Shown: piece after piece, positions 1 through 64,000 of the stretch
Layout: each line of letters begins with the position of its first letter
Numbering within the stretch: position 1 is the first letter of the stretch
Source: Planococcus donghaensis
Lineage (GTDB): Bacteria; Bacillota; Bacilli; Bacillales_A; Planococcaceae
Assembly: GCF_001687665.2 (NCBI RefSeq)
Contig: NZ_CP016543.2
Coordinates: 372,001 to 436,000 of the forward strand
Reading direction: 5' to 3'
Length of the DNA: 64,000 bases
Made by a program: the position numbers and the translations under genes
Notes under the pieces: model-generated
Database searches by the model: none
Told to the model about the DNA's origin: nothing
Seen by the model: only the letters and a program-made list of their open reading frames with translations

Positions 1-621
1 GTCAATGTGGAGGAAGAATCGTTTAGTAAGCAACCAAAGCACAAATTATCGATTAATGACTTTTTAGAGAAAAAAACGATGCCGATTGCAACAGTTGGTT
101 TTTTAATCGCATTTGCGTATGCCAGTGTTATCGCATTTATTTCTGTTTATGCGGAGTCACTCGGTCTTATCAAAACGGCAAGTTTTTTCTTTCTGGTCTA
201 TGCAATGGCAATGCTAATTGTCCGGCCCATTACTGGGAGGTTGTTTGACACTGTAGGCCCTAAAGTTGTTATTATTCCCTCAATCATTATTTTTGGTGTG
301 GGATTGATTGCATTAAGTATTACTGAGGTTTCATGGATGTTGCTGTTGTCAGGTGCATTAATTGGTCTTGGATACGGAACTTTATTGCCGAGTTTTCAAA
401 GTCTTGCCATACAAGCTGCTGATAAGAATCGTAGCGGCTATGCTACAGGTACATTCTTTGCCTTTTATGATAGCGGGATTGCCATTGGGTCGGTATTGCT
501 TGGATTAATCGCCGGAATCGCTGGTTATGCTAATCTTTACTTAATGCTTGGGGTGTTTGTTATTCTTGTTGTGTTCTACTATATGTGGATTGCATCAAAA
601 CAAGATGCGCAGACTCGTTAA
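1..621 (+). CDS. MFS transporter, C-terminal half (5' end outside window)
   Basis: The frame is open from the first base, so the true start lies upstream; the visible 206 residues are the C-terminal half of a major facilitator carrier. About six hydrophobic helices follow a short hydrophilic linker (SKQPKHKLSIND). The loop after the second visible helix reads GRLFDTVGPK, the G-x-L-x-D-x-x-G motif A repeat of MFS proteins. An amphipathic GYGTLLPSFQ helix is typical of drug or sugar-type MFS exporters. The substrate cannot be told from this half. A strong terminator follows directly. Confidence 0.85.
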   Translation, partial: VNVEEESFSKQPKHKLSINDFLEKKTMPIATVGFLIAFAYASVIAFISVYAESLGLIKTASFFFLVYAMAMLIVRPITGRLFDTVGPKVVIIPSIIIFGVGLIALSITEVSWMLLLSGALIGLGYGTLLPSFQSLAIQAADKNRSGYATGTFFAFYDSGIAIGSVLLGLIAGIAGYANLYLMLGVFVILVVFYYMWIASKQDAQTR

Positions 622-651
622 CAATACTTATAGATTTTTTTAACAAAGCCA

Positions 652-684
652 AAGGGTGCACAAAAAATTGTGCACCCTTTTTTC
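652..684. terminator. Bidirectional terminator
   Basis: Inverted repeat AAGGGTGCACAA / TTGTGCACCCTT followed by a T run. It is A/T flanked on both sides and serves the converging MFS gene and the hemolysin III-type gene. Confidence 0.85.
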
Positions 685-687
685 GTC

Positions 688-1335
688 TTATAGCACATAA
701 AAGTATACGGATAAGAAATGACAGAGACTGCCGAAAAGAATAAACAGGTGGAAAATTTCATGAAAACCTAAGTGTTTGGAAGACAGGAAATTTGGTTTGA
801 TGCCGTATATAACACCACCGACTGTATAAGAAACACCGCCAGCAACAAGTAAAAGTAAACCTGTTAAAGAAAGACTATCCGCTAATGGGACAACGGCGAA
901 AATAATGATCCAACCCATTGCGATGTAAATCGCAGTAGAAAGCCATCTCGGAGAATGAAACCAAACCATTTTAAAGAAAATTCCGCTGAGTCCTAAAACC
1001 GTAACAAGTGAAAATAAAGTCCAACCGAGTGTTCCGCCAAGCGCAATGAGACAAAAAGGTGCATAAGATCCAGCGATTAATGCAAAAATCATCGAGTGAT
1101 CGAGTTTCCGTAAAAACGCAACGATGTAAGGTTGAGAAATGGCTGAATGATAAATGGTAGAGGCAGTGTATAACAAGATTAAGCTAATGCCAAAGATGGA
1201 AACCGCTACTACGTGTAACGCAGGTTGATCTGCATAGGCTGTTTTCGTCACCATTGCTAGCAGGGCAGCTAAAGACAGTAAGGCTCCTACTAAATGGGAT
1301 AAAGCATTAAATGGTTCTCGAATGTATGCTGTCAT
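688..1335 (-). CDS. TrhA / hemolysin III family membrane protein (PAQR fold)
   Basis: A 215-residue protein with about seven transmembrane segments. The N-terminal REPFNALSHLVGALL matches the conserved start of the hemolysin III/YqfA (TrhA) family, and SAxxH-type elements are present (STIYHSAIS near residue 65, LDHSMIFALIAGSYAP near 85, HEIFHLFILFGSLCHF at the C terminus). These His/Asp/Ser residues form the metal site of the PAQR superfamily. In bacteria the family is tied to membrane energetics and fluidity control rather than proven haemolysis. ATG start with GAGGAG nine bases upstream. Single gene. Confidence 0.9.
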   Translation of the reverse strand: MTAYIREPFNALSHLVGALLSLAALLAMVTKTAYADQPALHVVAVSIFGISLILLYTASTIYHSAISQPYIVAFLRKLDHSMIFALIAGSYAPFCLIALGGTLGWTLFSLVTVLGLSGIFFKMVWFHSPRWLSTAIYIAMGWIIIFAVVPLADSLSLTGLLLLVAGGVSYTVGGVIYGIKPNFLSSKHLGFHEIFHLFILFGSLCHFLSVYFYVL

Positions 1336-1468
1336 ATGAAAAGCTCCTCGCTATATGTAGTTATTGAAACTACTTACAAAGATACTCGTATTATATAATG
1401 GAGTCAAGTTTGGAGAATTATTGATAATGATGTAAAATAACGAGTATGAAATACCTCAGGGAGCGTGA

Positions 1469-2047
1469 GTGCATATCGGAAATGCAAATAAACTTATCGA
1501 AAAAATGGCTTTTGAAAACCAAGTTTTACCAGAAGACATTCCGAAGATTGATTTGTATGTCGATCAAGTCATTCAATTGTTTGAATCCAATTTCGCAGAA
1601 ACCAAAAGGCATCCAGATGAAAAAATTCTCACAAAAACGATGATTAATAATTACGCAAAAGGAAAATTGTTTTATCCAATTCAAAACAAAAAATACAGCC
1701 GTAATCATATTATGCTAATCAGTTTGATTTATCAGATGAAAAGTGCGTTATCGATCAATGACGTCAAACAAGTATTAGAAGGCATCAATGAAAAGGCAGA
1801 ACAAAAAGAATTAGACCTTGAACAGTTCTATCAAAGCTATTTAAACCTTCAACAAAATAATATCGCATTTTTTGAAAATGGATTAACACAACAAGTGAAA
1901 GAAACTGCTGAGCAAGTGTCGGATGTTGAGAATTCAGAAGAACTGGAACGTGTGTTATTAATTGCCTCTTTAGTTCATACGAGCAACCTTTATCGTAGAG
2001 CAGCTGAGAAACTAGTGGATGAGATGGTCGAAAGGGGCAAAGCGTAA
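1469..2047 (+). CDS. DUF1836 domain protein (MerR-like winged helix predicted)
   Basis: 192 residues. The central part (ILTKTMINNYAKGKLF then KKYSRNHIMLISLIYQMK) is the DUF1836 signature, which resembles a MerR-type helix-turn-helix; a regulatory role is inference. The C-terminal half is helical. The start is GTG at 1469, chosen because AGGGAG lies six bases upstream. The stop overlaps the ATG of the next gene by one base (TAATG), so the two are translationally coupled. Confidence 0.75.
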   Translation: MHIGNANKLIEKMAFENQVLPEDIPKIDLYVDQVIQLFESNFAETKRHPDEKILTKTMINNYAKGKLFYPIQNKKYSRNHIMLISLIYQMKSALSINDVKQVLEGINEKAEQKELDLEQFYQSYLNLQQNNIAFFENGLTQQVKETAEQVSDVENSEELERVLLIASLVHTSNLYRRAAEKLVDEMVERGKA

Positions 2048-2511
2048 TGAGTAAAATTTTAATAGACGCAGATGGTTGTCCCGTTGTATCACAAACAATT
2101 GAATTAGCGAAAGTTTATCGTATATCTGTCATATTGATTTGCGACACTTCCCATGAAATGCATCGAGAAGGCGCAGAGACTATAACGGTATCAAAAGGAG
2201 CAGATGCTGTGGACTTCGTTCTTGTCAACCGAGTAAAAAAAGGGGATATTGTGGTCACACAAGATTATGGACTTGCAGCAATGGTACTTGCTAAACGAGG
2301 AATACCGATTGATCAAAACGGCCGTGTTTATTCGGATGAAAATATTGAACAATTGCTTCATGGTCGTCATGTCGCGAAGAAGATTCGGCAAAGTGGCGGC
2401 AGAATGAAGGGGCCTAAAAAACGACGGTCTGAAGATAATGAGAAATTCCAAGCTGCTTTAAAACAGTTGTTGAGGCAAGCAAAAGAAAACGAAGAAATGC
2501 CTGGCACATAA
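2047..2511 (+). CDS. YaiI/YqxD family protein (DUF188, PIN-like)
   Basis: 154 residues matching the UPF0178/DUF188 family. The N-terminal IDADGCPVV and the later KGADAVDFVL, KKGDIVVTQDYGLA carry the conserved acidic residues of a PIN/NYN-like nuclease fold; no biochemical function is established. The C terminus is basic (KKIRQSGGRMKGPKKRR), consistent with nucleic-acid contact. Coupled to the DUF1836 gene by a one-base overlap, and its stop codon lies inside the terminator hairpin. Confidence 0.85.
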   Translation: MSKILIDADGCPVVSQTIELAKVYRISVILICDTSHEMHREGAETITVSKGADAVDFVLVNRVKKGDIVVTQDYGLAAMVLAKRGIPIDQNGRVYSDENIEQLLHGRHVAKKIRQSGGRMKGPKKRRSEDNEKFQAALKQLLRQAKENEEMPGT

Positions 2512-2530
2512 AGTCGCCAGGCATTTTTTA
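2496..2530. terminator. Bidirectional terminator overlapping a stop codon
   Basis: ATGCCTGGC / GCCAGGCAT with a T run. The left arm is the last codons of the YaiI-type gene, and the hairpin also faces the 3' end of the SLH gene on the other strand. Confidence 0.8.
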
Positions 2531-2539
2531 TTTTAGCGC

Positions 2540-3643
2540 TTAAATGGTCCAGCGATCATTGATAATCGCTACTAATATCCATTTACCGCTAGTATTTTTT
2601 TCGAATACCATGCTCAAGCTTTGCCAGTCCATACCGTCGTACTGTTCTGTTCCTGGGTTATGGTACTCAACGATCATGGCCTTAGGATAGAGCTGATGGA
2701 TAAACTCATGAGCCGTTGGTTGAGTCGTTCTTCCATACCGATCTTTATCGGTATAAGTCGCATTCATCAAATACTGATCATAATATTCAGCAGGCGTTAA
2801 GTTGATCTCAAAGCCACTACCATCTTGATAACCCCATAAATAATCATTAGGGTTAGTCATGAAGTTTGGAAGTTGTGCTTTCGTAAAGGTAACACCGCCG
2901 TTATCGAGACATCCTCCGCTGTAAGGACAGAAGGTCAATCCGTCTGCAGAACTTACATAAGTAGCGACATCAGCAAAGTCTTTTGCTTTTAGTTCAGCCA
3001 AAATTTTGTTGGCTGTAGAGAGCAATTTCTGCTTTTCAGGGATGAACACCGGGTCAACTGCGCGAGCTAAAAAGGCAGCAAATTGTGCGCGAGTCACTGG
3101 TGTGTCAGGTCGGAACGTATTATCCGGGTATCCACGTGCTACCCCATAATAAGCGAGTCGTGATACGGCATTAAATGCAAAATGATTTTTCTTCATATCC
3201 TTAAACGTATTGTCAGGAGCTTTAGGGAAATAGAAAGCTCTGTCTAGTATAGCTGCAGTTTGTCCACGAGTAACGGTCCAATCAGGACGGAAATAATTAT
3301 TCGGGAAACCAAAAATGATTTCCTTTTCAGCAGCCGAAGCAATATAGCCAGAAAACGGATGACTTGAAGGAACATCTTTAAAGCCGGTCGAGCGCGCTGT
3401 ATCGTCTAAATACACCGCTCGTCCAATCATCGCAATCGCGTGGGCACGAGTGACAGGGTCATTTGGTCTGAAGGTACCATCAGGATATCCATTGATGATG
3501 CCTTCTTCATGAAGATAAGCAATTTCAAAAGCAAACGGATGGTCAGCATTTACGTCATCAAACAAAACAATCGCGTTGGCGGGAGCTAAAAATGAACTGA
3601 GCATCAGGATGACAGCTGCAATTAAGGACACCAAAGTCTTCAT
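2540..3643 (-). CDS. S-layer homology (SLH) domain protein, secreted
   Basis: 367 residues with an N-terminal signal peptide (MKTLVSLIAAVILML, cleavage near APANA). Three SLH domains follow (about residues 30-85, 90-147, 152-205), each with the GYPDGTFRPNDPVTRAHA-type motif that anchors proteins to pyruvylated secondary cell-wall polymer. The C-terminal 160 residues (two Cys in FCPYSGGCLDNG, several Trp/Tyr) match nothing I recognise. RBS GGGAGGG precedes the ATG. Probably a surface protein of unknown activity, monocistronic. Confidence 0.9.
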   Translation of the reverse strand: MKTLVSLIAAVILMLSSFLAPANAIVLFDDVNADHPFAFEIAYLHEEGIINGYPDGTFRPNDPVTRAHAIAMIGRAVYLDDTARSTGFKDVPSSHPFSGYIASAAEKEIIFGFPNNYFRPDWTVTRGQTAAILDRAFYFPKAPDNTFKDMKKNHFAFNAVSRLAYYGVARGYPDNTFRPDTPVTRAQFAAFLARAVDPVFIPEKQKLLSTANKILAELKAKDFADVATYVSSADGLTFCPYSGGCLDNGGVTFTKAQLPNFMTNPNDYLWGYQDGSGFEINLTPAEYYDQYLMNATYTDKDRYGRTTQPTAHEFIHQLYPKAMIVEYHNPGTEQYDGMDWQSLSMVFEKNTSGKWILVAIINDRWTI

Positions 3644-3876
3644 ATTGATCCCTCCCTATTTGATCTCATTTTACCACAATAAAAGGTATTTTGTAACAAA
3701 TTATTGTTATAAAAATAATAAATTATTATTTCTAGATGCTGATGTGCAAGTGATGCAAAAACTACTTTCAAGTAATTTTTATAGCACAAAGTACAAGTTT
3801 AGTTGGGTCAGTTTAAAAAGCAAAAAAGGGGTATACAAGGAAGAAGTGAGTATATATTTTGGAGGGATTAGTTTAT

Positions 3877-4158
3877 ATGAAAAAATCAACAATGAACACA
3901 TTGATAGGGAGTGCACTTGCAGCTGCTTCTGGAATTTTTGTTTACCGAGCTTACCAGGAGAAAAACACTGTTCGTGTAGAGCCAGATATGGATATGTACA
4001 ACAGCACAGAAATCGACAAGCGCGAGAGTGTTGATGCCCTAGAAGACTCTGCTGAACAAGGATTGTCGCAATTGGATTCTATTTACCGCGATGAATGGCA
4101 AGCTAATGGATTTCCACAAACTCATAAAGAAATGCGTGAGCTTGAAAAAGACCAATAA
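3877..4158 (+). CDS. Small acidic protein with N-terminal membrane anchor
   Basis: 93 residues starting MKKSTMNTLIGSALAAASG. One hydrophobic segment (residues 8-25) is followed by an acidic hydrophilic tail (residues 35-93). The ATG at 3877 is preferred over an upstream in-frame ATG at 3859 because GGAGGGA (3861-3867) sits at the right distance. It resembles the short YtxH-like anchored proteins of Bacilli in layout only; function unknown. Ends just before a strong terminator. Confidence 0.65.
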   Translation: MKKSTMNTLIGSALAAASGIFVYRAYQEKNTVRVEPDMDMYNSTEIDKRESVDALEDSAEQGLSQLDSIYRDEWQANGFPQTHKEMRELEKDQ

Positions 4159-4169
4159 GAGAAAATCGC

Positions 4170-4205
4170 AAGCGAAAGCAAAACATCTTTTTGCTTTCGC
4201 TTTTA
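4170..4205 (+). terminator. Rho-independent terminator
   Basis: AAGCGAAAGCAAAA paired with TTTTGCTTTCGCTT, then a short T run. It separates the small anchored protein from the AI-2E gene. Confidence 0.75.
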
Positions 4206-4248
4206 TATGCCGAAATTCAAGGCGAGAATAAAGAAAGGAGGAAAAAAC

Positions 4249-5340
4249 ATGTGGATTAGAAAGCCGTTTTTCGAATACACAACCGCTATATTACTTGTTG
4301 CAATCACGTTGTTTTTTTTAGGGAAAATTGATTATGTGCTAGAACCTATACAAATCGTCATCGCAACAATTTTCGCTCCTGTCTTGTTAGGTGGCCTTTT
4401 TTATTATTTATTGCGACCATTTGTAAATTGGTTAGCACGGTTTGTGCCTAAAATTGTAGGGATCGGCATTATTTTCACGGTCATTGCCTTAACGGCTTCT
4501 TTGCTAATTTACTTTTTTGGACCGGTTATTACTAAACAAGTCGATAGTTTAGCAAATTTGGCACCGGAAACAGTAGAAGAAGTAACAGAAGAATCTAATC
4601 ATTTTTTAGCTAATTTTCAATTCGGGGGAGTAACAGGTTCAGAAATTCGCATGTGGACATTGGATTATTTAGAAAATTTATCAGAAGGTTTACTGAATAA
4701 CGTGATGGATATTTTGGCGATGCTGATGAATATCGTGATTGTGTTAATCGTCGTACCTTTTGTCTTGTTCTTTCTATTGAAGGACGATAACAAGTTTATT
4801 CCACATCTGACTAAGTATTTACCTGAAGAGCATAAAATGGAGGGTAAAAAAATATTAAAAGATGTGGATCAAACTTTATCTGCTTTTATTGTCGGTCAAG
4901 CCTTTGTTGCTGGCGTCGTAGGAGTCTTAATGTATATCGGTTATCTTATTATCGGCTTGGACTACGCTTTGAGTTTGGCAATTTTTGCGATGTTCTTAAT
5001 CATTGTGCCGTTTCTAGGTCCTCTTATTGGTATTGTTCCGGCCCTTTTTGTGGCATTAACGAGTGGAGATATGTGGATGGCAGTGAAAGTTATCCTCGTG
5101 TTACTCGTGGTTCAACAACTAGAAGGGAATTTGGTTACGCCGAACATTATGGGAAATCGGTTGAACATTCATCCTTTAACAATTATTTTGCTCCTAATGA
5201 TTGCAGGTGCTTTATATGGGTTTATCGGAATTTTAATCGCTATTCCAACATACGCAGTTTTGAAAACATTGGTTCATAACTTCCGATTATTTAATCGATT
5301 ACGTAAAAAAAGAGAAGTTGCTAGTAAAAAGGCACTTTAG
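4249..5340 (+). CDS. AI-2E family (TqsA/YdbI-like) membrane permease
   Basis: 363 residues and about eight transmembrane helices. The family pattern is clear: an N-terminal helical pair, a long soluble stretch (LANLAPETVEEVTEESNHF), and a conserved C-terminal core with IIGLDYALSLAIFAMFLIIVPFLGPLIG and a Q-x-x-E-G-N-x-x-x-P-x-I-M-G segment. The family includes AI-2 exporters and Na+/H+ antiporters, so substrate is open. ATG at 4249 is supported by AAAGGAGG (4234-4241). A paralogue lies at 22888-23994. Confidence 0.85.
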   Translation: MWIRKPFFEYTTAILLVAITLFFLGKIDYVLEPIQIVIATIFAPVLLGGLFYYLLRPFVNWLARFVPKIVGIGIIFTVIALTASLLIYFFGPVITKQVDSLANLAPETVEEVTEESNHFLANFQFGGVTGSEIRMWTLDYLENLSEGLLNNVMDILAMLMNIVIVLIVVPFVLFFLLKDDNKFIPHLTKYLPEEHKMEGKKILKDVDQTLSAFIVGQAFVAGVVGVLMYIGYLIIGLDYALSLAIFAMFLIIVPFLGPLIGIVPALFVALTSGDMWMAVKVILVLLVVQQLEGNLVTPNIMGNRLNIHPLTIILLLMIAGALYGFIGILIAIPTYAVLKTLVHNFRLFNRLRKKREVASKKAL

Positions 5341-5387
5341 TACTGATTCCAATATTAATATTTTAGTTATTTTTATTCAAAGGTTCT

Positions 5388-5402
5388 GAATTTGAGAAAA
5401 TT
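5388..5402 (+). promoter_or_regulatory. Possible CodY-type box upstream of artP
   Basis: GAATTTGAGAAAATT differs from the CodY consensus AATTTTCWGAAAATT at three of 15 positions and overlaps the candidate -35 element. Amino-acid uptake genes are typical CodY targets; binding here is inference. Confidence 0.3.
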
Positions 5403-5420
5403 ATGATATATTAATATTTA
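5392..5420 (+). promoter_or_regulatory. Candidate sigma-A promoter for artPQR
   Basis: TTGAGA (5392-5397), a 17-base spacer and TATTTA (5415-5420), about 35 bases before the artP start codon. Confidence 0.45.
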
Positions 5421-5455
5421 GTAAGGCCAATGAGAGAAAACAAGGGGGAACTAAA

Positions 5456-6241
5456 ATGAAAAAATGGAGTCTTTTAGCACTACTTATGGCAATGATGCTC
5501 GTGATCGCTGCTTGTGGATCCGACGAGAGTGAAGATACAACGGATGGTGGGGAAAGCGGAAGTGACGCAAAAACTTACAAAGTAGGAATCGACACAACGT
5601 ACCCACCTTTCGAGTTTGAAGTAGATGGCGAGTATACGGGAATCGATATCGACTTGATTACAGCAATTGCTGAAAACCAAGGGTTCGAAATTGAATTTAG
5701 CCCAATGGACTTTGGCGGAATTATCCCAGCTTTGCAAGCGGATCAATTGGATATCGCGATTGCTGGTATGAGTATTACAGATGAGCGTAAAGCAGTAGTT
5801 GATTTTTCTGATCCTTACTTTGATGCAGGTTTGTCTCTTGTTGTAGCAGAAGACAACAATGAAATTACATCATTAGATGATTTAGAAGGCAAAACAGTAG
5901 CGGTTAAGAGCGGAACAACAGGTGCTCAATTTGCTCGTGATAACGAAGCAGAATACGGCTACACTGTAGCACAATTCGAAGATAGCCCATCAATGTTCCA
6001 AGAAGTTTCAAACGGCAATGCAGCAGTATTGTTAGAAGATTACCCAGTTATTGCTTATGCAATTGCTGAAAGTGGACTTTCATTGAAAACAGTTGGAGAT
6101 CGTTTAACTGGAGATCAATACGGAATTGCTGTATTAAAAGGTCAAAACGCAGAAGTACTTGAGCAAATTAACACAGGTCTTCAAGAATTGCGTGACAGCG
6201 GTAAATACGATGAAATTTTAGCGAAGTATATTGCAGAATAA
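5456..6241 (+). CDS. artP: Amino-acid ABC transporter substrate-binding lipoprotein (ArtP-like)
   Basis: 261 residues. The signal peptide ends in the lipobox VIAAC (Cys20), so the protein is membrane-anchored. A Ser/Asp-rich linker precedes a SBP_bac_3 domain with family landmarks: VGIDTTYPPFEFEVDG, GIDIDLITAIA, LDIAIAGMSITDERKAVVDFSDPYF and VAVKSGTTGAQFA. These bind the alpha-amino and carboxyl groups of polar amino acids; arginine or another basic residue is likely by similarity to ArtP, but not proven. First gene of artPQR, RBS AAGGGGG. Confidence 0.9.
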   Translation: MKKWSLLALLMAMMLVIAACGSDESEDTTDGGESGSDAKTYKVGIDTTYPPFEFEVDGEYTGIDIDLITAIAENQGFEIEFSPMDFGGIIPALQADQLDIAIAGMSITDERKAVVDFSDPYFDAGLSLVVAEDNNEITSLDDLEGKTVAVKSGTTGAQFARDNEAEYGYTVAQFEDSPSMFQEVSNGNAAVLLEDYPVIAYAIAESGLSLKTVGDRLTGDQYGIAVLKGQNAEVLEQINTGLQELRDSGKYDEILAKYIAE

Positions 6242-6252
6242 AAAATAAGTGT

Positions 6253-6280
6253 AGCGCGCATAAGCGCGCTGCATTTTTTT
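6253..6280 (+). terminator. Internal attenuator between artP and artQ
   Basis: AGCGCGC-ATAA-GCGCGCT hairpin followed by seven T within a 58-base gap. It would let only part of transcription reach the permease and ATPase genes, giving excess binding protein. Confidence 0.7.
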
Positions 6281-6299
6281 ATTCAAAGGAGATGTAAAG

Positions 6300-6944
6300 A
6301 TGGATACAATTATTAACGCCTTTCCGTATTTAATGGAAGGTTTGAAAGTAACGCTGTATATATTTGCAATTGCGATAGTACTTGGATTTTTAATTGGATT
6401 AATTGTTGCATTATTTAGACTAGCACCTTTAAAAATTTTAAATTGGATTGCAAAAATCTTTGTTGATGCCATTCGAGGAACGCCATTTATTGTCCAGCTA
6501 TTCTTTATCTATTTTGGGTTGAACTCTTTAGCTTTTATTTCTTTAGATAATACGACTGCAGGGATTGTAACTGTGGCTATTAACGCAGGAGCTTACTTCT
6601 CGGAAATCATTCGTGCGGGTATTCAGTCGATTGATAAAGGGCAGACAGAAGCAGCGCGTTCGCTCGGTTTGAATTCAACACAAAATATGCGTTATATTGT
6701 ATTGCCGCAAGCTTTCAGACGTATGTTGCCGACCATTACGAACCAAGCGATTATTTCATTAAAAGATACGTCTTTGCTATCGGTTATTGGGGTGGCAGAT
6801 TTGACGCAAGAAGGTCGTATTCAGGCCAGCGCCACGTTTGATGCTTTTAATGTTTACTTAATCCTAGGAATTATATACTTCGTCGTTATTTACTTGCTCT
6901 CCATGCTGGCGAATTATGTAGAAAGGAAGTTTGTATTGCGATGA
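6300..6944 (+). CDS. artQ: Amino-acid ABC transporter permease (ArtQ-like)
   Basis: 214 residues, five predicted membrane spans. It contains the HisM/GlnP family features [20 protein letters not shown] and the EAA loop ([24 protein letters not shown] split around residues 117-140) that docks on the ATPase. RBS AAAGGAG. Its stop overlaps the artR start by four bases (ATGA), giving translational coupling. Forms the inner-membrane channel of the artPQR system. Confidence 0.92.
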
Positions 6945-7669
6945 CTATGATTCGAGTAGAGAACTTAAAAAAATCATTCGGCAATTTAGAAGTTATAAAA
7001 GACATCAGTACAGTTGTGGAAGAAAAAGAAGTTATTTGTGTCATTGGTCCATCAGGTTCGGGGAAAAGTACGTTTCTTCGCTGCTTAAACCGACTTGAAG
7101 AAATTACCGGAGGTCATGTTTATATTGAAGGAACGGATATTACCGATCCGAAAATAGACATCAACCAAATTCGCCAAGACGTAGGAATGGTGTTTCAGCA
7201 ATTTAACTTGTTTCCACATAAGTCGGTACTTGAAAATATTATTTTAGCGCCGATGAAAGTAAAAAAAGGCGATAGAAAAGCTGTTGAGAAAAAAGCTTAT
7301 GAACTGTTGGATAAAGTAGGACTTCGTGAAAAAGCAAAGGCTTACCCAGGCGAACTATCGGGTGGTCAAAAGCAACGTGTGGCAATTGCTCGTGCACTGG
7401 CGATGGATCCGAAAATTATGCTATTTGATGAACCAACTTCAGCGCTTGACCCTGAGATGGTAGGCGATGTGCTAGATGTTATGAAGCAATTAGCGCAAGA
7501 AGGTATGACCATGGTCGTTGTGACACACGAAATGGGATTTGCTGCTGAAATGGGCGATCGCGTGTTGTTTATTGACGGAGGTTATATAGTAGAAGAAAAT
7601 GTGCCGAAAGAATTGTTCGGCAATCCGCAACATGAGCGGACAAAAGCATTTTTGAGTAAAGTGTTATAA
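6941..7669 (+). CDS. artR: Amino-acid ABC transporter ATP-binding protein (ArtR/GlnQ-like)
   Basis: 242 residues, a full-length GlnQ-type ATPase. Walker [10 protein letters not shown] (near residue 34), Q-loop [10 protein letters not shown], signature [16 protein letters not shown], Walker [13 protein letters not shown] and switch His in [10 protein letters not shown] are all intact. Overlaps artQ by four bases. Followed by a hairpin terminator in which one pair is a G-U wobble. Confidence 0.95.
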
Positions 7670-7699
7670 AAGATGCGCCTCTGGGCGTATCTTTTTTTA
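7670..7699 (+). terminator. Terminator of artPQR
   Basis: AAGATGCGCC-TCTG-GGCGTATCTT (one G-U pair) plus seven T. Confidence 0.8.
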
Positions 7700-7715
7700 T
7701 GGAGTTTTTTCGTTT

Positions 7716-7820
7716 GGACAGTATTTGCTGTGATTTGGACAGTATTCTATTCGAATTGGACTGTATTTCACTTCATTCCGACAGTATTCCACACAAACTC
7801 GACAGTATTTCAAGATTATG
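7716..7820. repeat. Five tandem 21-bp units with conserved (G/C)GAC(A/T)GTATT
   Basis: The 10-base block starts at 7716, 7737, 7758, 7779 and 7800, exactly 21 bases apart each time. The remaining 11 bases of each unit vary. On the plus strand the period reads as seven codons (xTVFxxx), but there is no ribosome binding site and the frame would begin inside the artR terminator, so I treat it as non-coding. Twenty-one bases is two turns of B-DNA, which would place all blocks on one face. Confidence 0.85.
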
Positions 7821-7835
7821 GAATAAAACGCCCAA

Positions 7836-7868
7836 TAAAAAACCGGACTGGATGAAAATCCAGTCCGG
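7836..7868 (-). terminator. Terminator of ppiB
   Basis: CCGGACTGGA / TCCAGTCCGG hairpin; on the minus strand it is followed by a run of six to seven T. Confidence 0.85.
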
Positions 7869-7884
7869 CTAAGCTCAATAGTTT

Positions 7885-8325
7885 TTATTCTTCGTCAAAA
7901 ACGTGAACTTTTGTCATTTTGTCGCCATTGCTCATTGCTTTGGCAGTTTCAAGTCCTGAAGTCACTTGTCCGAAGACAGTGTGAACGCCGTCAAGATGCG
8001 GTTGTGGTGCGTGAACGATAAAGAATTGGCTTGAACCAGTGTCTTTACCTGCATGCGCCATTGAAAGGCTTCCTGCTTGGTGTTTGTGTGGGTTGCCTGC
8101 AGTTTCACATTTGATTGTTTTGCCGCTGCCGCCTGCACCCGTACCAGTAGGGTCGCCGCCTTGGCTTACGAAGCCAGGGATTACGCGGTGGAATGTTACA
8201 TCATTGTAGAAACCTGAGTTTGCAAGTTCCTCAAAGTTTGCAACAGTGTTTGGTGCTTCATTAGGGAAAAGTTCGAATTCGATGATTTCGCCGTTTTCCA
8301 TGTGGATGTGTCCTTTTTTAGCCAT
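7885..8325 (-). CDS. ppiB: Peptidyl-prolyl cis-trans isomerase, cyclophilin type
   Basis: 146 residues, a minimal cytosolic cyclophilin. Active-site landmarks are present: [19 protein letters not shown] (catalytic Arg, Phe and Gln), [19 protein letters not shown] and [11 protein letters not shown]. It catalyses proline isomerisation in protein folding. No signal peptide. RBS AAAGGAG upstream of the ATG. Monocistronic with its own terminator. Confidence 0.95.
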
Positions 8326-8402
8326 GTTAAAACATCTCCTTTATAATAGGTTCATTTTCTAGTATATCGATTTTTGAGGTGGCTGTATAATCATTTGGCA
8401 TA

Positions 8403-9194
8403 TTACAATGCTTTTAATGATCCACCTTCTACAACGAGCGATTGTCCGGTTAAGTAAGAGTTAGCTGATGATGCAAGAAAAACGATGATTTTGGCAAATT
8501 CCTCCGGTTCTCCATAGCGTCCGGCCGGAATCGATGCTTTGCTTTTTTCCACAATTTGCTCGACACCAATGCCTTGTTTATTTGCAGCAATTTGATCAAG
8601 TTCGGCGACACGATCTGTAGCAAAACGTCCAGGTCCTACAGTGTTGACCAAAATGTTATCGCCCGCGACTTCACGTGCCAAAGTTTTTGCAAACCCAACC
8701 ATACCAGCACGGAAAGTATTCGACAAAATCAATCCATCAATCACTTCTTTAACAGAGGAAGAAGAGACATTTATGATGCGTCCGAATTGCTGTTCTTTCA
8801 TATAAGGAAGAACGGCTCGGGAGGCGCGAATATAGCTTAACAAATTTTGTTCAAACGCTTGGTACCAATCAGCATCTTCCACTGCATCAAAACCACCAGC
8901 TTTTGGACCGCCTGTATTGTTCACCAAAATATCCACACGTCCAAATTGATCGGCTACGAATTGAAACAAATCAAGAATATCTTGTTCTTTCGAGCCGTCG
9001 CAAACGTATGAGAATACTTGGCTGTTACCAGAAGCTTCTTTAATCTCTGCTGCCGTCACATCAAGTGTTTGTTGATTTCGACTTGAGATAACTACAATAG
9101 CGCCTTCTTTAGCGAACTCGAGTGCGATTGCTTTGCCGAGACCTTTACTAGAAGCCATTACAACAACAACTTTGTCTTTAATTCCTAAATCCAC
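8403..9194 (-). CDS. SDR family oxidoreductase
   Basis: 263 residues. Rossmann motif ASSKGLGKAIA (T/AGxxxGxG type), NNTGG (NNAG equivalent) and a YxxxK position altered: the segment SSSVKEVIDGLILSNTFRAGMVGFAK has no Tyr at the usual catalytic place, as in the FabG-like YoxD/YkvO subgroup. C-terminal LTGQSLVVEGGSLKAL is standard. I chose GTG at 9194 because GAAAGGG is eight bases upstream; an in-frame TTG at 9221 has no such site. Substrate unknown. Confidence 0.85.
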   Translation of the reverse strand: MDLGIKDKVVVVMASSKGLGKAIALEFAKEGAIVVISSRNQQTLDVTAAEIKEASGNSQVFSYVCDGSKEQDILDLFQFVADQFGRVDILVNNTGGPKAGGFDAVEDADWYQAFEQNLLSYIRASRAVLPYMKEQQFGRIINVSSSSVKEVIDGLILSNTFRAGMVGFAKTLAREVAGDNILVNTVGPGRFATDRVAELDQIAANKQGIGVEQIVEKSKASIPAGRYGEPEEFAKIIVFLASSANSYLTGQSLVVEGGSLKAL

Positions 9195-9352
9195 TGCATT
9201 CACCCTTTCGTATGTATCCAAGCTTTAGTTTAAAGATAAAAGACCGAGTATTCAAACTTTTATTTTTTTAAATTTCCGTCATAAGTCCAATGGCGTGAAA
9301 CCGGGTAAAATATGATAGGATATAGTTACTGATTAGATTAGGAGTGTTATAA

Positions 9353-10339
9353 ATGGAAGAACGCGAAGTTTTTGATATAACGATTATCGGCGGCGGGCCA
9401 ACAGGCTTGTTTGCTTCCTTTTACGGCGGTATGCGCAAAATGAAAGTGAAAATTATAGACAGTTTGCCACAACTGGGTGGTCAGCTGACTGAATTGTATC
9501 CGGATAAATTCATTTACGATATCGGTGGATTTCCAAAAGTGTTAGCAAAAGATTTAGTGGATAATTTAGTTCAACAAGCAAAGTACGGAGATCCTGAAAT
9601 TTGTTTAGAGGAAACGGTAACTGCTGCTGAACGCCACGAAGACTATTTTGTCATTCAAACAGACAAAGGCCTGCATTATTCAAAAGCAATTTTGTTAACG
9701 GCAGGAGTCGGTGCATTCCAACCGCGTAAACTTGCAGTTGAAGGATGCGAAGCTTTTGAAGGAACATCTCTTCATTATGGAGTAAAAGATTTAACTGTCT
9801 TTAGCGATAAAAAAGTAGTTGTTTTAGGAGGCGGTGATTCAGCCGTTGACTGGTCAATGATGCTTGAAAACGTCGCGTCGCACGTAACCTTGAGCCACCG
9901 CAGAGAGAAAATGACTGCACACGAAGCGAACATTGATGTTTTAATGGCATCTAAAGTAGAAGTGAAAAAACCTTTTGGCGTAAAAGAATTGGTCGGCGAA
10001 AACGGCCAAGTCCGTGAGCTTGTGTTAATTGACAAAGAAGGCAATGAAGAACGTCTTGAAGTGGATCATGTAATTTGTAACTACGGCAACATTACTTCTC
10101 TAGGAGCTATTAAAGAGTGGGGCCTTGAGATGGATAAGAATTCCGTCATCGTTAACTCGAAAATGGAAACAAGTATTCCTGGAATCTATGCTGCAGGAGA
10201 CATTGCAACGTATGAAGGGAAAGTAAAGCTGATCGCTGTTGGTTTCGGTGAAGCACCGACAGCCATTAATAACGCGAAATCTTACTTAGATCCAAAATCT
10301 AAAGTTCAACCCCTACACAGTACGAGCGTTTTCAAATAA
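9353..10339 (+). CDS. yumC: Ferredoxin--NADP+ reductase, thioredoxin-reductase type (YumC)
   Basis: 328 residues. FAD-binding [10 protein letters not shown] at the N terminus, NADPH-binding [14 protein letters not shown] near residue 160 with the following HRR triad ([11 protein letters not shown]), and C-terminal [25 protein letters not shown]. The CxxC of thioredoxin reductase is absent, which defines the type 2 ferredoxin/flavodoxin reductases. Length equals that of the Bacillus enzyme. RBS TAGGAG. It shares a bidirectional terminator with the convergent betaine carrier gene. Confidence 0.93.
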
Positions 10340-10340
10340 T

Positions 10341-10377
10341 AAAAAATCCGTTGCCTACAAGAGGCAACGGATTTTTT
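10341..10377. terminator. Bidirectional terminator
   Basis: AAAAAATCCGTTGCCT / AGGCAACGGATTTTTT; serves yumC and, by overlapping its stop codon, the BCCT gene. Confidence 0.9.
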
Positions 10378-11875
10378 ATTGCTTTTTAGAAGTTTTAACT
10401 AATGGATCTTGTGCGGCGGCCTTGAGGAACGACACACCCATTAAGAGAATGACGACAGAAAAGGGCAATGCTGCGATGATCAAAGCGTTTTGAAGACCTT
10501 GTGTACCACCTGTGTAAATAACGATAGCAGCAACCGATGATTGAATAATACCCCACGTGATTTTTACAAGGTTCGGTGGATTTAACATACCACCTGTAGT
10601 CTGCATACCGAGCACGAATGTAGCTGAATCGGCAGAAGTGATAAAGAAAATCGCGATAACGAACAACGTAATATAGGACAGCAAAGTTCCAAGTGGGTAA
10701 TATTGCAGAACACCAAAAGTTGCTGTTTCAATACTGTATTCAGAAATTTTAGCAATGCCGTTTTGCTCAAGGTTTAACGCAGACACGCCAAACACAGCGA
10801 AAAAGATAAAGCAGACTAATGAAGGAACCAATAAGACACCTAGCATAAATTCTTTAATGGTACGTCCTCGAGAAATACGGGCAATAAAGATTCCGACAAA
10901 CGGAGCCCATGAAATCCACCAAGCCCAATAAAACACTGTCCACCCATCGACCCACGCACGTTGATCTTCATTGACTGGTTCCAAATTAAAACTCATCGAA
11001 AAGAAGTTAGTTAAATATCGGCCAATTGTATCGGTAAATGAATTGAAAATATAAAGTGTCGGACCAACAATTAACAACAACACGAGCAAGATAAAAGCAA
11101 GAATCATATTAATGTTACTCAAGTATTTGATGCCGCGGCCAATACCTGACCAAGCTGATCCGATAAAAAGAACGGTCGTTACTGCGAGAATGAGCAATTG
11201 GAAAGCAAATGTATTGGGTGTGCCGAACAAAAATGACAAACCTTCGTTGATTTGTGCAGATCCAAATCCGAGCGTCGAAGCTACGCCGATAATAGTGGCA
11301 AAGACGGCTAGTGTATCAATTAGTTTTCCTAATGGCCCTGCCATTAGCTTTTTCCCGAATAAGGGAATAAGTGTAGCACTTATCAATCCGGGTGCATCGT
11401 TGTGAAATTTAAAATAAGCTAACACTAACGCAACGATGCCATAAATGGCCCATGCATGTAATCCCCAATGAAAAAAAGAAAATTGCATCGCTTCTTGAAT
11501 CGCTTGATCTGATCCGAGTTCAGACTTGGGAGCATTTTTAAAGGCATGAGAAATCGGTTCAGCGGTTGTCCAAAAAACTAATCCCATCCCCATGCCTGCA
11601 CTAAATAGCATCGCAAACCAAGAAATAAGAGAAAACTCAGGCTTGTCGCCAGGTTTTCCTAATTTCAAATTCGCAAATCGAGAAAAGATTAAATAGACGC
11701 AGAAAGTCAAAATTAAGAATACGGTTAAAAGGTAGTACCAACCAAACGTGCTGGAAATAGCAGAAGTCCATTCACCTGTTTGGATTTTAAAGCCTTCTGG
11801 GGAGATAAGACCCCAGGCAAGCATGCCTAAACAAATTAATAATGAAGTCCAAAAAACAATTGTTACATTTTTCAA
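10376..11875 (-). CDS. opuD: BCCT family glycine betaine transporter (OpuD-like)
   Basis: 499 residues with twelve predicted helices. The family signature GWTVFYWAWWISWAP followed by ARISRGRTIKEF is complete, including the Trp pair that forms the aromatic cage for trimethylammonium groups. MGLVFWTTAEP and a GMGMG glycine stretch mark helix 3. Sodium-coupled import of betaine for osmoprotection is the expected role. TTG start with AAGGAGAG upstream. A second BCCT gene lies at 56394-57944. Confidence 0.9.
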   Translation of the reverse strand: MKNVTIVFWTSLLICLGMLAWGLISPEGFKIQTGEWTSAISSTFGWYYLLTVFLILTFCVYLIFSRFANLKLGKPGDKPEFSLISWFAMLFSAGMGMGLVFWTTAEPISHAFKNAPKSELGSDQAIQEAMQFSFFHWGLHAWAIYGIVALVLAYFKFHNDAPGLISATLIPLFGKKLMAGPLGKLIDTLAVFATIIGVASTLGFGSAQINEGLSFLFGTPNTFAFQLLILAVTTVLFIGSAWSGIGRGIKYLSNINMILAFILLVLLLIVGPTLYIFNSFTDTIGRYLTNFFSMSFNLEPVNEDQRAWVDGWTVFYWAWWISWAPFVGIFIARISRGRTIKEFMLGVLLVPSLVCFIFFAVFGVSALNLEQNGIAKISEYSIETATFGVLQYYPLGTLLSYITLFVIAIFFITSADSATFVLGMQTTGGMLNPPNLVKITWGIIQSSVAAIVIYTGGTQGLQNALIIAALPFSVVILLMGVSFLKAAAQDPLVKTSKKQ

Positions 11876-11982
11876 TAGTCTCTCTCCTTTTCTTTTCTGT
11901 TAAATAACTTTTTCTTTTTCCCGGATTTCTGAAATTTAAACAGTTTGCCGTTAATTTTTTAGTGCATAGCTGTTGTTAGTTA

Positions 11983-11999
11983 TATTACATTTTGTAATA
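11983..11999. promoter_or_regulatory. Palindromic operator candidate TATTACA-TTT-TGTAATA
   Basis: A perfect 7-3-7 inverted repeat between the divergent opuD and yocH-like genes. No binding protein is identified. Confidence 0.35.
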
Positions 12000-12112
12000 A
12001 AGTGAAATTCTGTGTCATGAAATTGTTATGTTCTATCTGTCGTTTTGACATGTTGTTGACATGTGGAGGTGTTAGTATAGTTTTTGTTAGTGAAAAGGAG
12101 GAATTTCAATTT

Positions 12113-12883
12113 ATGAAAAAGCAAATCGTTACACTAACTGCTATCGCAGCATTAAGTGTGGGAGCAGCTACTACAGCTAGCGCTTCATCATCATATACAG
12201 TTCAATCAGGTGACACTCTATGGGGAATTTCGCAAGATAACAATGTATCAGTAGAAAGCTTAAAAGGGTGGAACGATTTATCATCAGATTTAATCTTCCC
12301 GAACCAAGCACTTGAAATTGATGGGCAAGCAACATCAAAAACAACATCAGACAACTCAACATATACAGTAAAATCAGGTGACACATTATTTGAAATTGCA
12401 AGTGCTCATGGAATTTCAGTAGACAGCTTAATGAGCTGGAACGGTATTTCTAGTACGTTAATTTATCCTGGTGAAACATTTACAGTTAAAGGTGGTACTG
12501 CAGCGCCAGCACCAGCGAAATCGACTGCACCAGCATCAGCTCCAGCAAGTGCGCCTGCTGAGAAAGCACCAACGCAAGCTTCGACACAAGCTGGTAAAAC
12601 AATGACAGTTTCTGCGACAGCTTATACAGCTTATTGCGCAGGATGTTCTGGAACTACAGCGACAGGTATTGACCTTCGCGCAAATCCTAACCAAAAAGTA
12701 ATCGCAGTGGATCCTTCAGTTATTCCACTAGGCTCTAAAGTTTGGGTTGAAGGTTACGGAGAAGCAATCGCTGGTGATACTGGCGGCGCGATAAAAGGCA
12801 ACAAAATTGATGTCTTTATCCCAACACAAAGCGAAGCTCTACAATGGGGCCGCAAAAACATTACAATTAAAGTCTTAAACTAA
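12113..12883 (+). CDS. yocH: Secreted LysM-3D domain cell-wall protein (YocH-like)
   Basis: 256 residues. The start at 12113 gives a proper signal peptide (MKKQIVTLTAIAALSVG, cleavage after ASA) and has AAGGAGG ten bases upstream; an earlier in-frame start would bury it. Two LysM repeats (YTVQSGDTLWGISQDN near 28 and YTVKSGDTLFEIASAH near 84) bind peptidoglycan. An Ala/Pro linker leads to a 3D domain with its three Asp motifs (VDP, GDTGG, NKIDVF), shared with lytic transglycosylases. Likely a cell-wall turnover enzyme; in B. subtilis yocH belongs to the WalRK regulon. Confidence 0.9.
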   Translation: MKKQIVTLTAIAALSVGAATTASASSSYTVQSGDTLWGISQDNNVSVESLKGWNDLSSDLIFPNQALEIDGQATSKTTSDNSTYTVKSGDTLFEIASAHGISVDSLMSWNGISSTLIYPGETFTVKGGTAAPAPAKSTAPASAPASAPAEKAPTQASTQAGKTMTVSATAYTAYCAGCSGTTATGIDLRANPNQKVIAVDPSVIPLGSKVWVEGYGEAIAGDTGGAIKGNKIDVFIPTQSEALQWGRKNITIKVLN

Positions 12884-12899
12884 AATAACGATGCTACAA

Positions 12900-12932
12900 A
12901 GCCGAGGTGTCCATTCCCTTGGCTCTTTTTTT
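12900..12932 (+). terminator. Terminator of yocH
   Basis: AGCCGAGG / CCTTGGCT (one G-U pair) then seven T. Confidence 0.8.
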
Positions 12933-13064
12933 GCTCTAATTAGTTGAATGAAAATTCTGATATTTATTAGCAATTATACGATAACTGCTATACACTAAAA
13001 GAGCAGGTGATCGTCAGTAAATCCGTAAGTGGAAAGTATATATCCATTAGGAGGAGGATGCGAC

Positions 13065-13538
13065 ATGACAGTAGAAATCAAAGAAATCCAAGATTTGAAA
13101 AAGCTGGACGTTTCAAAACTGGTAGAAGAAAGTGAAGCGGAAGGCTATCGCTTTTTAAGAAGACTTGTAGACCAGTATGAAGATGGTAGCAATACCTTTA
13201 ATAAACCTGCGGAAGTTTTATACGGAGTATGGGATCATCATGACCAGTTAGTGGCAATTGGCGGATTAAATCGTGACCCGTATTCGAGTAAAAATGGAGT
13301 AGGAAGACTACGAAGGTTTTATATTTCTGCAAATTCTCGTAGACAAGGCATTGGTACAAAGTTATTACAAAAAATTATTGAAGATGCGAAAGGTCATTTC
13401 CACGAACTTGTTGTGCGAACAGATTCTTCAGCGGCAGACGCGTTTTATAGAGCCAATGGCTTTTCGGGAGACCTTGGCTTACCAGAAGCTACGCACGGCA
13501 TGGTTTTAGAACAGGAACAACGAAAAAAGGCTGAGTAA
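13065..13538 (+). CDS. GNAT family N-acetyltransferase
   Basis: 157 residues. Motif A RRFYISANSRRQGIGTKLLQ carries the R/Q-x-x-G-x-G/A acetyl-CoA loop, and DAFYRANGF is the usual C-terminal GNAT element. ATG at 13065 follows AGGAGGAGG (13049-13057). Acceptor substrate unknown. Ends in a perfect 22-bp palindromic terminator. Confidence 0.85.
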   Translation: MTVEIKEIQDLKKLDVSKLVEESEAEGYRFLRRLVDQYEDGSNTFNKPAEVLYGVWDHHDQLVAIGGLNRDPYSSKNGVGRLRRFYISANSRRQGIGTKLLQKIIEDAKGHFHELVVRTDSSAADAFYRANGFSGDLGLPEATHGMVLEQEQRKKAE

Positions 13539-13551
13539 CACCTTCAGACAA

Positions 13552-13578
13552 ACGGCTTGCAGCTGCAAGCCGTTTTAT
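13552..13578 (+). terminator. Terminator
   Basis: ACGGCTTGCAG / CTGCAAGCCGT palindrome followed by TTTT. Confidence 0.75.
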
Positions 13579-13676
13579 TATGTCTAGAATTAATTGGAGA
13601 AGCTCGTCCGGTTTGTTGAAATGTATGGTAACGTAAAAAGAGTTGATTAATTTGTAAATAAGATAGGAGCGATTGC

Positions 13677-14090
13677 ATGGAAATGTCAAATTGGAAAGGC
13701 GCTGCAGGCGTCTGTATTAATGAAAAAAATGAAGTGCTACTAGTGTTGCAGGGAGTTCCTGGAGAAGAAAAAAAGTGGACAGTACCAGCAGGTGGAATTG
13801 AAGGGGAAGAAACGGTTGAACAATGCTGCACGCGAGAATTTTTTGAAGAAACGGGATTGACTGTTCGAGTGGTCGAGGAGTTGAGCACTCGTGCAGGAGA
13901 ATACGAAGATTCAAAAGTGTCTTTTGAAGTGGTTTATTTCAAAGTGGAAGTGACGGGGGGAGAAATTGTTCTTCATGAAGAAGATGAGTGGATCGCTGAT
14001 GTGGCGTGGAAACCGATTGCTGAACTTCGGGAATTAGAACTGGCTTATCCAGACGATGCTGAACTCATTGAATCACTAGTGGTACAGTAA
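13677..14090 (+). CDS. Nudix hydrolase
   Basis: 137 residues. The Nudix box is intact: G-x5-E-x7-REFFEETGL, starting at GGIEGEETVEQ near residue 40. Such enzymes hydrolyse nucleoside diphosphates linked to another moiety. The N-terminal WKGAAGVCINEKNEVLLV is the usual first strand. RBS TAGGAG. The substrate cannot be predicted. Confidence 0.88.
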   Translation: MEMSNWKGAAGVCINEKNEVLLVLQGVPGEEKKWTVPAGGIEGEETVEQCCTREFFEETGLTVRVVEELSTRAGEYEDSKVSFEVVYFKVEVTGGEIVLHEEDEWIADVAWKPIAELRELELAYPDDAELIESLVVQ

Positions 14091-14154
14091 ACAGGATTAT
14101 AAAATCAAGGAGCGGGTAATTAGGGTGTAACAACAATCCGAGGAGGTGTTTTGG

Positions 14155-14322
14155 ATGAAGAAGGACCGTGAAAACAAAGAAGGAGAACAACTGATTCCAG
14201 AAGTTGAACCACGGCGAAACATGCCACCTGAAAAAGAGATTGATCCGATGCCAGACAGAGATTTAGAGTATAAAGAAAACTCCAATGAAAAATACAGAGA
14301 CAATACGCAACAAAAAGAGTAG
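14155..14322 (+). CDS. Small hydrophilic protein, 55 aa
   Basis: Starts MKKDRENKEGEQ and is rich in Glu, Lys, Pro and Asn with no hydrophobic segment, so probably unstructured. Support comes from a strong RBS (GAGGAGGT at 14140-14147, spacing about seven) and a terminator whose left arm begins at its stop codon. No family recognised. Confidence 0.6.
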   Translation: MKKDRENKEGEQLIPEVEPRRNMPPEKEIDPMPDRDLEYKENSNEKYRDNTQQKE

Positions 14323-14348
14323 GCAAGCCAAATATTGGCTTGCCTTTT
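14322..14348 (+). terminator. Terminator of the 55-aa gene
   Basis: GGCAAGCCA-AATAT-TGGCTTGCC then TTTT. Confidence 0.75.
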
Positions 14349-14381
14349 GCAGCGGAACAACTGCTGAAAGGGGATTACTAA

Positions 14382-15320
14382 ATGCCTCAATATGTTTTCA
14401 AACATGCAGTGTGGAACGAAGAAGGTGAGGGAAATGCCGATTTTCGTAAATACCTGCCGGAAAATGAAAAAATGAAAAATTGGATGGATCAATCGGAAAA
14501 TCCAGCGGTTAATATTCTTCATACGCATACAGTTGCCCGTGGCAAGGAATCTTTGTGGGGGTCGTTAATATATAAACAAAGTGCAACTTCTAAAAGATCT
14601 CGTGAAGTATTTCACTTTTATTTATCTAAAAATGTTTTTGTCACCAGTAAAATTGATTTCGAACAAGACGCAGATTTAGATAAGGATGAAATCTTGCATC
14701 AGATGGAAAGTGCGGCATCTTCTATAGAAGTCATGATGATTATTCTTGGTGAGATGGTTGCATCGATTTTGCATAAAATAGACAGCTTTGAAGAACGTCT
14801 ACATGATTTGTTGTGGGCAGTGAAAGAACAGAACAATAAAAAAACATTTGGAGAAATTGAAAATGCACGCCATGAAATTTTATTGTGGAAACATTTAATT
14901 ATGGGATTTCAAGAAATAAAAATGGCAATTGAAGAAACCTTTGGAAAAGAGGTTATAGGACAAGTAGAATACCGTCGAACAGCTACACGTATCGAGCGTT
15001 GTGTAATGCTTGTTAATTCATATGAAGATGAAATAAATAATATGGTTGATATCGAAAACGTAGTCGCCAATTATCGAGGCAATGAGATTATGAAAACGTT
15101 AACGGTCTTAACGACATTGTTTACTCCTGTTATGGCGTGGGGAGCTTTATGGGGAATGAATTTTGAAAATATGCCTGAGTTGAAATGGCAGTTCGGATAT
15201 CTTGGCTCTGTATTCATTATTTTAGGATCGACATTTGTTCTCTACCTATACCTTAAACAAAAAGGATGGATGGGGGATATTTTGCAATCGATTGGGAAAA
15301 ACGCACCTAAGAAAAAATAA
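14382..15320 (+). CDS. corA: CorA family divalent cation transporter
   Basis: 312 residues. Long helical cytoplasmic domain, then two C-terminal membrane helices joined by the invariant GMN selectivity motif (GALWGMNFENMPELKW) and a basic tail ending in KKK. This is the CorA Mg2+/Co2+ channel architecture. RBS AAAGGGG. Its stop lies in a terminator shared with the convergent gene. Confidence 0.92.
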   Translation: MPQYVFKHAVWNEEGEGNADFRKYLPENEKMKNWMDQSENPAVNILHTHTVARGKESLWGSLIYKQSATSKRSREVFHFYLSKNVFVTSKIDFEQDADLDKDEILHQMESAASSIEVMMIILGEMVASILHKIDSFEERLHDLLWAVKEQNNKKTFGEIENARHEILLWKHLIMGFQEIKMAIEETFGKEVIGQVEYRRTATRIERCVMLVNSYEDEINNMVDIENVVANYRGNEIMKTLTVLTTLFTPVMAWGALWGMNFENMPELKWQFGYLGSVFIILGSTFVLYLYLKQKGWMGDILQSIGKNAPKKK

Positions 15321-15362
15321 GGCGAAAGCAGGAACCAATGGATCCCTGCTTTCGCCTTATTT
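15318..15362. terminator. Bidirectional terminator
   Basis: AAGGCGAAAGCAGG / CCTGCTTTCGCCTT, spanning the ends of corA and the convergent coiled-coil gene. Confidence 0.85.
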
Positions 15363-15668
15363 TGCTTTATCGTTCTCAAGTTCTTGCAATAGTTCGGTAT
15401 AAGAATGCAAATCTTGATCTCCGTGTTTTTCAATGTAATCTGTGATCAATGCTTTTAATTCTCTTCGTTGTCTTTCGACTGCTACGAGTTTCTCTTTCAT
15501 CGATTGTCGTTTCCATAGCTCTGCGTCTTCAACATCTTCCATTTTTTCGAGCATATCGATTTCGGCGAGCAACACTAAAGCTTCGGTTTTTTTAGCTTCG
15601 TACTTTTTTAATGCTTTCTCAACTTTTCGGGTATCGTTGTCAAAAGTCAATTTAGAGTACATGGACAT
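15357..15668 (-). CDS. Hypothetical coiled-coil protein, 103 aa
   Basis: Almost entirely charged helix (repeated Lys/Glu with Leu every third or fourth residue from about residue 15 to 90), no membrane span or signal peptide. RBS AAAGGTGG. I recognise no family. Convergent with corA and sharing its terminator. Confidence 0.6.
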   Translation of the reverse strand: MSMYSKLTFDNDTRKVEKALKKYEAKKTEALVLLAEIDMLEKMEDVEDAELWKRQSMKEKLVAVERQRRELKALITDYIEKHGDQDLHSYTELLQELENDKAK

Positions 15669-15843
15669 GCTTTAACCACCTTTCAACGAAAGTGCTTTTA
15701 GTTTATTTATACCCGGATTTCTTGAGTAATATCCCTCTTTTGAATATCTATAAAATAATTTTTGCGGGAATAGGGAATCTCTATAAAGCTATGGCATAAT
15801 GAAAGGACATAAATTGATAAAAATTAAAAAAAGGTGGATACAC

Positions 15844-16605
15844 ATGCCAGCTATCGGAGAAATTCCAAAAAATATAAATGCATTAAATGCCTTGGATGTT
15901 ATAGGGGAAACAATTATTATTGCGGATAGTTCCTATATTATTAGATGGATGAATTCTGAAGCATGTCGATTATTAAGTCAAGTCGCTCCTATGTACAATT
16001 TGTCTGACTGCAAAGATATGATTGGGAAGAGTATGGACGCTTTTCACAAAAATCCGCAGCATCAAAAAGGGGTTATGAAAAAATTAGAGGGAACTCATCG
16101 CACACGCATATCCATTCGCAACCAAGTAATGGCGGACATCGTAGTAACCCCGATTCTAGGTAATAGCGATGAACCAGAAGGCTATATTGTGATGTTGATG
16201 GATGTTACAACCCAAGCTGCTGAACAACAACGAAATGAACAGTTGATTAAAGAATTGTCCATTCCTATATTGAGTGTTTGGAATAAAACAATCGCGCTCC
16301 CACTGATTGGTGCGTTTGATAAAAGTCGCACCGATCATCTTATTTCTACCGTTTTAATGAGATGCGCTGAGGAGAAAATCGAGTATGTGTTGATAGATTT
16401 GAGTGGGATTAAAGAGTTTGAGGATCAAATTCGGCATCAAATTCAAATGATGACTGATACGTTAGATTTAATTGGGGCCACGTGTATTCTAGTGGGAATT
16501 AGCCCGAAGTTAGCTATGTCCATTGTGCACTTAAATAGCAATACTCCAATATTTAGTACTACTCATGAAGGATTAAAACATATTATGCATATGCAAAGCC
16601 AATAA
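15844..16605 (+). CDS. PAS-STAS protein (RsbR-like)
   Basis: 253 residues. N-terminal PAS-like sensor domain (about 15-125: IIIADSSYIIRWMNSEA, VTPILGNSDEPEGYIVMLMDVT) and a C-terminal STAS domain (about 140-250: ELSIPILSVWNKTIALPLIG, VLIDLSGI). This is the plan of RsbR co-antagonists of the sigma-B stressosome. The two threonines phosphorylated in RsbRA appear to be replaced (see findings). Start at 15844 follows AAGGTGG (15831-15837); an upstream ATG at 15799 lacks an RBS. No rsbS or rsbT is adjacent. Confidence 0.75.
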   Translation: MPAIGEIPKNINALNALDVIGETIIIADSSYIIRWMNSEACRLLSQVAPMYNLSDCKDMIGKSMDAFHKNPQHQKGVMKKLEGTHRTRISIRNQVMADIVVTPILGNSDEPEGYIVMLMDVTTQAAEQQRNEQLIKELSIPILSVWNKTIALPLIGAFDKSRTDHLISTVLMRCAEEKIEYVLIDLSGIKEFEDQIRHQIQMMTDTLDLIGATCILVGISPKLAMSIVHLNSNTPIFSTTHEGLKHIMHMQSQ

Positions 16606-16643
16606 AAAAGAGCTTATCCAGTAAATGGGATAAGCTCTTTTTT
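16604..16643. terminator. Bidirectional terminator
   Basis: AAAAAAGAGCTTATCC / GGGATAAGCTCTTTTTT. Confidence 0.85.
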
Positions 16644-16705
16644 AAAAAATAGAATTGTAATGTTGATAGCTGACTTTACAAGTTGTGTATTTCAACATCA
16701 CTTGT

Positions 16706-17020
16706 TTAGACTGGATCTATCCAAGTTTGTGACCACTTCTGAATTTCGTCCATCACTGGTTTTAAAGAGCGTCCTTTTTCGGTTAAAGCATATTCAATAC
16801 GTACTGGTGTTTCGGGATAAATGGTTCGTGTGATCAAACCTTCTACTTCCAAGTTTTTTAAACGTTCGGATAGCAAGCGACCACTAACCCCAATTACTTC
16901 TGTTAAATGGCTAAAACGTTGTGGGCCGGATAACAATTGATAAATAATGAGGCCGGTCCAGCGTTGACTGAGCAGAGAGATTGCTGTCTCAAAACGAGGG
17001 CAAATGATGGAAGTATCCAT
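16706..17020 (-). CDS. HxlR family regulator (YodB/CatR-like thiol sensor)
   Basis: 104 residues. Winged helix with RWTGLIIYQLLSGPQRFSHL, LSERLKNLEVEGLITR and VRIEYALTEKGRSL, the HxlR pattern. With the start at 17020 (AAGGAG eight bases upstream) a Cys falls at residue 7, in CPRFETA, exactly where YodB and CatR carry their quinone-sensing Cys. It is divergent from a CatE-like dioxygenase gene, as expected of its target. Repression relieved by thiol oxidation is inference from the family. Confidence 0.8.
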   Translation of the reverse strand: MDTSIICPRFETAISLLSQRWTGLIIYQLLSGPQRFSHLTEVIGVSGRLLSERLKNLEVEGLITRTIYPETPVRIEYALTEKGRSLKPVMDEIQKWSQTWIDPV

Positions 17021-17083
17021 ACTCATCACTCCTTTTCATTAATAGTAGCATACAAAAGGGATATTTTAAAAGAATCTAGTTAC

Positions 17084-17112
17084 TTGAAGTTTAGTTATTA
17101 TAAAAGTATACT
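17084..17112 (+). promoter_or_regulatory. Promoter of the CatE-like gene
   Basis: TTGAAG (17084-17089), 17-base spacer, TATACT (17107-17112). Confidence 0.65.
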
Positions 17113-17113
17113 A

Positions 17114-17130
17114 AGTTACATAAAGTAACT
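17114..17130. promoter_or_regulatory. Operator candidate AGTTAC-N5-GTAACT
   Basis: A perfect inverted repeat over the predicted transcription start. A further AGTTAC occurs at 17079-17084, next to the -35. The known YodB/CatR site also contains TAGTTAC. Likely bound by the divergent HxlR protein. Confidence 0.6.
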
Positions 17131-17150
17131 ATATTGAAGAGGTGGAAAAA

Positions 17151-18005
17151 ATGGATTTTCATAAAAAACCAGTTACTCATGTAGGCAAAGTGGGATTAAA
17201 AGTAATAGATCTTCTTAAAATGAAACGATTTTATGAGAAAGTAATTGGTTTTGAGGTTATTTCAGAAGAAGAAGATAAAGTCAGTCTGGGTGTTGGCAGT
17301 AAAGTATTGGTGGAACTTGAAGTGGTTAAAGGAGTCACCCCGAAGCAAGGCCGGTATGCAGGGTTGTATCATTTGGCAATATTGTTACCCACTAGAGAAT
17401 CTTTAGGAAAAATCCTTATCCATCTTGATCAACAAGAGATTCAATTAGGATCAGCAGATCACTTAGTTAGCGAGGCTTTGTATTTCTCAGATCCAGAAGG
17501 AAATGGCATCGAAATTTATCGGGATCGGAAACCTGAGCAATGGAACTGGAATAATGATAAAGTTTCTATGGCAGTAGATCCGATTGATGCTCGAGGGTTA
17601 GTGGAAGAAGCACGAAAATTTCCAGAACCTTGGAACGGTTTGCCGGCTGAAACCGTAATGGGTCATATTCACTTGCATGTATCTAATCTGGATGAAGCTA
17701 AAGAGTTTTATGTAGATGGAATCGGACTAGAAGTCGTTTCAAATTTAGGTGCCCAAGCTTTATTTTTAGCAGATCAAAAATATCATCACCATATTGGAAT
17801 GAATGTCTGGAATGGTGTGGGGATTCCGGCGCTTCCTGAAAAAGAAGCAGGGCTGCACTATTACACGTTAATGATGGAAAATGAACATCGCAGTGAAATT
17901 GCTAAAAATCTTCATTCAATGGGAATAGAAATTGTTGAACACAATGATTATTGGGAAGTCAAAGACCCATCAGGAAATTTCATACGTTTATGTGTTTACT
18001 CATAA
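17151..18005 (+). CDS. VOC family dioxygenase, CatE-like
   Basis: 284 residues with two vicinal-oxygen-chelate modules: first with LYHLAILLPT and DPEGNGIEIY, second with GHIHLHVSNL, GLHYYTLMM and DPSGNFIRLCV. Length and layout match Bacillus CatE (catechol-2,3-dioxygenase), part of the quinone-detoxification regulon. The usual metal-ligand Glu of the second module is Arg here (NFIRL), so catalysis may use the first module or be altered. ATG at 17151 follows AAGAGGTGG. No catD is adjacent. Confidence 0.75.
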   Translation: MDFHKKPVTHVGKVGLKVIDLLKMKRFYEKVIGFEVISEEEDKVSLGVGSKVLVELEVVKGVTPKQGRYAGLYHLAILLPTRESLGKILIHLDQQEIQLGSADHLVSEALYFSDPEGNGIEIYRDRKPEQWNWNNDKVSMAVDPIDARGLVEEARKFPEPWNGLPAETVMGHIHLHVSNLDEAKEFYVDGIGLEVVSNLGAQALFLADQKYHHHIGMNVWNGVGIPALPEKEAGLHYYTLMMENEHRSEIAKNLHSMGIEIVEHNDYWEVKDPSGNFIRLCVYS

Positions 18006-18011
18006 ACTAAT

Positions 18012-18042
18012 AAAAGCCGACTCATAGCTGAGTCGGCTTTTA
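18012..18042. terminator. Bidirectional terminator
   Basis: AAAAGCCGACTC / GAGTCGGCTTTT between convergent genes. Confidence 0.85.
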
Positions 18043-18303
18043 TCATTCGGCAGAAACTTCTTCACAACTATTATCTATCGCCATATAGGCCGTTGTCGTA
18101 AATGCTGCTTTTTCTGAGATTTCAGTAGTTAGTTTATTTTTGAGGGCTGCTTCTGAAATCTTATTTTGGCGAGTTTCAATATATGCGTGCATGCTTTCTT
18201 GGCTAATTGCTTTTTCTAAAGGGTTGTTATAAAAAGTCAAAAGGATTAATCCACATGCTCCTGCGATTAAAGTGATACCTAAAAGTGAAAGGAATCCCTT
18301 CAT
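18043..18303 (-). CDS. Hypothetical single-span membrane protein, 86 aa
   Basis: Starts MKGFLSLLGITLIAG; one hydrophobic helix (residues 4-24), then a mostly helical exported or cytoplasmic tail. The start at 18303 has AAGGCGGG upstream; a longer in-frame version adds an unlikely leader. No family recognised. Confidence 0.5.
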   Translation of the reverse strand: MKGFLSLLGITLIAGACGLILLTFYNNPLEKAISQESMHAYIETRQNKISEAALKNKLTTEISEKAAFTTTAYMAIDNSCEEVSAE

Positions 18304-18439
18304 AGTAAATCCCGCCTTCTTGTGTGTAGTTATGATAAAGAACGCTGAACATAATAAAAAGTTCCCTGTTGCTGCATATTGTCGTTTGCGAGATACTGAG
18401 AACAATGACAACATCTAACGAAACAAAGGGGGAGTAAGT

Positions 18440-19510
18440 ATGTTTTCGTTACAAACAACAATTTGTGAGTTGTTTCAAATTGATTATCCACTTATTCAAG
18501 CTGGCATGGCGGGTGGACCAACAACTGTAGAATTAGTAGCTGAAGTTAGTAATGCAGGAGGTCTTGGAACTTTAGGGGCAGCATACATGACACCAGAGGC
18601 ACTAAGAAAAGCCATTAAGGAGATTCAGTCGAAAACTGAAAAGCCATTTGCTGTTAATATTTTCGCTTCTTCGGAACAAGATGACTTTAATCGGTTAGCA
18701 GAAGTGCAAAAAGCATTAAGCCCTTTTCGTTCAGAGCTAGAAATCAGCAACCTTGAGCCCACATATTCGTCACCTAATTGGAGTGGAGAACAATTTAATG
18801 TTTGTATAGAAGAAGACGTATCAATTATTAGTACTGCCTTTGGTTGTTTTTCTAAAGACCAAATGAAAATCGTAAAAGAACGAAAAGTTAAAACTGTCGT
18901 AATGATCACAACAGTAGAAGAAGCAATACTCGCTGAAAAATCCGGAGCAGATGCAGTCGTAGCTCAAGGAAGTGAAGCAGGGGGTCATCGCAGTACGTTT
19001 TCACTCGCTCAACATTCATTCGGCGCACAGATTGGCACAATGTCTTTAGTTCCACAAGTAGTAGATGCAATCGAGATTCCGGTTATCGCAGCCGGCGGTA
19101 TTGTTGATGGACGTGGATTAATTGCTTCGCTTGCGCTTGGGGCACAAGGAGTTCAGATTGGTACCCGGTTTGTTACTGCTAAAGAATCGGGAGCGCATGC
19201 ACTTTATAAGCAAGCGATATTTGGCAGTACTGAGGAAAGTACGGTGGTAACAAAAAGTTTTTCTGGAAGACCCGCCCGTGGCATCAAAAACCGTTTTATT
19301 CGTGAATTTGAACAAAGTGGCATTGAGCCTTTGCCTTTTCCTTCTCAAAACATAGTTACAAAAGATATTCGTGCCGCTGCTGCCAAATTGGAAAATGCAG
19401 AATTTATGTCATTGTGGGCAGGACAGTCTACCCGTAGTTTGATAGAAGAAGAAGTTGCTGCTGAAATCGTTCAAGAGATTATGAAAGAAGCAAAAAAACT
19501 GCTAACCTGA
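18440..19510 (+). CDS. Nitronate monooxygenase (NPD/2-nitropropane dioxygenase family)
   Basis: 356 residues, FMN-dependent TIM barrel. Diagnostic segments: YPLIQAGMAGGPTTVELV, NAGGLGTLGAAYM, QGSEAGGH (catalytic His) and AAGGIVDGRGLIASLALGAQGVQIG (phosphate binding). Oxidises alkyl nitronates such as propionate 3-nitronate in characterised members. RBS AAAGGGGGAG. No clear terminator before the next gene. Confidence 0.9.
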   Translation: MFSLQTTICELFQIDYPLIQAGMAGGPTTVELVAEVSNAGGLGTLGAAYMTPEALRKAIKEIQSKTEKPFAVNIFASSEQDDFNRLAEVQKALSPFRSELEISNLEPTYSSPNWSGEQFNVCIEEDVSIISTAFGCFSKDQMKIVKERKVKTVVMITTVEEAILAEKSGADAVVAQGSEAGGHRSTFSLAQHSFGAQIGTMSLVPQVVDAIEIPVIAAGGIVDGRGLIASLALGAQGVQIGTRFVTAKESGAHALYKQAIFGSTEESTVVTKSFSGRPARGIKNRFIREFEQSGIEPLPFPSQNIVTKDIRAAAAKLENAEFMSLWAGQSTRSLIEEEVAAEIVQEIMKEAKKLLT

Positions 19511-19608
19511 GCTTTTTGCAGTAGAAAATGATTGGAAGGAAGCTCGAGTTTCCAATAGGCACATGCTATACTAATACAAGTGATTTTTAAAACGAGGAGA
19601 TTAGACGA

Positions 19609-20442
19609 ATGGAATGGAAGAATATATACCGCGGCATCTTAATGGGAATAAGTGATTTAATCCCAGGAGTAAGCGGAGGCACAATTGCGTTTATTTTAGG
19701 GATTTATGATCGTTTGTTACAATCGATCAGTGGATTTTTTAGTCGTAACTGGAGAAAACAACTTGGATTTTTAGTGCCTCTTGGCATAGGGATTGTCATC
19801 ACTCTGTTGCTGTTTAGCCGAGTGATTGAATATTTATTAGAGCAACATTACGAAGCGACTCAATTTTTCTTCATGGGATTAATCATTGGTGTCATTCCGT
19901 ATATCATGAAGCAGGCTGAAGTTAAAAAGAACTTTACTTCACGACATGTGATTATTTTATTGGTTATTGGAGCGGCATTGGCAGTGACTGCTTTTATTCC
20001 GACAGAGGAAGACTTAGCTCCAATTACATCCCTTACTGTGCCGATTTTCTTTATGTTATTTTTCTCAGGATGGTTGGCAAGTATGGCGATGTTGTTGCCG
20101 GGAATTAGCGGATCCTTTATTTTGTTATTGTTAGGTGTGTATTCAACGGCTATTAACGCCTTATCCACTTTAAACATTCCGGTTGTCTTCGCAATCGGTG
20201 CTGGCGTCATCGTTGGATTTATCGTCAGCAGTAAGGCAATACAATATTTACTTCAACATTTTACTTATGTTACTTACGCTGCTATTATCGGACTGATTCT
20301 CGGGTCGTTGTTTGTTGTCTTCCCAGGATTTTCGTCTGATCCAACTACGCTGATTACGAGCCTAGTAACGTTTGGACTTGGGCTTTCGTTTACGTTACTG
20401 TTTAGTTCACCTAAAAAAACGGCTATTACAGAAGAAGTTTAA
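19609..20442 (+). CDS. popT: DUF368 membrane protein, PopT-type undecaprenyl-phosphate translocase
   Basis: 277 residues, about eight membrane spans arranged as two repeats. Each repeat has the family motif: DLIPGVSGGTIAFILGIYD near residue 20 and LLPGISGSFILLLLGVYS near 160. DUF368 proteins (PopT) and DedA proteins (UptA) were recently shown to recycle undecaprenyl phosphate across the membrane. uppP, which supplies the same carrier, lies 1.5 kb downstream on the other strand. Assignment rests on family membership. Confidence 0.82.
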   Translation: MEWKNIYRGILMGISDLIPGVSGGTIAFILGIYDRLLQSISGFFSRNWRKQLGFLVPLGIGIVITLLLFSRVIEYLLEQHYEATQFFFMGLIIGVIPYIMKQAEVKKNFTSRHVIILLVIGAALAVTAFIPTEEDLAPITSLTVPIFFMLFFSGWLASMAMLLPGISGSFILLLLGVYSTAINALSTLNIPVVFAIGAGVIVGFIVSSKAIQYLLQHFTYVTYAAIIGLILGSLFVVFPGFSSDPTTLITSLVTFGLGLSFTLLFSSPKKTAITEEV

Positions 20443-20506
20443 TAAAATAAAGCGATTCTTTTTTCATTTTACAAAGATCAACCCTTTCCATAGCGATTTT
20501 TCAAAA

Positions 20507-20541
20507 AGAGGTGCCATCATCGATGATGGCACCTCTTTTTT
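20507..20541 (+). terminator. Terminator with a perfect 30-bp palindrome
   Basis: AGAGGTGCCATCATC / GATGATGGCACCTCT then a T run. Confidence 0.88.
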
Positions 20542-20580
20542 ATGCCCGTCGAAGCTACATGGACGCTTACACTTTTCTTG
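20541..20580. repeat. Direct repeat copy 1 (about 40 bp)
   Basis: Begins TATGCCCGTCGAAGCTACAT. Its partner at 20663-20702 differs at three bases or so. Between them lies GC-rich sequence (TCTAGTTCCAGCGTCCAGC) resembling the common Bacillaceae intergenic repeat that begins TCTAGCTCCAGCGCC. Confidence 0.8.
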
Positions 20581-20662
20581 TTGTCTAGTTCCAGCGTCCA
20601 GCTTCTAGGGTCATAAGCCACTCCAACTGTGCAGCAAAGAACGCCGCTTCGTCAGAGTGTCT

Positions 20663-20702
20663 TATACCCGTCGAAGCTACACGGACGCTTCCACTTTTCT
20701 TG
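20663..20702. repeat. Direct repeat copy 2 (about 40 bp)
   Basis: Begins TATACCCGTCGAAGCTACAC and ends CACTTTTCTTG, as copy 1 does, 122 bp downstream of it. Confidence 0.8.
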
Positions 20703-20768
20703 CGCAAAGCCTTTTTGTTTTGTGGATGGGGGATTTGCCTTTAAACTATAAGGTAAGAGGTGATACGT

Positions 20769-21896
20769 GTGCGAAAAATTTTTTGGTGGTTTGTTGTGTT
20801 ACTGGCCGTGTTTTTTGCGCGCCCGATTTGGGAAGAACCTGTCGGTAAATATGTTGATTTAGGTTTTTTAGATTCTGTTGACCGCACAGTTGAAAGTATT
20901 GCTGGAAATCCAGAGGTGACGCAAGTTATAGATGAAGCTCGAGATTTTACTGCGCGTGTTGGTGCGCAACTACAATCGTTTATCGTTTCTCAATCAGTTG
21001 AAGTCCCAGAAGCTGTGGCAAAACCTGAATTAGTTGAAACGGAATCATTGTTTGCTGTTCATAATGTAACAATCGGTATGGCTAAAGAGGATGCTCAAGA
21101 AAAAGTCGGTTTGCCTTTACGGTTAATGCGTAACGAATATGGAACTGATTGGCATAGCTATCATCAAGATTTTCAGAACTATGTTTTATTGTCTTACGAT
21201 AAAGATGGAATAGTAAATGGAATGTTTACAAACCAGGATGTATTTTCCTCGAGGGAAGGGATTACAATAGATTCCACCAAATCCGAGGTCCGATCTATCC
21301 TTGGTACACCACTCAAAAGCCTCCAAAAAGGAAATGTTCAATATATACTAGATACCCGTGATGAGTATGATGTGTTTAAGACAGATGACACCTATACAAC
21401 TATTTTTTATGATATCCACGAAGAAGACACCGTGACGGCCGTGCAAGTAGTTCACGAAAAATTGGAGGAAATGCGACCTCAAATATATGCAAAACCGGAC
21501 GAGAAATTGAAAGAAGGCTACGAATACTTGCTTTTCGAATTAACGAATTCCGCACGTATTCAGCGTGGGCTGCCGTTATTAAAATGGGACAGTGAGACGA
21601 AAATAACTGCTCGTAAGCACAGTGAAGATATGGCCGAAAATCAGTATTTCAGCCATACGAACCTAGCTGGGCAATCTCCTTTTGATCGCATGAAAGAGGA
21701 TGGGATTAGCTTTTATGTAGCGGGTGAAAATTTAGCGTATGGCCAGTATAGTAGTGTATTTGCTCATGAAGGGTTGATGAATTCTTTAGGACATCGCGAA
21801 AATATCGTAAAGCCAGATTTTGGTTTTTTAGGAGTAGGAACTGCATTTAATGAGGAAAATCAACCGTATTATACGGCTAATTTCTTTAATCGATAG
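20769..21896 (+). CDS. CAP domain protein with CAP-associated N-terminal domain (YlbC-like)
   Basis: 375 residues from GTG at 20769 (AAGAGG eight bases upstream; another GTG at 20760 is possible). An N-terminal hydrophobic segment (FWWFVVLLAVFFA) anchors or exports the protein. Residues about 95-230 are the CAP-associated domain (IGMAKEDAQEKVGLPLR), and 250-375 the CAP/SCP domain (LTNSARIQRGLPLLKWD, ARKHSEDMAENQYFSH, AGENLAYGQ, LGHRENIVKPDFGFLGVG). B. subtilis YlbC shares this plan. Function of bacterial CAP proteins is unknown. Confidence 0.85.
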   Translation: MRKIFWWFVVLLAVFFARPIWEEPVGKYVDLGFLDSVDRTVESIAGNPEVTQVIDEARDFTARVGAQLQSFIVSQSVEVPEAVAKPELVETESLFAVHNVTIGMAKEDAQEKVGLPLRLMRNEYGTDWHSYHQDFQNYVLLSYDKDGIVNGMFTNQDVFSSREGITIDSTKSEVRSILGTPLKSLQKGNVQYILDTRDEYDVFKTDDTYTTIFYDIHEEDTVTAVQVVHEKLEEMRPQIYAKPDEKLKEGYEYLLFELTNSARIQRGLPLLKWDSETKITARKHSEDMAENQYFSHTNLAGQSPFDRMKEDGISFYVAGENLAYGQYSSVFAHEGLMNSLGHRENIVKPDFGFLGVGTAFNEENQPYYTANFFNR

Positions 21897-21897
21897 A

Positions 21898-21936
21898 AAA
21901 GGCAGGCTGTCAATAAACTGACAGCCTGCCTTTTTG
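21898..21936. terminator. Bidirectional terminator
   Basis: AAAGGCAGGCTGTC / GACAGCCTGCCTTTTT between the CAP gene and uppP. Confidence 0.88.
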
Positions 21937-21937
21937 A

Positions 21938-22768
21938 TTAATTTAATAGGAGCCATGCCAATACAACAACTGGACCGACGATAAAGCAGTAAATTGCAAA
22001 ATACTTTAATTGTCCTTTTGCCATAATGTTCATAAACCATTTTAATGAGAAATATGAAGCGACTAGTGAGCCTAAGAATGCCATGACGTATGGAATCGCC
22101 ATTGTAGCTAAATTATCATCGTTAAGGATATCCGAAATGCTAAGAACCGCACCACCAAGACTAACTGGGATAAATAATAAGAAAGAAAAGCGCAATGCGG
22201 TTTCTTGATTGATGCCTCTTGCCATGGCCGCGACAATTGTAGCGCCACTGCGACTGATGCCTGGGATAAGTGCTATAGCTTGAGCGCCCCCAATGATCAC
22301 TGCGTCTTTCATTGTCATACTGCCATCTTTTCGTTGTCCCCGCATATTGCGAATCCACCAAAGACCAAAACCTGTGATGATTAAGGTCAAGCCGACTGTT
22401 ACGATAGTCGAGAGATTGTCGTCAATCGCATCTTGGAACAACAGCCCAATGACTGCTGCAGGAATCGTTGCGACTACAAGGTAAACGATAAACATGAAAT
22501 CACGTTTTGTTTCGGCATTTTTCACCGTGAAATATTTTAACCCGTTTATCACAAGACGTTGAATGTCTTCTCGGTAAATGATTAAAACTGCAATTAGCGA
22601 TGCACTGTTAACGAGTAAAGCGAATGTTGAAACGCTGCCTTCAATTTGTACATCCAAAAAATATTGTGCGATTAATAAGTGTCCGCTTGAAGAAATCGGA
22701 ATGGGTTCAGTAAGTCCTTGAAATAATCCAAGAAGCAAAAATTTGATGGTAAGCCATAATTGGTCCAT
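21938..22768 (-). CDS. uppP: Undecaprenyl-diphosphatase UppP (BacA)
   Basis: 276 residues, about eight membrane spans. The catalytic motifs [15 protein letters not shown] (E/Q-x3-E plus PxSSxGH) and [10 protein letters not shown] are intact. It dephosphorylates undecaprenyl diphosphate to regenerate the lipid carrier for peptidoglycan and teichoic acid synthesis, and can give bacitracin tolerance. RBS TTGGAGGAT. Convergent with the CAP gene and close to popT. Confidence 0.95.
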
Positions 22769-22887
22769 TTGTGCAAATCCTCCAATGTTCGTTCATCTAG
22801 TTATCTAACAGTGAGTTTTTCACTCACTAAATTCAAAACAACATAAAAAATATAATACCATATTTTCATGGTAAACTGTGTATATTA

Positions 22888-23994
22888 ATGAAAAGAAAGG
22901 TAGTGGCACGCTTGACGAACAAGCTTTGGTTTCAAGTAGGGATAGGAGTTATTCTAACTCTAGTCATCATTCGTTTATTTATTGAAGTACAAGGAATTTT
23001 TGATCCTTTATTTATTATTGCGGGCACCATTTTTGTCCCATTATTATTAGGAGGCGTCTTGTTCTATTTAACAAGACCGGTTTTGAATTTCTTGATGAAG
23101 AGAAAGTTTCCAAAGTGGGCTGCGGTTCTGACAGTTTTATTATCGATCGTCTTAGTATTTTATCTATTTTTCATCATGATTGGTCCGATTGTGACAGATC
23201 AAATTAATGCATTAGTAGATAATGCACCAGAGATCATTCAAAGTGTCGAAGAGTCAGCTCAATATATATTCGATCAACGCGAACGCCTGCCGGATTCAAT
23301 TGAAGAACAGTTAAATGGCATGACGAGTCAAATTGGGGATCGACTGGGTGATGTTGGAGGATGGGTCGTTTCCTTTATCGGTAGTTTCGTGTCTGGTGTC
23401 ATTACATTAGTATTAGTCCCGTTTTTCCTTGTGTATTTATTAGTTGACCATAAAAAATTCGTGCCATTTGTTTCTGGTTTCTTCTCAGGAGAACGAAAAG
23501 GGTGGATTCGTAAAACTTTGCATGATATTGACGATACGTTGCAAGCGTATATTCAAGGTCAGTTGTTTGTTAGCTTTTTAGTTGGGATTATGCTGCTAAT
23601 TGGATATTTAATCATCGGGTTAGACTATGCGCTCTTATTGGCATTAATCGGTATGGCTACGAACGTCATTCCATTTTTAGGGCCATATATTGCAGTTGTG
23701 CCTGCCATTCTTATTGCGCTTGTAGAAGATCCCATTAAAGCTGTCTATGTAGGAATTATTATGCTAGTTGCACAGCAAATTGAAAGCAACTTCATTACGC
23801 CAAACGTAATGGGGAAATCGCTTGATGTTCACCCATTAACGGTCATTACCTTGATTTTAGCGGCCGGGAATATCGCAGGGTTATGGGGAATCATATTAGC
23901 GATTCCGGTGTATGCTGTTATTAAAACCATTGCGAAAAATGTTTATGCACGCCGCATTGAAATCCGTAATACGGCTACGCGTGATATTGAATAA
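22888..23994 (+). CDS. AI-2E family membrane permease, second copy
   Basis: 368 residues, eight predicted spans. It shares with the protein at 4249 the core IIGLDYALLLALIG, IPFLGPYI and the Q-Q-I-E-S-N-F-I-T-P-N-V-M-G segment followed by HPLTVITLIL. Start is uncertain: ATG at 22888 has no RBS, whereas GAAAGG at 22893-22898 could serve GTG 22903 or TTG 22912. Transported substrate unknown. Confidence 0.83.
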   Translation: MKRKVVARLTNKLWFQVGIGVILTLVIIRLFIEVQGIFDPLFIIAGTIFVPLLLGGVLFYLTRPVLNFLMKRKFPKWAAVLTVLLSIVLVFYLFFIMIGPIVTDQINALVDNAPEIIQSVEESAQYIFDQRERLPDSIEEQLNGMTSQIGDRLGDVGGWVVSFIGSFVSGVITLVLVPFFLVYLLVDHKKFVPFVSGFFSGERKGWIRKTLHDIDDTLQAYIQGQLFVSFLVGIMLLIGYLIIGLDYALLLALIGMATNVIPFLGPYIAVVPAILIALVEDPIKAVYVGIIMLVAQQIESNFITPNVMGKSLDVHPLTVITLILAAGNIAGLWGIILAIPVYAVIKTIAKNVYARRIEIRNTATRDIE

Positions 23995-23997
23995 GCT

Positions 23998-24028
23998 AAA
24001 ACCTGTGAACTTTGTTCACGGGTTTTTT
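23998..24028 (+). terminator. Terminator
   Basis: AAAACCTGTGAAC-TTT-GTTCACGGGTTTTTT. Confidence 0.85.
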
Positions 24029-24049
24029 CTATAGAATAAACAAAGTAAC

Positions 24050-24078
24050 TTGACGACAAAAGGTATACCCCCTAAACT
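24050..24078 (+). promoter_or_regulatory. Promoter of the MarR-MMPL operon
   Basis: TTGACG (24050-24055), 17-base spacer, TAAACT (24073-24078). The -10 lies inside the left arm of the palindrome. Confidence 0.6.
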
Positions 24079-24103
24079 AAAACTACTAGTTTAGGGGGTA
24101 TAC
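24063..24103. promoter_or_regulatory. 41-bp palindromic operator
   Basis: Perfect 17-base arms GTATACCCCCTAAACTA / TAGTTTAGGGGGTATAC around a seven-base centre. It covers the -10, the transcription start and the Shine-Dalgarno AGGGGG of the MarR gene, so the regulator probably represses its own operon. Confidence 0.75.
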
Positions 24104-24107
24104 TATT

Positions 24108-24551
24108 TTGGATGGACGAATAAAAGAAGCGGTAGATCTTTTTCAAGAGGTATTGGTATATGGAACAGAAAGGGTGATCAAGTCGGTCGACCATCCTTTA
24201 TGGAAAGAATATTCACCTGAGCAAATTCAAATGTTAAAGCTGATTGGTTCAGAAAAACAAATTACTTCAGCTAGATTAGCGGTATTGCAGGCAGTACATA
24301 AAAGTGCGATTTCTAGTCGTATCAAAAAATTGCTTCAAAAAGATGTGATACAAGTGGTGCAAACGACTGATAAACGCGAGAAATTGTTAGAGCTGACAGA
24401 TAAAGGTCAGGCAATTATCGAAGAACTAGATCAAGTATTGGCTGATTATCTTGAGAAACTTTTATCTGAAAATATCGCGGATGAGGAGATTGAACAGTTT
24501 CTAACAATTTTCCGGAAGCTAAAAACAATTATAAAAATGGACGGAGTGTAA
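24108..24551 (+). CDS. MarR family transcriptional regulator
   Basis: 147 residues from TTG at 24108. Winged helix with ITSARLAVLQAVHKSAISSR (recognition helix) and KRDVIQVVQTTDKREKLLELT-type wing (KDVIQVVQTTDKREK). It lies three bases before the MMPL transporter gene, the usual pairing of a MarR repressor with its efflux pump. The palindromic operator immediately upstream includes its own RBS. The inducing ligand is unknown. Confidence 0.85.
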   Translation: MDGRIKEAVDLFQEVLVYGTERVIKSVDHPLWKEYSPEQIQMLKLIGSEKQITSARLAVLQAVHKSAISSRIKKLLQKDVIQVVQTTDKREKLLELTDKGQAIIEELDQVLADYLEKLLSENIADEEIEQFLTIFRKLKTIIKMDGV

Positions 24552-24554
24552 CAC

Positions 24555-27173
24555 ATGCATAGCATATTGAAATTTAAATGGCCGATTGCGATTGGTTTAG
24601 TTGTATTAACGGTGGCTTTATTCTTATTAGCACCTAACTTAACAGAGCAAGCAGAACAAGCAGGTTCATTTCAATTATCGGATGAAGCATCCTCGCAAAT
24701 TGCTTCACAACTATTAAGTGATGCAGATGCGGCTGATCAAACGATATCCCTTGTTATTCCGCTAGAAAGTAAAGTTACAGACGATATGCGTGAAACACTG
24801 GAGCAAATGGTGGCGGATATTGAAGCGCTAGGTGATCCGATTACGAGTGTGTTAAATCCTGCTGAAAGCAAAGAGCTCGAAGAACAACTAATTTCAGAAG
24901 ATCAACAAACCGTTTTGGTGCCAATTACGGTTGATGGCACGGATGAAGAAGTAAACGTTGTGGCGGATGAAATTAGAGAAGCCGTTATCCCTGAAGAATT
25001 GACGGCATATATAACAGGGGAAGCTATTATAAATAATGATGTGAATATTAGTGCGCAAGAAGGTTTGAAGCGTACAGAAATCATAACCGTTGTATTGATT
25101 TTCGGTTTGTTATTAGCGGTATTTCGTTCGATTGTGACACCGTTTATTCCTCTTGTGGCAGTTGGAATTACTTATTTATTAAGTCAATCGCTTGTAGCAT
25201 TTTTCATTGATTGGTTTGGCTTCCCAGTTTCAAACTATACGCAAATCTTCCTGGTAGCCATTTTGTTCGGTATTGGGACAGATTATTGTATTTTGTTATT
25301 AAGCCGCTATAAAGAAGAATTAGCAGCTGGACATGATGTCGAACAATCGATTGTTAACACGTACAAAACGGCGGGTAGAACGTTGTTGATTAGTGGAGCG
25401 GCTGTATTTGTCGGGTTCTTCGCCATCGGTTTTGCAGAATTCCCGATTTTCAAATCGGCTGTTGCGGTCGCAGTTGGAATATTCGTCCTGCTGATCGTGC
25501 TCTATACAATTGTTCCATTCTTTATGGCATTATTAAAAGAAAAACTATTTTGGCCAGCGAAAAAATCAGCTGCCCATAGAGACAGCAAGTTATGGATTTG
25601 GATGAGTAAGTTGTCGATCAATCGTCCATTGCTATCTATACTTGTTGTAGCTTTAATCACGGTGCCATTACTGTTTACGTATGATAATTCCTTGTCTTTT
25701 AACACAGTGGATGAAATTGGTTCAGAGTATGAATCTGTAAAAGGATTAAATGCGATTGAAGAAGGTTTTGGAAAAGGGGATTCCTTGCCGGTTCAAGTAA
25801 TTGTGAAATCGGATGAAACTTTGACTAGCCGAGAAACAGTTCCTTATTTTGAAGTGTTAAGTAGAGAAATTGAAAAAATGAAAGGTGTCGAAACGGTTCG
25901 GTCAATTACACGCCCAACAGGCGACATTATTAACGAACTTTATGTAGACGAACAGCTGGGACTATTAGCTGATGGACTTGGCGATGCACGTGATGGACTT
26001 GGTGAGGTACAAGCAGGGCTGGCAGAAGTTCAAACCAACTTAACGGCTATTAGCGAACAAGCTGGAAACTCTGCAGGGTTATCAGAAGCTGCTGAGGGGC
26101 TTGGTCAAATCAATCAACAACTGGGACAAGTCTCACAAGGACTTCAACAAACGGGGAATATTCCTCAAACAGTAGGTGCATTAACGCAAATCAGCGGTGG
26201 CTTGACTGAAATTCAACAAGGCTTAGCTGGAGCAGCGGGGCAAACAGCTGAACTAAGTGCGGGCTTAACGCGATTAGCAGAAGGTGTAGGCGCATCAAAC
26301 CAAGGGCTTGCTGAAATTGAATCCGGTTTAACGGAAGCTGTTGAGATGATGCAAGAAATGAGTGATAGCGAAGCGGTACGTGATACGGGATTATACATTC
26401 CAGAAGGAACATTAGAAAGTGAAGATTTTGAACAAGTAGTAGATCGTTATTCATTTGCAGATGGTACGGGAATGATGATGGAAGTAATTTTGTCAGAAGA
26501 TCCGTATTCTCCTGAAGCAATTGACGTTACTACTGAAATAAAGGAAACAGTAGAACGCACTAAAATAGGCACGCCATTAGAAGAAGTGGAATTTGCTTTT
26601 AGTGGAATTTCAAGTATTAACAGTGATTTACAAGATGTATCTTCTAATGACTTTTCAAATACAGTCATTATTATGTTGATTAGCTTATTCGTCATCTTAG
26701 CGATTTTATTCCGCTCATTAATCATGCCTTTGTATATGATTGGTTCGTTATTACTGACCTATTACACAGCGATTTCCATTGCGGAATTGATCTTTGTAAA
26801 CGGTCTTGGCTTTGATGGCATTAGTTGGGCAGTGCCATTTTTTGGTTTTGTCATGCTAGTAGCATTAGGTGTGGATTATTCGATTTTCTTGCTAGATCGT
26901 TTCCGTGAAGAATCCTTTAATGGAGTTACGGTTCGCGATGCAATGCGCACTTCGATGGCGAAAATGGGAACAGTCATCATTACAGCTGCCATCATCCTAG
27001 CAGGTACGTTCGGTGCTATGATGCCATCAGGTGTCTTGAGTCTCGTGCAAATTGCGACCATTGTTATTACCGGCTTACTGTTATACGGATTGATTGTGTT
27101 ACCACTATTAATCCCGGCAATTTCCGTATCCTTTGACCGCGGTGTTTGGTGGCCGTTTGGCAAAAAGAAATAA
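24555..27173 (+). CDS. MMPL/RND family efflux transporter (YdfJ-like)
   Basis: 872 residues. Two MMPL halves with six helices each: the first ends with GIGTDYCILLLSRYKEEL, the second with ALGVDYSIFLLDRFREE, both holding the conserved Gly-Asp-Tyr proton-relay motif. Large external loops follow helices 1 and 7. The second (about residues 470-600) holds GL-x-E-heptad repeats (LGEVQAGLAEVQ, LTEIQQGLAG) predicted as coiled coil, like the phage-infection/YhgE class. Operon partner of MarR; RBS GGAGTG. Confidence 0.88.
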   Translation: MHSILKFKWPIAIGLVVLTVALFLLAPNLTEQAEQAGSFQLSDEASSQIASQLLSDADAADQTISLVIPLESKVTDDMRETLEQMVADIEALGDPITSVLNPAESKELEEQLISEDQQTVLVPITVDGTDEEVNVVADEIREAVIPEELTAYITGEAIINNDVNISAQEGLKRTEIITVVLIFGLLLAVFRSIVTPFIPLVAVGITYLLSQSLVAFFIDWFGFPVSNYTQIFLVAILFGIGTDYCILLLSRYKEELAAGHDVEQSIVNTYKTAGRTLLISGAAVFVGFFAIGFAEFPIFKSAVAVAVGIFVLLIVLYTIVPFFMALLKEKLFWPAKKSAAHRDSKLWIWMSKLSINRPLLSILVVALITVPLLFTYDNSLSFNTVDEIGSEYESVKGLNAIEEGFGKGDSLPVQVIVKSDETLTSRETVPYFEVLSREIEKMKGVETVRSITRPTGDIINELYVDEQLGLLADGLGDARDGLGEVQAGLAEVQTNLTAISEQAGNSAGLSEAAEGLGQINQQLGQVSQGLQQTGNIPQTVGALTQISGGLTEIQQGLAGAAGQTAELSAGLTRLAEGVGASNQGLAEIESGLTEAVEMMQEMSDSEAVRDTGLYIPEGTLESEDFEQVVDRYSFADGTGMMMEVILSEDPYSPEAIDVTTEIKETVERTKIGTPLEEVEFAFSGISSINSDLQDVSSNDFSNTVIIMLISLFVILAILFRSLIMPLYMIGSLLLTYYTAISIAELIFVNGLGFDGISWAVPFFGFVMLVALGVDYSIFLLDRFREESFNGVTVRDAMRTSMAKMGTVIITAAIILAGTFGAMMPSGVLSLVQIATIVITGLLLYGLIVLPLLIPAISVSFDRGVWWPFGKKK

Positions 27174-27218
27174 GTGAGTGCTACAGAGAAATCTTATTGA
27201 GCAAAAAAGAACTTGAAG

Positions 27219-27246
27219 AAAAAGCTGCGTTCGCGCAGCTTTTTTC
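27219..27246 (+). terminator. Terminator of the MMPL gene
   Basis: AAAGCTGCG-TT-CGCGCAGCTTTTTT. Confidence 0.8.
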
Positions 27247-27297
27247 TATGGATGTGGGATTAGGCTAAGCGTGGTATACTGAGTGGTAATTAAAAAT

Positions 27298-27429
27298 GTG
27301 AAATGGGTGTACTTATATATTTCTGCGAGCTTTTGTGTATCGCTTGTGGTTTATGTCTTGGATTTTCCTAAGATTTTTGATGAACTAAATGAAATTATGG
27401 AAAGAGGTAATGAAATTGTTAACATTTGA
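27298..27429 (+). CDS. Possible 43-aa single-span membrane protein
   Basis: GTG start, reading MKWVYLYISASFCVSLV then a charged helical tail (DELNEIMERGNEIVNI). Hydrophobicity pattern is protein-like, and its end overlaps the start of the next gene in another frame, whose RBS (AAAGAGG) lies within it. Its own RBS is poor (GAGTGG 11 bases upstream), so this is tentative. Confidence 0.35.
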   Translation: MKWVYLYISASFCVSLVVYVLDFPKIFDELNEIMERGNEIVNI

Positions 27430-27868
27430 ACAAAAGCTTGAAATTATTGAGTCTTTTCCAGAGCTAACGAGAAAAGACGTATCGATGAAACGTGTAAACT
27501 TTCATTTTGAAGAAAGTTTGTATGACAAGAAAATTGTGGTCTATCATTTACATCCGACAGGTAACGGTTTTGTGTATGTTGGTAACTTACCACAATATGA
27601 GGTAGACAAAAAAGGCTTTGTAAACATTCGTGATTTCTCTGAAAAAGAATTACGTAGTGTTCTTGCAGATGCATTGGATTATTTGTCGTTAGAACCAGAA
27701 CCACCATACGATAAAACGTGGGTTAATCGCGACAATGAAAAATTGGACTTGGTTTATGAAGAGCCATTTTGGAATATCTACACAGGCAAAAACTTAGAAG
27801 AAAGCTTCGGAACGTTTGATAACGCTGAAGACTACTTGATCGACCAAGGCTTTAAAGAAAAGAAATAA
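27416..27868 (+). CDS. Hypothetical protein, about 150 aa
   Basis: Begins LTFEQKLEIIESFPEL. Soluble, with beta-rich middle (KRVNFHFEESLYDKKIVVYHL, GFVYVGNLPQY) and an acidic helical end. AAAGAGG at 27401-27407 best fits TTG 27416; ATG at 27410 is very close to it and 27389 lacks an RBS. The family looks like a conserved Planococcaceae/Bacillaceae protein, but I cannot name it. Confidence 0.6.
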   Translation: MLTFEQKLEIIESFPELTRKDVSMKRVNFHFEESLYDKKIVVYHLHPTGNGFVYVGNLPQYEVDKKGFVNIRDFSEKELRSVLADALDYLSLEPEPPYDKTWVNRDNEKLDLVYEEPFWNIYTGKNLEESFGTFDNAEDYLIDQGFKEKK

Positions 27869-27913
27869 CGAATCGTGAGCTGCTAAAAGTATGATTTTTG
27901 ATATGCGTATAGC

Positions 27914-27953
27914 AACCACAAAAAAGAAGCCTTTGGGCTTCTTTTTTGTGGTT
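27914..27953. terminator. Strong terminator
   Basis: AACCACAAAAAAGAAGCC / GGCTTCTTTTTTGTGGTT, arms of 18 bases. Confidence 0.88.
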
Positions 27954-28009
27954 AAAAGAGGAAAAAGATTTGGTTTTTCGGTATGCTTAGGGCAAGAGGA
28001 GTGAGGGGC

Positions 28010-29659
28010 ATGTTTAAAAAGGTGATCTTATATACCAATCAATTAGAAGACATGAAAGGTTTCTATGAATACCAATTAGGCTTCCGAATTGTTGAAGAAA
28101 ATGACACCAGTTTTACATTGTCGATGGGAGAGTCCCAATTGGTCTTCCGGGAATCCGAAAAGGCAGCTGTCTACCATTTCGCACTAAACATACCGGGAAA
28201 CCAATTTACTCTTGCAAAATCTTGGACCAGTGAACGTGTGACATTAAATCGGCAAGAAGGCATGGATGAAGTCTTCTACGCAAATTTTGATGCGGATGCG
28301 TTTTACTTTCAAGATCCAGCAGGAAATGTAGTAGAATTTATTGCACGTCGAAGCGTGGATCGTATGGGTAATTTTACGGTGGATTCTATTCTTAACATTA
28401 GTGAAGTGAGCATTACCACGCCCTATGTTGAAGAAGTTGGGGAATTAATCGAGGACATGGATATCCCAGTCCGAGGCAGTAAGGGGATAGAAGTCAATTC
28501 GCTAAACTTTCTTGGTCGCGGGCATGCTTTTATCATTTTGGTAGCACCAAAGCGAATTTGGTATTTTTCTAAGCAAAAAAGTGAAACTCATCCATTATCA
28601 ATCGAACTAACCGATGGTCGCCGAATTAACATATCAGCGGAAGGTCGCTTCCAACAAGAAAAGTCAGCTAATCCGATACTAGATAAGATGGAACAAACGA
28701 ATTTCTCGGGAGTTGCTTATTTAGCAGCAAAAGAACCATGGGCTATGGCAAGGGGATTTGCGGATCGTGCTAATGAGCGCCCGAATGCGATTGATACAAG
28801 ATTCGGTATTGGCTCTGGTAGCAAAGCTTTTACGGCTGTCGTTGTTTGTCAGTTGGTAGAAGAAGGTAAAATTAGTTTTGAAGATCAGTTATCACACTTA
28901 CTACCGAAGACATTTCCTCACTTTAACGTAACAATTCATCAGTTATTGACACATACATCGGGTATCCCAGATTATTTTGATGAACAGGTAATGGACGATT
29001 ACGAAGATTTATGGAAACAACGACCGATGTACAGAATGCAGACAGCTTCAGATTTTATCCCGTTATTTAAAGAGTTGCCGATGATGTTTAAACCTGGAGA
29101 AAGGTTTCACTATAATAATGCGGGATACATTGCCCTTGGATTAATTATTGAGAATGTAACAGGAAAAGAGTTTACGGATGTGGTAACAGCACGCATTTTT
29201 GAGCCTGCTGAGATGCGGAATTCCGGATATTTCAGCTTAGACCGCTTACCCGGTCAGACTGCATTTGGCTATATTGAAGAAGAGGGAATGTGGCGAACCA
29301 ATCAATACGCCATTCCTGTTCGTGGTGGAGCTGATCGTGGTGCTTATGTGACGGCAAGTGATATGGCGAACTTCTGGAATTGTTTGATGAATGGTACTTT
29401 ATTAACAAAAGATATGTTGCCAAAGATGCTCCAAGCTTCTGCTACTAGAAACAATAGTGATTACGGGTATGGAATATGGATTCAAACACAAGCAAATGGT
29501 GCTTTGAAATATCATATTATGGGCCATGAGCCAGGTGTGAGTTTTCATTCGGCTTTTTATGCGGCCGAGCACAATGTATTAACGGTTTTATCGAATAAAA
29601 GTGAAGGGGCCCACGAGCTCGCTATGACCCTTGAAGAATTGAAAATAGGTAAGGAGTGA
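28010..29659 (+). CDS. Fusion of VOC (glyoxalase-like) domains and a class C beta-lactamase-type serine hydrolase
   Basis: 549 residues. Residues 1-115 form a VOC module (YTNQLEDMKGFYEYQLGF, VYHFALNIP, FQDPAGNVVEFIAR); a weaker VOC-like stretch runs to about 215. From about 225 there is a serine beta-lactamase/PBP4-type domain: SxxK Ser269-Lys272 (IGSGSKAFTA), YxN Tyr368-Asn370 (HYNNAGYIALG) and an HxxG near 506 replacing KTG. No signal peptide, so likely a cytosolic esterase or peptidase. ATG at 28010 follows AGAGGAGTGAGGGG. Confidence 0.8.
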   Translation: MFKKVILYTNQLEDMKGFYEYQLGFRIVEENDTSFTLSMGESQLVFRESEKAAVYHFALNIPGNQFTLAKSWTSERVTLNRQEGMDEVFYANFDADAFYFQDPAGNVVEFIARRSVDRMGNFTVDSILNISEVSITTPYVEEVGELIEDMDIPVRGSKGIEVNSLNFLGRGHAFIILVAPKRIWYFSKQKSETHPLSIELTDGRRINISAEGRFQQEKSANPILDKMEQTNFSGVAYLAAKEPWAMARGFADRANERPNAIDTRFGIGSGSKAFTAVVVCQLVEEGKISFEDQLSHLLPKTFPHFNVTIHQLLTHTSGIPDYFDEQVMDDYEDLWKQRPMYRMQTASDFIPLFKELPMMFKPGERFHYNNAGYIALGLIIENVTGKEFTDVVTARIFEPAEMRNSGYFSLDRLPGQTAFGYIEEEGMWRTNQYAIPVRGGADRGAYVTASDMANFWNCLMNGTLLTKDMLPKMLQASATRNNSDYGYGIWIQTQANGALKYHIMGHEPGVSFHSAFYAAEHNVLTVLSNKSEGAHELAMTLEELKIGKE

Positions 29660-29663
29660 AAGT

Positions 29664-29762
29664 ATGACAGGGAAAAAACTAGCGATCGTGATTGTCATTA
29701 GCACTATTGTTGTATGTGCTTTGATTTTTGGGATTTTCCAATTGTATTTTACGTTGAATTAA
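29664..29762 (+). CDS. 32-aa single-span membrane peptide
   Basis: Reads MTGKKLAIVIVISTIVVCAL then FGIFQLYFTLN. AAGGAG at 29651-29656 overlaps the stop region of the VOC-hydrolase gene with correct spacing, so it is translated from the same mRNA. A strong terminator follows at once. One membrane helix fills almost the whole peptide. Function unknown. Confidence 0.6.
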   Translation: MTGKKLAIVIVISTIVVCALIFGIFQLYFTLN

Positions 29763-29765
29763 GAA

Positions 29766-29804
29766 AAAGCCAAGACCGAGGAAAAATTCCTCGGTCTTGG
29801 CTTT
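29766..29804. terminator. Terminator of the VOC-hydrolase operon
   Basis: AAAGCCAAGACCGAGG / CCTCGGTCTTGGCTTT. Confidence 0.85.
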
Positions 29805-29814
29805 AAAAAAGAAC

Positions 29815-29845
29815 AAAAAATGAGCTCTTCCGAAGAAGAGCTCAT
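29815..29845 (-). terminator. Terminator of the cold-shock gene
   Basis: ATGAGCTCTTC / GAAGAGCTCAT; minus-strand T run. Confidence 0.85.
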
Positions 29846-29863
29846 TGACAAGTTAGCTTTAGA

Positions 29864-30064
29864 TTAAGCTTTTTGTACGTTAGTAGCTTGAAGACCGCGT
29901 TGGCCTTGCTCGATATCAAACGTTACTTCTTGACCTTCGTCAAGTGATTTAAAGCCTTCGCTTTGGATTGCAGAGAAATGTACGAATACATCGTCGCCGC
30001 CTTCGCGTTCGATGAAGCCAAATCCTTTTTCTGAGTTAAACCATTTTACTTTACCTTGTTCCAT
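29864..30064 (-). CDS. csp: Cold-shock protein (CspB type)
   Basis: 66 residues with both RNA-binding motifs, KGFGFIE (RNP1) and VFVHFSAI (RNP2), starting [14 protein letters not shown]. An RNA chaperone. The start at 30064 follows GAGGAGG; in-frame codons upstream belong to the leader. The leader is about 110 bases from the predicted promoter, as is usual in csp genes, and holds a small hairpin. Confidence 0.96.
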
Positions 30065-30124
30065 GTGTATTTCCTCCTCGTATGCGTGAGCATACATTGT
30101 ATTACTATCCTTGCTCAAATCTTG

Positions 30125-30138
30125 CAGATGAACATCTG
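30125..30138 (-). other. Small hairpin in the csp leader
   Basis: CAGATG-AA-CATCTG within the 5' untranslated region. csp leaders often refold with temperature; a role here is inference. Confidence 0.4.
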
Positions 30139-30180
30139 ACACTTCGTAAAAAGTTATCCGAACAAAAATAATTCTTCCTT

Positions 30181-30209
30181 AGAATAACACGGGGATACAT
30201 ATATTGCAA
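30181..30209 (-). promoter_or_regulatory. Promoter of csp
   Basis: On the minus strand TTGCAA (30209-30204), 17-base spacer, TATTCT (30186-30181). Confidence 0.6.
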
Positions 30210-30301
30210 GTGAAAATGAAATATTCTTTTCGATAGAGGTTAAATCGAACGTGTATGATAGAGAAAAAACCATACACCAAGGAGAGAAAGGGAGAAGAGC
30301 T

Positions 30302-30841
30302 ATGAACAGAATTATGGTGCTTGGAGTGTCCGCGGGTGTTGGTAAGTCAAGCTTTGCAAGAAAGCTATCCGAGCAAACAGCTATCCCGGTTTATCATTTA
30401 GATGCGTATTTTTGGAAGCCGGGTTGGGTGGAAAGCAGTGAGAAAGAATTTAGTACTAAACAGCGAAAGCTTGTTGAGAAAGAGCATTGGATTATTGAAG
30501 GGAATTATTCGAGTACATACGATATTCGTCAAAAACGGGCAGATACCATCATTTACTTAGAGCTTCCTTTAATCGTTTGTTTGTATCGTGTAGTAAAGCG
30601 GCGAATCATGTATCACGGAACAACCCGTCCGGATCTTGGAGTTGGATGTCCAGAAAAATTAGATAAAGGATTTTTAACGTTTATTGTTTCTACATATAGC
30701 GAAAGAAAAATAAAGATGAGAAAAAGAATGGAACAGTTTAAAAAAGAAAATCCGAACAACAACGTTATTTTTTTGCGTAATCGAAAAGAAATCGAACAAT
30801 TTTTTAGTGAACTACAAGTAAGAAATGATCTTTACTCATAA
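30302..30841 (+). CDS. P-loop kinase-like protein (FlaR / topology-modulation family)
   Basis: 179 residues. Walker A GVSAGVGKSSFARKL at the N terminus, then HLDAYFWKPGW, WIIEGNYSSTYD and DTIIYLELP, the pattern of the small AAA/adenylate-kinase-like proteins annotated as DNA topology modulation protein FlaR. The phosphoryl acceptor is unknown. ATG at 30302 follows GGGAGAAG; an earlier in-frame start at 30251 lacks an RBS. Confidence 0.75.
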   Translation: MNRIMVLGVSAGVGKSSFARKLSEQTAIPVYHLDAYFWKPGWVESSEKEFSTKQRKLVEKEHWIIEGNYSSTYDIRQKRADTIIYLELPLIVCLYRVVKRRIMYHGTTRPDLGVGCPEKLDKGFLTFIVSTYSERKIKMRKRMEQFKKENPNNNVIFLRNRKEIEQFFSELQVRNDLYS

Positions 30842-30939
30842 ATGTTTTTTAATTAATGAGTTAATTTAAAAAACTTACAGACGTTCATAGATGGAAGTGG
30901 TATTCTAAAACTACATAAAAAGACAGGGGAGAATGAGCG

Positions 30940-31653
30940 ATGAAGTTGCTGTATGAAGGCACGATTACCAATCAAGTGCTTCATAAAAAGCTACCTTTTT
31001 CTATGAAGCGCTTGTATTTAGAAGATTTACCTACAATTGAACAAGTTCAAGCGAAAGTAATGGAGTCTATTACCGAAAAAAATTCCCTACAGGCTTTAAC
31101 AACAGAAGAATTCTTGTTTATCTTAAACGAACGCGGACTTATGGTGGGAGCTTATGTTGAAGGAGAGTTGATTGGTTTTAGAGCATTGTTAATTCCTGAT
31201 ATTAATGAAGAACATTTAGGGTGGGATATCGGACTTCCACTAGAAGAGCTGGACAAAGTGATTTATCAAGAAATTTCAGTAGTACTTCCTGAATACCGGG
31301 GAAATCGTCTGCAACAGAAGTTGGCCGAAGTCATCATGAAAGAATTGCCCAAACTTGAAGTGAAGTTCCGTTATATTTGCTGTACAGTTGCGCCGATGAA
31401 TATTCCGAGTTTAAAAGATAAGTTTACCCAGTCAATGTACATTGCCGCTTTAAAAGAAAAGTATGAAGGGTTGAAACGTTATATTCTGGTAAAAGATTTG
31501 GAAAAAACAGATGTACATTATCGTGAACACGTAACAGTTAAATTGGATGATTTAAAAAAACAAAAACAATTGCTGAGTGAAGGATATGTAGGAATTGGCT
31601 TCCAACTAGTACATGGTTTCCATGAGCTTCAATTTGCAAAACCCGTTCTGTAA
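30940..31653 (+). CDS. GNAT-like acetyltransferase
   Basis: 237 residues. The central ISVVLPEYRGNRLQQKLAEVIM is a GNAT motif A (V-x-P-x-x-R-G-x-x-x-Q), preceded by a VGAYVEGELIGFRALLI strand pair. N- and C-terminal parts are less typical. RBS GGGGAGAATGAG. Acceptor unknown. Ends in a hairpin terminator. Confidence 0.7.
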   Translation: MKLLYEGTITNQVLHKKLPFSMKRLYLEDLPTIEQVQAKVMESITEKNSLQALTTEEFLFILNERGLMVGAYVEGELIGFRALLIPDINEEHLGWDIGLPLEELDKVIYQEISVVLPEYRGNRLQQKLAEVIMKELPKLEVKFRYICCTVAPMNIPSLKDKFTQSMYIAALKEKYEGLKRYILVKDLEKTDVHYREHVTVKLDDLKKQKQLLSEGYVGIGFQLVHGFHELQFAKPVL

Positions 31654-31671
31654 AAAGAATGGGTTTTTTTA
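31638..31671 (+). terminator. Terminator
   Basis: AAACCCGTTCT / AGAATGGGTTT (one G-U pair), seven T; the left arm is in the last codons of the GNAT-like gene. Confidence 0.8.
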
Positions 31672-31761
31672 ATGGATTTTTAGAATTCTGAAACTTCTTC
31701 GGCAGTTTAGCGTATTACTAAGTGAGATGGAAAGTATTTTACTAGGATGGGAGGTTTTGGA

Positions 31762-32313
31762 ATGGGTGCATTTGGACTTCCGATGGAACAGCTCTATATG
31801 TATGTATTGCTAGCAGCAGGAGCGTTAACAGTTCTATGTGTCTTTTTCGGAGAAAGTGCAGATTTTGAACATGCTTGGCCACTATTCAACCCAATTGTCC
31901 TCCTAGCTTTTGTGACATTCGGATCTGCGATTGGTTTCTTATTGGAAACAGCGGCAGAGTTTACCGAATGGTCAGTTTTGGGAATTTCAGTATTGGCAGC
32001 TGGTTTTTTAGATCTTTTACTTTATTTTTTAATTTTATTGCCAGTGTCTACTGCCAAAAATACTCGTTCAGTAGAACCTTTGTCTGGACAAGTAGCTGAG
32101 GTTAGCGTTCCAATTCCTGAAGATGGATATGGAGAAGTACTAATCGAAACCTATTCAGGAGTAATTTCAAAGCAAGCAACGGGTTACAATAATGAGGCGA
32201 TTGATCGAGACGAAAAAGTATTGATCGTTGAAGTGAACGAAGGGACTTTATATGTACAGGTCTATGCTTTGGTAGACCTTAGTGAAAAAACAAAATGGGC
32301 AACCCGGATTTGA
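31762..32313 (+). CDS. NfeD-like membrane protein (YuaF type)
   Basis: 183 residues. Three hydrophobic helices (about 10-30, 45-68, 74-96), then a soluble OB-fold domain with LSGQVAEVSVPIPEDGYGEVLI and ALVDL. This is the short NfeD class represented by B. subtilis YuaF, which works beside flotillin FloT in membrane microdomains. No flotillin gene is next to it here. ATG at 31762 is favoured by GGGAGG (31749-31754); 31747 is also possible. Confidence 0.75.
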   Translation: MGAFGLPMEQLYMYVLLAAGALTVLCVFFGESADFEHAWPLFNPIVLLAFVTFGSAIGFLLETAAEFTEWSVLGISVLAAGFLDLLLYFLILLPVSTAKNTRSVEPLSGQVAEVSVPIPEDGYGEVLIETYSGVISKQATGYNNEAIDRDEKVLIVEVNEGTLYVQVYALVDLSEKTKWATRI

Positions 32314-32361
32314 GAAGAAAAAGAACGACTAGTTAAAAGCTGAATAAACAAAAAGAACTTG

Positions 32362-32397
32362 AAACCTACACTTAATCATTTTTAGTGTAGGTTTTTA
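32362..32397 (+). terminator. Terminator of the NfeD-like gene
   Basis: AAACCTACACT / AGTGTAGGTTTTT. Confidence 0.82.
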
Positions 32398-32543
32398 AAT
32401 TAATAAAAATGCAGAAAAGAGCATCATATCAGAAAGATTGGTTTAAAAGTGTTTCCGCAAGCATGGGGAAATGATAGAATAATGATACACGTTCCTGTGA
32501 AACCATAGGTATTTGACACAATTTTTCCCTAAGGAGCCTTTTA

Positions 32544-34043
32544 ATGGATATACAACTCAGCAGCATCCCTTCTTTTCCTATTACCGTACAATTCGGGCCT
32601 AAATATTCAAGGGTCAGTTCAATTGAGTACAACTCAACGCTAGTTGTCCAAGATTGTGCTTTCTTTTGTGTGCCCGGCGAAAATACCGATGGACATTTGT
32701 ATATCGGTGAAGCTATAGCAAATGGAGCAACAACAATTGTCGGATCTAATAAGCCTTTATTGGCTGAGTACGCAGAAAAGCATCCAGACCTTTCGTTTGC
32801 AGTCGTGCCGAATGTGCGAGCAGCGCTTGCGTACTTATCTGATTTCTTTTACAGTTCACCTCAAAAAAAGTTGATCAAAGTGGGGGTTACAGGAACTAAC
32901 GGAAAAACTACGACGGCTACGTATGTGTATAATTTGTTTAACCTTCTTGAAATCAGCTGTGGATTTATTGGAACAACAGGGATTTTAAGAATGGATGGTA
33001 AGATTCCATTCTATAAGAGTACACCCACTACCCCAATTTCATCTGACCTCCATAAAATCTTTGCGAGGTTTGTAGAAGAAGGAGATCGTGCAGTATCTAT
33101 GGAGGTTTCTTCTATTGCTCTAGATCAAATGCGAGTAGAAGGAATTCATTTTGATGTAGCGATCCATACGAATATTTCAGAAGAACACCTGGAATACCAT
33201 AAGATATTTGAGCATTACCTTCAGTCTAAGTTAATGTTGTTTAAACAGGCGAAAGCAGCGGTCGTCAATATAGATGATGAAGGAATGGCAAAAGAAATAT
33301 TAGAAGTGATCAGTTATCCTTATTTAACGTACAGCAACCGCTTAGACTCGGATGCCGATTTAATTTGGACAGCTTGTGAGTCTTCAGATACAGGATTGAA
33401 ATTTGATCTTTATTACAAAGGAGAACGTTGGCCCGTCCATGTACCTCTTTTCGGGGAATACAATGCAGCTAATTTAACAGCGGCAATTGGTTCAGCTCTT
33501 TTGGCAGGTAAAGACATAAAAACTATTTTAGCTGTTTTGCCAAAAATGTCTCAAGTCGAAGGACGTTTTCAAGTAATTCAAGGTCCTGAAAACCGAAAAG
33601 TTATTTTAGATTATGCTCATACTCCTGTTGCGCTATCATCCGTCCTAGCAGAGGTAAAGAAGTTGTCGCATAATCGATTGATTGCGCTTATCGCAGGAAT
33701 CGGGATACGAGATTTCTCGAAGATGCCGAAAATGGCGAAAGCAGCTGAAGGAAAAGCGGATGTTCTTGTTGTAACTGTGGATCACCCTGGAGATAATGAA
33801 CCGAGCGTCGTCATTGATGCTGTGTTAAAAGGTTTTACAGTACCCTACAAACAACAAGTGATCACTGCTAATTCACGGCGTGAAGCGGTAGTAGCAGCTT
33901 TGAAAGAAAGTGGACCAGAAGATATTATCTTGTTATCTAGCGGTTCAATTAACGGGGCGCAAATTGTCAGAGGTGAATATATTCCTCATTCTGACGAAGC
34001 GATTATTGAAGAGTTTTTCAATACGAGAGACAGCGATTTTTAA
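32544..34043 (+). CDS. murE: MurE-like UDP-N-acetylmuramoyl-tripeptide synthetase
   Basis: 499 residues, all three Mur ligase domains. N-terminal UDP-MurNAc domain ([23 protein letters not shown]), ATP loop [33 protein letters not shown] (carbamylated-Lys region) and C-terminal [15 protein letters not shown]. In DAP-adding enzymes that last motif is DNPR; S. aureus Lys-adding MurE has DNPAND. The Arg is missing here, which favours L-Lys or another amine. It stands alone, outside a dcw cluster. RBS TAAGGAG. Confidence 0.85.
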
Positions 34044-34060
34044 CCGCAAAAGTCGCTTTT
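34032..34060 (+). terminator. Terminator of the murE-like gene
   Basis: AGCGATTTTT / AAAAGTCGCT (one G-U pair), partly within the coding end, then TTTT. Confidence 0.65.
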
Positions 34061-34077
34061 CGATTGAGGAATGTGGT

Positions 34078-34083
34078 TATAAT
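34078..34083 (+). promoter_or_regulatory. -10 element TATAAT of fumC
   Basis: A consensus -10 43 bases before the fumC start; no good -35 is visible. Confidence 0.4.
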
Positions 34084-34125
34084 AGAAGAGAAGGTTACTT
34101 ACATATCAGAATTGGAGTGAATGGA

Positions 34126-35508
34126 ATGCAGTATCGTACAGAAAAAGATACCATTGGTGAAATTCAAGTTGAAGCAGATAAAATGTGGGGTGCACAAACA
34201 CAGCGCAGCTTGCAGAACTTTGAAATTGGTACAGAGCGTATGCCGCATGAAGTTGTTATGGCTTTTGCACAATTGAAAAAAGCAACAGCTAAAGCTAACC
34301 ATAAACTTGGGAAACTGTCTGAAGCGAAGATGAAAGCTTTAGAAGTTGCTGCAAACGAGGTTATTGAAGGCAAGTGGAATGATCACTTCCCATTGGTCGT
34401 GTGGCAAACAGGAAGCGGTACTCAGTCGAATATGAACATGAACGAAGTTCTAGCGCGTCGTGGTAACGAAATCCTAGCAGAACAAAATTCTGACGAAAAA
34501 CTTCATCCAAATGATGACGTGAACATGTCTCAAAGCTCAAACGACACATACCCAACTGCGATGCACGTGGCAGGCGTTTTAGCGGTAACAGAAAACCTTG
34601 TACCTGCTGTTCAAAAGTTGAAAGCAACATTAGACGAGAAAGCGAAAAAGTTTGATGAAGTGATCAAAATCGGACGCACTCATTTGCAAGACGCGACACC
34701 GTTAACACTTGGTCAAGAAATTAGTGGTTGGAGACATATGCTTGAAAAGAGCGAGCGCATGATTCGTGAAAGCGTTGAGTATATGCGTGAATTAGCAATC
34801 GGTGGTACGGCTGTAGGAACAGGTATCAATGCTGATCCAACGTTTGGTCCTTCTGTTGCTGAGTTCATTAGCGAAGCGGTAGGTACGAACTTTACTTCTG
34901 CAGAAAATAAATTCCATGCATTAACAAGCCATGACGAAATGGTTTATACGCACGGTGCAATCAAAGCTTTAGCTGCAGATGCAATGAAAATTGCCAACGA
35001 CGTACGTTGGTTAGCAAGTGGTCCGCGTAGCGGAATTGGCGAAATCACAATTCCTGCAAATGAGCCTGGAAGTTCGATCATGCCAGGTAAAGTAAACCCG
35101 ACGCAAAGCGAAGCGTTGACAATGGTTGCAGCTCAAGTCATGGGTAACGATGCAACAATCGGTTTTTCTGCAAGCCAAGGGAACTTTGAATTGAACGTTT
35201 TCAAACCCGTAATTGCGTATAACTTCCTTCAATCTGTTCGCTTAATGACAGATAGCTTGAATAGCTTTAACGATCATTGTGCAATTGGCATCGAGGCCAA
35301 CCTTGATATTATTCAAAACCACGTTAGCAATTCGTTGATGCTGGTTACAGCATTAAACCCGCATATTGGTTATGAAAATGCGGCAGCGATTGCAAAACAA
35401 GCACATAAAGATGGCACAACCTTAAAAGAATCAGCTGTAAACAGCGGACATTTAACGGCTGACCAGTTTGATGAATGGGTTAAACCAGAAAACATGGTAG
35501 GAAAATAA
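34126..35508 (+). CDS. fumC: Fumarate hydratase, class II
   Basis: 460 residues. Complete class II fumarase: [41 protein letters not shown] (catalytic His), and the superfamily signature [11 protein letters not shown]. Converts fumarate to malate in the TCA cycle without an iron-sulfur cluster. ATG at 34126 matches the family N terminus; in-frame codons upstream overlap murE and are not coding. Ends in a bidirectional terminator. Confidence 0.96.
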
Positions 35509-35520
35509 GAAAACACGTAT

Positions 35521-35558
35521 CAAAACCCCCACTCCTTTTTTAGGGAGTGGGGGTTTTG
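35521..35558. terminator. Bidirectional terminator
   Basis: CAAAACCCCCACTCC / GGGAGTGGGGGTTTTG between fumC and aldA. Confidence 0.9.
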
Positions 35559-35571
35559 TGTTCAGATCTTT

Positions 35572-37020
35572 CTAGTTATTGTTCTTGTATTGCATATAAA
35601 CGACTTGTGTGACGAGGAAATCTTCCATTCCATGTTTACCATCTGCACCGCCAAGTCCGGATTTTCTCATGCCCGCATGGTAGCCCTGGACCGCTTCAAA
35701 ATTTTCGCGGTTCACAAAAGTTTCACCAAACTTCATTTCGTTTACCACTTGCATCGCTTCATTTAAATCGGCTGTATAAACAGAAGACGATAAGCCAAAT
35801 TCCGTGTCGTTGGCTTTTTCAATTGCCTCCTGTAACGTACTGTATGTTGTGATAGGTAAGACTGGTCCAAAAATCTCATCGCGAATAATAGTTGAATCGT
35901 GCTCTACGTTCGTCAGGATAGTTGGTTTGTAGAAAAAGCCAGATTGACTGCTGTCACGTTCACCGCCAATGGCGACAGTAGCTCCTTCTGAGATCGCTGT
36001 TTCGACCATGCCGTGAACAGTGTCAAGTCGATCCTGGCTAACAAGTGGACCTACATCAGCTTGTTTGTTCAAACGCGGATTTTCCATCACTTTCGATTCG
36101 AAAATAGCAATAAGTTTATTTGTAAATTCATCCGCTACACTTTCATGAACATAAACACGTTCTGCATTTGTACAGGCCTGTCCATTATTTGCTAAACGAG
36201 AAGTAGCGATGGCTTTAGCTGCTAAATCGAGATCTGCATTTTGTGTAACGATGGCTGGCGCTTTACCACCCAATTCCAAATTGACTTTTGTTATATTTTT
36301 TGCAGCAGCTTCCATCACTTTTGTGCCTGCTGGAACGCTACCCGTCAAAGTGATCATCTGAACTTTTTCGTGCGATGCAAGAGCGTTGCCAATTTCAGAC
36401 CCCGTGCCATTTACAACATTATAGACACCTGTTGGGAGCTCGCTCATTTCGTGGATGATTTTAGTGAATTCCATGGCAGTATTTGGTGTCTGTTGGCTTG
36501 GTTTGATAACAATCGTGCAACCAGTGACAAGAGCTGTTGCTACTTTTCTAGCAAGGATAAAGACTGGGAAATTCCATGGAATAATACCAGCTACGACGCC
36601 GATAGGCTTTTTATAAACAAAAATGTTTTCGTTTGATCGATCACTCGGTAAGATTTCACCTTCGATACGGCGTGCCCATTCAGACATGTAGTGGAAATAA
36701 TCTATTGCAAGATCGACTTCTCCACTAGCCAATTCGTAACTTTTTCCTTGTTCTTCCTGTAACAGGTCAATAAAAATATCGCGTTTTTCCGCAATTTTGT
36801 CACCAAGCTTGCGGACGATTTTACCACGTTCGATATTCGGTGTGAGCTCCCACGCTTTTTGTGCTCGGAACGCAGCATCTACTGCGCGGTCCACGTCTTC
36901 TTTCGTGCCTCTAGGAATTTGTGAAATTATTTCTTCAGTTGAAGGATTGATGATGTCGATCCATTCGGTTCCTGCAGATTCTGTATACTCACCGTTTATA
37001 TATATTTTATGCTGTTGCAT
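35572..37020 (-). CDS. aldA: NAD(P)-dependent aldehyde dehydrogenase (AldA-like)
   Basis: 482 residues. Active-site Glu in NLELGGKAPAIV and Cys in NNGQACTNAERVYV, cofactor loop TGSVPAGTKVM and NFPVFILARKVATAL, all canonical. Best likeness is to lactaldehyde/glycolaldehyde dehydrogenase AldA; the true aldehyde cannot be decided. RBS AAGGAGG, overlapped by an inverted repeat that may be an operator. Confidence 0.88.
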   Translation of the reverse strand: MQQHKIYINGEYTESAGTEWIDIINPSTEEIISQIPRGTKEDVDRAVDAAFRAQKAWELTPNIERGKIVRKLGDKIAEKRDIFIDLLQEEQGKSYELASGEVDLAIDYFHYMSEWARRIEGEILPSDRSNENIFVYKKPIGVVAGIIPWNFPVFILARKVATALVTGCTIVIKPSQQTPNTAMEFTKIIHEMSELPTGVYNVVNGTGSEIGNALASHEKVQMITLTGSVPAGTKVMEAAAKNITKVNLELGGKAPAIVTQNADLDLAAKAIATSRLANNGQACTNAERVYVHESVADEFTNKLIAIFESKVMENPRLNKQADVGPLVSQDRLDTVHGMVETAISEGATVAIGGERDSSQSGFFYKPTILTNVEHDSTIIRDEIFGPVLPITTYSTLQEAIEKANDTEFGLSSSVYTADLNEAMQVVNEMKFGETFVNRENFEAVQGYHAGMRKSGLGGADGKHGMEDFLVTQVVYMQYKNNN

Positions 37021-37031
37021 GTATATGCCTC

Positions 37032-37049
37032 CTTTAGTCTTTACTAAAG
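37032..37049. promoter_or_regulatory. Inverted repeat at the aldA ribosome binding site
   Basis: CTTTAGT-CTTT-ACTAAAG overlaps the AGGAGG of aldA. It could be an operator or a leader hairpin sequestering the RBS. Confidence 0.4.
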
Positions 37050-37198
37050 TTTCCCCTATGCTTTAGTGTGTTAAACAGAAATAATGCTTAAAGCATCATC
37101 TTAAACACTTTAGACACTTCAAAATGACGCCGCATAAAAGGATTTTGATCCAGTTATGGCGAACTAGGTACATTAACGGCAAATTAAAGAGGTGTATG

Positions 37199-37861
37199 AT
37201 GCAAAAATCATTTGTGATGTCATGGAGTGGTGGAAAAGATTCTGCCCTCGCTTATTATCGAGCAGTATTAAAAGGTCATGTGCCGCTCGCATTATTTACA
37301 ATGTTTGAAGAAGATGGATCTAAATCACGGTCACACGGCTTGCCTATTGAAGTAATGGAAGCGCAAGCTGAACGTATGGGCTTGCCTTTAATTATTGGGA
37401 AGGCTAGTTGGTCGGGATATGAAAAAGAATTTATCGAACAGCTCAAAAATTTTAAAGCGCAAAACATTGATATGGGTGTGTATGGGGACATCGATTTGCA
37501 AGATCACGTGGATTGGGTCAAAAAGGTTAGTGCAGAAGCAGACATGGATGTTCTTCATCCGCTTTGGCAAGAGCCACGCAAATCCTTATTAAAAGAATTA
37601 ATCGAAGAAGGCTTCAAGGCGGTTATTACCGTGGTAGACACTACTCGATTAAACGAGCGGTTTTTAGGACGTGAGTTTACACATGAGTTAATCGATGAGT
37701 TAGAAGCGGCGGGTGTAGACGCATGTGGGGAAGAAGGGGAATTTCATACAATCATCGTGGATGGGCCGATTTTTGTAGAGCCGGTGCCTGTTCAATTTGG
37801 TGAAAAGGTCCATCTTGGAAATTATGCGGTATTGGAAGTGGAACTTCATTCGGAGGAGTGA
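37199..37861 (+). CDS. Dph6-related ATP pyrophosphatase
   Basis: 220 residues. PP-loop MSWSGGKDSALAYYRA near residue 10, then HGLPIEVMEAQAERMGLPLI, HPLWQEPRKSLLKELIEEGFKAVI and DACGEEGEFHTIIVDGP, the Dph6/diphthine-ammonia ligase family. Bacteria lack diphthamide, so the true amidation target is unknown. ATG at 37199 follows AAGAGGTG. It is followed after six bases by a GNAT gene, so the two form an operon. Confidence 0.85.
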   Translation: MQKSFVMSWSGGKDSALAYYRAVLKGHVPLALFTMFEEDGSKSRSHGLPIEVMEAQAERMGLPLIIGKASWSGYEKEFIEQLKNFKAQNIDMGVYGDIDLQDHVDWVKKVSAEADMDVLHPLWQEPRKSLLKELIEEGFKAVITVVDTTRLNERFLGREFTHELIDELEAAGVDACGEEGEFHTIIVDGPIFVEPVPVQFGEKVHLGNYAVLEVELHSEE

Positions 37862-37867
37862 TTGTGG

Positions 37868-38863
37868 ATGATTCGAATTATAGGGATGGAAGAAAAGCAT
37901 ATTCGGCAAATGGCTGTGTTGCTAGCAAAGCGACACGAACGAGAACGGAAAATTTTTGACTTTCTACCTAAGAGATTTGAAGAAATCGATGATACAGAAG
38001 AAGTATTACGGAAAATATTAGAACGTCCGTTTATTAATGGCATTGTAGCAGTTAGAGAAATTGATGTCATCGGTTACTTGCTGTATGAATTTAAAGAAGA
38101 TTCAAGACATGGACGTTATGTGTGGATGGACTATGAATCAATTGCCATAAGCGAGCATGAACATCCTCGCTTGTTAAGGCTACTCTATGCAAATGCAGGC
38201 GCTGAATGGACAAAGCATGGCTATTTCCAACATATGTTGATGGCGCCTCTGGGTGACGAAAAAGTCATTGATCAATGGTTAGACCAATCATTTGCGTTTG
38301 ATCAAAAATATGGAATTCTTTCACTAGATAATTTCGAACCTAAAAACGGCACTATTCCAAAATTAGAATTTCGGAAAGGCCGCAAAGAAGACTCATCCCT
38401 CTTAAAGAAAATGGCCATGTGGAATAGTATTCATCAGTCAACAGCTCCTTCTTGGTTACCGATTACCCGAGAAACGTTGGAAAATGTCAAAGAAAGCTAT
38501 GAAGCGTTGACCGAAGACCAAGCTGCTTATTTATGGTTAGCGGACCAAAGCGATCGTATTGCTGGATTTCATGTATACTTCCGCAAAGAAGAACCATTAA
38601 GTTTAATACTTCCTGAAAAATGTGTAGAACTAGCAGCAGCATCGACAAATCCAGAGCTTCGGGGTACAGGTATTGGCCGTGCGTTAGCCAATCATTGTTT
38701 TGAAGATATGAAGAGTCAAGGTTTTGACTACATTTATGCAGATTGGCGTACAGCGAATCAGCTGGCTGCTTATTTCTGGCCACGTATGGGCTTTCAACCA
38801 ATTATGGTCCGAATGACGAGGCAAGTTGACCCGCGTATTGCCTGGGCACATGGGGAAGAATAG
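37868..38863 (+). CDS. Double-domain GNAT acetyltransferase
   Basis: 331 residues. The C-terminal GNAT domain is clear: VELAAASTNPELRGTGIGRAL (motif A with R-G-x-G-x-G) and YFWPRMGFQPIMVRM. The N-terminal half has the fold's spacing but a degenerate acetyl-CoA loop. The ATG at 37868 fits CGGAGGAG nine bases upstream. Probably co-transcribed with the Dph6-like gene; the substrate is unknown. Confidence 0.78.
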   Translation: MIRIIGMEEKHIRQMAVLLAKRHERERKIFDFLPKRFEEIDDTEEVLRKILERPFINGIVAVREIDVIGYLLYEFKEDSRHGRYVWMDYESIAISEHEHPRLLRLLYANAGAEWTKHGYFQHMLMAPLGDEKVIDQWLDQSFAFDQKYGILSLDNFEPKNGTIPKLEFRKGRKEDSSLLKKMAMWNSIHQSTAPSWLPITRETLENVKESYEALTEDQAAYLWLADQSDRIAGFHVYFRKEEPLSLILPEKCVELAAASTNPELRGTGIGRALANHCFEDMKSQGFDYIYADWRTANQLAAYFWPRMGFQPIMVRMTRQVDPRIAWAHGEE

Positions 38864-38893
38864 AAAAGACTGATAAAAATAAATAAAACAACT

Positions 38894-38938
38894 AAAAAGC
38901 AGGCAAATTCTCTACCTAGAGAATTTGCCTGCTTTTTA
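38894..38938. terminator. Bidirectional terminator, 20-bp arms
   Basis: AAAAAGCAGGCAAATTCTCT paired with AGAGAATTTGCCTGCTTTTT around ACCT. Confidence 0.92.
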
Positions 38939-39496
38939 TGGAATGACTTTAAAGTCAATTAGCGCCGTGAGATTGTAAAAGGTTTTAGAGCCATCCGCAT
39001 TTTCGGTAAAAAAATCTGCATATCCAGACATTTGGTAATAGCCGGACGGAAAGTTATTATCGGAGACATTTTGAACAAATTCAATATAAGCGTTATCATC
39101 TTCACTACTGTATCCACCACTACCTGCATAGTATTCTTTTAAAGGTTCTCCTTTTGTTAACACGGTGATTAGCAATGGTTCATTCATGGCATATTCTACA
39201 GAGTAATTTCTTGTTTCTTCGTAAATGGGGAAATAAAAAGGGGAAGCAGCATGAAAAATTTCAATGGTTTCCAGTTCGCCGGTATATTCTAACTCGGCAT
39301 AAACTTTGACGCTGTCACCTTCAGTGTAGTGTTCCTTTTCTGTTACTAACCGATAAGTAAAGTCATCTTTTATTGTTTCAGCTTGTGGGTTTGTTACCTG
39401 AAATTCAGTTAAATTTTCTGGTGGAATGGGATTGACTCCACAGGCGGATTGAAACAACACTAACCCAATCATTCCTGCAGTCGCGAAGGTTTTCAT
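38936..39496 (-). CDS. Predicted lipoprotein, 186 aa
   Basis: Signal peptide MKTFATAGMIGLVLF ending in the lipobox QSAC, then a beta-rich domain (TYRLVTEKEHYTEGDSVKVY). The pattern resembles Ig-like domains that modulate envelope proteins, but no family is certain. ATG at 39496 follows AAAGGAGG. It lies 60 bases downstream of the M15 peptidase gene and may share its transcript. Confidence 0.65.
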   Translation of the reverse strand: MKTFATAGMIGLVLFQSACGVNPIPPENLTEFQVTNPQAETIKDDFTYRLVTEKEHYTEGDSVKVYAELEYTGELETIEIFHAASPFYFPIYEETRNYSVEYAMNEPLLITVLTKGEPLKEYYAGSGGYSSEDDNAYIEFVQNVSDNNFPSGYYQMSGYADFFTENADGSKTFYNLTALIDFKVIP

Positions 39497-39555
39497 GACC
39501 AGTCGACCTCCTTTACGAGTTAGACGAAACAAAGGGCCCATCTGTTACAAAAGGG

Positions 39556-40110
39556 TTACTCAATCTTGTCTTCAGGACGCCACCCTTGTTGTAAATCACG
39601 AATTGATAAACCAAAAGTCATTTCAAGATGAGGATAGTCTTTAAAGCGTGGCCAATCTCCTCCCCAATCAAATCCTAACTGTTTGCCAATAGCTGCCACT
39701 TCAAACCAATCACTTTGCCCGTTGCCATTATCGTCTCGCTCGATATCCCAAACCACAGAGCCATCATCTAGTCGCAACGCGTAGTCAATCGCTAAACCGT
39801 AATTATGATAAGACTCACCGGCTTCTGCATAAGTAACGATTGCACCAGGCATATTACGCCCTTGATCGTGCAAGCCCTGTTGTTCTTCAGGGGAACGATA
39901 GCCATCGGTTATTAAAATATCAATCCCTAATTCAGCAGCTCTAGTTACCAGTAAATCGCGCTTTTCTTCCACAATGGGGTGCAAGCCAGAAGGCAAAGGA
40001 CGATTTGCCAAATCCTCACGAAATGCCAGTTCGTTTTCAATCCATATAAATAAAAAAACGCCAATAACCAATAGAAACAAAATGGAAAAAGCGGTCTTTA
40101 CATTTTTCAA
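39556..40110 (-). CDS. M15 family peptidase (CwlK-type L-Ala-D-Glu endopeptidase or D,D-carboxypeptidase)
   Basis: 184 residues. N-terminal membrane anchor (TAFSILFLLVIGVFLFIWI), then an M15C domain with DGYRSPEEQQGL, the zinc site SYHNYGLAIDYA (His and Asp) and YPHLEM (second His). This set matches CwlK and phage endolysin peptidases that cut peptidoglycan stem peptides. TTG start with GAGGTG seven bases upstream. Confidence 0.85.
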   Translation of the reverse strand: MKNVKTAFSILFLLVIGVFLFIWIENELAFREDLANRPLPSGLHPIVEEKRDLLVTRAAELGIDILITDGYRSPEEQQGLHDQGRNMPGAIVTYAEAGESYHNYGLAIDYALRLDDGSVVWDIERDDNGNGQSDWFEVAAIGKQLGFDWGGDWPRFKDYPHLEMTFGLSIRDLQQGWRPEDKIE

Positions 40111-40216
40111 AATTATTCACCTCTATCGGTTCTATTGTAGCAAAAATCACGAAAAGAGTATCGTGGGGAAGAATTTGGTAGGATAGAAGAAACAATCAGA
40201 GAGGGGATACAATAGA

Positions 40217-40948
40217 ATGGTAATCGAATTGATGAAAGCACACGCTTCTGTCCGTGATTATAAAGAAAAGCAATTAACGCGGGAGGAAGTTAGTGAACTA
40301 ATAGAAGCAGCACAACACGCTGCCACTTCCCATTTTGTCCAAGCCTATTCAATCGTTTGGGTAACAGATCTAGAAAAACGTAAAAAATTAGGCGAGCTAT
40401 CGAAAAATGCCAAACAAATGGAAGGAGCAGGAGCGGTCTTTCTGTTATGCGCAGATTATAACCGATTGCAACATGCAGGGAAATTGCATGGACAAGACAT
40501 CGTCTTTGATCAAGCAGAAAACTTACTAGTAGCTGTAACAGATGTTGGTCTGTTAGCACAAAACTTAACACTTGCTGCAGAGTCTAAAGGATATGGCATT
40601 TGTTATATTGGTGGCGTTCGTAATGATATGGCAGCGATTAGTGAACTAGTTGGCTTACCTGAAGGCGTCTTTCCTGTTTACGGTTTAACCATTGGTGTTC
40701 CTAATGAAGCAAATGGAGTGAAACCACGTTTGCCGGTTGAAGCCATTTTACATGAAAATGAGTACGATGAAGCTAAATACGAAACGATATTGCCGGAGTA
40801 CGACCGGACAATTCAATCTTATTATGAGAGCCGCGGCTCAAACCAAAAATCAGCTACGTGGACACAACAAATGACTCAATTCCTTAGTAAGCCGCATCGT
40901 CAAGATTTAAAAGAAGTATTGGCGAAAAAAGGCTATCGCTTTAAATAA
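40217..40948 (+). CDS. NADPH-dependent nitroreductase (NfsA/NfrA type)
   Basis: 243 residues. MKAHASVRDYKEKQLTREE at the N terminus gives the FMN-phosphate Arg; AAQHAATSHFVQAYS, LTLAAESKGYGICYIGGVRND and VYGLTIGVPN are the NfsA-class motifs. Reduces nitroaromatics, quinones or FMN with NADPH. RBS GAGGGG. Followed after 35 bases by an NAD(P)-binding protein. Confidence 0.88.
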   Translation: MVIELMKAHASVRDYKEKQLTREEVSELIEAAQHAATSHFVQAYSIVWVTDLEKRKKLGELSKNAKQMEGAGAVFLLCADYNRLQHAGKLHGQDIVFDQAENLLVAVTDVGLLAQNLTLAAESKGYGICYIGGVRNDMAAISELVGLPEGVFPVYGLTIGVPNEANGVKPRLPVEAILHENEYDEAKYETILPEYDRTIQSYYESRGSNQKSATWTQQMTQFLSKPHRQDLKEVLAKKGYRFK

Positions 40949-40983
40949 CTTGAATGTTTAGCAAAAAGGTGGGAGGTAAAGTA

Positions 40984-41598
40984 ATGAAACTGGCGATATT
41001 TGGAGCCACAGGCCGCGTTGGAGGAGAAATTCTAAAACGAGCTTTAGCAGATGGTCACGAAGTAAAAGCATTGGTTCGTTCAGAAAAACTAGAAACACAT
41101 CCGAATTTGGAAGTTGTAATTGGAGATGTGCGAAACGCAGAAGACATTGAAAAAACAATCAAAGGGACGACTGCTGTTTTCAGTGCGATTGGAACAGATC
41201 GCACGACCACTTTGTCAGACGCTGCCCCGTTAATCGTCCAGTCAATGGAGCAAAACGGTGTCCAGCAAATCATTTCTATTGGAACAGCTGGAATTTTAAA
41301 TAGCCGATTGAGCCCAGGACTTCTTCGCTATGAAGGTGGGGACTCGAAACGCAAAATGACATTTGCTGCGGAAGAACACGAAGCGGTTTATCGCTTGTTT
41401 GAAACAACATCTCTTCACTGGACAATTGTTTGTCCTACCTATTTGCCAGATGGCGAAGCACGTGGCAATTACCGGACAGAAAAAGATTTCCTGCCTCTAG
41501 AAGGCAAAGAAATAACAGTAGGAGATACGGCAGAATTTGCTTATCGCCAACTGAACTCACAAGAATTTGTTCAAAGTCGTGTCGGGTTGGCTTATTAA
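40984..41598 (+). CDS. Atypical SDR, NAD(P)H-binding (NmrA-like)
   Basis: 204 residues. Starts MKLAIFGATGRVGGEIL with the G-x-x-G-x-x-G nucleotide loop, then VIGDVRNAEDIEKTIKGTTAVFSAIG. No YxxxK is evident, so it may be an NAD(P)-sensing or isomerase-type member. The ATG follows GGGAGGT. Forms a probable operon with the nitroreductase upstream and the hydrolase downstream. Confidence 0.8.
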   Translation: MKLAIFGATGRVGGEILKRALADGHEVKALVRSEKLETHPNLEVVIGDVRNAEDIEKTIKGTTAVFSAIGTDRTTTLSDAAPLIVQSMEQNGVQQIISIGTAGILNSRLSPGLLRYEGGDSKRKMTFAAEEHEAVYRLFETTSLHWTIVCPTYLPDGEARGNYRTEKDFLPLEGKEITVGDTAEFAYRQLNSQEFVQSRVGLAY

Positions 41599-41622
41599 TA
41601 TGCATAACGATAAGGAGATTCG

Positions 41623-42345
41623 ATGAAAAAATGGCTGTTTCGCATTGTGATGAGTGTTTTGGCATTACTAGTGATGATCGTTGTTGGCTTTATTATATAT
41701 GCTCAATTTGATTATGGCCCGAGTGCTTTGTTAACTGAAAAGGTAGATTTAGCTGCGATTGAAGAAGATGGAGAAGGACTAATTTTTCAGCCGGAATCGC
41801 CAACGGGTAAAGGAATAATCCTTTATCAAGGGGCAAAAGTTGAAAAAGAAGCTTATGCTTACTTGGGTCAATCTTTAAGTCAACAAGGATTTGTCGTATC
41901 GATCCCTCAACTGCCATTGAATTTTGGTATTTTTGGTGTTGACACAGCAGATAAGGTCATTGAGGAACATTCTGAAGTAGAAGAGTGGTTCGTTGGCGGT
42001 CATTCTTTAGGTGGCGTCGCCGCTTCTTTTTATGCAGAAGATCCATCTAAAAAACTAAAAGGCTTGTATTTTTTAGGGTCATATCCTGCGAGTGATTTTT
42101 CGAAAAGCGATTTAGCGATGTTGTCGATTTACGGAGAATTGGATGGCTTATCCAAAGTTCAAGATATTGAAGATAGTAAACAACTGTTTGCAGAAGATCG
42201 TTCTTTTGTAGAAATACAAGGGGGCAATCACGCCCAATTTGGCTTGTATGGTGAACAAAAAGGCGATAATCCAGCCGACATCACCCCAATTGAGCAACAA
42301 GACCAAGTAGTAGAAGCGATAACAACCTGGATAAACAAAAACTGA
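41623..42345 (+). CDS. Alpha/beta hydrolase with N-terminal membrane anchor
   Basis: 240 residues. One membrane helix (MKKWLFRIVMSVLALLVMIV), then an alpha/beta hydrolase with nucleophile elbow GGHSLGG (Ser), Asp in GELDGL and His in GGNHAQFG, a complete triad. The active site faces the outside if the helix is an uncleaved signal. Substrate unknown. RBS AAGGAG; 24 bases after the SDR gene. Confidence 0.83.
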   Translation: MKKWLFRIVMSVLALLVMIVVGFIIYAQFDYGPSALLTEKVDLAAIEEDGEGLIFQPESPTGKGIILYQGAKVEKEAYAYLGQSLSQQGFVVSIPQLPLNFGIFGVDTADKVIEEHSEVEEWFVGGHSLGGVAASFYAEDPSKKLKGLYFLGSYPASDFSKSDLAMLSIYGELDGLSKVQDIEDSKQLFAEDRSFVEIQGGNHAQFGLYGEQKGDNPADITPIEQQDQVVEAITTWINKN

Positions 42346-42371
42346 CTCGGAATCTCCGAGTCAGTTTTTTT
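42339..42371. terminator. Bidirectional terminator
   Basis: AAACTGACTCGG-AATCT-CCGAGTCAGTTTTTTT. Confidence 0.88.
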
Positions 42372-42624
42372 ATAGCTTAAATATAAAGAACGCCAGAAAG
42401 ATAGAGATAATGACTAATGTGTTCACAATATACGAAGATCGTTTGCTAACAGGTTGATCAAGTGATGGAAACCGTTCGACAACGCGCATGGCTCCATAAA
42501 TAAGAGCGGCTAAAATCAATAAAGTGACCACCAAGTTCATATCGTAAATGCGAACGTCGATAAACCGGATCAATACAACAGAGAACGCTAAAATAATGCC
42601 ATTAACTAAATTTTTTCGTTTCAT
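42370..42624 (-). CDS. Small membrane protein, 84 aa
   Basis: Three predicted helices (about residues 6-22, 28-46, 63-82) with a basic start MKRKN. No family recognised. Its ATG overlaps the stop of the methyltransferase gene (ATGA), so it is translationally coupled to it. Confidence 0.65.
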   Translation of the reverse strand: MKRKNLVNGIILAFSVVLIRFIDVRIYDMNLVVTLLILAALIYGAMRVVERFPSLDQPVSKRSSYIVNTLVIISIFLAFFIFKL

Positions 42625-43778
42625 AAGTACTCCTTTAATTCATTTTCTAAGAAAGGTTTAGCTGACAGCAATGAAGTAAATTGTTGATAACGTTCATATT
42701 GGCCGGCGCTCGGTTTTTTACCTGTTTTATAGGCGCGAATCAAAATGTTCTTTGGAGTATGTTCCATATCGATAAACTCCATTAACTGCGTTTCATAGCC
42801 AACAAGTGACAGCAGTTCTGCGCGAATTGAGTCGGTAGCGAGTGCGCTAAAACGCTCTTTGATAAGACCATGTTGAAGCATAATGCCAAGTTCGGGTGCA
42901 GCGATTTGGCTATTCAATTCATGTTGACAGCAAGGAACACTCAAGATAACTTTGGCATCCCATTTAACAGCGCGTGATAACGCCATATCGGTAGCTACGT
43001 CGCAAGCGTGTAACGTGACTACCATATCGACTGCAGATTCGTCGTTATAATCGTTAATGTCACCAACCAAGAACTCTAATTGCTCATAACGCAAGTCTTG
43101 TGCAATTTGCTGACACTCTTCGATTACTTCTTTTTTCAAATCGAGTCCGGTAACTCGGAGGTCCAAGCCCTTTTCAATACGCAAATAATGATAAAGCGCA
43201 AAAGTTAAATACGATTTTCCAGAACCAAAATCGAGTATGCGGACGGTTCGATCTTGAGGTAAATAAGCGAGCGAATCGTCGATAAATTCGATAAAGCGGT
43301 TGATTTGACGGAATTTGTCATATTTCTGCTTTTTGACTTTGCCATCTGGATTTTGAACACCAAGACGTACAAGAAATGGGTACGGAATACCATCCTCTAA
43401 TAAATATTGCTTTTTACGGTTGTGCGAAAGCTCTACTTTTTTCGAATTTGTTTGTTCGGTTTTCCAGCTAACTTTTAACTTTTTAGAAAGCTGAATTTGA
43501 ACTTTTTCTTCTGTAAATTGAAAAAGGGCTTGGCGAAAATCGGCAAATAGAGAAGTTAGTTTCGCCATAGCTTCTTCTAAAGGTAAATTTTCATGCTTTA
43601 ATACATGTTCATGTTGGTATTCAAATTGAATGAAATAATCCTTTTTTATTTCAACGGGTTTTAACTTAATCCGTTTAACCTCATTTGATTTTAGGCGTGG
43701 TTGGCTAATTGTGGCTGAAACGAGTTGCTTTTGCAAAAGTCGTTCTGTTAGTTGATCATGCATTGTTTGTAAGTCCAT
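42621..43778 (-). CDS. Class I SAM-dependent methyltransferase
   Basis: 385 residues. SAM-binding motif I ILDFGSGKSYLTFALYHY, motif II VTGLDLKKEVIEEC and the post-motif MVVTLHACDVATDMAL with VPCCQHELN. This pattern belongs to a conserved Firmicutes family whose substrate (likely RNA) is not known. The first 150 residues form a separate domain. RBS GAAGGG. Coupled to the 84-aa membrane protein. Confidence 0.82.
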   Translation of the reverse strand: MDLQTMHDQLTERLLQKQLVSATISQPRLKSNEVKRIKLKPVEIKKDYFIQFEYQHEHVLKHENLPLEEAMAKLTSLFADFRQALFQFTEEKVQIQLSKKLKVSWKTEQTNSKKVELSHNRKKQYLLEDGIPYPFLVRLGVQNPDGKVKKQKYDKFRQINRFIEFIDDSLAYLPQDRTVRILDFGSGKSYLTFALYHYLRIEKGLDLRVTGLDLKKEVIEECQQIAQDLRYEQLEFLVGDINDYNDESAVDMVVTLHACDVATDMALSRAVKWDAKVILSVPCCQHELNSQIAAPELGIMLQHGLIKERFSALATDSIRAELLSLVGYETQLMEFIDMEHTPKNILIRAYKTGKKPSAGQYERYQQFTSLLSAKPFLENELKEYL

Positions 43779-43870
43779 GGTCGATCCCTTCCGTTCTGTG
43801 TAATGGTTTTAGTTTATCACGCAACGTACGTAAAGAGCGAGTTGTCCGTCTTTTTATGGAATGGATTAAG

Positions 43871-43886
43871 TTCCATTAATTTGGAA
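43871..43886. promoter_or_regulatory. Inverted repeat TTCCA-N6-TGGAA
   Basis: Lies just upstream of the probable -10 (GATAAT, 43893-43898) of the acyl-CoA synthetase gene; possible operator, binding protein unknown. Confidence 0.3.
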
Positions 43887-43909
43887 TTTTGTGATAATAT
43901 AAAACAGAG

Positions 43910-43923
43910 TGAAAACGTTTTCA
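43910..43923. promoter_or_regulatory. cre site (CcpA)
   Basis: TGAAAACGTTTTCA, a perfect 14-bp palindrome matching the cre consensus WTGNAANCGNWNNCA at every defined base. It sits at or just after the transcription start of the acyl-CoA synthetase gene, a repressing position. Confidence 0.8.
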
Positions 43924-43939
43924 ATTAGGGGGATGTATT

Positions 43940-45583
43940 GTGGAAATTTTACATAAGACAGTTGGCCAAATCGTAAAAGAACAAGCTGCAAAGAATCCAG
44001 AAACTGAAGCATACGTTTATCCAGAGCACGGAATCCGAAAAACGTATAAAGAATTTGACGAAGAAACAGATCGCTTAGCAAGAGCGTTTATCGGTATTGG
44101 GATTGAAAAAGGGGAGCATGTTGCCATTTGGTCTGACAATAAACGCGAATGGCTATTGAGTCAGTTTGCCACCGGTAAAATGGGGGGTGTGTTGGTAACG
44201 GTAAATACAAGTTACCAGTCAAGTGAGCTTGAGTATTTATTGAATCAGTCGGATGCGACGACGTTAATATTGGGAGAAGAATTTAAAGGTGCAAATTATA
44301 TAGAGATTTTAAATACGGTTTGTCCGGAATTGGCGACCGCTGAAAAAGGACACATACAGAGTACTAAGCTGCCTCACTTTAAACGAGTAATTGTCATGAG
44401 CGATAACAAGTATCCTGGAATTTACACGTGGTCAGAGTTCGAGGCTTTTGCTGGAAGTGTTAGCGAGGCGGAGTTTAAAGAGCGCTTCGATTCAATGAAG
44501 CCTGACGATGTCATCAATATTCAATATACATCTGGCACCACAGGATTTCCAAAAGGCGTAATGCTGACTCATTTGAATGTCGTTAATAATGGCAAACTCG
44601 TTGGGGATACGATGGCGTTAACGGAAACAGATCGTTTATGTATTCCAGTGCCATTTTTCCATTGCTTTGGCTGTGTTCTTGGAACGATGGCAGCAGTTAC
44701 CCATTCCACGACAATGGTCATTGCAGAGCAGTTTGAACCAAAACGGGTTTTGCAAATGGTACAGGATGAGAAGTGTACAGGGCTACATGGAGTACCGACG
44801 ATGTTCATCGCGGAGTTAAACCATCCGGATTTCGCAATGTTTGACACATCAACATTGCGTACGGGAATCATGGCAGGCTCATCATGTCCAATTGAGGTGA
44901 TGAAAAAAGTCATCAATGAAATGGGCGCATCTGAAATTACCATTGCTTATGGACAAACTGAATCGTCTCCTGTCATTACGCAAACGCGAGCCGACGACGA
45001 AATTGAAAAGCGAGTATCAACAGTTGGTAAGCCGCATACTGGAGTAGAAGTGAAAATCATTGACCCTGCCACTAGAGAAGAAGTAGAGCGAGGCTTGCCT
45101 GGAGAACTTTGTACAAGAGGGTATCATGTCATGTCCGGCTATTATAAAAACGAAGATGCTACAAAAGCGGCGATTGATTCGGAAGGATGGCTGCATACGG
45201 GTGACATCGCAATCGAAGATGAAGAAGGATATATCGATATCACAGGCCGGATAAAAGATATGGTGATTCGCGGAGGAGAAAATATTTATCCCCGTGAAGT
45301 GGAAGAATTTCTTTATCAGCATCCTTCTGTGTTAGACGTTCAGGTGATTGGTGTCCCAGACCCGAAATACGGAGAAGAACTAATGGCATGGATTATTTTA
45401 AAAGAAGGGGAGAAACTCAATGCGGAAGAATTGAGAACTTACTGTAAAGGGAAAATCTCACACCATAAAATTCCACGCTATATTGAATTTACGAAAGAGT
45501 ACCCAATGACAGCTTCTGGAAAAATACAGAAATTTAAGCTGCGTGAATTATCCATCGAACACAGTGAAAAAACAAAAGTTTAA
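43940..45583 (+). CDS. AMP-forming acyl-CoA synthetase (FadD/YngI-like)
   Basis: 547 residues. P-loop YTSGTTGFPKGVMLTH, YGQTESSPVITQ, HTGDIAIEDEEGYIDITGR and the final catalytic Lys in PMTASGKIQKF, so the enzyme is complete. It activates a medium or long chain fatty acid (or related carboxylate) as CoA thioester via an acyl-AMP. GTG start with AGGGGGA upstream. A cre site over the promoter indicates glucose repression. Confidence 0.9.
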   Translation: MEILHKTVGQIVKEQAAKNPETEAYVYPEHGIRKTYKEFDEETDRLARAFIGIGIEKGEHVAIWSDNKREWLLSQFATGKMGGVLVTVNTSYQSSELEYLLNQSDATTLILGEEFKGANYIEILNTVCPELATAEKGHIQSTKLPHFKRVIVMSDNKYPGIYTWSEFEAFAGSVSEAEFKERFDSMKPDDVINIQYTSGTTGFPKGVMLTHLNVVNNGKLVGDTMALTETDRLCIPVPFFHCFGCVLGTMAAVTHSTTMVIAEQFEPKRVLQMVQDEKCTGLHGVPTMFIAELNHPDFAMFDTSTLRTGIMAGSSCPIEVMKKVINEMGASEITIAYGQTESSPVITQTRADDEIEKRVSTVGKPHTGVEVKIIDPATREEVERGLPGELCTRGYHVMSGYYKNEDATKAAIDSEGWLHTGDIAIEDEEGYIDITGRIKDMVIRGGENIYPREVEEFLYQHPSVLDVQVIGVPDPKYGEELMAWIILKEGEKLNAEELRTYCKGKISHHKIPRYIEFTKEYPMTASGKIQKFKLRELSIEHSEKTKV

Positions 45584-45631
45584 ACAAAATAAAGGAAAGC
45601 ACCTTTTGAGGCGCTTTCCTTTATTTTGTTT
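45582..45631. terminator. Terminator, 19-bp arms
   Basis: AAACAAAATAAAGGAAAGC / GCTTTCCTTTATTTTGTTT. Confidence 0.9.
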
Positions 45632-45727
45632 AGCGGCAACTAGTTTAGTTGTGTCTGTCTACGGGGACAGTATTACGGGAAAGCCTTTGTTGAAATAGAT
45701 GCGAAGTGTGCAGGAAGGAGTTTGCAG

Positions 45728-46459
45728 ATGACTTGGTTGAGTTTTGTTTTTGCTCTTGGGTTTGTCTCAATTCATCTATTTTCAAAAAGCTTAAAACTTA
45801 TGAAAGTTTTGCCACGAAGCCGTTTCCTCTCAGTAGCAGGTGGAATATCGGTCGCTTATGTTTTTTTGCATTTATTGCCAGAGTTGAGCATCTTTCAAAA
45901 GGATTTACTAGGAGAGCTTGAAAATAGTGGATTACTTTTTATAGAGAATCATATTTATTTAATTGCGATGACGGGTTTAGTGGTTTTTTATGCTTTAGAA
46001 AACTCGGTTAAAGTTTCAAAAAAGAAAAACAAGCATGAAGAAAATCCGAAAGCAGCAATAGGGGTTTTCTGGCTGCACATTGCATCTTTCACACTATACA
46101 ATGGAATTATTGGCTATTTATTGGTCAGGGAAGAGTATGGTAATTCTTTAGGGATGACATTGTTTTTTGTTGCAATGGGGGTACACTTTATAACAAATGA
46201 CAAAGGATTACGAGCAACGCACCAAGAAGATTACGATCGATATGGCAGGTGGCTATTGGCTGCTGCGATTCTAATTGGTTGGGGAATCGGGGCTTTTGCC
46301 GAAGTGCATGAATGGATTATCTCAGTACTTACTGCTTTTTTAGCTGGTGGTGTGATTTTAAACGTTTTAAAAGAAGAGTTGCCGGAAGAACGAGAAAGTA
46401 GTTTACTGGCATTTACTACTGGGCTAATCTCTTACTCGATTTTATTGTTGCTTTTATAG
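45728..46459 (+). CDS. ZIP-like integral membrane protein
   Basis: 243 residues and about seven or eight spans. AGGISVAYVFLHLLPEL and the C-terminal FLAGGVILNVLKEELPEER recall ZIP metal transporter helices IV and V, but the HxxxE pairs are incomplete, so transport of a metal is uncertain. ATG at 45728 follows GGAAGGAG (45713-45720). Monocistronic. Confidence 0.6.
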   Translation: MTWLSFVFALGFVSIHLFSKSLKLMKVLPRSRFLSVAGGISVAYVFLHLLPELSIFQKDLLGELENSGLLFIENHIYLIAMTGLVVFYALENSVKVSKKKNKHEENPKAAIGVFWLHIASFTLYNGIIGYLLVREEYGNSLGMTLFFVAMGVHFITNDKGLRATHQEDYDRYGRWLLAAAILIGWGIGAFAEVHEWIISVLTAFLAGGVILNVLKEELPEERESSLLAFTTGLISYSILLLLL

Positions 46460-46568
46460 AGTAAAAAAATATTATAATGACAAACAGGAGAATCTTTTGG
46501 TATAATATACTCACTATAATAGGTAATAAAGCATGCGTTAAAACGGCTTACCTAAAAGGGTGTTTATA

Positions 46569-46739
46569 ATGATTACTGAAGAAGAATTAGCCATTTTCGA
46601 GTATGAATTGACAAAGTTAATGGAAGAATACCGAAAATGCGTGGATCAGTCTTTAAAGAAGAAAATACAAGAAGATATGGCTTGGTTGAAGACGGCCATT
46701 TTTGCAACAGGTTCCTATGAAAAAACAATTGAAAATTAA
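46569..46739 (+). CDS. Small helical protein, 56 aa
   Basis: Starts MITEEELAIFEYELTKLMEE; charged and helical with one Cys (residue 24), no membrane span. AAAAGGG lies about nine bases upstream and a consensus TATAAT occurs near 46501. A hairpin terminator follows. No family recognised. Confidence 0.55.
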   Translation: MITEEELAIFEYELTKLMEEYRKCVDQSLKKKIQEDMAWLKTAIFATGSYEKTIEN

Positions 46740-46746
46740 TGATTTT

Positions 46747-46782
46747 AAATCTGCAGCGTAGTATTGCTAGCAGATTTTTTTT
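46747..46782 (+). terminator. Terminator
   Basis: AAATCTGC / GCAGATTT with a further inner stem and eight T. Confidence 0.7.
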
Positions 46783-46915
46783 GTGGGAAAAAGATAAATT
46801 TGTGAACAGAGCTGTAACAAAACCTCTCGAAAATCCTTTAAAGGTAGGCAATCGACGGGGGTTTCCCTAAGGGGTGCTTTATAATAGAAGGAGATAAAGC
46901 AGAGGAGCGAATGGC

Positions 46916-48640
46916 ATGAACGATTTAAAGCAGTTGGCATTTCAACGGAAAAACACAATGACATTCTTAGTTGCGATGTCGATCTTAAAAGGACTTGCTA
47001 CGATTGGTCAAGCCCTGTTTTTTGTGATGATTGCAGATCGTGTTTTTCTTCAAAGTGCTACGTTTGAAAGTTTAATCCCATTATTCGGTGGGCTGTTACT
47101 ATCGATTTTACTGCGAGCCGGATCAGGATATGCGATAGGCAAAACAGGAGTCAATTTGGCTGCTGACGTAAAAAATGAATTTCGAAATACTTTAATCCAA
47201 TCATTTGCTAGAAACCCATTGCTGGCTGCAGCTCAAGGTCAATCGGGTCAAAAAGTAGGTTTGTTAATGGATTCAGTAGATGAAATAGATGGCTTTTATA
47301 GTAAATATATTCCTCAAATGATTCAAACGTATATAATTCCTGTGATTTTGTTAGGCGTAATTTTTTCGCAAAACTGGACAAGTGGAGTCATTATTTTAAT
47401 TACAGCACCATTTATTCCAGTATTTATGGCATTGGTTGGAAAAGGAACGAAGAAAAAAGCCGACGAAAAAATGGAACAACTCAACCGTTTTTCAGGTACT
47501 TTTCTCGATATTTTACAAGGTCTTTCAACACTGAAGCTGTTTGGACAAGCTGAAAAGCAGCAGCAAGCGATTCGGAAAAGTAGTTTAGATTTCCGAGATT
47601 CTACAATGGAAGTATTAAAATCAGCATTTCTTTCTTCTTTGATGCTTGAGTATATATCCATGTTAAGTATCGGGATTGTTGCACTAGAAATAGGATTGCG
47701 ACTTGTTGTATTCGATAGCATTAGCTTCTTCACAGCATTTTTTATACTGATCTTAGTGCCCGATTTCTTTAATTTGCTAAAGGATTTCGGCAGTGCGTTT
47801 CATACAGCGCGAGGCAGTTTATCGGCCGCAAACCAATTATCTATTGAACTCGAAAAGCCTTATGCTGAGTTAACGTGGGGGAAAGAAACAGTGGCGCAAG
47901 AACCTCCTCATTTATCACTAGAACAACTCGCATTTCAATACGGAGACGGGTTTGCATTAGCTCCGCTCAATGTGGAAATTCCACCTTATAGTCAAGTGGC
48001 AATTGTCGGAAAAAGTGGTTCGGGAAAATCAACGCTCATGCACCTTTTAGCGGGTCTTCTTCCACAAAGTCAAGGTCATTTTTTTATAAATGGTGTCGCT
48101 CGAGAAAACATTAGTGAAACATCTTGGTTTAACCAATTAAGTTACATTTCACAACATCCATACCTTTTTGCTGGCACTATTCGAGAAAATATACAGATGG
48201 GTGTTACAGGCGATGTTAGTGATGAAGAGGTGAGGGTAGCGGCTAAAAAAGCAGGCATTGCAGAAATGGTCTCCACACTTGAAAAAGGGTTTGAAACACC
48301 CATTGGCGAAGCGGGGCGCGGGTTGTCTGGGGGAGAAAAGCAACGAATTGCACTTGCACGGGCTTTCTTGAAAAAACCGTCACTTATTTTATTTGATGAA
48401 CCAACGACCGGGTTAGATTTACAAACTGAGAAAGTTTTGCAAGACTCTTTGCATGAATTGAAAAAAACTTCCACGGTTATTACGGTGGCTCACCGCCTTC
48501 ACACGATTAAAGAAGCAGATATCATCTTATTTTTAGATAATGGAAAACTGGATGCAACTGGAAATCATCAAGAACTATTGAAAACGTATGTGCCTTACGA
48601 AGAAATGCTTGCAGCGCAGCAAGGAGGTGGCTTGCGATGA
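46916..48640 (+). CDS. cydD: Thiol reductant ABC exporter subunit CydD
   Basis: 574 residues. N-terminal six-helix exporter domain, C-terminal ATPase with Walker A GKSGSGKST, signature LSGGEKQRIALARAFL and Walker B LILFDEPTTGLD. Heterodimer partner of CydC; exports glutathione/cysteine or haem-related thiols needed for cytochrome bd assembly. cydAB is not in this window. ATG follows AGAGGAG. Overlaps cydC by four bases. Confidence 0.9.
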   Translation: MNDLKQLAFQRKNTMTFLVAMSILKGLATIGQALFFVMIADRVFLQSATFESLIPLFGGLLLSILLRAGSGYAIGKTGVNLAADVKNEFRNTLIQSFARNPLLAAAQGQSGQKVGLLMDSVDEIDGFYSKYIPQMIQTYIIPVILLGVIFSQNWTSGVIILITAPFIPVFMALVGKGTKKKADEKMEQLNRFSGTFLDILQGLSTLKLFGQAEKQQQAIRKSSLDFRDSTMEVLKSAFLSSLMLEYISMLSIGIVALEIGLRLVVFDSISFFTAFFILILVPDFFNLLKDFGSAFHTARGSLSAANQLSIELEKPYAELTWGKETVAQEPPHLSLEQLAFQYGDGFALAPLNVEIPPYSQVAIVGKSGSGKSTLMHLLAGLLPQSQGHFFINGVARENISETSWFNQLSYISQHPYLFAGTIRENIQMGVTGDVSDEEVRVAAKKAGIAEMVSTLEKGFETPIGEAGRGLSGGEKQRIALARAFLKKPSLILFDEPTTGLDLQTEKVLQDSLHELKKTSTVITVAHRLHTIKEADIILFLDNGKLDATGNHQELLKTYVPYEEMLAAQQGGGLR

Positions 48641-50343
48641 AGGAATTAACGCTTGTGTTGAAATTGACGCTTCTTGAAAAAAAGGATGTTTTAATCGCCA
48701 TCTTTTTCGGGTTTTTAGCAGGTATTGCAGGTGTCGCGTTGATGGGGTCAAGTGGTTACTTGATTTCAAAAGCCGCCTTAACTTCACAAATGACTACATT
48801 GGTCGTCATGGCAGCTGTTTTGAAATTATTTGGTTTTGCATCGGCGTTAAGTCGTTATGGAGAACGTTTATATTCTCACCGAGCGACATTTACAATGCTC
48901 AGTCACTTAAGAGTATCGTTTTTTGAGCGTTTGTCTCCACTGGCGCCAAGAATATTTAGCAAATATCGAAGTGGTGACTTACTGTCCCGAATTGTTGGAG
49001 ACGTTGAAAGTTTGCAAAACTTTTTACTGCGCGTATTCTATCCGCCAGTAGTGCTGGGCATTGTTTTTTTAAGTGTTGTTTTCTTCACGTCATTTTTCTC
49101 ACTAGGTATTGCAATTGTGATTTTTATCGGGATGTTGTTAACGGTAGTGGTGGTTCCAGCACTTTTCTCTAGTAGAAAGCGTCGCATGGATGGACAAGTT
49201 AGAGCGCAAAGAGGGAATTTAGCGATCGAATCGACAGAATTCCTTTATGGATTTCGGGATTTAAAAATTCATCAACAGCTTAACGCAAAAGAACAACAAT
49301 TGAAAAGTGACGCAGCACAATATAATGAGGGGCAACGACAAGAAGGATTAGAAGAAAACTTAGCTCAATCTATGAACGCATTTGTTGCGTTACTCGTTTC
49401 CTTTTTTGTTTTAGGCGTAGGCGCTTATTTTGTTGCAGCTGGTGAACTAGATGGCTTGTATTTAGCAATGCTCGTCATGGTCTCCATTGCTGCTTTTGAA
49501 AACGTTGCACCTATGGCTGCTTTTCCAACACATTTTGAAGAAAGTCGGAAAGCAGCTGTGCGATTAGAAGAGATTGTGGCTGAACCTGATTTACCACAAG
49601 GATCAGAACCTATGCCAAGTGGCCCGCTTGATATAAGATTGGATAAAGTATCTTTTCAATACCCAAACGAAAACAGCTTAGCCCTGGACCGTATATCTCT
49701 TCACTTGCTGCCAGGCACAAAAACAGCGATAGTCGGACCGAGTGGTTCTGGGAAATCGACTTTGATGCAAGTACTGTTAAGTGTTTTTCCTCTCAGCCAA
49801 GGCCAGTTATCCATCGGTGGCATACCTGTAGAAGCACTTAAGCAAGAAGAAATTTGGCAACAAATGAATATTGTTTTGCAGGAAAACCATTTCTTTTATG
49901 GTACAATCCGGAGCAATTTATTAGTTGCGAACCCTTTAGCGACAGACGAGCAAATGATTGACGTGCTGGCTAAAGTACAACTCGATATACTTCCGCTGAG
50001 TATGACGGTAGAAGAAAAAGGTCAGAATTTGTCTGGAGGTCAAAAGCAGCGGCTGGCAATTGCGCGTGCCATGTTAAAAGGGAAGTCTCTATGGCTTATG
50101 GATGAACCGGTATCTTCTGTGGATAGTTTGACAGGGCATGCCATTTACCAGCAGATGTTCCAGCAACATAAAGATGATTTGTTTGTCATCATCAGTCATG
50201 ACTTAACAGGGCTTGAAAAAATGGATCAGATTATCGTTATGGAAAAAGGCTGCATCGTAGAAAGTGGTTCATACGACGAGTTGATGGAGAAAAAAGCGTA
50301 TTTCTATCAACTTAAAGAAATTGAAAATAGTGTATTTACCTAA
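48637..50343 (+). CDS. cydC: Thiol reductant ABC exporter subunit CydC
   Basis: 568 residues. Six-helix domain with SGYLISKAALTSQM and FASALSRYGERLYSH, the CydC hallmark, then ATPase motifs [25 protein letters not shown] and LWLMDEPVSSVD. Translated in coupling with cydD (ATGA overlap). A terminator follows the stop within ten bases. Confidence 0.92.
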   Translation: MKELTLVLKLTLLEKKDVLIAIFFGFLAGIAGVALMGSSGYLISKAALTSQMTTLVVMAAVLKLFGFASALSRYGERLYSHRATFTMLSHLRVSFFERLSPLAPRIFSKYRSGDLLSRIVGDVESLQNFLLRVFYPPVVLGIVFLSVVFFTSFFSLGIAIVIFIGMLLTVVVVPALFSSRKRRMDGQVRAQRGNLAIESTEFLYGFRDLKIHQQLNAKEQQLKSDAAQYNEGQRQEGLEENLAQSMNAFVALLVSFFVLGVGAYFVAAGELDGLYLAMLVMVSIAAFENVAPMAAFPTHFEESRKAAVRLEEIVAEPDLPQGSEPMPSGPLDIRLDKVSFQYPNENSLALDRISLHLLPGTKTAIVGPSGSGKSTLMQVLLSVFPLSQGQLSIGGIPVEALKQEEIWQQMNIVLQENHFFYGTIRSNLLVANPLATDEQMIDVLAKVQLDILPLSMTVEEKGQNLSGGQKQRLAIARAMLKGKSLWLMDEPVSSVDSLTGHAIYQQMFQQHKDDLFVIISHDLTGLEKMDQIIVMEKGCIVESGSYDELMEKKAYFYQLKEIENSVFT

Positions 50344-50346
50344 TAG

Positions 50347-50382
50347 AAAAACCGCCGTCACGTAACTATGTGACGGCGGTTT
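50347..50382 (+). terminator. Terminator of cydDC
   Basis: AAAACCGCCGTCAC / GTGACGGCGGTTT around GTAACTAT. A near-identical copy in the same orientation is at 50957-50992. Confidence 0.85.
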
Positions 50383-50447
50383 CAGCTTGTAGACAAAAGA
50401 ATTATTATGTTAGTTAACGAATGTATATTGATCTTATCCTATATACT

Positions 50448-50647
50448 GGATCCTTCGCTCCATGCGGACGCTTTCCGCGGACGAAGCGCTGAGCCTCCTC
50501 GTCGCAAGCTCCTGCGGGGTCTCATCACTCCGTTTTTCCGCAGGAAAGTCAGTGACCAAAGGGACTTCGGTCAATGGCTTTGCGACGAAGCTAGCGCAGC
50601 GATGCAGGAGCATATCTTTGCCCTTCGCCGCATTGCGCTTCGGATCC
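50448..50647 (+). repeat. Module A1, GC-rich structured repeat
   Basis: 200 bp, closed by a stem GGATCC...ATGCGG / CCGCAT...GGATCC. The interior is nearly identical to A2 (63480-63659, other strand). It includes the 35-bp core 50579-50613 (starts TTTGCGACGAAGCTAGCGCA). Confidence 0.85.
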
Positions 50648-50720
50648 TTGTGTGATTACTCATTAATTCTCTTGAAAAGTGGAATCGCTGGTTACTTTCT
50701 CTAATTAAAGCTATATCCTA

Positions 50721-50910
50721 ACAACCGTTCTGGCCACGAAGACTCCTATGGGACAGCGAAAGCTGAAGACCCCGCAGGAATAGCATTGGCCGAAGCCTGC
50801 GAGGACAAGCTTTTGCGACGAAGCTAGCGCAGCGATGCAGGAGCATGGGTTTTCAGTGACGAGGAGGCTGAAGCTGAGCCCATGGAAAGCGTAGTGGCCA
50901 GAAGGGTTGT
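50721..50910 (+). repeat. Module B1, GC-rich structured repeat
   Basis: 190 bp, closed by ACAACCGTTCTGGCCAC / GTGGCCAGAAGGGTTGT (one mismatch). Contains a CAGC-GAAA-GCTG hairpin with a GNRA loop and the 35-bp core 50812-50846. Interior almost identical to B2 (63193-63381). Confidence 0.85.
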
Positions 50911-50956
50911 GGTTATACATAACTATACATTTTCAATAGACTTTGTCTACACTCTG

Positions 50957-50992
50957 AAACCGCCATCACGTAACTATGTGACGGCGGTTTTT
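50957..50992 (-). terminator. Second copy of the cydC-type hairpin
   Basis: AAACCGCCATCAC / GTGACGGCGGTTT around the same GTAACTAT loop. The one base change leaves an A-C mismatch in plus-strand RNA but a G-U pair in minus-strand RNA, so it may now serve the minus-strand gene at 51019. The U tract is weak. Confidence 0.55.
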
Positions 50993-51018
50993 AGTATTTT
51001 GATAGTATTCTACTAGCT

Positions 51019-51249
51019 TTATTTTAATAGCAAATTCTCATCTTTTTTAGCATCTTCTAACTTCATTTGTTCAAGCTCTAGACGCATTTTTTGTGTTTCA
51101 ATAACAAAGTTTTCGTGCTTTAGTTTTTCTAGTTCTAACTCATTTTCAATCATTTTACTTTTAAGCTTGGTTTGGCTTTGCAAGTGGGCAGTAATAATGC
51201 CAGCTAGTGGAATTGAAAAGACCATAATGACAGCAATCATGCCAGTCAT
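51019..51249 (-). CDS. Membrane-anchored coiled-coil protein, 76 aa
   Basis: Starts MTGMIAVIMVFSIPLAGIIT (one helix), then a Leu/Glu/Lys-rich coiled coil (residues 25-70). Layout recalls phage-shock PspB-like proteins, but the sequence is not diagnostic. ATG at 51249 follows GAGGTGAGG; a longer reading from 51294 lacks an RBS. Confidence 0.6.
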   Translation of the reverse strand: MTGMIAVIMVFSIPLAGIITAHLQSQTKLKSKMIENELELEKLKHENFVIETQKMRLELEQMKLEDAKKDENLLLK

Positions 51250-51335
51250 ACGCCTCACCTCGTTCTGATTTTTCTGACTATTAATATTATACACGTATTA
51301 CTTGTAATTTTAAAGAAGGAGATATTTAGAAATAC

Positions 51336-51349
51336 ATGACAACTGTCAT
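51336..51349. promoter_or_regulatory. Palindromic DesR-type site upstream of des
   Basis: ATGACAACTGTCAT, a perfect 14-bp palindrome 107 bases before des. A weaker AGAC-GTTTGT-GTCT lies at about 51359-51374. B. subtilis DesR binds two adjacent sites in the des promoter; the match in layout is inference. Confidence 0.55.
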
Positions 51350-51455
51350 ATAGAAATATAGACGTTTGTGTCTTATACGCCTATGGGTTTGCCGTTAAGA
51401 TAAGGTTAATAAGTTATTCGGACCGAAAACGTCCGTCTAAGGAGGAAGACAAGAC

Positions 51456-52475
51456 ATGAGCAGAGAGAAAACAGCGCAATTACGTAAGTTTGTCGCCCCA
51501 TTTGAAAAAGCAGATGTAAAAGCAAGTGTTAGACAATTAGTAAATACAATTCCACCATTTATCCTGGCTTGGTTTTTAGCTTATCAAGCACTCGATGTTT
51601 CAATTTGGCTGACAATCGCATTGTCTGTTGTTGCAGCAGCATTTGTCATTCGTACGTTCATCATTTTTCATGATTGCACTCACGGTTCGTTTTTCAAAAA
51701 CAAAAAAGCGAATGCGATTGTGGGGACAATTACAGGGATTATGACACTTTTCGCTTACGAAAAGTGGAAACGCGAACACTCGATTCACCATGCATCAAGT
51801 GGGAACTTAGATAAGCGCGGAGTTGGCGATATTTGGGTTATGACCATCGAAGAATATGTAGAAGCGTCAAAATGGGAACGATTCAAATACCGTTTGTACC
51901 GTAATCCACTGGTTATGTTCGGATTTGGACCATTATTCCTTGTCTTAATTTCAAGTCGTTTTAATCGTAAAGATGCACGCAAAAAAGAACGCAACAACAC
52001 GTATTTGATCAATATTTCTTTAGTGGTTATCTATACGCTATTAATTTTGGCGATTGGTTGGCAGGCATTCGTAATCATACAAGGTACGACGATGTTTGTG
52101 GCTGGAGCTTTCGGAATTTGGTTATTCTACGTACAACACACATTTGAAGATTCGTATTTTGAAGATGAAAACGAGTGGGATTATGTGAAAGCGGCAGTAG
52201 ATGGAAGTTCGTATTATCAACTTCCAAAAGTATTGCAATGGGTAACTGGAAACATTGGTTTCCACCATGTGCATCACTTGAGCCCGCGTGTGCCAAACTA
52301 CAATTTGGAAAAAGCGCATGAGTCAACACCACCGCTTCAACAAGCAACAACAATCAATATTAAATCGAGTCTTAAATCGTTACGCTATAAATTGTATGAT
52401 GCACCAAATAAAACATTCGTTACATTTGGTGATATCAAACATTTACTAGGTGAGTCAAAAACGGTTGAACAATAA
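51456..52475 (+). CDS. des: Membrane fatty acid desaturase (Des)
   Basis: 339 residues. Three histidine boxes HDCTHG, HSIHH and HHVHH with hydrophobic spans between them, as in the acyl-lipid delta-5 desaturase of Bacillus (352 aa). Introduces a double bond into phospholipid acyl chains after temperature downshift. RBS AAGGAGGA. Followed by a terminator, then desKR, the same order as in B. subtilis. Confidence 0.93.
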   Translation: MSREKTAQLRKFVAPFEKADVKASVRQLVNTIPPFILAWFLAYQALDVSIWLTIALSVVAAAFVIRTFIIFHDCTHGSFFKNKKANAIVGTITGIMTLFAYEKWKREHSIHHASSGNLDKRGVGDIWVMTIEEYVEASKWERFKYRLYRNPLVMFGFGPLFLVLISSRFNRKDARKKERNNTYLINISLVVIYTLLILAIGWQAFVIIQGTTMFVAGAFGIWLFYVQHTFEDSYFEDENEWDYVKAAVDGSSYYQLPKVLQWVTGNIGFHHVHHLSPRVPNYNLEKAHESTPPLQQATTINIKSSLKSLRYKLYDAPNKTFVTFGDIKHLLGESKTVEQ

Positions 52476-52482
52476 AGAAGTG

Positions 52483-52511
52483 AAAAACCATTCTTAGCTG
52501 AATGGTTTTTT
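52483..52511 (+). terminator. Terminator of des
   Basis: AAAAACCATTC-TTAGCT-GAATGGTTTTTT. Confidence 0.82.
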
Positions 52512-52562
52512 CTTTTGTGTTTTATTTGCTATGATTGAATAATAAAGAAAGAGGAGGGCCTT

Positions 52563-53699
52563 ATGCAAAGTTGGTATCAAATATTCCCTAAAAATCCATG
52601 GTTGAGTCTTTACGCCTGGGTCATCTTTTGTATTTTACCGTTCTTCTTTATTTTTCGTTCTTCTTCGATGACGGATTTTATTTTTGGTATTTTGCTTTTA
52701 TTAATGTTCTTTATTGCATATAGGCTATCTTTTAATTCGAAAACTGGCTTTGTGTACGTGTGGGTGAGTTTTGAAATGGCCATAAACATCGGAATGATTT
52801 TTCTGTTTGGATATGTCTATCTGTCTATTTTTGTTGCATTTTTTATCGGCAATTTACGTAACAAAGTTGGATTTTTCATTATTTATGGACTTCACATTGG
52901 TTTGACGATTACAGCTGTCGTATTTGGTTTTTTTGATCATAGTGAATTGTACATATCTCAATTGCCATTTATCGTATTGAGTATACTAGGTGTCATTCTC
53001 TTGCCGTTTAATACGTATAATCGCAATAAGCGTGAAAAGCTCGAAGGGCAGCTTGAAGATGCGAATAAACGAATTTCACAGCTAGTAATCATTGAAGAGC
53101 GTGAGCGAATTGCTCGGGATTTGCACGATACATTAGGACAAAAATTATCATTAATTGGTTTGAAAAGTGATTTGGCTGGAAAGCTAATTACCCGCAATCC
53201 AGAATCTGCTTTAAATGAAATAAATGATGTGAGACAAACCGCGCGTACAGCATTAAAAGAAGTGCGTGAGCTTGTATCGAATATGCGCGGTACTAAACTC
53301 GATGAGGAACTATTGCGCGTGCAACAAATTTTAAAAGCTGCTGAAATCGATTTTGTTTTTTATGGGTCAACACAGCTAACCAACACGCCGCTTTTAGTCG
53401 AAAATGTGGTGAGTATGTGTTTGAAAGAAGCTGTAACAAATGTGGTGAAACACAGTGGGGCATCGCGCTGCAGTATTTTGATCAAACAAAATCCGGAAGA
53501 GCTTCTTGTTCAAGTTCAAGACAATGGCGTAGGATTTCCTGAAGGAAATACATCTTTACAAGGCAATGGTTTAGTAGGGATGCGTGAACGTTTAGAGTTT
53601 GTAAACGGCTCGGTAGATATTAAAGTAATGGAAGGTACTACCTTAAATATTAGAGTACCGAATGTAATTCTCTATAGTTCAAAGGAGGATGTGAAATGA
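52563..53699 (+). CDS. desK: Sensor histidine kinase DesK
   Basis: 378 residues. Four to five N-terminal membrane helices, a coiled-coil linker (KLEGQLEDANKRISQL), HisKA_3 phosphoacceptor RIARDLHDTLGQKLSL, and ATPase with LKEAVTNVVKHSGAS (N box), QDNGVGF and GNGLVGMRERLE (G boxes). It senses membrane thickness or fluidity and phosphorylates DesR. RBS AGAGGAGG. Overlaps desR by four bases. Confidence 0.93.
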   Translation: MQSWYQIFPKNPWLSLYAWVIFCILPFFFIFRSSSMTDFIFGILLLLMFFIAYRLSFNSKTGFVYVWVSFEMAINIGMIFLFGYVYLSIFVAFFIGNLRNKVGFFIIYGLHIGLTITAVVFGFFDHSELYISQLPFIVLSILGVILLPFNTYNRNKREKLEGQLEDANKRISQLVIIEERERIARDLHDTLGQKLSLIGLKSDLAGKLITRNPESALNEINDVRQTARTALKEVRELVSNMRGTKLDEELLRVQQILKAAEIDFVFYGSTQLTNTPLLVENVVSMCLKEAVTNVVKHSGASRCSILIKQNPEELLVQVQDNGVGFPEGNTSLQGNGLVGMRERLEFVNGSVDIKVMEGTTLNIRVPNVILYSSKEDVK

Positions 53700-54295
53700 T
53701 TCGAATTGTACTAGCAGAAGACCAGCGGATGATGTTGGGAGCTTTAGGTTCATTGCTCGATTTGGAAGAAGATATGGAAGTAGTAGGAAAAGCTGCTAAT
53801 GGAGAAGAAGTAATCGAACTTGTCGAAAGTTTGCAGCCTGATATTTGCATCATGGATATTGAAATGCCGTTAAAAAGTGGGTTAGACGCTGCAGAGATTT
53901 TAAAAGATCAACCGTGTAAAATCATTATTTTGACGACGTTTGCCCGCTCCGGTTATTTTGAGCGCGCTAGAAAAGCCGGAGTCAGTGGATATTTGTTGAA
54001 AGACAGTCCAAGTGAAGATTTAGCGACTTCGATTCGGACCATTATGTCTGGTCGCCGGATTTATGCCCCGGAATTGGTGGATTTGGCTTATGCTGATGAA
54101 AACCCATTAACCGATCGAGAAAAGCAAGTTATGGAACTGATTGCCGAAGGACGAAGCACGAAAGAAATTGCGAAGGAATTATTTATTACAACGGGTACAG
54201 TAAGAAATTACATTTCAACTATTTTGGATAAACTTGAAGTGGGCAATCGCATTGAAGCCATTTCTCGCTTCAAAGAAAAAGGTTGGTTTAAGTAA
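53696..54295 (+). CDS. desR: Response regulator DesR (NarL/LuxR type)
   Basis: 199 residues. Receiver domain with phosphoacceptor Asp in CIMDIEMPLKSG, switch Thr (IILTTFARSG) and Lys (YLLKDSP). The C-terminal LuxR helix-turn-helix is LTDREKQVMELIAEGRSTKEIA with TTGTVRNYISTI. Activates des when phosphorylated. Ends in a perfect palindromic terminator. Confidence 0.94.
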   Translation: MIRIVLAEDQRMMLGALGSLLDLEEDMEVVGKAANGEEVIELVESLQPDICIMDIEMPLKSGLDAAEILKDQPCKIIILTTFARSGYFERARKAGVSGYLLKDSPSEDLATSIRTIMSGRRIYAPELVDLAYADENPLTDREKQVMELIAEGRSTKEIAKELFITTGTVRNYISTILDKLEVGNRIEAISRFKEKGWFK

Positions 54296-54328
54296 AATGC
54301 CGCTGTCAGCTGACAGCGGCATTTTATT
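54294..54328. terminator. Bidirectional terminator, 32-bp palindrome
   Basis: AAAATGCCGCTGTCAG / CTGACAGCGGCATTTT. Confidence 0.9.
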
Positions 54329-54335
54329 ATTCCAC

Positions 54336-54698
54336 TCATTCATAAAGCGTATCTGACAAGGAGCCGTCTTCCGTATAAATATGAAGTTCACCGTGGTTTT
54401 TGTTAACGTAGCGCTTGGCTTCTCCCATAAGACTTTCTTTTGTTTCTTCGATTAAAATCGCTTTTTTGCTATCTTTTTTCTTTAACTGCCATCCTTCATC
54501 GTGTTTTTTAATCTCGTAGACTGGTCGGTCCTCATCACTGTTTTCAGTTTTCTTGGCTTGCTCTAAAGCAATCGGTATGGCGCGATCTTCTTCATAGCCA
54601 TCGCGAAGCAAGGCATTCGCAATCTCAATGGCTTTATTGCGGACATCAGCATTAAGGTTTTTGAACGAATCTGGGTAGTCTTTTTTGTTCCATGGCAT
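54336..54698 (-). CDS. ChaB-like / DUF2188 protein, 120 aa
   Basis: N-terminal MPWNKKDYPDSFKNL and the following helix match the ChaB fold (about residues 1-60). The C-terminal half (KHDEGWQLKKKDSKKAI to the end) matches DUF2188, a small beta-alpha domain. Cytosolic, function unknown; ChaB was named from the cation-transport regulator. ATG at 54698 has AAGGAGG upstream. Confidence 0.72.
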   Translation of the reverse strand: MPWNKKDYPDSFKNLNADVRNKAIEIANALLRDGYEEDRAIPIALEQAKKTENSDEDRPVYEIKKHDEGWQLKKKDSKKAILIEETKESLMGEAKRYVNKNHGELHIYTEDGSLSDTLYE

Positions 54699-54811
54699 CA
54701 AAAATCGCCTCCTTACCGCTTTACTTCCCACTTTTATTTATACTAAAACCGCAAATGGGGACTTTTCAAATGTGTCAATAATGTTACACTGTTAAGTAAG
54801 GAGGGGATAAA

Positions 54812-56332
54812 ATGACAGATACAACTTATCAAATCATTGCTTTAGCCGTTTATCTAGGTGCAATGCTTTATATCGGTTGGTATGCCTATCGTAAAACGGC
54901 CGACTTATCTGACTATATGCTTGGTGGAAGGGGGCTTGGACCAGCAGTAGCCGCACTGAGTGCAGGAGCATCGGATATGTCCGGATGGCTTTTACTAGGT
55001 TTACCGGGTGCGATTTACCTTGGCGGACTAGTTGAGGTATGGATTGCAATCGGATTAACAATTGGTGCCTTTTTAAACTGGTTCTTTGTAGCACCACGTT
55101 TGCGGATTTACTCATTTATTACGAGTGACTCGATTACGATTCCGAGTTTCTTGGAAAACCGTTTGAAAGACAAATCACGGTTATTAAGAATTGTTTCGGG
55201 TATCATCATCTTAATCTTTTTCACATTTTATGTTTCATCCGGTATGGTGGCTTCTGGATTGTTCTTCCAAAGCTCGTTCGGAATGGATTACCATCTAGGA
55301 CTTGTACTGGGCTCGATTGTTGTCGTTGCTTATACATTGTTCGGTGGATTCCTTGCTGTTAGTTATACCGATTTCGTTCAAGGTGTCATGATGGTGCTCG
55401 CTTTAATCGCAGTGCCAATTGTGGGGATTTTCGCTACAGGTGGATTTAGCGAAACCGCTGCAAGCATTCGAGAAGTAGACCCGAATATGTTGAGCTTAAT
55501 TTCGGGAGCATCTACAATCGGTGTTATTTCAGCAGCCGCTTGGGGACTTGGTTACTTTGGCCAACCGCATATCATTGTTCGTTTTATGGCCATTAAGACC
55601 TTAAAAGAAGTTCGTATTGCTCGCCGTATTGGGATGAGCTGGATGATCTTCAGCCTTATTGGAGCTACTGCAACTGCGCTTGTCGGTATTGCTTACTTCC
55701 AGCAAAATCCTTCAGCGACGTTAGTAGATCCAGAATCAGTCTTTCTTGACTTGAGTCAAATTTTGTTCCATCCATTAGTTGCGGGATTTGTATTAGCAGC
55801 TGTTTTAGCGGCTGTTATGAGTACCATTTCTTCTCAGCTTTTAGTAAGTTCTTCGGCACTTATTGAGGATTTATACAAAATTGCCTTTAAAAAAGAGGCA
55901 TCTGCTAAAGGTTATGTAACACTTGGACGAGTAGCTGTAGCATTGATTGCTGTTATTGCAGCATACTTGGCATGGGAACAAAATAACACGATTTTAGGCT
56001 TAGTGGCTTATGCGTGGGCTGGATTTGGTGCTGCTTTTGGACCGATTATTCTATTGTCACTATTTTGGCGCAAGCTGACTTCAAAAGGTGCATTAGCCGG
56101 AATGATTGTTGGTGCCGTCACAGTTATTGTTTGGGATTCGATGGGTACATCTGCAGAGGATGCTGGCGCAACGGACCTAACAAATTTCATGGGCAGTGTT
56201 TATGAAATTATTCCAGGCTTCTTCCTATGTCTTCTTGTTACTTGGCTTGTAAGTCTTGTTACTTACAAACGCGATGAGCAGATTGACAAAGAGTTTGATG
56301 AAACAGTTCGTTTGATCAACGAAGACAAATAA
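54812..56332 (+). CDS. putP: Sodium/proline symporter PutP (OpuE-like)
   Basis: 506 residues, 13 predicted spans. Start MTDTTYQIIALAVYLGAM, sodium-site motif ALSAGASDMSGWLLLGLPGA, YTDFVQGVMMVLALI, and GYFGQPHIIVRFMAIK are PutP hallmarks. Sodium-driven proline import for nutrition or osmoprotection. RBS AAGGAGGGG. Convergent with the second BCCT gene, consistent with an osmostress locus. Confidence 0.94.
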   Translation: MTDTTYQIIALAVYLGAMLYIGWYAYRKTADLSDYMLGGRGLGPAVAALSAGASDMSGWLLLGLPGAIYLGGLVEVWIAIGLTIGAFLNWFFVAPRLRIYSFITSDSITIPSFLENRLKDKSRLLRIVSGIIILIFFTFYVSSGMVASGLFFQSSFGMDYHLGLVLGSIVVVAYTLFGGFLAVSYTDFVQGVMMVLALIAVPIVGIFATGGFSETAASIREVDPNMLSLISGASTIGVISAAAWGLGYFGQPHIIVRFMAIKTLKEVRIARRIGMSWMIFSLIGATATALVGIAYFQQNPSATLVDPESVFLDLSQILFHPLVAGFVLAAVLAAVMSTISSQLLVSSSALIEDLYKIAFKKEASAKGYVTLGRVAVALIAVIAAYLAWEQNNTILGLVAYAWAGFGAAFGPIILLSLFWRKLTSKGALAGMIVGAVTVIVWDSMGTSAEDAGATDLTNFMGSVYEIIPGFFLCLLVTWLVSLVTYKRDEQIDKEFDETVRLINEDK

Positions 56333-56342
56333 TAAAACATAC

Positions 56343-56391
56343 AAAAGGCGTACAGCTCACTTTCCGTTAGGAAATGCTGTACGCCTTTTTG
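56343..56391. terminator. Bidirectional terminator
   Basis: AAAAGGCGTACAGC / GCTGTACGCCTTTTT with an inner TTTCC/GGAAA stem. Confidence 0.88.
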
Positions 56392-56393
56392 CA

Positions 56394-57944
56394 TTATTTA
56401 TTGCGTTGCTTTTTCATTTCTTGATCCATGCGTTTAAATCGTTCAAGTTCAGACTCCCGAATAGGGGGGGACTCTGTGCGAATGATTTTAGTGAAAGCCC
56501 AAAGCATTAATACAAGCAACACTGTAAAAGGTAAGGCGGATATAAGTGAAGCGGTCTGTAAAGCTTGTAATCCACCCGCATATAAGAGAACTGCAGCAAT
56601 TGAGGCCATTAACACACCCCATACAATCTTAAAGGCTGTAGGTGGATTTAAACTGCCGAAACTGGTCATAGATGCCAAGATGTAGGTTGCAGAGTCAGCA
56701 GAAGTCACTAGGAAAGTGAAAATAAGTAATATTGCTAAAATCGACATGATGGTCGTCAATGGGAGAACGCCGAAAGTTTGAAATAAAGCCGATGTTAAAT
56801 CATTATTTACTGCTTCAGCAATGCCAGAAGCTTGGTTTAAATCATACCAAAGAGCTGTACCGCCAAATACGGCAATCCATAAACAAGCAATAGCAGGTGG
56901 AATAACGAGTACACCCATAACGAATTCACGGATTGTGCGTCCTCTTGAAACACGTGCAACAAATGCCCCTACAAACGGTGACCAAGCGATGGCCCATGCC
57001 CAATAGAAAATGGTCCACCCTTGCACCCACTGGCCATTTGCATAAGGTTCTAATCGTAAACTATATTGCACGAAATTTGTAATATAATCGCCGAGTGCTA
57101 ACGTGAAAGTTTCCATGATGAAAACAGTTGGTCCCGCAATAAAGACGAAGACCATTAAAACTAAGGCGAGGCCAAGATTTAAATTGCTTAAGTAGGCAAT
57201 TCCTTTTTTAAGTCCTGTAGAAGACGATAAAGTATAAGCCGCAAACATTACTGCGATAATGCCTAATTGAACTGGGAAGGCGTTATCAAGACCGAATACA
57301 GCGTTGAGACCGCCGTTCATTTGCAATACACCTAATCCAAGAGATGTAGCAATTCCCATTACGGTAGCAATGACAGCTAAAGAATCGATGGAATTTCTAA
57401 CTAAAGGTCTATTTCCTAATACGGGTTCAAGAGCTGTTGAAACCAAGCCAGGCTTCTTTTTGCGGAATTGCAAAAAACCAATGACAAGACCAACAATGGC
57501 AAATACCGACCACTGGCTAACTCCCCAGTGAAAAAATGAATAACCCATAGCAATTCTTGCGGCTTGTGGAGTTAATGCGTCGCTGCCCACAGGAGAAGTG
57601 AAGAAGTGGCTCATTGGTTCAGCTACTCCCCAAAACACTAGGCCAGCCCCAAACCCGGCTGAAAACAACATGCCGATCCAAGTAAAGAAAGGGAATTCTG
57701 GACGATCGTCATCAGGACCGAGTCGAATACGTCCAAACTTAGATAATGCAATTGCTATAAGGAAAAGTGTAATGATAAAAACCGCAAGCAAATAAAACCA
57801 ACCGAAATTCAAGGTAGTAAAACTAAACAAACGTCCTGCTACTTCTCCAAATTTTACGGGTGTGATCGCACCTAATATAACAAGAATAAGAATGACGGCA
57901 GCGGATACGATAAATACAGGATTTTTTAAGAATTCTTTATTCAT
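56394..57944 (-). CDS. BCCT family transporter, second copy
   Basis: 516 residues, twelve spans. The helix-8 motif reads GWTIFYWAWAIAWSPF then ARVSRGRTIREF: one Trp of the usual WAWWISW is Ala. In BetP-type carriers that Trp belongs to the aromatic cage, so the substrate may differ (choline, ectoine, carnitine or a sulfonium compound are options). GMLFSAGFGAGLVFWGVAEP also shows GFGAG in place of GMGMG. RBS GAGGAGG. Confidence 0.88.
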   Translation of the reverse strand: MNKEFLKNPVFIVSAAVILILVILGAITPVKFGEVAGRLFSFTTLNFGWFYLLAVFIITLFLIAIALSKFGRIRLGPDDDRPEFPFFTWIGMLFSAGFGAGLVFWGVAEPMSHFFTSPVGSDALTPQAARIAMGYSFFHWGVSQWSVFAIVGLVIGFLQFRKKKPGLVSTALEPVLGNRPLVRNSIDSLAVIATVMGIATSLGLGVLQMNGGLNAVFGLDNAFPVQLGIIAVMFAAYTLSSSTGLKKGIAYLSNLNLGLALVLMVFVFIAGPTVFIMETFTLALGDYITNFVQYSLRLEPYANGQWVQGWTIFYWAWAIAWSPFVGAFVARVSRGRTIREFVMGVLVIPPAIACLWIAVFGGTALWYDLNQASGIAEAVNNDLTSALFQTFGVLPLTTIMSILAILLIFTFLVTSADSATYILASMTSFGSLNPPTAFKIVWGVLMASIAAVLLYAGGLQALQTASLISALPFTVLLVLMLWAFTKIIRTESPPIRESELERFKRMDQEMKKQRNK

Positions 57945-58249
57945 GGTAACCTCCTCAATTTTTTTCTATACTTTAGCCTATCGAAAATAAATGGAGAAAA
58001 CCACCGTTTTAGTAAAAAAACGTAATTGTCGTTAAAAAAATTGTGATTTGAGCGGATAGTTTGTTGTGGGCAGTTTTCAATAAAAAAGCTGTTTTTCATC
58101 AAAATAGGACCATGCATTTTCGAGGATAGTGAGGCAATTAATATAGTTATATAACCATTCCCGCAGAAGTTCCTTTTAAACGCTTAAAGGAGACTTTAGA
58201 CAAGGTGGCGAACGGTATAACTTAAGACGAAAATTTAGTGAGGTGCTTA
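57945..58249. other. Gene-free interval
   Basis: 305 bases between the divergent BCCT and VOC genes. AT-rich; the only structure noted is TCCTTT-TAAACGCTT-AAAGGA near 58170-58190. I found no convincing promoter, riboswitch or small gene. Confidence 0.6.
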
Positions 58250-58978
58250 ATGGAATTAGATCACATTGTTCATTTTGTACAAAAAAATCCAAAGGAAATC
58301 GTTTCCGATTGGCGAGCACAAGGTTTCCCAGCTTCTCTAGGAGGGCGACATATCAATTGGGGAACGCAAAATGTATTGCTGTATTTAAAAGATTGTTATA
58401 TTGAATGGTTGTCAGTAGAAAAACAAGAAGTTGCAACAGAAGTTGAACATCCGTTGACACGTCTGTTACTGCATGACCAAAAAGGATTTGGAACAATTTG
58501 TGTGAGAACTAAAAATATCTTGGGGGTAGACCAAGACTTGCAAAAACGTGGAATTGAGACAACTGGTGTTTTAAATGCAGAACGCCGTACTGAGGATGGG
58601 GAGTTAATCAAGTGGAAAATGCTATTTGTAAAAGCAGCTATATCTATGAAGTTGCCACCGCCATTTTTTATCGAATGGCAGGAAACCGATGAACAACGTT
58701 ACAAAAAGTTAAGAGAAAAAGGTGTTGTTCAAGCGACTAATGAAGCGATGTCGATTGATCGATGCGTTTTTGGTGTTTGGAGTCCAAGTGAAGTTGAAAA
58801 TGAATGGCGAAAAATTTTAGGTGACACGCTTGAATTGGATAATTGTCGTATTGAATTCAGAAAAACCACCAAGTCAAAAGAACGTTTAGAAGAAGTCTAC
58901 TTTGCGAATGGCACAACCAAGCTTGAATTTGAAGAAGGTCTTTACTGGCTGCCCCCTCAATCATTAGGCGACAGGTAA
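58250..58978 (+). CDS. VOC family protein (Glyoxalase_3 type)
   Basis: 242 residues. N-terminal MELDHIVHFVQKNP and GGRHINWGTQNVLLYLKDCYIEWL fit the Glyoxalase_3-like family, with His6 and Glu in YIEWL as likely metal ligands. Second half is divergent (PPPFFIEWQETDEQRYKKL). ATG at 58250 follows GAGGTG. Reaction unknown. Confidence 0.78.
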   Translation: MELDHIVHFVQKNPKEIVSDWRAQGFPASLGGRHINWGTQNVLLYLKDCYIEWLSVEKQEVATEVEHPLTRLLLHDQKGFGTICVRTKNILGVDQDLQKRGIETTGVLNAERRTEDGELIKWKMLFVKAAISMKLPPPFFIEWQETDEQRYKKLREKGVVQATNEAMSIDRCVFGVWSPSEVENEWRKILGDTLELDNCRIEFRKTTKSKERLEEVYFANGTTKLEFEEGLYWLPPQSLGDR

Positions 58979-59040
58979 ACTATGTTAAAATGGATAGACT
59001 GAATGGGAATTTTCTTTCCTGAAATAGGAGGACAAGATAA

Positions 59041-60312
59041 ATGGATGAATTACAAGAAAAAGCAGTCATAGTGGGTGTCCAACTTCAAAAAGACCTTCAT
59101 TTTGCTTATGGAATGGAAGAACTGCGCAATTTAGCAGAGGCGTGCAGCGTAGAAGTTGTGGGCGAAGTTACACAAAACTTGGAACGGATTAACCCTTCGC
59201 ATTACGTCGGAAGCGGAAAAGTAGAAGAAATAAAGGCTTTTTACGAAGAGTCTGATGCCAATTTAGTAATTTTCAACGATGAATTGTCTCCTTCACAAAT
59301 TCGGAATTTGGAAGAAGATTTAGAGTGCAAAGTTATAGACCGTACAATGCTGATTTTAGATATCTTTTCACGTCGGGCAAAAACACGTGAAGCGCAAGTA
59401 CAAGTAGAGTTGGCTCAACTTCAGTATATGTTGCCGCGTTTGATCGGCTTGAGAGCTTCACTCGGACGTCAAGGTGGGAGTAGTAGTGGTGGTGTGGCTA
59501 ACCGTGGAGCCGGTGAGACGAAATTAGAGCTAGATCGTCGTAAAATTGAAGATCAAATTTCCAAGCTTCATAAAGAACTTGAACACATTAAAGATCAGCG
59601 CATTACACAGCGCAAACAGCGCACTAAAAAAGGAATGCCTGTTGTATCGTTAGTTGGCTATACGAATGCTGGGAAATCAACGGTCATGAATGGCTTGTTA
59701 ACAAAAACAGGGCAAAACGAAGAAAAGCAAGTGTTTGAAAAAGACATGCTGTTTGCTACGTTAGAAACATCTGTCCGCCAGATTCGGTTAGAAGACAATA
59801 AGAGCTTTTTGCTAACTGACACAGTAGGTTTTGTCAGTAAATTGCCTCACCATCTAGTAAAAGCATTTCGCTCTACTTTAGAAGAAGCAAGAAATGCAGA
59901 TTTGCTCCTTCATGTCGTTGACGTTTCGAATGAAGAACACCGTTATATGATGGATGTGACGAATCTGACGTTGCATGCGGTTGGGGTCGAAAACGTTCCG
60001 ACTTTGTATGTTTTTAATAAGTCAGATTTAGCGGGAGTACGCTATCCAGCTATGAACGGTGATGGATTATGGATTGCAGCAAAAGAAGGTGTTGGTCTTG
60101 ATGAATTATTAGAAGTCATCAAAAAGCAAATTTTCGCAGATTACGTGACGTGCCGAATGATCGTTCCGTTTAGTCGTGGAGATGTTGTGGCTTACCTTAA
60201 TGAACATGCGAGTATTCACGAAACCGAATACGAAGAAGATGGTACTTTACTAAAAGTCGAACTGAGCCGCGCGGATTACGACCGCTACGAGCAGTTTGTC
60301 ATCGGAAGCTAG
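59041..60312 (+). CDS. hflX: Ribosome-associated GTPase HflX
   Basis: 423 residues. N-terminal HflX domain (NPSHYVGSGKVEEI, FNDELSPSQIRNLE, DRTMLILDIFSRRAKTREAQ), glycine-rich segment GRQGGSSSGGVANRGAGETK, coiled coil, then G domain with G1 GYTNAGKST, G3 DTVGF and G4 NKSD. Splits stalled or hibernating ribosomes under stress. RBS AGGAGGA. Shares a bidirectional terminator with the ABC exporter. Confidence 0.95.
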   Translation: MDELQEKAVIVGVQLQKDLHFAYGMEELRNLAEACSVEVVGEVTQNLERINPSHYVGSGKVEEIKAFYEESDANLVIFNDELSPSQIRNLEEDLECKVIDRTMLILDIFSRRAKTREAQVQVELAQLQYMLPRLIGLRASLGRQGGSSSGGVANRGAGETKLELDRRKIEDQISKLHKELEHIKDQRITQRKQRTKKGMPVVSLVGYTNAGKSTVMNGLLTKTGQNEEKQVFEKDMLFATLETSVRQIRLEDNKSFLLTDTVGFVSKLPHHLVKAFRSTLEEARNADLLLHVVDVSNEEHRYMMDVTNLTLHAVGVENVPTLYVFNKSDLAGVRYPAMNGDGLWIAAKEGVGLDELLEVIKKQIFADYVTCRMIVPFSRGDVVAYLNEHASIHETEYEEDGTLLKVELSRADYDRYEQFVIGS

Positions 60313-60316
60313 AATG

Positions 60317-60353
60317 AAAAAAGCGGATCTCATTTGATGAGATCCGCTTTTTC
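60317..60353. terminator. Bidirectional terminator
   Basis: AAAAAAGCGGATCTCAT-TTG-ATGAGATCCGCTTTTT. Confidence 0.9.
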
Positions 60354-62071
60354 TATTGTTCAAACTGAATCCGATGAAGGTTTGCGAAAACGCCATCCGT
60401 TTGGAGCAATTCACTATATCCACCTTGCTCAGCAATACCATCTTCCGTCACCACAACAACGCGATCGGCATCTCGTATAGTTGCAAGACGGTGAGCAATA
60501 ATGAGCGTTGTGCGGTTTTCCGCTAATTCCGCTAAAGCTTCTTGAATCACGCGTTCGGTTTGTGTATCGAGCGCTGACGTTGCTTCATCCAAAATTAAAA
60601 TTGGTGGATTTTTTAAGAACATCCGTGCAATCGCTAAACGTTGTTTTTGACCACCGGATAGCTTTAATCCGCGCTCACCAATTTGTGTGTCGTATCCTTG
60701 TGGTAATTTCTGAACAAAATCTTCTAAATGAGCTTTTTTCGCAGCAGCTAAAATTTCTTCGTCGCTTGCATGTCTTTTCCCATAAGCGATATTCTCGCGA
60801 ATAGTTCCTGTAAACAAGAAGACGTCTTGTTGCACAATGCCAATTTGTGAACGTAACGAATGCTTAGTCATGTTCCGGATATCCATCCCGTCAATCGAAA
60901 TGATACCTTGTTGGATGTCGTAGAAACGAGGGATCAATGAACAAATCGTTGTTTTTCCTGCTCCTGAAGGACCGACGAACGCAACGGTTTCTCCAGCACG
61001 TAATTCTAAATCTATTCCGGATAACACTGTTTTACTATCATCATAGCCAAAATAGACGTCTTCAAACTTGATGTCACCGTTTAATGTCTCAACGGTTACA
61101 GCGTCTTGCTGGTCATTGATGTCGGGAGCTTGTTCAATTAGATCACGAAAACGACTAAAACCGGCCATACCTTTTGGATAAAGTTCAAGTAATGCGCTGA
61201 TTTTATCTATGGGTTTGATCAAGACATTCAGAAAGAGAACAAAACTGACAAGTTCCCCGTACGATAACTGGTTTTGGAAGTTGAGCCAAGCGCCATATAC
61301 CAATACAACCAAAGTCAAAAGGCGAGTCATCATATAAATGCTGGAGTGAGTCGCCGCCATCACTTTATAAGCGACCATTTTCGCAAGGCGAAAGCGGTCA
61401 TTGTCCTTTTTAAAACGTTCGATTTCAAATTCTTCATTGGTAAAAGACTGCACTACCCGTGCACCTGAGACACTGTCCTCGACACGACTGTTAACTTCAG
61501 CGATTTTCCCATACATACTGCCCCAAGCTTGATTCATCTTAATGTTGCAATACGTAATTAGCCAGATGAGAAATGGAATAACGATTAATGTGACGAGCGC
61601 TAGTTTCGGATTGATCCAAAACATAATGCCGAAAGCACCAAAGAACGTCATAATCGCGATGAAGAAATCTTCAGGTCCGTGATGAGCAAGTTCGCCGATA
61701 TCAAACAAGTCATTAGTGACCCGACTCATAATATGTCCGGTTTTAATATTGTCGAAAAACCGGAAAGATTGGCGCTGCACATGTGTGAATAGTTCTTCTC
61801 TCATATCCGTTTCGATGTTAATTCCTAGTTTGTGTCCTAGATAACTAACGATATACTGCAAAAACGTACTTAATAGAAATACGACTAGTAGCAAAAAGCT
61901 GACGGTAGTGATGGTATTCCAATTTCCGCTTGGCAGTAAGTCATCGATAAACCATTGAACGGCAACTGGAAATGCCAACTCAAGAATAGCTACAAAAACA
62001 GCACTAGAAAAGTCGATGACAAATAGCCGTTTATGCGGTTTGTAATACTGAAAAAACTGTTTTAATCTCAA
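60353..62071 (-). CDS. ABC exporter, fused permease-ATPase (MsbA/YfiB type)
   Basis: 572 residues. Six-helix exporter domain, then ATPase with Walker A GPSGAGKTT, Q-loop IVQQDVFLFTGT, signature [16 protein letters not shown] and Walker B LILDEATSALD. Drug, lipid or peptide export is usual for this class. The start is probably TTG at 62071, because GAGGTG lies six bases upstream; GTG at 62080 falls inside that site. Likely a homodimer, since no partner gene is adjacent. Confidence 0.88.
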   Translation of the reverse strand: MRLKQFFQYYKPHKRLFVIDFSSAVFVAILELAFPVAVQWFIDDLLPSGNWNTITTVSFLLLVVFLLSTFLQYIVSYLGHKLGINIETDMREELFTHVQRQSFRFFDNIKTGHIMSRVTNDLFDIGELAHHGPEDFFIAIMTFFGAFGIMFWINPKLALVTLIVIPFLIWLITYCNIKMNQAWGSMYGKIAEVNSRVEDSVSGARVVQSFTNEEFEIERFKKDNDRFRLAKMVAYKVMAATHSSIYMMTRLLTLVVLVYGAWLNFQNQLSYGELVSFVLFLNVLIKPIDKISALLELYPKGMAGFSRFRDLIEQAPDINDQQDAVTVETLNGDIKFEDVYFGYDDSKTVLSGIDLELRAGETVAFVGPSGAGKTTICSLIPRFYDIQQGIISIDGMDIRNMTKHSLRSQIGIVQQDVFLFTGTIRENIAYGKRHASDEEILAAAKKAHLEDFVQKLPQGYDTQIGERGLKLSGGQKQRLAIARMFLKNPPILILDEATSALDTQTERVIQEALAELAENRTTLIIAHRLATIRDADRVVVVTEDGIAEQGGYSELLQTDGVFANLHRIQFEQ

Positions 62072-62244
62072 AGCTTTCACCTCGTTTTATACTCGCACTG
62101 AAAAGTATAATCGAAGTTAATGAAATAAACGACCAGAATCGGGTAAACAAAGAATATGAAACTATGAAACGATTTCCAGTGCGCTCCGTATATATAGGTC
62201 ATTTAAAAAGGAAATTCAATCTGAGTAAAAGGAGGATCACTAAC

Positions 62245-63108
62245 ATGAAGAAATGGTTACTGCTTATGAGCGCGACGACTTTAACGATTGGACTTTCAGC
62301 TTGTGGTGAAACAGCGGAACCGGCATCTGGTGATGAGTCGACAAAAGGGGAAGACAGTGAGTTAACCGTTCAAGAATTGTATGCGAAATCAGTAAGAGCA
62401 TCTGAAGCTATTACGAGCTTGCACGCTGATATTGTAACTGATCAAGTAATGGAGATGCAGCCGGATGGCATGGTGATGAATATGAAAATGGACGCAGCGA
62501 TGGATATGGTCACTGAACCGCTAGCATTTCATCAAACGGCAGAAACAGTTATTGTGTCGGAGGATATAGACAATACCAATCCAATGAATATGGAAATGTA
62601 TTTCACCGATCAAGGCATGTATATGTATGAAAGCACAATGGCGATGTGGTTGAAAATGCCTGATGAAAGTATTGCAGGTTTAAAAGAATTGGCTGACCAA
62701 CAAACTGCGGATCCTGCGCAACAATTAGAAGAGTTAAATGAGTTTCAAGATGATTTCACTTTTGAGCAAACTGCAGAGGAGTATATTTTGACACTTGATG
62801 CCTCTGGAGAGAAATTTCAAGAATTGATGGATCAGCAGCTAGAAAAAACGTTAGGACAAATGGAAATCGAAGCTCAAATGGCACTTGAAGACATGACCAT
62901 TCATTCGGTAAACTACACCATCTATATCGATAAAGACACCTTTTTAACAAACAAGATGAATATGATAATGGACATGGATATGAATATTGAAGGAGAAGTC
63001 ATGAACATTCAATCAGATGTGCAAGCTGAATACAGCAAGTACAATGAGATTGATGCCATTACTGTACCGGATGAAGTACTAGAAGAAGCACTAGAAATGA
63101 ATGGTTGA
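62245..63108 (+). CDS. Met-rich LppX/DUF6612-like lipoprotein
   Basis: 287 residues. Signal peptide MKKWLLLMSATTLTIG with lipobox LSAC (Cys22), an acidic linker, then a domain of the LolA/LppX/DUF6612 type (VQELYAKSVRASEAITSLHADIV). Mature protein has about 27 Met by my count, many alternating as M-x-M (NMKMDAAMDM, MIMDMDMN), as in beta strands lining a hydrophobic cavity. Lipid or hydrophobic ligand binding is inference. ATG at 62245 follows AAAAGGAGGA. No terminator is found until 63715. Confidence 0.8.
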   Translation: MKKWLLLMSATTLTIGLSACGETAEPASGDESTKGEDSELTVQELYAKSVRASEAITSLHADIVTDQVMEMQPDGMVMNMKMDAAMDMVTEPLAFHQTAETVIVSEDIDNTNPMNMEMYFTDQGMYMYESTMAMWLKMPDESIAGLKELADQQTADPAQQLEELNEFQDDFTFEQTAEEYILTLDASGEKFQELMDQQLEKTLGQMEIEAQMALEDMTIHSVNYTIYIDKDTFLTNKMNMIMDMDMNIEGEVMNIQSDVQAEYSKYNEIDAITVPDEVLEEALEMNG

Positions 63109-63192
63109 GGATGACTAGATGCTTAAAAGTGGACCTGAAAATAAAACAGAATGAAGAAAGTTTTATTAAACTGAATAGTAATGCATAATTTT

Positions 63193-63381
63193 CAACTAGG
63201 CTGACCACTTCGCTTTCCGTGGGCTCAGCTTCAGCCTCCTCGTCACTGAAAACCCATGCTCCTGCATCGCTGCGCTAGCTTCGTCGCAAAAGCTTGTCCT
63301 CGCAGGCTTCGGCCAATGCTATTCCTGCGGGGTCTTCAGCTTTCGCTGTCCCACAGGAGTCTTCGTGGACCAGCCCAGTTG
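63193..63381 (-). repeat. Module B2
   Basis: Closed by CAACTAGGCTGACCAC / GTGGACCAGCCCAGTTG. Interior nearly identical to B1. Core at 63256-63290. Confidence 0.85.
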
Positions 63382-63479
63382 AAGGCTTCTTGCTACAAAA
63401 AAAGTGAGATTCTTTACTGTGCTTCACCGTATAAATAACGTGTCAAAAGATTTTTTCCTACTCACTCCAGGATTCGGAG

Positions 63480-63659
63480 CACCTAGTGGCGAAGGGCAAA
63501 GATATGCTCCTGCATCGCTGCGCTAGCTTCGTCGCAAAGCCACTGCCCGAACTCCCTTCGGTCACTGACTTTCCAGCGGAAAAACGAAGTGGTGAGACCC
63601 CGCAGGAGCTTGCGACGAGGAGGCTCAGCGCGGAGTCCGCGGAAAGCGTCCACTAGGTG
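63480..63659 (-). repeat. Module A2
   Basis: Closed by perfect 10-bp ends CACCTAGTGG / CCACTAGGTG, different from the ends of A1. Core at 63504-63538. Confidence 0.85.
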
Positions 63660-63714
63660 TGGAGAATCCCACATGCATACAAAAAAATGAGTAACTATTC
63701 TTTTGTCTACAAGC

Positions 63715-63747
63715 AGAGAGCCTACCATTTGGTAGGCTCTCTTTTTT
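63715..63747 (+). terminator. Terminator beyond the composite element
   Basis: AGAGAGCCTACC-ATTT-GGTAGGCTCTCT plus T run. No gene ends close to it except the lipoprotein gene 600 bases upstream, so the element appears to have inserted between them. Confidence 0.85.
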
Positions 63748-63800
63748 CTAGTAATAATAATGTTATAAATTTGACGAATTGGTACGAATTTTTATCCAAA

Positions 63801-63815
63801 TGAAAATTATTCTCA
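63801..63815. promoter_or_regulatory. Upstream Fur box
   Basis: TGAAAATTATTCTCA; 12 of 14 defined positions of TGATAATNATTATCA. Confidence 0.6.
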
Positions 63816-63823
63816 TTTAATCA

Positions 63824-63851
63824 TTGACTGGGTTTTAGCAAGTGTTATACT
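63824..63851 (+). promoter_or_regulatory. Promoter of the iron-permease gene
   Basis: TTGACT (63824-63829), 16-base spacer, TATACT (63846-63851). Confidence 0.7.
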
Positions 63852-63867
63852 GAAATAGGTAAGTAAG

Positions 63868-63882
63868 TGATAATGATTATCA
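63868..63882. promoter_or_regulatory. Downstream Fur box
   Basis: TGATAATGATTATCA, a perfect 7-1-7 Fur site placed just after the predicted transcription start. Confidence 0.9.
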
Positions 63883-63929
63883 CTATCAACTAACCAATAA
63901 CCGTTATTTGAGACAGATGAGGGGCAGCT

Positions 63930-64000
63930 ATGAAAAAACGCTATTTAATACCAACATTAATCATACTGTCGATCATTTCCTTGTTTGTCGGAGTGAGTAG
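63930..64000 (+). CDS. Start of a FecCD-type iron-siderophore ABC permease (cut by window end)
   Basis: Only 23 residues are visible: MKKRYLIPTLIILSIISLFV then GVS. This matches the N terminus of YclN/FatD-type permeases, whose first helix ends in F-x-G-V. RBS GAGGGG about eight bases upstream. The two Fur boxes and a good promoter support an iron-uptake operon extending to the right. The identification rests on little sequence. Confidence 0.6.
   Translation, partial: MKKRYLIPTLIILSIISLFVGVS

Follow-up and report, generated by a model that had tools for sequence, protein, structure and literature searches.

Insertion sequences of the IS1182 family have direct repeats of 0-60 bp according to ISfinder. 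Hairpin targets, often terminators and without a primary-sequence consensus, are described for IS1272 and TnSha1 in excerpts of two reports (PMC5678879; PMC4923244). The excerpts of Wan et al. (2017; PMC5678879) distinguish three results that attack on a cruciform could have, namely removal of the hairpin, duplication of the whole hairpin and duplication of the loop, of which the first represents the IS1272 data and the other two are possibilities; according to those of Furi et al. (2016; PMC4923244), TnSha1/IS1272 deletes the hairpin and produces no duplication. In excerpts of a review of bacterial MITEs (PMC10969869), no case of a 22-36-bp target duplication forming a complete hairpin was found. 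The element studied here lies in a window of 64,000 nucleotides from Planococcus donghaensis (the window being the whole stretch of DNA analysed). Like bacterial MITEs, it is short and gene-less, with inverted ends and many intergenic copies, whereas its 22-36-bp target duplication, a complete hairpin, sets it apart from them. It shares with the IS1182 family (NF033551; PF13751, PF05598, PF01609) the end type CAGNNTGTAGACAAA, a palindromic target and whole-hairpin duplication (seen in five of eight IS1182 elements), but differs in its length of 574 bp, the absence of a transposase gene and the presence of two GC-rich modules. IS1272 removes the hairpin and leaves no target duplication, whereas here the whole hairpin is duplicated, which corresponds to the hypothetical pathway b in the excerpts of Wan et al. 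No description of the element, or of an IS1182 MITE with hairpin duplication, was found in searches of the open-access PMC literature, mostly of listings. Flank duplications, empty sites, shared IS1182 ends and the absence of a transposase of its own together led us to regard the element, from sequence comparison and with a probability of roughly 0.85, as a non-autonomous (MITE-type) IS1182 relative aimed at terminator hairpins.

The mobile unit spans positions 50383-50956 of the window (574 bp), with the transposable ends CAG at 50383 and CTG at 50956; the adjoining TTT and AAA are part of a duplicated 34-bp hairpin. The original prediction had described a gene-free stretch with two GC-rich modules and imperfect inverted copies at its ends, and these ends, the modules and the GC contrast agree with our analysis. 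The inverted end sequences (50380-50399 and 50941-50959) also stood, but each had taken in three bases of the flanking hairpin, and the duplicated hairpins themselves were missing from it. The left terminal inverted repeat, CAGCTTGTAGACAAAAGAAT (50383-50402, +), is common to complete copies and has the end type of IS1182-family elements, and the right one is ...CTTTGTCTACACTCTG (50938-50956, -). The flanking terminator-like hairpins, at 50349-50382 and 50957-50990, are identical at 33 of 34 positions. On the left, an ORF resembling an ABC transporter by inspection only (48637-50343, +) ends beside the element, and on the right lies a 91-codon ORF (51019-51294, -). The GC content rises from 39.8% in the window to 49.0% in the element, 57.8% in module A and 56.8% in module B. 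No gene-sized frame is present, the longest listed internal ORF being 82 aa, and the element contains no transposase gene.

Module A (50448-50647, +) forms a hairpin with the outer stem 50448-50467/50631-50647, and module B (50721-50910, -) has the outer stem 50721-50737/50894-50910. Both had been taken as different modules; alignment of A with the reverse complement of B instead revealed a single family, B being a diverged inverted copy of A. Each module contains an optional insert, located at 50546-50624 (+) in A and at 50781-50854 (+) in B, and an identical 35-bp repeat occurs in both (50579-50613 and 50812-50846). The insert of A is absent from shorter copies such as L014 and L015, that of B from copies such as L004 and L014. 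A second copy in the window (63147-63716, -; L011/L123) retains the modules and has a hairpin at one end and decay at the other, and a hairpin duplication was not found there. The exact recurrence of an 18-bp end in this copy, proposed earlier, was confirmed, with GCTTGTAGACAAAAGAAT occurring again at 63697-63714 (-). Elsewhere in the window, a cspA thermoregulator RNA (RF01766) was recognized at 29816-30234 (-) with 78.5 bits against a gathering score of 78.

Searching the 3.3-Mb genome with the element yielded 56 BLAST pieces, and 30 places among them, plus one further end, were examined. Both ends are retained at 19 places, including the window copy, and the ungapped match between the end of the left flank and the start of the right flank was scored for these copies. 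The results showed a flank duplication of 22-36 bp with a score of at least 17 in 18 of the 19 copies, while the maximum among 342 mismatched flank pairs was 3; the one copy outside this group, L120, contains an indel and scored 0. The duplicated stretch differs in sequence from site to site and is near-identical on both sides of one element. When the flanks were joined, base pairs formed inside the duplicated stretch in all copies except L116 (18/19), and a T-rich tract (at least five T in eight) lies outside the stem on the + side of 14 of 19 right copies and on the - side of 17 of 19 left copies. By its own rule, a consensus terminator scan called no site in 50300-51050; the label "terminator" is based on the hairpin, the T-rich tract and the position at gene ends. 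Sequence comparison thus showed insertion at terminator-like hairpins of unrelated sequence, and both the mobile nature of the element and its hairpin target appear well supported. Terminal inverted repeats (19 copies) and target-site duplication (18/19) were accompanied by no transposase gene in the element, and the passive mobile unit that had been suggested can be named an IS1182-type MITE. Hairpin replacement of the IS1272 kind is ruled out for it by the two hairpins at 18 of the 19 copies.

Relatives with unoccupied sites were then compared with the occupied ones, a check that had been suggested with the original prediction. At the place of L002, matched by 46 genomes, eight loci were fetched including our own, and all seven relatives show a single hairpin, related in sequence, without the element. 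At the place of L014, the same holds for five of seven fetched relatives; L368 has an unrelated hairpin, and in L367 the hairpin precedes a GC-rich module and the decayed remains of another kind of IS1182-type end, an independent hit at the same terminator. At the window place, the element end motif occurs in none of 28 relatives, and terminator-like hairpins were detected in 21 of 28 by a script that misses some, plainly single in L145, L147, L157, L161 and L165. A match at module level or better was obtained in all 45 other genomes of the genus and in 64 of 120 genomes overall, our own included, and close copies in named Planococcus (L221, L236, L265) are among the matches listed. Both ends together with a 20-32-bp duplication scoring at least 17 were found at 10 of 29 fetched loci of relatives, and 19 fail. 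As a separate observation, L145, L146, L148, L151, L152 and the left flank of L009 contain another intergenic repeat, GAAAAGCG...GGCATAAG..., which adjoins the same genes in relatives and is sometimes in tandem.

Regarding the enzyme, searches with PF13751, an IS1182 protein and NF033551 found no IS1182 transposase, and hence no autonomous partner, in the own genome, so the transposase is inferred from shared ends and the element is filed as a non-autonomous relative rather than a member of IS1182. Relatives offered more material: PF13751 matches occur in 64 of 120 genomes, 30 such loci were fetched, several with the end type CAGNNTGTAGACAAA, and 10 of 10 transposases tested passed the NF033551 cut-off. 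The ends of the element belong to this IS1182-family class, and the type is common to the element and IS1182 elements of related genomes; no partner with identical ends was found. Eight class-1 IS1182 elements whose two ends could be found were chosen from the 30 loci (L090, L100 and L109 having end variants), and five of them (L090, L100, L107, L108, L109) are flanked by a whole-hairpin duplication of 20-32 bp. L095 has no duplication, and neither do L094 and L103, whose hairpins differ on the two sides, a pattern expected from recombination between copies. The shared ends strongly suggest IS1182 as the enzyme family. One of these elements, L108 (1345-3046), is a full-length IS1182 element with a split transposase frame and a GC-rich module between the frame and one end, the only such case among 14 IS1182 elements checked. 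It strengthens the connection of the modules with IS1182, and internal deletion of an L108-like element would yield a module-bearing MITE. As to the alternative that the element might be a decayed known insertion sequence, it is not a decayed copy of any one known IS, although it is linked to the IS1182 family by its ends.

The same data bear on the idea that the element is a structured RNA or regulatory DNA unit kept by selection beside terminators, its paired hairpins being selected rather than produced by transposition. Such a unit would fit the compensatory changes in the module fold, the wide occurrence of modules in Bacillaceae (among the matches listed) and the folding of the 574-base strand, which is better than that of its own shuffles (z -5.9 as DNA, -6.3 as RNA). 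Selection would, however, have to account for hairpins that are site-specific in sequence yet near-identical on both sides of one element, for relatives with one hairpin and no element, and for the same duplication at transposase-bearing IS1182 elements. Moreover, no Rfam family reached its gathering score at the element (three sub-threshold matches), and one promoter-like site compares with 0.9 in shuffles. We therefore consider this explanation very improbable. Of the functional structured RNA or DNA proposed originally, the fold is borne out by compensatory changes, but the promoter-like matches at shuffle level and the Rfam result lend the functional part no support. Known structured RNA families were rejected, given that no covariance model matched at gathering score. 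Group IIC introns insert at terminators, and this identity was also rejected, with no group II intron family among the Rfam matches and no ORF of reverse-transcriptase size.

Further IS1182 elements in relatives fall into other end classes. In class 2, with ends GAGGCCACTGAAAAA or close (L180, L181, L184, L202), all four elements have duplications of 8-9 bp, which in each case are the hairpin loop, with the stem split between the flanks; the class-2 ends were shifted outward by five bases once the flanks were known. Class 3 (GAGGCTGGGACA) comprises two elements without duplication; L098, at a contig edge, was uninformative. The loop-only duplication in class 2, a sister class, argues for structure as the common target, which is pertinent to the possibility that the transposase responds to a sequence motif within the A-/T-rich feet of terminators instead of the fold, so that the duplication length would be the motif spacing. 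Many duplications do open with a run of A and close with a run of T, but several begin with AG or finish with CT, their length follows the hairpin (22-36 bp), and four of four class-2 elements duplicate the loop only; a motif reader is thus improbable.

Recognition of the fold by a non-autonomous IS1182 relative could proceed as follows. An IS1182-type DDE transposase supplied in trans would recognize the folded structure of the hairpin (cruciform or single-stranded hairpin) and not its sequence. It would link the two 3' ends of the element to opposite strands of the target, each at a 5' foot of the stem, and gap repair would then copy the whole hairpin; the joining chemistry is inferred from the duplication pattern. 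Since the whole hairpin is duplicated, both neighbouring genes would still be terminated and the insertion would be close to neutral, so the two-hairpin arrangement probably lets the element insert without harm to its neighbours. Terminators would be apparent safe harbours, and hairpin duplication could explain the tolerance of many copies. The duplication boundaries may be read as natural footprints of the transposase joining points on the fold, making the cruciform model of IS1272 directly testable. Class-1 and class-2 loci resemble natural instances of the remaining two outcomes in the scheme of Wan et al., which the two sister end classes seem to provide.

Beyond the 19 complete copies, one or both ends have decayed in L123 (the second window copy), L129, L130 and L132; modules without recognizable ends are present at L128, L131 and L136, and L139-L142 are short fragments. 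The order of A and B is fixed in complete copies, with the exception of L138 (170 bp), which has an internal deletion, and shorter copies are missing the 35-bp-repeat insert of one module or of both. The proposal of a dispersed two-part element therefore stands for the fixed order, but modules without ends here and solo modules in other Bacillaceae indicate that A and B are not obligate partners. Independent occurrence, part of what had been named beforehand as counting against the proposal, was indeed found, though not random spacing. Two of the 19 copies, L119 (C1:1749085-1751314) and L127 (C1:3193029-3195072), are interrupted inside module sequence by two different IS4-family insertion sequences, each with a 13-bp duplication, ends CAT...GTCAACTTAAG and an NF033592 match over the cut-off; the modules may attract IS4-family insertion sequences. 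L143 (C1:2405365-2405603) is a 239-bp remnant with IS1182-type ends and two near-identical flanking hairpins, without the module motif. By an ORF heuristic, the gene context of the 19 copies is convergent in six, tandem in 13 and divergent in none, the window copy being scored as tandem because the heuristic skips the 91-codon ORF. Three records of the plasmid collection gave module fragments only.

The module hairpin measures about 125 bp, and solo forms of about 125-130 bp, GTTGATT...AATCAAC, occur in Peribacillus, Neobacillus, Gottfriedia, Sutcliffiella and others among the matches listed. For structure analysis, 24 of 28 solo modules, eight A and four B modules were aligned in 36 rows; L217, L247:995-1139, L251 and L277 were dropped for odd ends or near-duplication. 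The consensus fold contains 24 pairs, 10 of them with changes on both sides. Double-change cells numbered 99 against 36.3 in shuffles, and the covariation score was 0.298 against 0.116 when shuffled and at most 0.061 when slid, whereas the number of pairs changed on both sides (135/500) and that of further pair types (451/500), two of the five measures used, gave no excess over shuffles. The invariant core of the alignment stems from the search pattern used to collect the rows, and the compensatory changes lie outside it. Outside the search pattern, G-T and A-C cells numbered 62 and 10 on the strand used for structure prediction, while alifold gave -17.60 for the reverse complement and -14.65 for the predicted strand. 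Since the prediction had been made on that strand, and since the better fold is that of the reverse complement, no strand is claimed for the module fold.

Modules enclosed by class-1 ends were also found in Sporosarcina (L261, L266), Paenisporosarcina (L244), Peribacillus (L214) and Bacillus sp. (L211). In two Ureibacillus loci the module lies within class-2 ends and the duplication measures 9 bp; it is the hairpin loop in L257, whereas no hairpin is evident in L282. Hairpin duplications occur at seven module matches in six loci among at least 80 loci listed, and at most loci there is none. IS1182-type ends without a module exist as well, and such module-free elements suggest that the modules are probably dispensable for transposition and probably represent cargo. 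The modules could instead be independently mobile (REP-like) units that entered an IS1182-type element in two separate insertions. Solo modules in many genera, the module beside the transposase gene in L108, and L244 and L261, in which one of two modules keeps its solo ends within IS1182-type ends, speak for such an invasion, but a mover is missing: the Y1 transposase (PF01797) is absent from the own genome and the module core from all 30 Y1 loci, and RAYT/REPIN spread was rejected on these grounds. Furthermore, no target duplication was established at solo modules, most of which have no transposase frame; the control of a general search for inverted ends around them was inflated (cross-pair maximum 84, with flanks shared by some loci), and the results of this search were not used. 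Invasion of this kind is a real but minor possibility, and it is compatible with reading the whole element as an IS1182-related MITE.

Why a single structured module recurs within transposon ends of different kinds becomes a concrete question with the present loci. As a more speculative and rather doubtful proposal, a single family would share one folded-hairpin target and use subclass-specific joins (at the 5' feet of the stem, at the loop for GAGGCCACTGAAAAA, and with removal in IS1272), and the module, as RNA or DNA, would be a selected, structured and functional cargo serving the element or the host within at least two end classes. The Bhal-1 repeats of Bacillus halodurans, in excerpts of their description (PMC2267715), resemble the solo module as intergenic conserved stem-loop repeats of a Bacillaceae genome and are possibly the same thing, the comparison being by description only. 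Two matches came from more distant records, a full solo module in L253, whose record bears the title Arthrobacter, and a match to the bare core pattern in L213, a Gemmatimonadales MAG, each of which may reflect a mislabelled contig, transfer or chance.
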